Source: Brachionus koreanus (taxonomy: Eukaryota > Rotifera > Eurotatoria > Ploima > Brachionidae). Taken from it: DNA of 20,817 nucleotides. Of this stretch, positions 1 to 20,817 are shown piece after piece. The notes beneath the pieces were generated by a model. That model saw only the letters and a list, made by a program, of their open reading frames with translations. It did no database searches and was not told where the DNA came from. The translations under genes and the position numbers were made by a program. The DNA is taken from positions 371,746 to 392,562 of the forward strand of contig PJRA01000220.1 in the NCBI GenBank assembly GCA_016987375.1. The letters are read 5' to 3'. Numbering within the stretch: the first letter of the stretch is position 1; each line of letters begins with the position of its first letter.

Positions 1-615
1 AATTGATATTATTATAAATTGAAAGCTTGAATGTTGCAAATTTCAGCATTGATCGTTTGATCACAAAGCTATTAATCAATCTTGAATAAAAAAATCCAAA
101 TGTTTTTTCTCCACTGTTCGTTTTTGCCATTGGTTCAATCAGAGTTGAATAATAATCAAAATAAGGTAGGATAAATTTTTCGAAAAACTGAACTTTAACA
201 GAGGTTGACAAAAAAAAGTCTTTTAATACTAAACAATTTCTTATTTACTGCAAGCTTGTATAGAGAAATTTAGATAATGATCAATCATAAAACCTAAAAG
301 ACTAATTTCTTTGACAACTTTTATTTCTATTATATTAAAAGACAATTGAAAATTAGCTAATACAGTCTCTTAGTCCTTTTCAGAATGACTAATGTTTGTG
401 TCATCTGCGAACATCTTAATACTAAATTTCTTTAAAAGAAAAGGAAGGTAATTTACAAAAATAAGAAAAAGAAGAGGGCCCAAAACTGAGCCTTGTGGAA
501 CTCCTAATTTAAGTGATACAGGTTTTGAATTTTCTTTACCAAGGCGAACTATTTGGAATCTATTTCTAAAATAATTAGAAAGTAGTCCCAAGGATTCATT
601 ATCAATCAATTGGTT
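1..615 (-). mobile_element. LINE reverse-transcriptase fragment (Jockey/CR1-like), 3' half
   Basis: Reading leftward from about 615: IDNESLGLLSNYFRNRFQIV, then VPQGSVLGPLLFLIFVNYLP (around 440-505) and FADDTNISHSEKD (around 370-410). These are the B-D motifs of a non-LTR reverse transcriptase, and FADD is the catalytic site. Further left, an out-of-frame stretch reads FEKFILPYFDYYSTLIEPM (about 130-185), typical of the region after the catalytic site. Stops and frame changes show it is dead. It abuts an oppositely oriented piece of a LINE at about 616. The window edge cuts the 3' end. Confidence 0.85.
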
Positions 616-1440
616 GCTCAGTGGACCAAAACAACACCAATGGAGACCAAATTTTAAATGAATTAAAAATTTGTATTCTAAACAATAAGTCCTACATTTT
701 TCCGCATTAAATCAGACTACAACCAGATCCTAGACATCTTTCTTTGCTCCTCAAACCTATTTGAAAAGATATTAGATTTTAAAGTTGTGGAGACTTTTGA
801 CTTGACCAGTGACCATTACCTCATATCTATCTGCCTCTCTTCTAATCATTATATAGTCCAAAATTAATGTTCTAGGAAATTTTTTAATTTCAAATTGGCA
901 AAGCGGGATCACTTTTCCGAATACTTGGAAAACATTCCACCTTGCTTTAATACTAATAACTCTGATGACCTATGCACAATCATTACAAACAATAAAGTGA
1001 TGGCCACTGAAAAGTTTCTCCCTACCTATTGGTCAAAATTATATAAGCATTCTTTTCCACCAGAGATTGTTTCTTTAATTAAAGATAGGAGAAAGGCCAG
1101 ACGCTGGAACAAAAAATATAATAACCCAATGGCCAGTGATCTTAATAAGCTTACTGCAATATTAAAGCTAAGAATAAAAGAATTCAGAAACAAAAATTGG
1201 CTTGACTTCATTAATAAACTTGGCACGTCACCCTTGTCAAGTAGACCATTTTGGTAAAGAATTAACAAAATGCGCACAGAAAAATCGTCCAAAAGAATTC
1301 TCACACTAACCTATAATAATCAAAAAATTAAATAAGACGAGGAGAAGAGTAAAATATTCGGAGTAATCCTGGAAGAAATTTTTAACCTAAACGAAACAAG
1401 CCACAACTGTGACAACTAAAGGTTTGAGATAGAACCTAAC
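616..1440 (+). mobile_element. LINE endonuclease-to-RT linker fragment (Jockey/CR1-like), inverted 5' half
   Basis: Starts with DQNNTNGDQILNELKICILN (about 622-680). Next come LDIFLCSSNLFEKILDFKVV and TFDLTSDHYLISI (about 730-830), the C-terminal end of an AP endonuclease with its SDH motif. Then SEYLENIPPCF, WSKLYKHSFPPEIVSLIKDR, WLDFINKLGTSPLSSRPFW and, after a stop, RINKMRTEKSSKRILTLTYN and EEKSKIFGVILEEIFNL, which normally lead into the RT. Several stops. Its content lies just upstream of what the 1-615 piece encodes, so the two are best read as parts of one insertion. Confidence 0.8.
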
Positions 1441-2645
1441 CAATATTTGTTCATCTAGAGAACTTCTTACAAATTTCTATGTTTGAATATCAAAATCTGT
1501 CAAATCATGAGAAACAACTCGACAACTTTTTTTAACATTATCAAAATTTCAAAATTTTCATTTAAAGTTTTATTTAATAAAGTTTTTTAAAATTAAATAA
1601 ATAAAGATTTAGACATGGCATTTTGAAGAGCAAATAATTCCGTTTATTTTAACATACAATATGATTTAATTGTATATAATTACAAATATGCAGAGTTGTT
1701 TAAAAGTCACAAGTCTTTAGTCAAGTCAAAGTCATGACTTGTTAGAAAAAATTTAAAAAGTACAAGTCTTGACTTTGTAACTTTAAATTTATTATTAATT
1801 TATTTAAAGAAATTATTTATTGATCAAAAAATATTTTCATGGTTTTTACTTTGCAATTTTCACTTAGTTCCCAAAAATTTTAAATTTTCATTTTGATTCA
1901 ATTTATTTAACTTATATCAGAATTGAATTGCCTAGGCTGGTCAGAATTGAAATTATACAAATATTCAGACTCTTTAAAAAAATTTTATTTACGATTCAAA
2001 TTTATTATTAATTAAAAAATATTTTCATTTCATATACTTATTACTTATTTTATTTAAATAAAATAATTAAGTATTTTAGGAATTAAAGATAACTTTCAAT
2101 TAAAAAATTTTTTGTTTTTACTAAAAAACAAAAAATGAAAAGATTTTTGACTTGAAATCTTTAAAATCTTTAAAAATTTCAATTTCTTTAAAAATTTTTG
2201 ACTACGAAATCTTTAAAATATAATCTTTAAAAGATCAAAATTACACCGCAAAAAAGTGTTGTATTTTCTAAATTTTTTACTGTCATTCTTGATCTATGTG
2301 GTTTGTTTATATAGCCAGCATATGTACTTTTCAGTGACTTGTTGAGACTTTTATTACAGACTTTTGTAAATTTTTTGTTTAAATTTTTAACTAAAAATTA
2401 AATAAATGAATACAGCAAGATTTAAACAAAATAAGATTGAATTTTGTCTTATTTCTAAGAGTAATAGGCAAAGCAGTACGACTGCTTATTTTTTAATTTA
2501 TTTCCAAACGAATATTTAGTTGATCATTTTATTTCAAAAACAAAAAGTTAACTGACTGAGTAATAAATCAAGTTGTCATAGTTACATTTAAATATAAAGT
2601 AACTTTCTTTAAAAAAAAAAAATTTATATCAAATTAATTAAAATA
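1441..2645. other. A+T-rich spacer upstream of the gene
   Basis: No gene found on either strand. The sequence is low-complexity A/T with several near-repeated words (AAGTCTTGACTT-like around 1705-1780). TAAATATAAAG at about 2588-2598 lies some 50 bp ahead of the ATG and could serve as a TATA-like element, but such strings are common in this base composition. The 5' UTR and promoter must lie in here; I cannot fix the transcription start. Confidence 0.4.
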
Positions 2646-3080
2646 ATGTCAAAGAAAAAAGGAGGAAGATCTCTTCCCGCCAAGGCTTATAAACAATTAG
2701 CTAAAACTGAAGAGGAGAATGATGATAATGATCATTCTGAGCAAACATTTGAGCAAATCTATAAAACTAAAAAAAGTGGAGCAGCTCCAAAATTCAAAAA
2801 TTATCAGGAACAAAATACTGAAGTAAATGCGTTTTCCAAGCAAAGAATAGTCAAAAGACAAGACATGATCCGCAAAATGAATCCAGACAAAAATGAGCAA
2901 TTTCTGCAAATCCAATCAAAAGATGTTCCATTTTTAACAGACGAAGGCGAAATTCCATTTTTTACAGACGAAGGCAATTTCTATGATAGACGAACAGGTG
3001 TACAGAAGGCAAAAGAGCTACCTTTATTAGATTGGACACTTATCACAAATAATGTTTTAAATTTTGATGAAATTAAAAAT
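2646..3080 (+). other. Exon 1: charged N-terminal region
   Basis: Encodes residues 1-145. It begins with a Lys/Gly-rich stretch (MSKKKGGRSLPAKAYKQ) and an acidic run (EEENDDNDHSEQ), then mixed charged sequence that looks largely disordered. Two adjacent 9-residue repeats lie at residues 95-112. It ends at a phase-0 GTAATT donor. No recognised domain. It could act as a flexible head or nucleic-acid/tubulin-binding tail, but nothing in it demands that. Confidence 0.6.
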
Positions 3081-6000
3081 GTAATTTAAGAAATTTTTAA
3101 AATATAAATAAGTTTGAGAAAATTTTTTATTTTGCCAGAGTTCAGAATTTTCAAATGGAATAAATTTTGATTTTTCAGGCCAAGAAAGTGCAACCGATTC
3201 GACCTTTTACAAACTAATTGATCTTTTTAATGCACACAAAAATAAAAATTCAATACAATTCGACACAATACGTCTAAATGGATGCAAAAATATTAGCATT
3301 TGGACTCTACATTATTTGAATAAAATGGCTGGATATTCACTTTTTGACTTGAAAAATTCAACAACCCATGTAAACTTTGTCTTTATTTTAAATTTTGGTT
3401 GATTTCTAAAAATTATCAAAAATAAAAGCTTAGCGCAAGAATTAGTGGATGTGATTCTATTAGCGATAGCATGATAGTATCTCTAAGCCCTGAATTGGAC
3501 TTAGAGAAAAGAACAAGTATTTTAAAAATTTTGTTTTTTTTTTTCTCAAAAATAATTACTAATTTAGATTTAAAAACCAAATACGAGTCTAAAGTTGTAA
3601 TTGTAAATGATAACTTGAAAAATTATTCTATTTCAAGCATGATAGTCGGAGACGAGAAAAACACAAAAAAAGTGACAAAAAACTTTTTTCTCTATTCAAA
3701 ATTTAAAGAGTCAAACAAATGTTTACATTTATATGAATGCACCGAGGTAAAGTGTTTTTTATTTATTAGAATAAATGATATATAAAATCTTAATTTTTAA
3801 GAGTTTGTCCGATCTTTTTTTGTCCGAAAGATCAATTGTGATGCTAGTTATGGATATCAAGAAAAAATCATTTGAATATTCTTTGGCTAAAATCATAGAC
3901 TCGATTCTTCAGATAATGAGCACAGTAAATAAAAAAAATTTATATTTTATTAAGTCATAAAATTCTGCTTTTTCTAAATTATTGAATACTTTTGATTCTA
4001 GCATTGATTAAATATTAAAAAATTAAATATTTCACTTTATAATGAATACTCTTCAAGATAATATGCCTATTTCTATATTTCTATGATATAAAAATTTTCA
4101 TGATATGACAAATAATTCTTGGTCGGATTGAAAATCTCTAAGACCTTGATTTGGCTGATGATTTTGCCTAGATATCGCAATAAAAGAACCACATGAAGGA
4201 GAAAACTGAGAAGCTGACGCGCAACACTAGAAATTCTGGTCTAGAAATATTCAGCAGAAAAATAGAAGTTTTTTGCATTATCAAGGAACTGAATACACCA
4301 ATTTCTATCGTAGATGAAAATCTTAAATGCGTGAACACCTTTATATATCAAAGTATCTTATTAGCAAAAATAGAGGATCTAATTAGACATCCGAAATGGA
4401 TTAACCAAGGTCAGAGCTGCTTTCTTCAAAATTAATGAATATGTGGAAATCGTTAATGAATAAAATTCTTAAGAATCTTCTATCCGAAATTCATTGCAAA
4501 GGAGCAGCTAAACAGAAGAACAAGGCTTTGACATGTTTTAAGAATGCCAATAGAACGAATTGGCAGGGTTGCATAATCTTTTACATCCCAAGAAAAGCTA
4601 AATGTTGGAAGACCAAAGATGACCTAGAGGAGAGAAGCTTAAAGAAATGAAACTAACATGGGGACAAGTAGAAATAGTCGCTAAGGATTGGGTAAAATCG
4701 AGGGCACGTGTGGACCCCTTTTGCTCGACTGAGATTGGAAGATGAAAGAAGAAGACAAATCATTACTTGTGATGTGAAATAGATCCATTTTCAATATTAT
4801 AAAAATAAAAATTAGGAATTGCATAAATTTCATAAATTTTTTGAAGAAATTTTCATTTTTTTAGTTAAGTGAGTTCTAGTAATGAGTCACTATGCTGACG
4901 AGAACTGATCATCTAACTTAGGAAGTGATAACATTTGACCAGAAATTTAACTTTAAAGAGATCAAAGAATATCATAAAAAAAATTCAAAATTATCAGTTT
5001 TCAATGTTTAATTTATTCACAATCAGATATAATTTCATTTTCAATTAAAGAAGAATCATTATCCTCTAAATCATCACGATCACAATCTAAAACAAATTTT
5101 ATAAAAATTTTCACTTTTTTTAGACAAAAGTTTTTCTCTATTATATAATTCCATATCCAAGATACCATACCACACTTGTTACATGTTACACGATAAATTT
5201 TTAGTGGAATAACCTTAGTTTTATTTTTTTTCGAATTCCTCTTTTATTTCTGAACATAATTCAAAAAAAGTTATTTTAAAAGCTTTAGAAATGACCAAGA
5301 TACTGTCATTTTAAGTAATAAGCCTATTTAGACTTTAAGCTCATATAACTTTTGAAAGAATAGTCCGATTTCAAAATTTTTCACATTTTTGGTTTCAGCT
5401 CGTCGAGATCTTTAAAAAGATATCATTAAATTAAAAATTTGGATTTTTTTCCAAATTGCCCAGTATTCTTTAATCATCTCAGGTAGGAGAAATCAAGAAA
5501 AAATTTTTAAAAAAAGCAAAGTAAAGTACATGAGATATTGATAACATTTTAATTCAATAAAATTTTATGACTAATTATTAAATTTTTCAATATTTAAACT
5601 TATTTTCAAGAATATATTGCCAAAAAAAATAATAATTTTAACAAATGAGCCAAATCAAATGCAAACAATCAAAGATGAAATTTTAAAAGAACTAGATAGT
5701 ACTAGAAATAGATTGTTGAAATCAATAGCACAATATTCATCTTCATTTATTAATAATAGAACAATTAGTTATAGCCAAAATTTGGCCGAGCAAATAAACT
5801 TAGTGAAAAATGACATTGAATTTTTTCCCATTGATTTTGACGTAAATTTAATACAAAAATAGAGGAAAAATAATTAATTGATGTATTTGTAGCATTCAGA
5901 TGATAATAATTTAAAAATTCAACAAGAATTAGATGCTAAACTTGCTGAAGCAATAGCTAATTTGGATTTAATTTCAACTGAAGAAGTGCAAAAAACCAAA

Positions 6001-9000
6001 AGTTTGAAGATCCCTCCGACTGGACTAAATAAGGTTTCAGAAGCTGTTTGTATTGTGTTCGGTCAGAAACCAAATTTTTCCAATTTTCAAAAGATGTTAA
6101 ATGAAAATTTTTTCACAATGGTCAAAAAATTTGATTATTTAGCTTTATCGGATTATGATTTAAAAAAACTCGACAACTACATTCAAGATGAAGATTTTAG
6201 AAAAGAAAAAATAAATGAAACTAGTAAATTAGGTGGCGCTTTATGTGAATGGGTTCAAATTGTAGCTCAAATATCAAAAATTTCATCTGAAGTAATATTA
6301 AAATTTTATTTATTTCTTTATTTTTATCTAAAAAAAAAATCTAGCAAATGTTTTCTGTGAAAACTTCGGATATTTCTTCTTTGAAAAACTTGTTAATCTC
6401 TAATGCTTGTTATTCATTTACGTGGCAAAATTATTTGAACCAAAATTGGCTTGAAGACCAAACTAAAATATCCCAAGCAGTCAAAATTCAAGAATTGCTT
6501 GATTTAATTGATATGAAAAGAAGTAACTTGCTAAAAATCGACGATTTTTACACAAGTTTAAGATCAAATGAAAATCTTGACAAACTTATGAGAAACGATT
6601 TTGTCTCATTGCCAGACAAAGTCTTAAAGTCAAACTCATCAAATGGAAATTATTTACTTAAATCAATTAGGTCTGATCATGTGGTGACAAATTTAAGATG
6701 GCTATCTGATTTGATTGAATCAATACCTACTCTAAAAATGGACACAGATCTTAACTTGTTGAAAAATAATCTACCTGTTTTGACAAAGCAGACATTGGGC
6801 AATCAACTATCTAATTTAGTACCTGAAAATAAAGTAGTCAAATAATATAATTAAATTTATTTTTAATAAATTTTATTTTTTAACTTCAAAAAATAAAGAT
6901 TGATGATACAATTGATTTTATGTACGAGTCTAATCTATTTTTGAAAATTGATGCACAATCGTTTATACCGATGTATTGTTTAAAAAAAGACATGGAACAA
7001 AATTTGGTAATTTTTTTTTTATTTTGGATAATAATTTTCTTATTTTTACTAAAAAAAAATTTAAATTTGGACACATAAAATATAATTTATTAGTTTAAAA
7101 ATTAAAACTTTTGCCTCTCATATTAATTTAACATATTTCACTTGGTGAACAATACTTTTAGTTAACTCTGAACAATTGATGCTTTGCAGAATTCCAGTTT
7201 TGAGCAATGAGTTACATGACACAGGAAGTATTGGCCAGAAAACTTAATTAATTCTGCTGTTAACTGTTTAAAAAATTGATTTTTGTTACCTCCACTTTTA
7301 CTTTCTGAATCTGCTGACCAGTTTTGATAATAATTTGAAAATTCAACAAGAATTAGATGCTAAGCTAAAGAAGAACAGAAATTAATGCTTAAAAAGTTTG
7401 TAACTGTTTATTCAAAAATTTTTACTAATTCTCTAAATAACGGGTGCCCAATAATGCTTGTCCGAAACTTTAAATTGAAAAAAAACTATGATCCGATTAA
7501 AATAAAATTATGAAAGTTTGTAGTCTTATACAGAATTTTGTCTATTTTTCGAAAATAATAATTAGTTTTTCATTTTTTTCCATATCATACGCCCAGTTGG
7601 GACTCATATGCTGACCCTAAGTTGTCCTCGAAGGTTAAGTAAATTGAATACTAGTATGATATATCATGTTGTACAGAATTTTATCCTGATTAAAATCAGT
7701 CATAATTTATTTTGATCGGATAATTTTTCCAGAAGTTATGATTAAAAAACGTCAAAATTTTAAGGTATTATAAAAAAAGTCTATTTTCAAAAAATTTAAG
7801 TTTTTTTTAAATATCTTCTAATCGGAATTAGATATTAATTTAAAATTTTATACACTTATAATTTAAAAAAATGCTATTAAATGATTACCTAAAATATTTA
7901 AAAAATTGATGTTGAGAAGTTTTTTACGAATTTTTTTGAATTTAGGATGTGATATCTTTAATAGGTGAATATTTAAACAATTTTAATATAAAGAAAGTAT
8001 AAAAAGTTTATCGTTTAAAAGCATAATGCCTAAGCTACTAAAAAATATATAATACTTAATAGTGGTACAAAGTTTTAATGAAAAAAATTTAATTTAAAAT
8101 TGATTAAATTAAATTTTATTCAGATATATAATAATTTGATATTTAAACCCGTTAGTTTCTTTACCATCAAAATGACCAAGGATTTAGAATAATATTTTGA
8201 CTTTTTGATCAATAAATAAATTATTAAGATAAAGATAGGATGAAAGAGAAAGACTTTTATCAGTCTCAATAATTTTGGAACACAACATAGTAGAGAAACA
8301 TTTTGATTGTTTACTAATTATAAACTCATCTAGTTAAATTAGTAATTGTAAAAAAGACTTTAATTTGATTATAATTTTTTATAAATTTTTTTTTTTTTTT
8401 ATATCATATCTCAATTAGTCCATGGGACTTAAACTTATATAAATAAATATCTAACTATAGTTGACAAAAATTAACTATATATATAACACAGGTAGTATTT
8501 TCTGATTTTTTTGTTTAATTGTCGTAAATCTTAACCTTTTCATATTTTTCAGATCTGTTATGGTCTGATGGTTCTCGGTTATAACACAAAATAATAAAAT
8601 ACTTAACTTAAATAGCTTTATTAATAAATGGTCACTTCCAACCTAAACAAAAAAAAGGGAAGGAAAATTGAATTTTATGATCAAATTTTAATGGTCATTC
8701 TCAAAAAATTATCTTTAAAAAAAGATTCTTAACACTAGAAGCACCAAAGAAGTCATTTTGACTCTTGAAAAATTATCTTTTGAAAAGATTTTTCAAATGA
8801 ATATATCTTTTTTGATTTATGTAGATTTTAAAATTTTCTTTAAATAAATGAAATTACCTTATAAAATTATAATTTATAAAATATTTTTGAATTTAATAAA
8901 CGTGAAAAAATGCTTGGTGCTTCTAGTGTTAATGATTTATAGTTAAAATACTAAATGCAGAAACATATTTTCATGTATGACATAGCATGTTAAACCATAA

Positions 9001-12000
9001 ACAAGTATTATTTATTTATTTATTTAATTCAAATTAACCTCCATTAGGAGAAGTAAAATTAAAAGTATAAAAATTTTGTTTATAAAAAATAAAAATAAAA
9101 AATGAAAAGTAGAAAATTAGTTACATATATTGAAAGTAAATTCCTCTGGACCAGATTAAGTGAATTGATTTAATTTGGTTTAATTAATTCATTAAGAAGG
9201 ATTTTGAATTTTTTGAATCTTAAGTTACCCAAACAAAGCTCAATAGAGTCCTAGATACCGTCACGAATTATATACAGTGTTAAATTTTCTAATCCAAAAG
9301 TAAATTGCGATAAGCAAAAAGATTTGTAGATAAAACTTTTTTAGAGAAGGAGAGACGTGGCTCATTTTGTTCAACAAAGACGCTGAGAAGAATGACTTTT
9401 GGACTTGACTAAATTTCCCATTGCAAATATGTTAAAATCTAGATTGGTGTTGATAATGAAACCAAGATATTCTATACTAGTGACAAAATTCAAGTTATTA
9501 TCACTCAAAAAGAAGTCACAGTTAAATAAGATAGGGCCAAAAGTAATTATTTTAGATTTGCATGGGTTAAATTTTAGTCTCCATTTTAGACCATAGTTAC
9601 TGCAAATATCTAATAAAGTTTGGAGATGGTTATCGACCGAACTAATAAGAAAAATATCATCTGCATAGACAATTATTGAAACATTAAGATTATTAAAAAT
9701 GCCACCCAAATTCTTTTCTAAGCATTCTTTTCAATTAGATCGTTAATAAAAATATTGAAAAGGAATTGAGATAAAATTCCCCCTTGCTTAACACCAAATT
9801 CAACTTTTGCATTCATAAAATATTTGCAGAAATTTGCAGACATAAAAAAATAAAGGTTAAATCAAAATCAAGACAAATACAGTTTAACACAGTTTAAATA
9901 CATTCAAATACATACACTCATATCTGGCCAAAGTTGGTGTTTTAGTTATTAATAGAACTAAATTTCTTTTTGGATATTTAAAAACAAAATTGAATTAATT
10001 TTTACAACATTTGAGAATTAGGTACATTAAAACTTATTATCAAGTCCAATTCAGCTTTTTTTTTTGTTTAAATTTAATTAAACTGGTTTAAATTTTTACC
10101 AGGCAAATGAATGGAGCGCTGAATGGAAAAGCTTAGAAGCAAGTGTTACTTGGAACTTATTCAATTCAATTGGAACAAATGCTTTTGCCGAACTTCTTAA
10201 AGCATGTTTTTCGGTTGGGAAAAGTGTTTTATTGTGGCAAAATGGAATAATGAACAGAGAATGTTCCGCAGACATTCTAATTCAAAATTTTGGCTCAAAG
10301 CGTAATTTTTAGAAAAAAAATTGTTCATTTTAAAATTATTAACTGAACTTTTAGTCATTCTTTCTGTAAGAATGCTAAATCCAGAAAATTTGAACATCCA
10401 ACTACCTAATTTCATTGAAAATTTAAAATTCATTTTTATGAGCTATTATCTACTTGTTCAGAAGTTACTTCACAAACACCAAATTCCTCATTTGGTAAGA
10501 TTTATAAAAAAAGCACTTTCTATTTTATTAATAATTTTACTCAGCTTGATTTAAATGAAAATTTTGGTCATCCAGCAGTTTTTGAAAAAGGTGAATAGCA
10601 AATCTTAAAAATCTAACTTATTTTGAATAAATTTCTAAAGGTTTAAAAAATATGACCGATATTCAAAATTATGATAGAGAGTATTTTTCTAATATTCAAA
10701 GCTGCAAACATTATTTTGGAGATCAAAATGTCTGTCAGAGGTGTTTTAGTAAAAATATTGAGCAAGTTCTGTGTCAAAACAAAACTATTTCTAAATTGTA
10801 TCCAAAATTCGAAGAGTTGAATTTTGCTTTAAATGGCATGAATAGAACTAGCAAAATTTTCAAAAAACCTTTGGTTGAAATAAACATAGAGAAAAATAAG
10901 CCACAATCGATTGCTCCCATTTCTTACATGAATCCGGAGAATAATTCTGGTCTAAAATTGAAATTCATAGAAAATGGTAGCAAAGAAGTTGGAATAAAAC
11001 TTTCCCTAAATTAGTAAGTTTTTATGCTGCAAAAATTAACCAAAATTAGTTTTATAAAGTCAAATTCGTCATCAGAAATTAGAAGTTGGAAGTGCTGACA
11101 GTTAAATTAATTGCTAAGGTTCCGGCAATTCAAAGAATCCAGAGTTTTAAATTTTTTAATTTCAATATGAAAACAAAGAATTTATTTCAAAAAAATCATT
11201 CCTCATCTATTAGTTATCTTCTAGTCTATGTTGGATCATTAATATTAAAAATTTGATAAGTTTTTATGTGTTTTATTCCAAATTTAAGCAAAGCATAATT
11301 ATTTTTGGTGAAATTAAAAATATAAAATAAAAAAAAAATTTGAATTAGAGCTACCATTAACCTATGCGAGATCATTGATGGAATATCTATTGATTCTTTG
11401 GTTTTAATGAAATAGCCGAAAGTCCTGACTTGGCCAGGCATTAAAAATTAAAAATCTTGGCCATAATTTAAAATTTTTTTTGCAGCAATTTAAAATGCAT
11501 TATATTAATATTTTTGTAATCAAGTTCAAATGAAACCGTGAGTTTAATTGATCTGAAAAAAAGAACTCAAAAGACCTATGATCAATACAGAATTGTAAAA
11601 CTTTTAAAAACTAGTTTGTTCGAGCTGAATTCACCAGAAGATAAAGATGAAATTATAAATCCAATTTATTCGGGTGATGTGGTATCAATAGAGTTTGAAA
11701 ATTGGGTAAAAAAAATTTTTTTATTCTAAATTAACTTTTATAAAGAGAATCTCAAGTTTTGACACAGGAAAATAATTTAAATTTAAAAATAGAATAAAAT
11801 CATCTATTTTTCAAACTTTTACCCAAGATTGATATGATATTTTTTTAGAATGGATCTTTTTATGACATCAAAATTCGATATAACACTGAAGAATTGTGTT
11901 GTTTTAGAATTGAATCACATTTGAAGATCAAACCTGAAATCAAAATTGAAGGGCTAACAAATTTGCATCAAAATAAAATAAAATTCATTCTATCGAATGA

Positions 12001-15000
12001 AATAATATCCGAATTGGTCTCCTCAACAGATCCAGTAGATAAATCAATCAGAATCAATACTTGCTTAAAATTTTCAGATCCCAATAGTAATAAAACCAGG
12101 AAAATTGAAGTTTATGATCAAATAGTCAAGCTTAAAATTTTTTTTTTCCTTATTCACTCCAAGTGGAGCATAGGATCATTACTTTTGATTCTCACTGATT
12201 TGAAGTCGATATTTTGCCATTGCTTCTCTCCATGTCATTATCATTTCGATGAACTCTTTCGTGATTATTGACTTCCATGCTACTGCTGGTCTTTCTACCT
12301 TTTGTTCTTAATAATCATTGACATAATGGTTCTGAATTTGATTTTTTGTATAGGTCAACATTTGACAATGTCTTCCCACATAAGCTCAAAGATTGTGATA
12401 AAAAAAAAATTTTTAAATTTTCAGATGAAAAATTTATTCCATTAGCATATAAAGATCCACTGATAAACTTGTTTTTTTATGTCTTTAAATTGTGCAAAAA
12501 ATTCATGCATACTTTACAAACTTTTATTTGTTATAAATGTTTTGCTATACATGAAAATGTATTTTTTGCGCTTAATTAAAAGGATTTTTTTGATCACAAA
12601 CTTCAATATGCCAAAATCTTATTTTAATTTGTGCTAATACAAATTTTAAGGGTCTAATAGACAATTAATGGACTATCTGGAAGCTAATTATCATCAGATT
12701 GGTTCAAATATGAAAATAGTTGATGGATCTAGAGAAGAAGGCTTTAGAGGCATTCTGATTCTGCCTGAAGACATGGATAGTTACATAAATGAAAGACTTG
12801 GAATTCAACATTTTATTACAGAGAAGTTTTCAATTCACATGTTTTGTTTAAATTTTGAGAGTAATTAAAAGAATATTTGAAAAAAAAATCAGTTAATTTA
12901 ATTTCTTTAGCCTTAAACGAGCTGGACAAAATATTTTTGTATTCCCATCTTATTGATATACAAGGAATTTCGATAAAAAAAGAAGACATAGACAAAAATC
13001 TTGTGTTATATTTTATGCTTTGTTGTTTTTTGATTTCAAAATCTGAGGTAACTTTAAAAAAAAATTTTTATTCATTAAATTTTTATTATTAAAAAAAAAA
13101 AAGAATTCAAATATTATTCCTTGTAATGAAAATTTATTTCCTAGTTGTTCTAAATCGGATAATTTAAGCGTAAAACTGAAAAATTATTTTTATGAAATTT
13201 TTTCCAGATTGTTAGTATTCTTCGACTTAAACGAAATAAAATATAATCTATACAACCAAGTATCAATTGATATTGAACCTTTAGTGAAAAATTTATCTAA
13301 TGAAGCAAGAAAAAAAGATGAATATTCATTTTTTGGTCGGTGTTCATTCTGTCAATCTAACTGCTACAATTCATTTTCAGAACTAAAGCATTCTGAACGC
13401 ATGAAGAATAAATACTCGCCAAGTGCAATGATTTATACCATAAAAAATGGTAATCCATATGATCTACAGACTCCAGAAGTAATTGACATAAATGATGAAT
13501 TTGTGCAAAAATTCAGCGAAATAAAAATCCTAGGTGTACTAAACCAAAAAGTTTTAATCAATGAATCTAATTTGATTTCAAAGCTTAAGTATTTGAGTTG
13601 TATTCGCTTTGAAAACAATGATTTAGAATCACTTCCTCAGTGTCTATTCGAATTAGACAACTTGATGAGTCTTAGAATTACATTGAATCCTATAAAAAAA
13701 TTTGACTACAATTTAAAAGGTTTAAAAAATTTAAAAAATTTTCATTTAGAAAATTTGTCATTATCTAAAAACAGTTTAACACATAAATTGTCACTACCTG
13801 ATCAAATTAATTCGCTGTCATTTAGTTCAATGATGTTTGATGACTTGCCATTTGACTTTAACAATTGTAAATTATCAATTCAAAAATTGAATTTTTCTGG
13901 CATTGAATGGTTCGATTTAAACAGTTATAGAACTGTTAATTTTTCACAATTGGCTTTTAGACTTGCATTTTATCTAGACATTGGACAAATCACTAAATTA
14001 ATGGCCCATTTTGATCAGTCTAAGTCGGATCAATTGAACAAGCACGAAATTTTGAAGCTAAATGCTTATATTTTCAAAAAATTTCCAAGACTTGTTGAAA
14101 TACCTCGAGTGGTGTTCGAAATGAAAAATTTGACAATGCTAGATTTGTCAAACCATGCTTTAAAACTAATTCCAGACGAGATTGAAGAATTGAAGAATTT
14201 GTCTAGTCTTATTTTGAAAAATTGTATTCTTTTGGAAAGCCTAAGCTCAAAATTGGGCTTTTTACCAATTAAAGAATTGGACTTGGAGAGCTGTTTATCA
14301 TTGAAGACGCCACCACTCGAAATAGTCCGACGTGGCACTAACTCAGTCTTGTCCTATCTAAGAAGACTACTCTCTGGTACAGAAATATGCAAAAGGACTA
14401 AGCTCATGTTGGTTGGACTTGGTGAAGCGGGAAAAACTTCACTAATGAATGCATTAATATCTTCAAGTAACTCTAGAAAGCCGCAACTAACAGATGGTAT
14501 TGACATAAAAGATTGGTCAATAGATTTGCCTGATAGCAGCAAATTGACATATTCAATTTGGGATTTTGGTAAATTCCTTTTTCTAAATGAAACAAAAACT
14601 TAATTTTGAAAATTTAGCCGGACAAAGTGTATACTACAATTCTCACCAGTTTTTTCTGACAGCTAGAGCTGTCTATTTTTTGGTTTGGAATGTACGTTTA
14701 GGAAGCGAATATGCTGGTTTAGATTTTTGGCTCAGTTCAATAAGTTGCCATGCACCGGGAGCTCCTATTTTTGTCATTGGTACTCATATTGATGAAGTGC
14801 CTAAATTTTCGATCAATCAAGAGAAACTAAAATCAAGATATAATCAAATAAGCGGATTCTATTTTGTGTCCAATACAAAAAATATTGGAATAGATGATTT
14901 AGTACAAGATTTAATTGAGGTTACGTTAAAGCAAAAATATATGGATGAAGCAATTCCGGTAAGGGAATATTTTTTAAAAATTTTTCAAACTATTACAGAA

Positions 15001-18000
15001 AAAAGCAGTAATGCTTAAGAGCAAGGAGAGTTCTTTTTTTGGTAGAAAAAAAATTTTTTTTTAAATTTTGAATGATTTTTTGTTTCAAATTTTTCTATGA
15101 ATATTAAAAGTTCGAGCAAAAAAAATAAATAGAAAAATCAAAATTTGTTTTCATAAGAGCTATTTATTAACAAAGTATCATTTATTCCTTTAGTTTAAAT
15201 ATTAATAATCGGAAACAATTTAATTTTTTTCTAAAAGCTATAAATACATCTGAGGTTATGTTCATTTGAATCTTAATTTTGAGAAACTGAAGTTTTTAAA
15301 TTAAAATAACTTTTGTTTTACGAAATCAAAAGATAGTTCTGTAAATGCAATATAATGCAACATTCAACTGAAACAACAGTTGTTTCATTCAAATTTTTTC
15401 TGTGCAAAAATCAACTCTAAAATTTAATTTTAAATAATTTTCTTTTACCTTAACTGTTTTGCCTAATTGCAGAGTTTTTACACAGACTAAATTTGGATGA
15501 AATAACTGTTGTTTCAGCTGAATGTTGCATTATATTGCATTTACAGAACTATCTTTTGATTTCGTAAAAAAAGTTTTATGAATTTTCAATATTTTGAATT
15601 CGACGAATTTGATGCATAATAAATAAACTTATAATTAAAGAGTATTGAGTTAACTGAGCTATTATGACTATCGATCTCTGTAGTAGAAGAAAAAACAGTA
15701 TTAACTTGATTGAATATTGTCTTTTTTTTAGCAAATATGTTCACAAAATGTTGAATAATAAATCTCAAAAAACTAAACTAAGATTAATAAATTAAATATG
15801 AATAAATCTCTATTGTGTAAATTTGATTTTCTAAAAAAAACCCCGATGATTGAAAATTTCAATTTAAACTTGAAAAATTTTTTGATAAATAATAAAATTA
15901 AATGACATTTAACTATCACTTATGTTATTTTCATGCATAAATAAAACAAAAATACTGAGCACAAGATGAATTTTATTTATTGATATTTTATTTTATTAAA
16001 CCAGAGCAAAGTTCTGTAAAATGAAGCAAAGAATAACAAAAATAAAACATTTATCTTTTGTTCTTTCAGGTATACCGCGTTTTATTTTAGATACTGGCTC
16101 ACCGTTTTCTTCCTTGTTACTGCTGGTCTTCCTAGCTTACGTTGCCCTTATGGTATCCATTAAAGGGCCTTTTTTGGTATTCTTTTCAAAAGAATACTTT
16201 AGCAAGTCTTTTCTTTATGTCTCTTTGTGCTCCCATTGCTGTACTAATAGTGCTTCCTAAGTATGTAAATTCGTTTACACACTCGACTTGTGTGAATCAT
16301 CAATTGTGATCGGAGTGTCCAATTTAGTGTTTATACACATAACTTTTGTTTTGGCCACACTTATTTCGAGTTCAGTTGGTTTAGCGTTGCTCGCCAAATC
16401 TTGTGTTTTCATATGCATATTTTCTTCTGTACTAGATATTAACACCAGATCATCAGCAAAGTCAAAGTCTTCAAGTTTGGTTGCTAACCCCTGGCATTTA
16501 CAGTTGTTTTCTTCATTAAATAATCAATCACTATTAGTAATAGTGTCGGAGAGAGAACACGCCAAAGGCTTTTTTGAGTCAATGAAGTTAGGATACAAGG
16601 GGCTGTTCCATTCGATACTTTACTCTATGATGTTCCTAAGTGCAAATATCTGGTCTATGCATCCTTTCTCTCGTCTAAATCCTGCTTGTTCTTCTCTGTG
16701 TGTAACATCCAAAGAGTTTCTGATTCTTTCCAGAATTATGCTACAGAACGCCTTGCTTGCAATTGGTAACAGTGTTATTCCTCTCTAATTATCACAGATC
16801 ATTTTGTTGCCTTTTTTTGGAAGTTTGACTATCAGGCCTTTTGACCAGTCCTCTGGTATAATTTCTTGTCGCCATAATCTGCTGAAGAGATCGTGTAGTA
16901 CCGCTATTGTGATCCTACCAACAACTTTCAACATTTCTGATGTTATCCCGTCAATAATGGGGGCTTTCCTATTTTTTAGAGCCTTTATAGCAGTTTCTAT
17001 TTCTTTTTGGCTTGGAACTTCAGTGTCAATATCGAGATTAGTGTTAGCTGGTTCTGGTTGTAAATGCTCTTTGGGTTCTGGTCTATTTAGAACCTCTTTA
17101 AAGTGCTCAACCCATCCCTGTCCTTGCTCTCTTTCAGTTGTTAAGACACGATCTTCTTTGTCTTTCACTAAATTTGTTCTTCTCTGTAAGTTACCACAAA
17201 GTGATCTTGTGAAGCATATGTAGGTCTTTTAAAATTGTTCAATTGGAATGAATTGGAAGTTTTGTTTGTATTTGAATTTCACAATATCTAAAAATTTTTA
17301 ATTGAAAAAATTATTTTCTTTTAGTTTAAAATCATCAAAATATATTTCAATCTCAATAGAAATTTATAAATTTTAATTAAAAAAACCTTTTTACTTTAAA
17401 CTAAAAGAGCGTTTGGTTAAATTTTGAGAGCTTGGTGAAGAAAAGAAGCCAAATTGAATCATTAGTAAGCTACGATTATGTAGCATCGTTGGCAACAGAA
17501 TGTGGCATTTTTGAAAATAATGAAATACTTGAAGCAGTTCGATTTTTAAACGACCTCGGCTCAATACAGTACTTTGAACGAAATGGCTTGAAAGACCGAG
17601 TAGTCATCGATCCTCAAGTATTTTTAATTCTTTTTTTTTTATAAAAAAAAATCAATTTAAATAATCTTAAGTGGATAATAAAAGTAATTTCATGCATAGT
17701 TTCGGTAAAAAATACTGTCATTGAAAATGGAAATTTGGCGCATGCAAACATTGCCCAAATTTGGCAGAAATACGATCAATCTCTACACGATTGGATTTTA
17801 AAATTGACTGAAGAATTTGACTTAACATTTAGTGTTGCTGAAAAGAAAATGCATATAATTCCATGTTTATTGCCGGAAAAAAAGCCGGACTTTGAATGGA
17901 CTGACCTGAGTCAAATCGGCTCACGTTCTCTGTCAACTGACCTCAAGGAATACATTGTGGTTTACAATTTTGAATATTTACCAGCTGGCCTTTTTAACCG

Positions 18001-20119
18001 CATTCAAGTAAGACTGTTTCAGTATGGCGATAATTCAATCATTTGGAAACATGGCTCTTTGCTGCGCAAAAATTACCAAAAAGCTCTAATTGAAAACACA
18101 GATGTAGCTACTATTCAAATAAAAGTACAAGGAAATAAACCAGAAAATATTGTTTTTGTTATTCATGAAGTGATTGAATCGTTGATTAATGAATCATTTG
18201 TGGGCATTAAATATGACTACAGTTTTCCATGTCCTGAGTGTGTCGATTCGCAAAAAGGTGATCCCTGCCTTTTTAGTCTATCATTGCTGCATAGAGCCAA
18301 CGAATTCCAGGCACCATTTTTGCAGTGTAGCAAATATTTTCATGCTGTTTCAATTGAAGAAATGATGGCGATTATGCCAATAGATGGAATTTCAAATCTG
18401 GACATGAATTTAGAATATTCGCTGCGTCATCTGAAACAAATAAAAAGTAAACTTAAATATGATATTGCATTTTGGTACTGTGAAAATGACACTAAAAGTC
18501 CGGTTAGTCCAATTGATGTTATAGAAAAAATAGAGAAACAAGACTTCAAAATATGGTACAGTCGCCATCCAAATGGGGAAAAATTGGACGCAATTACCTA
18601 TGCTCTCAAAGAATCTAAGCTAGTCATATTGGGAATTTCAGACGAGTTTGCCAAAGACAAAAAATGCCTTGAGGTCTTATCACTGGTTAAGAATTTGTTG
18701 AAAAAAAATTATCTTTTAATTGAATTCGGACCAATTGGTGGCCGAAATTGGATAAAAAATCCGGCATTTGCACCAATATGCAGCGATTACAGAATTATAA
18801 TGCAAGATCCGAAACGACTTGAAGTTAAACTAAGTGAAATGTTTGACTCGATTGAATTACAACTTGAAGACACAAAAAACAGTCGACAATTAAACAAAAA
18901 ACCGCCTCAAGTGTTCATCAGCTACTGTTGGGCTAACTCGCATGACGCAGGCAAAAAAGGCTCTCGAACCACGCCGACCAGTCTCGGATGGTTAGATCCT
19001 AGAGGTTTGGCCAAATTTTTGGAAGATAATGGAATTTATTGTTGGATTGACACTCAAGAAATAAACAACAGTGGAAGTATATTTGGTGCTATGACAAAAG
19101 GAATGAATACAGCCAAACTAATTATAGCTTGTGTGTCTGACGAGTATGTGAATTCGGGCACATGCAAAAACGAGTTTCGTTTTGCACATGTTTCTCTTAA
19201 GATTCCAATTGTGAAGGCTGTTGTTGGAAGTGGAAATTTGTGGAGGCGCAATGAAATAGCTTTTCTAAGCGGTGATTATCCAGAGTTCAATTTTCAACTA
19301 GAAAATAAGAAAGCTCTTGATGAGCTGCTTGAATTAGTTAGAAAATATGTAGGTAATGAAAACGAAGATGAACTGTTGAATGAAAATTCAATTAAACAGG
19401 CCGATTCCACAAATTCGGCCTTTCAAGAACTTTACGAGTTAACACAGAGACGATTTTTGAAACAAATAGGAAAAATTGTCTATCAAATGTCATCCAACTA
19501 TTTAAATTATCCATTTTTGTTTTGTATTGATTTAATAGATCCTAAAAAATTGGTTAATTTTAGTGAAGAGATTAAAAAAGAAAATAAAATGATTCACAAA
19601 ATAAGCAAAGATGATGAAGAAATTGAGCTTTGCACTTGTATTCGCACATTGTGTGAACATGAGGAAGGCTGGCATTTGTCTGACTGGGTGGTCATTGTGT
19701 CTGAGCTTTTGCCTCAATATTGTGGTTATTTATTGCGCATAATGAACATAATTAAGAATGGTTTGCTCTCAAATGAAATGCAAATATTTCAGCTAGATAT
19801 AGGACATAGCATTTTGGCAGATATTGATAGAAAATCAAGTCTAACTAAAAACCTGAATGAGTCTTATATGTCTTTGAGGAAATTTTATGCCGAAAATTTC
19901 GATGCAAATAAGATTTTTTCTTTGACTGCTGATGTTAGTGATGATTTGAATAAATGTGAGCTAAAAAGTGGAAAAAAACTTTGGTTGTGTGGAGAACATT
20001 TGGCTTCGACGAATGCAAGAATTATTGACAATGCATTCAGAAACGAAACGTTCAAAGATGATCCTTTAGCTTTTCAAATTTTGGATGCAATAAATAACAT
20101 TGATGCTTCAATTGTTTAG
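2646..20119 (+). CDS. Giant multi-domain ROCO-family protein with dynein-stalk insert and two C-terminal TIR domains (spliced, about 22 exons)
   Basis: One spliced gene of about 2,800 codons. The first ATG after an in-frame stop (TAA at 2610) is at 2646, and the TAG stop is at 20117-20119. Domain order: basic/acidic N-terminus, LRR, degenerate Roc, dynein stalk-like domain, COR, unrecognised middle, second COR-like remnant with Cys cluster, LRR, intact Roc, COR, TIR-like, TIR, Cys/His-containing C-terminus. ROCO proteins are GTP-regulated cytosolic scaffolds (LRRK, MFHAS1), and TIR domains signal by assembly or by cleaving NAD. No signal peptide or clear membrane span is seen. Continuity as one gene rests on matching splice phases and on motifs rebuilt across introns (WDFAGQ over 14569-14617, DPQ-W over 17618-17671). 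Weak points are the exon 15/16 and 16/17 joins and the long introns, where a split into two genes cannot be excluded. The function is inferred; the family assignment is firm for the last module. Confidence 0.8.
2928..2981 (+). repeat. Two-copy 27-bp in-frame tandem repeat
   Basis: Two near-identical 27-bp units starting at 2928 and 2955 encode PFLTDEGEI and PFFTDEGNF. This is a small in-frame duplication inside exon 1. Confidence 0.85.
3139..3516 (+). other. Exons 2-3: N-terminal leucine-rich repeats (cysteine-containing type)
   Basis: Exon 2 enters in phase 0 after a 58-bp intron (acceptor TTTTGCCAG). It encodes a repeat with the core IRLNGCKNISIWTLHYL, and exon 3 carries a matching unit ARISGCDSISDSMIVSL. 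The L-x-x-x-G-C-x-x-I/L-(S/T) pattern is that of cysteine-containing LRRs, which usually form a curved protein-binding surface. Only about two repeats are visible, so this is a short or eroded array. It sits directly before a Roc-like region, the normal LRR-Roc order of ROCO proteins. Confidence 0.55.
4120..4740 (+). mobile_element. LINE ORF2 fragment (RTE/CR1-like), 3' end, in intron 5
   Basis: DLDLADDFA (around 4143-4170) is a decayed catalytic FADD motif. HMKEKTEKLTRNTRNSGLEI (around 4190-4250) is the following helix, and NTPISIVDENLKCVNTFIY (around 4290-4350) is the stretch before YLGS. After a deletion it resumes with DDLEERSLKK and MKLTWGQVEIVAKDWVKSRA (around 4650-4710) and ends with a C-terminus RVDPFCSTEIGR and a stop at about 4731. 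It parallels the minus-strand copy at 16020-17225 (DTPITIDD, VECVNEF), so the two come from one related group. Frameshifts make it dead. Confidence 0.75.
4741..5610. other. Remainder of intron 5
   Basis: A+T-rich. No plus-strand coding was found until exon 6. It holds one minus-strand open stretch (5018-5250), listed separately. The acceptor for exon 6 is TTATTTTCAAG ending at 5610. Confidence 0.5.
5018..5250 (-). other. Antisense open frame with CxxC and acidic tail, inside intron 5
   Basis: Reading leftward from about 5250 there are 73 or so uninterrupted codons, including KIYRVTCNKCGMVSWIWNYI, KKVKIFIKFVLDCDRDDLED and NDSSLIENEIISDCE, then TAA at about 5018. For such A+T-rich DNA the composition (Cys pair, Trp, acidic end) is unusual. 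No start codon opens it, so it would be the last exon of a nested gene or a transposase C-terminus. Equally, part may be an intron, since TTGTTTTAG sits before the acidic end. Not recognised. Confidence 0.3.
5893..6291 (+). other. Exon 7: dynein heavy-chain stalk / microtubule-binding-like domain
   Basis: This single 399-bp exon encodes 133 residues with phase 0 at both ends. It starts with helical sequence LQQELDAK-like (IQQELDAKLAEAIANLDLIS), which resembles the end of dynein coiled coil 1. Next comes the signature SLKIPPTGLNKVSEAVCIVF (around 5992-6051), then GQKP, FFTMVKKFDY, DLKKLDNYIQDEDFRKEKI and GGALCEWVQ (around 6232). Each matches the conserved order of the dynein stalk tip: K-x-PP-x-x-x-x-x-V-M-E-A-V-C-I-L, G-x-KP, F-L-x-x-L-x-x-F/Y-D, Y-I-x-D-x-x-F and GLCxWV. 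Coiled coil 2 is not evident in exon 8. In dyneins this unit grips microtubules at the tip of a stalk of two antiparallel helices. Here it sits between a dead Roc and a COR domain. Family resemblance is strong; binding is inferred. Confidence 0.75.
7007..8728. other. First part of long intron 9
   Basis: No coding found. The donor is GTAATTTTTT after exon 9 (phase 0). The stretch contains a 41-bp partial copy of exon 7 (7326-7366) and a region with repetitive look between about 7438 and 7760 (CCGATTAAAATAAAATTATGA at 7485, partly echoed in reverse around 7680-7725). The rest is A/T-rich. Confidence 0.45.
7326..7366 (+). repeat. 41-bp partial duplicate of the start of exon 7
   Basis: Matches 5902-5942 at 39 of 41 bases. 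The source encodes DNNLKIQQELDAKL at the start of the dynein-like exon. Similarity stops abruptly on both sides, and no further exon-like sequence follows. Confidence 0.8.
8729..8932. mobile_element. piggyBac-like MITE with TTAA target-site duplications
   Basis: A 196-bp element (8733-8928) is bounded by TTAA on both sides (8729-8732 and 8929-8932). Its ends are perfect 14-bp inverted repeats, CACTAGAAGCACCA and TGGTGCTTCTAGTG. TTAA duplication is the hallmark of piggyBac-type transposition. The interior is A/T-rich with no coding, so it would need a transposase from elsewhere. Confidence 0.85.
9008..9830 (-). mobile_element. LINE RT fragment in intron 9 with tetranucleotide tail
   Basis: Reading leftward: FGVKQGGILSQFLFNIFIND (around 9730-9800), a frameshift near 9725, then IIVYADDIFLISSVDNHLQT (around 9625-9685) with the YADD catalytic site. 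KWRLKFNPCKSKIITFG and IEYLGFIINTNLDF follow, then a decayed thumb region (SPSLKKFYLQIFLLIAIYF, around 9280-9350). At the left end (TTTA)n at about 9008-9028 reads (TAAA)n on the element strand, a simple 3' tail as in CR1/L2/Jockey types. The sequence differs from the 16020-17225 group, so it is a different LINE family. Confidence 0.75.
10545..11013 (+). other. Exons 12-13: Cys-containing linker after COR1, unrecognised
   Basis: Exon 12 is only 46 bp (LDLNENFGHPAVFEK) between introns of 50 bp each. Exon 13 encodes about 124 residues with a Cys/His cluster, CKHYFGDQNVCQRCF (10702-10746). This may correspond to the Cys patch that follows the canonical COR near 18227. The rest (EINIEKNKPQSIAPISYMNP, then KLKFIENGSKEVGIKLSL) is not recognised. 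The exon ends in phase 2 at a strong GTAAGT donor (11014), and the TA left over is completed by T at 11525 to give Tyr. Confidence 0.55.
11014..11524. other. Intron 13 (511 bp)
   Basis: Strong GTAAGT donor at 11014; acceptor GTAATCAAG ending at 11524. The joined codon is TA|T (Tyr). The content is A/T-rich with no recognised element; short open frames here are not supported. Confidence 0.65.
11525..12845 (+). other. Exons 14-17: unrecognised middle region
   Basis: Exon 14 (IDLKKRTQKTYDQYRIVKLL, then GDVVSIEFENW) and exon 15 (NGSFYDIKIRYNTEELCCFR, then IKIEGLTNLHQNKIKFIL) alternate hydrophobic residues as in beta-strands. Exon 16 contains KFIPLAYKDPLINL. Exon 17 contains YHQIGSNMKIVDGSREEGF and RGILILPEDMDSYINERLG. 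I do not recognise a family. Exons 14 and 15 are joined in phase 0 across a 143-bp intron. The exon 15/16 boundary is uncertain and lies next to a LINE tail. By position this stretch replaces the Roc part of a middle ROCO module, but no GTPase motif is visible. Confidence 0.5.
12137..12305 (-). mobile_element. LINE 3'-end fragment with poly-A tail in intron 15
   Basis: On the minus strand: ERPAVAWKSIITKEFIEMIM, TWREAMAKYRLQISENQK and a stop, matching the (G)RPA-x-TW-x-x-x-I...TW-x-x-x...A-x-x-R pattern near the C-terminus of RTE/CR1-like ORF2. The homologous point in the copy at 16020-17225 is about 16107-16135. It ends in TCCACTTGGAGTGAATAAGG and then a run of A (poly-T at 12138-12147 on the plus strand). 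Only the last 170 bp or so are present, as expected of a 5'-truncated insertion. Confidence 0.65.
12911..13364 (+). other. Exon 18 and start of exon 19: second COR-like remnant with Cys cluster
   Basis: KEDIDKNLVLYFMLCCFLIS followed by NSNIIPC parallels SLHDWILKLTEEFDL...HIIPC of the canonical COR. FYEIFSRLLVFFDLNEIKY then parallels LFNRIQVRLFQ. SIDIEPLVKNL parallels the helix VIHEVIESL. EYSFFGRCSFCQSNC (13317-13361) parallels DYSFPCPECVDS after the canonical COR. The exon 19 acceptor is the A-tract AAAAAAAG ending at 13103; it restores phase 0 after a 56-bp intron and adds 34 codons ahead of the first start-like codon. The LWxxG part of COR-C is missing, so the domain is shortened and probably structural. 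Confidence 0.5.
13500..14318 (+). other. Exon 19: second leucine-rich repeat array
   Basis: About eight to ten LRR-like units. Clear ones are LKYLSCIRFENNDLESLPQC, LKNLKNFHLENLSLSKNSL, MKNLTMLDLSNHALKLIPDE, LKNLSSLILKNCILLESLSS and IKELDLESCLSLKTPP. The spacing is about 23 residues, as in the LRRs that precede Roc domains in LRRK/MFHAS1-type proteins, and the array ends just before the Roc linker. Between the early and late units is a less regular stretch of about 80 residues (13850-14090). Likely a ligand- or partner-binding surface. Confidence 0.85.
14340..14958 (+). other. Exons 19-20: intact Roc GTPase domain
   Basis: The linker LSYLRRLLSGTEICKRTKL leads into the P-loop GLGEAGKT (14415-14438). 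Next come the switch I motif LTDGIDIKDW with its Thr, the Walker B/G3 motif WDF-AGQ, FFLTARAVYFLVWNV, and the G4 motif FVIGTHIDE (around 14767-14793). The 49-bp intron 14569-14617 interrupts the G3 codon: G from exon 19 plus CC from exon 20 makes Ala, giving WDFAGQ exactly. All parts needed for GTP binding and hydrolysis are present. Compared with the first Roc this is the working copy. It ends in KYMDEAIP, the usual start of COR. Confidence 0.92.
15308..15575. mobile_element. Palindromic (foldback) MITE-like element
   Basis: Two arms of about 105 bp are inverted copies of each other, about 15308-15413 and 15470-15575. A shared core is ACGAAATCAAAAGATAGTTC, continuing TGTAAATGCAATATAATGCA, then ACATTC and CTGAAACAACAGTT. 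The arms differ at only a few bases over their outer 80 bp. A loop of about 55 bp separates them. No coding. The terminal bases (AACTTTT.../...AAAAGTT) are imprecise, so I cannot name a superfamily or a target-site duplication. Confidence 0.8.
16020..17225 (-). mobile_element. LINE ORF2 (RTE/CR1-like) reverse-transcriptase fragment in intron 20
   Basis: Reading leftward: GWVEHFKEVLNRPEP (around 17085-17130), then IETAIKALKNRKAPIIDGIT (around 16950-17010) and IIPEDWSKGLIVKLPKKGNK (around 16800-16860). RGITLLPIASKAFCS, EEQAGFRRERGCIDQI-like sequence, DFDFADDLVLIS (around 16440-16470) and FTYLGSTISTAMGAQRDIKK (around 16200-16275) follow. This is the ordered RT domain from motif 0 to the thumb. 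Stops (for example at 16793) and frameshifts show it is inactive. It is less A+T-rich than its surroundings, marking a later arrival. Endonuclease and 5' end are absent. Confidence 0.88.
17408..18340 (+). other. Exons 20-22: canonical COR domain with trailing Cys block
   Basis: After a 2,449-bp intron, phase 0 is kept and MDEAIP joins SVWLNFESLVKKRS, the standard entry to COR (IPxSYLxLE). VSYDYVASLATECGI, AVRFLNDLGSIQYF, VVIDPQ|WIIKVISC (joined over a 54-bp intron), NGNLAHANIAQIWQKY, IIPCLLP, GLFNRIQVRLFQ and IIWKHGSLL follow in family order. Beyond COR lies a Cys block, PCPECVDSQKGDPC, with a later C at about 18329. COR mediates dimerisation and passes Roc nucleotide state to the C-terminal effector. 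The alternative acceptor at 14998 would put other sequence after IP and break the match. Confidence 0.88.
18455..18850 (+). other. First TIR-like domain, apparently lacking the catalytic glutamate
   Basis: YDIAFWYCEND opens the fold, then IEKQDFKIWYSRHPNGEKLD, ITYALKESKLVILGISDEFA, KKCLEVLSLVKNLLKK and YLLIEFGPIGGRNWI. The layout is that of a TIR domain: an opening strand with acidic residues, a switch to a W-bearing second strand, an I-x-x-A-(I/L)-x-x-S-x-x-x-I-x-x-x-S helix/strand, then a Cys helix. In NAD-cleaving TIRs the Cys helix reads C-x-x-E. Here the position three after Cys is Val (18674-18676), with Glu one residue earlier. Likely a scaffold copy that pairs with the next TIR. Confidence 0.65.
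18905..19294 (+). other. Second TIR domain with conserved glutamate
   Basis: PQVFISYCWANSHD is the classic first strand. GLAKFLEDNGIYCWIDTQEI, SIFGAMTKGMNTAKLIIACV, SDEYVNSGTCKNEFRFAHV and IPIVKAVVG follow. The helix motif S-x-x-Y-x-x-S-x-x-C-x-x-E places Glu at 19172-19174, the position of the catalytic Glu in plant, SARM1-like and many invertebrate TIR NADases. An insert of about 15 residues (GKKGSRTTPTSLGWLDPRG) follows the first strand, as is common in invertebrate ROCO/NLR-like TIRs. NAD cleavage is possible but inferred. Confidence 0.88.
19355..20116 (+). other. C-terminal Cys/His-containing domain of about 250 residues
   Basis: Follows the second TIR after an acidic linker (NENEDELLNENS). 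It is mainly helical, with CTCIRTLCEHEEGWHLSDW (around 19633-19689) and, near the end, KKLWLCGEHLASTNARII. The C-x-C...LC-x-H...GWH pattern looks like a small metal site or a Cys/His fold. I recall similar LC-x-H / GWH motifs at the ends of invertebrate ROCO and NLR-like proteins but cannot name a family. It ends with AFQILDAINNIDASIV before the TAG stop. Confidence 0.5.
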
Positions 20120-20817
20120 ATTTAAAATTTTTTGGCATTTAAAAAATTCTGAACAAAATAACCATACAAAATTTATTAAGAAAATCAAGCTTTTTTTTGT
20201 AAGAATGTGCAAATTTTATTTCACTTACTTGTTGATCAACTCGTTTTTAAATCATATATTTATATATATTTAGAAAACGTGACTCTGTTATTAATTAGTA
20301 CGGCTAGTAAATCTCCTCGAATCAGAATAGAATTCTATTCTTGAAGATTCAACATCTCTTTCAACAAAATAGAGATACTAATGCTATTTATAAGAAGCAA
20401 AACACAATCCTCAAAAGGCACATTATATTATTATTATATCCATTATTACAGTAAACTATTAAACAACTATCTTTGCTATTCTTTCAGTAACACATTTTAG
20501 AATTTTTTTACCATTTTGCACTTCCTTTTTTTTTGTTCAGAACTTAAAAAATAAAATTTTTTATATGAAATTTCTTTGAAATTTTAATTTTCTATAAATT
20601 TTTTAAAAATAAAAGGTTTTGTATTAAAAATTGTTCAGAATTTACTTAAAGAATATGACTAAAAACATGAATGATAACGGGTGATGCATAAGTAAATGGA
20701 CAAAAGTCAAGTTAACTTGTCCGATCATGCAAATGATCAGGGGATCATATATATTATCAAAATCCGACATTGTGGCGCACTTTACTAAGCAAGTTATCGC
20801 TCGAAGCACTATATATA
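20120..20817. other. 3' flank of the gene
   Basis: A/T-rich. There is no AATAAA within 400 bp of the stop; one lies at 20550-20555. No gene is found. The last 140 bp are less A/T-rich and contain GATAACGGGTGATGCATAAG (20676-20695) followed by AACTTGTCCGATCATGC, which may be the edge of a transposon running off the window. Confidence 0.45.

Follow-up and report, generated by a model that had tools for sequence, protein, structure and literature searches.

A dynein stalk-tip-like domain within a predicted tandem ROCO gene of the rotifer Brachionus koreanus

A single predicted gene fills most of the window, by which we mean the whole 20,817-nucleotide stretch of DNA that was analysed. The gene, modelled from sequence, runs from 2646 to 20119 on the plus strand and has 21 exons encoding 2756 amino acids. 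We scanned the genome (83,257,189 bases in 92 contigs) and found a second copy of the whole gene on another contig (C16), with blastn blocks of 78-96% identity (89-96% for the exon-bearing blocks). In both copies, frame and splice dinucleotides are kept in 21 of 21 exons, there are no internal stops, and all exon-length differences between the two are multiples of three. The choice of junctions was partly guided by phase agreement, and independent support for them comes from conservation in the C16 copy and in relatives. The whole-gene dN/dS between the two copies is 0.21; judged by this ratio, they are under purifying selection. A rotifer spliced-leader pattern had 0 matches and was uninformative. 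The exons, in window coordinates and with the support for each, are as follows.

Exon 1, 2646..3080 (+): N-terminal extension, residues 1-145; ATG, frame and splice site the same in C16
Exon 2, 3139..3369 (+): LRR-like segment, residues 146-222; C16 copy, and related sequence at four other loci
Exon 3, 3429..3516 (+): LRR-like segment; C16 copy and spliced alignments of relatives
Exon 4, 3568..3746 (+): start of a degenerate Roc (Roc-1), no P-loop seen; C16 copy and relatives
Exon 5, 3802..3924 (+): core of degenerate Roc-1; profile-profile match to the second Roc (Roc-2)
Exon 6, 5611..5841 (+): last part of Roc-1, then the beginning of coiled coil 1; C16, relatives and profile-profile comparison
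Exon 7, 5893..6291 (+): dynein stalk-tip (microtubule-binding) domain, residues 430-562; Pfam MT, PDB sequences, predicted fold and dN/dS 0.20
Exon 8, 6345..6833 (+): COR-A-like, degenerate first unit; family profile of exons 8-12 against the second COR (COR-2)
Exon 9, 6899..7006 (+): end of the COR-A-like part; C16 copy and profile-profile comparison
Exon 10, 10103..10301 (+): COR-B-like; C16 copy and profile-profile comparison
Exon 11, 10355..10494 (+): COR-B-like; C16 copy and profile-profile comparison
Exon 12, 10545..10590 (+): C16 copy
Exon 13, 10641..11013 (+): middle region; C16 copy
Exon 14, 11525..11705 (+): middle region; C16 copy
Exon 15, 11849..12086 (+): aligns with the MBT-scoring region of relative C15a1; C16 copy and relatives
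Exon 16, 12651..12860 (+): C16 copy
Exon 17, 12911..13047 (+): C16 copy and relatives
Exon 18, 13104..14568 (+): LRR and first part of the intact Roc-2; Pfam Roc above cut-off, LRR_14 below cut-off
Exon 19, 14618..14958 (+): second part of Roc-2; Pfam Roc 78.6 bits, spliced
Exon 20, 17408..17617 (+): COR-A; Pfam COR-A 105.2 bits, spliced
Exon 21, 17672..20119 (+): end of COR-A, COR-B, TIR, C-terminal part and stop; Pfam

One-base differences around exons 15 to 17 had been read as frame changes; given the splice sites at 12086, 12651, 12860 and 12911 they are intronic, and that reading was rejected. The start of exon 7 recurs as a 39-base copy (7325-7363) in the intron after exon 9, with 89.7% identity to the C16 exon. 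Open reading frames that by eye resemble non-LTR retrotransposon proteins lie at 370-711(-), 868-1257(+), 9371-9730(-) and 16275-17228(-), in intergenic and intronic positions.

The second half of the predicted protein (exons 18-21) has the order LRR-Roc-COR-A-COR-B-TIR, in which Roc, COR-A and COR-B score 78.6, 105.2 and 100.7 bits, and the LRR falls under its Pfam cut-off. With a Roc followed by a COR, this half is, by its domains, a ROCO protein. Two TIR_2 stretches were counted in the C-terminal exon (17645-20119), possibly a tandem TIR. In the first half (exons 1-17), the MT domain of exon 7 is the only Pfam match over its cut-off. The LRR nature of exon 2 is our own reading, as Pfam has no LRR match there.

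It is improbable that the two halves are separate genes, that is, a dynein-tip/degenerate ROCO gene (exons 1-17) and an LRR-Roc-COR-TIR gene (exons 18-21). The long introns would fit such a division, as would the Brachionus plicatilis models P0007 and P0011, which span the second half only (in a search that covered proteins up to 1.75x the 815-aa query). Against it, exons 17 and 18 are joined by a 56-base GT/AG intron in phase 0 in both the window and C16, and the junction has the same phase at the same column in the relatives at C2, C15b and C15a1. The halves are also adjacent and colinear at all six loci, namely the window, C16, C2, C27, C15b and C15a1.

Exon 7 had been described in an initial annotation as a dynein heavy-chain stalk domain covering residues 430-562, and the 21-exon model gives the same residues. 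The resemblance is real. Exon 7 alone scores 25.2 bits against the Pfam MT family (PF12777, curated cut-off 24), and it matches PDB sequences, the nearest of which are axonemal chains such as dynein-1-beta and DNAH2/DNAH6. The predicted structure is a helical tip between two antiparallel helices, and the closest fold to this model is mouse cytoplasmic dynein (3err), in agreement with the stalk-tip fold that the annotation implied. The term "stalk domain" needs narrowing to a tip with a short coiled coil, since the match spans only profile positions 90-206 of 344. The long coiled-coil stalk is absent from this match, whereas the best dynein rows in the same genome match positions 2-344. No AAA family (motor ring) was detected when the exons and the spliced pieces were scanned with Pfam. 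Between the window and C16, exon 7 has a dN/dS of 0.20 (dS 0.128 from 9 changes, dN 0.025 from 8 changes).

The single-domain score is barely above the cut-off, and in longer queries the window copy falls below it (19.1-22.2 bits), as might happen with a chance resemblance, a pseudo-exon or an assembly join of a dynein fragment. Relatives with the same insertion contradict this explanation, which we consider negligible. The initial annotation had pointed to related genomes as a place to look for the insertion; we found it within the same genome, at C2, C27 and two C15 loci (C15b and C15a1). Searching the regions fetched for these loci by tblastn with the full protein recovered the same colinear order at each, although at C27 the stretch between the exon 9 and exon 18 matches is mostly N, leaving COR-B and the middle region unread there. 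Spliced alignments recovered the tip at four of four loci. Taken by themselves, the tips of C2, C15b and C15a1 reach 31.8-54.4 bits against MT, over the Pfam cut-off, and in the genome scan C2, C27 and both C15 loci exceed it. Counted by COR-B, the tip is present at six of ten loci in the genome; the other four comprise two that are unreadable at the place of the tip and two that were left out.

The genome has 27 rows matching MT. Five belong to this gene family, and their matches are confined to profile positions 90-211. Each of the remaining 22 extends outside these positions, as expected for pieces of a complete stalk; the C16 copy is absent from the 27 rows. The six loci that we inspected among the other 22 are dyneins in which coiled coil flanks the tip on either side. 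In an unrooted tree of tips, in which the dyneins are these six from the same genome, the seven embedded tips form one group with support of 97/96. This grouping fits a single uptake with duplication afterwards. Three public proteins resemble different parts of the gene: P0002 (tip, 82%), P0004 (exon 8, 83%) and P0008 (COR-TIR, 90%). The longest contig given for each of them has 20,982 bases, and the three are taken to share one contig.

Some further properties of the relatives are noted here. The C15a1 locus (C15:1223-1240k; L021-L022) has an MBT repeat (PF02820, 2.4e-8, over cut-off) at residues 945-984 of a 1139-aa spliced piece, located in the middle region between the first COR and the second LRR. 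Exon 15 of the window aligns with this repeat and has no Pfam match. The contig pairs C37/C16 and C2/C27 carry near-duplicate copies of the ROCO-tip gene, and C37/C16 also have similar MT rows of a dynein, suggesting uncollapsed haplotypes or a segmental duplication.

The surroundings of the tip in the first half are degenerate. Neither exons 4-6 (Roc-1) nor exons 8-12 alone have a Pfam match, and by eye no P-loop or DxxG is seen in six aligned members of Roc-1. Profile-profile comparisons were made, each with 100 controls (one reversed and 99 column-shuffled). The profile of exons 8-12 (five members) scores 38.1 against COR-2 over 167 columns (control maximum 25.5; hhalign probability 45%), and that of exons 4-6 (six members) scores 21.3 against Roc-2 over 46 columns (control maximum 16.4; hhalign probability 2.5%). 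The AlphaFold model of exon 8 reaches a pLDDT of 33.5, so its fold was not obtained and the identity of this first COR (COR-1) rests on the profiles. Given these scores, the tip probably lies between a Roc remnant and its COR, upstream of a second, intact Roc-COR. The initial annotation had a degenerate Roc before the tip and a COR after it; this placement stands in that both scores beat 100 of 100 controls, with hhalign probabilities that are low.

An alternative is that the acquired dynein piece was larger, comprising the tip and AAA5, with exons 8-12 as a degenerate AAA5. The idea arose from a by-eye alignment of exons 9-11 to the AAA5 consensus. We rejected it as very improbable, because the relatives show a COR-like region, the COR-2 score exceeds its controls, and exons 8-12 match no Pfam AAA family.

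A more specific proposal about the uptake was not supported. Exon 7 has phase 0 on both sides, and the initial annotation took such a symmetrical exon as a trace of exon shuffling. In four of four relatives in the same genome, the tip exon is longer, starting upstream of the exon-7 start in phase 2 and ending in phase 0 (from spliced alignments for all four and open frames for three, C27 having the alignment only). At six dynein loci of this genome, the open frames that contain the tip are 276-1071 aa long and run past it on both sides. With longer phase-2 exons in the relatives and long frames in the dyneins, the symmetrical exon is, as far as these gene models go, confined to the lineage of the window and is no mark of uptake.

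Whether the tip binds microtubules bears on its function. A study of the yeast tip lists salt bridges to tubulin by K3117, E3122, R3124, R3152, R3159 and R3201 (PMC7042235). We compared the charges at these positions in one MAFFT alignment, which left out C16, C27 and P0002. In the window copy the charge is retained at one of six positions (K for R3124), and R3201 is replaced by glutamate. More are kept in C15b (4/6), C2 (3/6), C15a1 (2/6) and P0003 (2/6), and six dyneins of the same genome keep two to four. The helix-3 arginines are basic in only 1 of 12 cells of these dyneins, so their loss in the tip is not decisive. Microtubule binding by the tip is what we infer from the sequence; for the window copy the case is weakened by the loss of five of six contacts. 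This copy may have a different protein as its partner, or a less firm contact with microtubules.

The lost contacts, one with its charge reversed, also fit a tip that no longer binds microtubules and serves, between COR-1 and what is left of Roc-1, as a structural spacer or a module for protein-protein interaction. The lack of visible GTP-binding motifs in Roc-1 itself points the same way. Opposing this are the 14 invariant columns of the tip core across eight aligned members, the retention of E3122 and a basic residue at R3124 in C2, C15b and C15a1 (with a basic residue at R3201 also in C2 and C15b), and the fact that contacts are no better preserved in several of the true dyneins of this genome. 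We regard a spacer as a serious possibility, albeit the less likely one.

The best explanation, which we favour with some reserve, is that the tip of this tandem ROCO gene is a docking module for microtubules or an axonemal partner. The two helices flanking the tip would exit and rejoin the Roc-1/COR-1 body, forming a short protruding hairpin. Through the tip the protein would be, or would once have been, attached to microtubules or an axonemal partner, and the intact LRR-Roc-2-COR-2-TIR half would provide sensing, GTP switching and TIR signalling. The gene would thus encode a ROCO/TIR receptor equipped with a docking module, which may have become weaker in the window copy. A bolder extension, which we think unlikely, is that the tip helices, rooted in Roc-1 and COR-1, take over the registry switch of dynein. 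Motion of Roc-COR would then slide the helices and change the grip on the microtubule, or microtubule occupancy would gate TIR signalling; if so, these proteins would sense the condition of microtubules or cilia. A GTPase/TIR family that retains the tip alone would offer a natural test of the domain as a detachable, motor-free microtubule anchor.

The combination was not known to the initial annotation, and among the matches listed from open-access full text we found none that deals with a ROCO protein carrying a dynein tip. In the portion consulted of a review that divides ROCO proteins into three architecture groups, the word "dynein" is absent (PMC6337361). The parts are known, and it is their combination that appears to be undescribed within the literature searched.

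Exon 7 shares its stalk-tip fold and sequence signature with the MT domain of dynein heavy chains (PF12777; PDB 3err, 6rza, 6kjo). It differs from them in having no AAA ring found and no long stalk, in its setting within a GTPase protein, and in the partial loss of contact residues. The second half has its counterparts in Roc-COR-TIR proteins of other animals (Glandiceps, Sinanodonta, Lingula, Mizuhopecten and Aplysia), which share COR-A, COR-B and TIR, and several of which also have Roc and LRR. These five proteins are 1122-1373 aa long and MT is absent from their listed Pfam domains, in a search that covered the same range of lengths as above. Among named relatives, the best match to the last exon is P0007 of B. 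plicatilis, annotated as "putative serine threonine- kinase pats1", with 82% identity over the COR-TIR exon (50% for P0011). Both models, named as kinases, begin within or after Roc-2 and are thus unable to show a tip. In LRRK2, the Roc domain itself makes the microtubule contact, whereas in the rotifer ROCO protein a dynein-type tip would do so. If the tip anchors, ROCO signalling, which is relevant to LRRK2, would be linked to microtubules by a second route.
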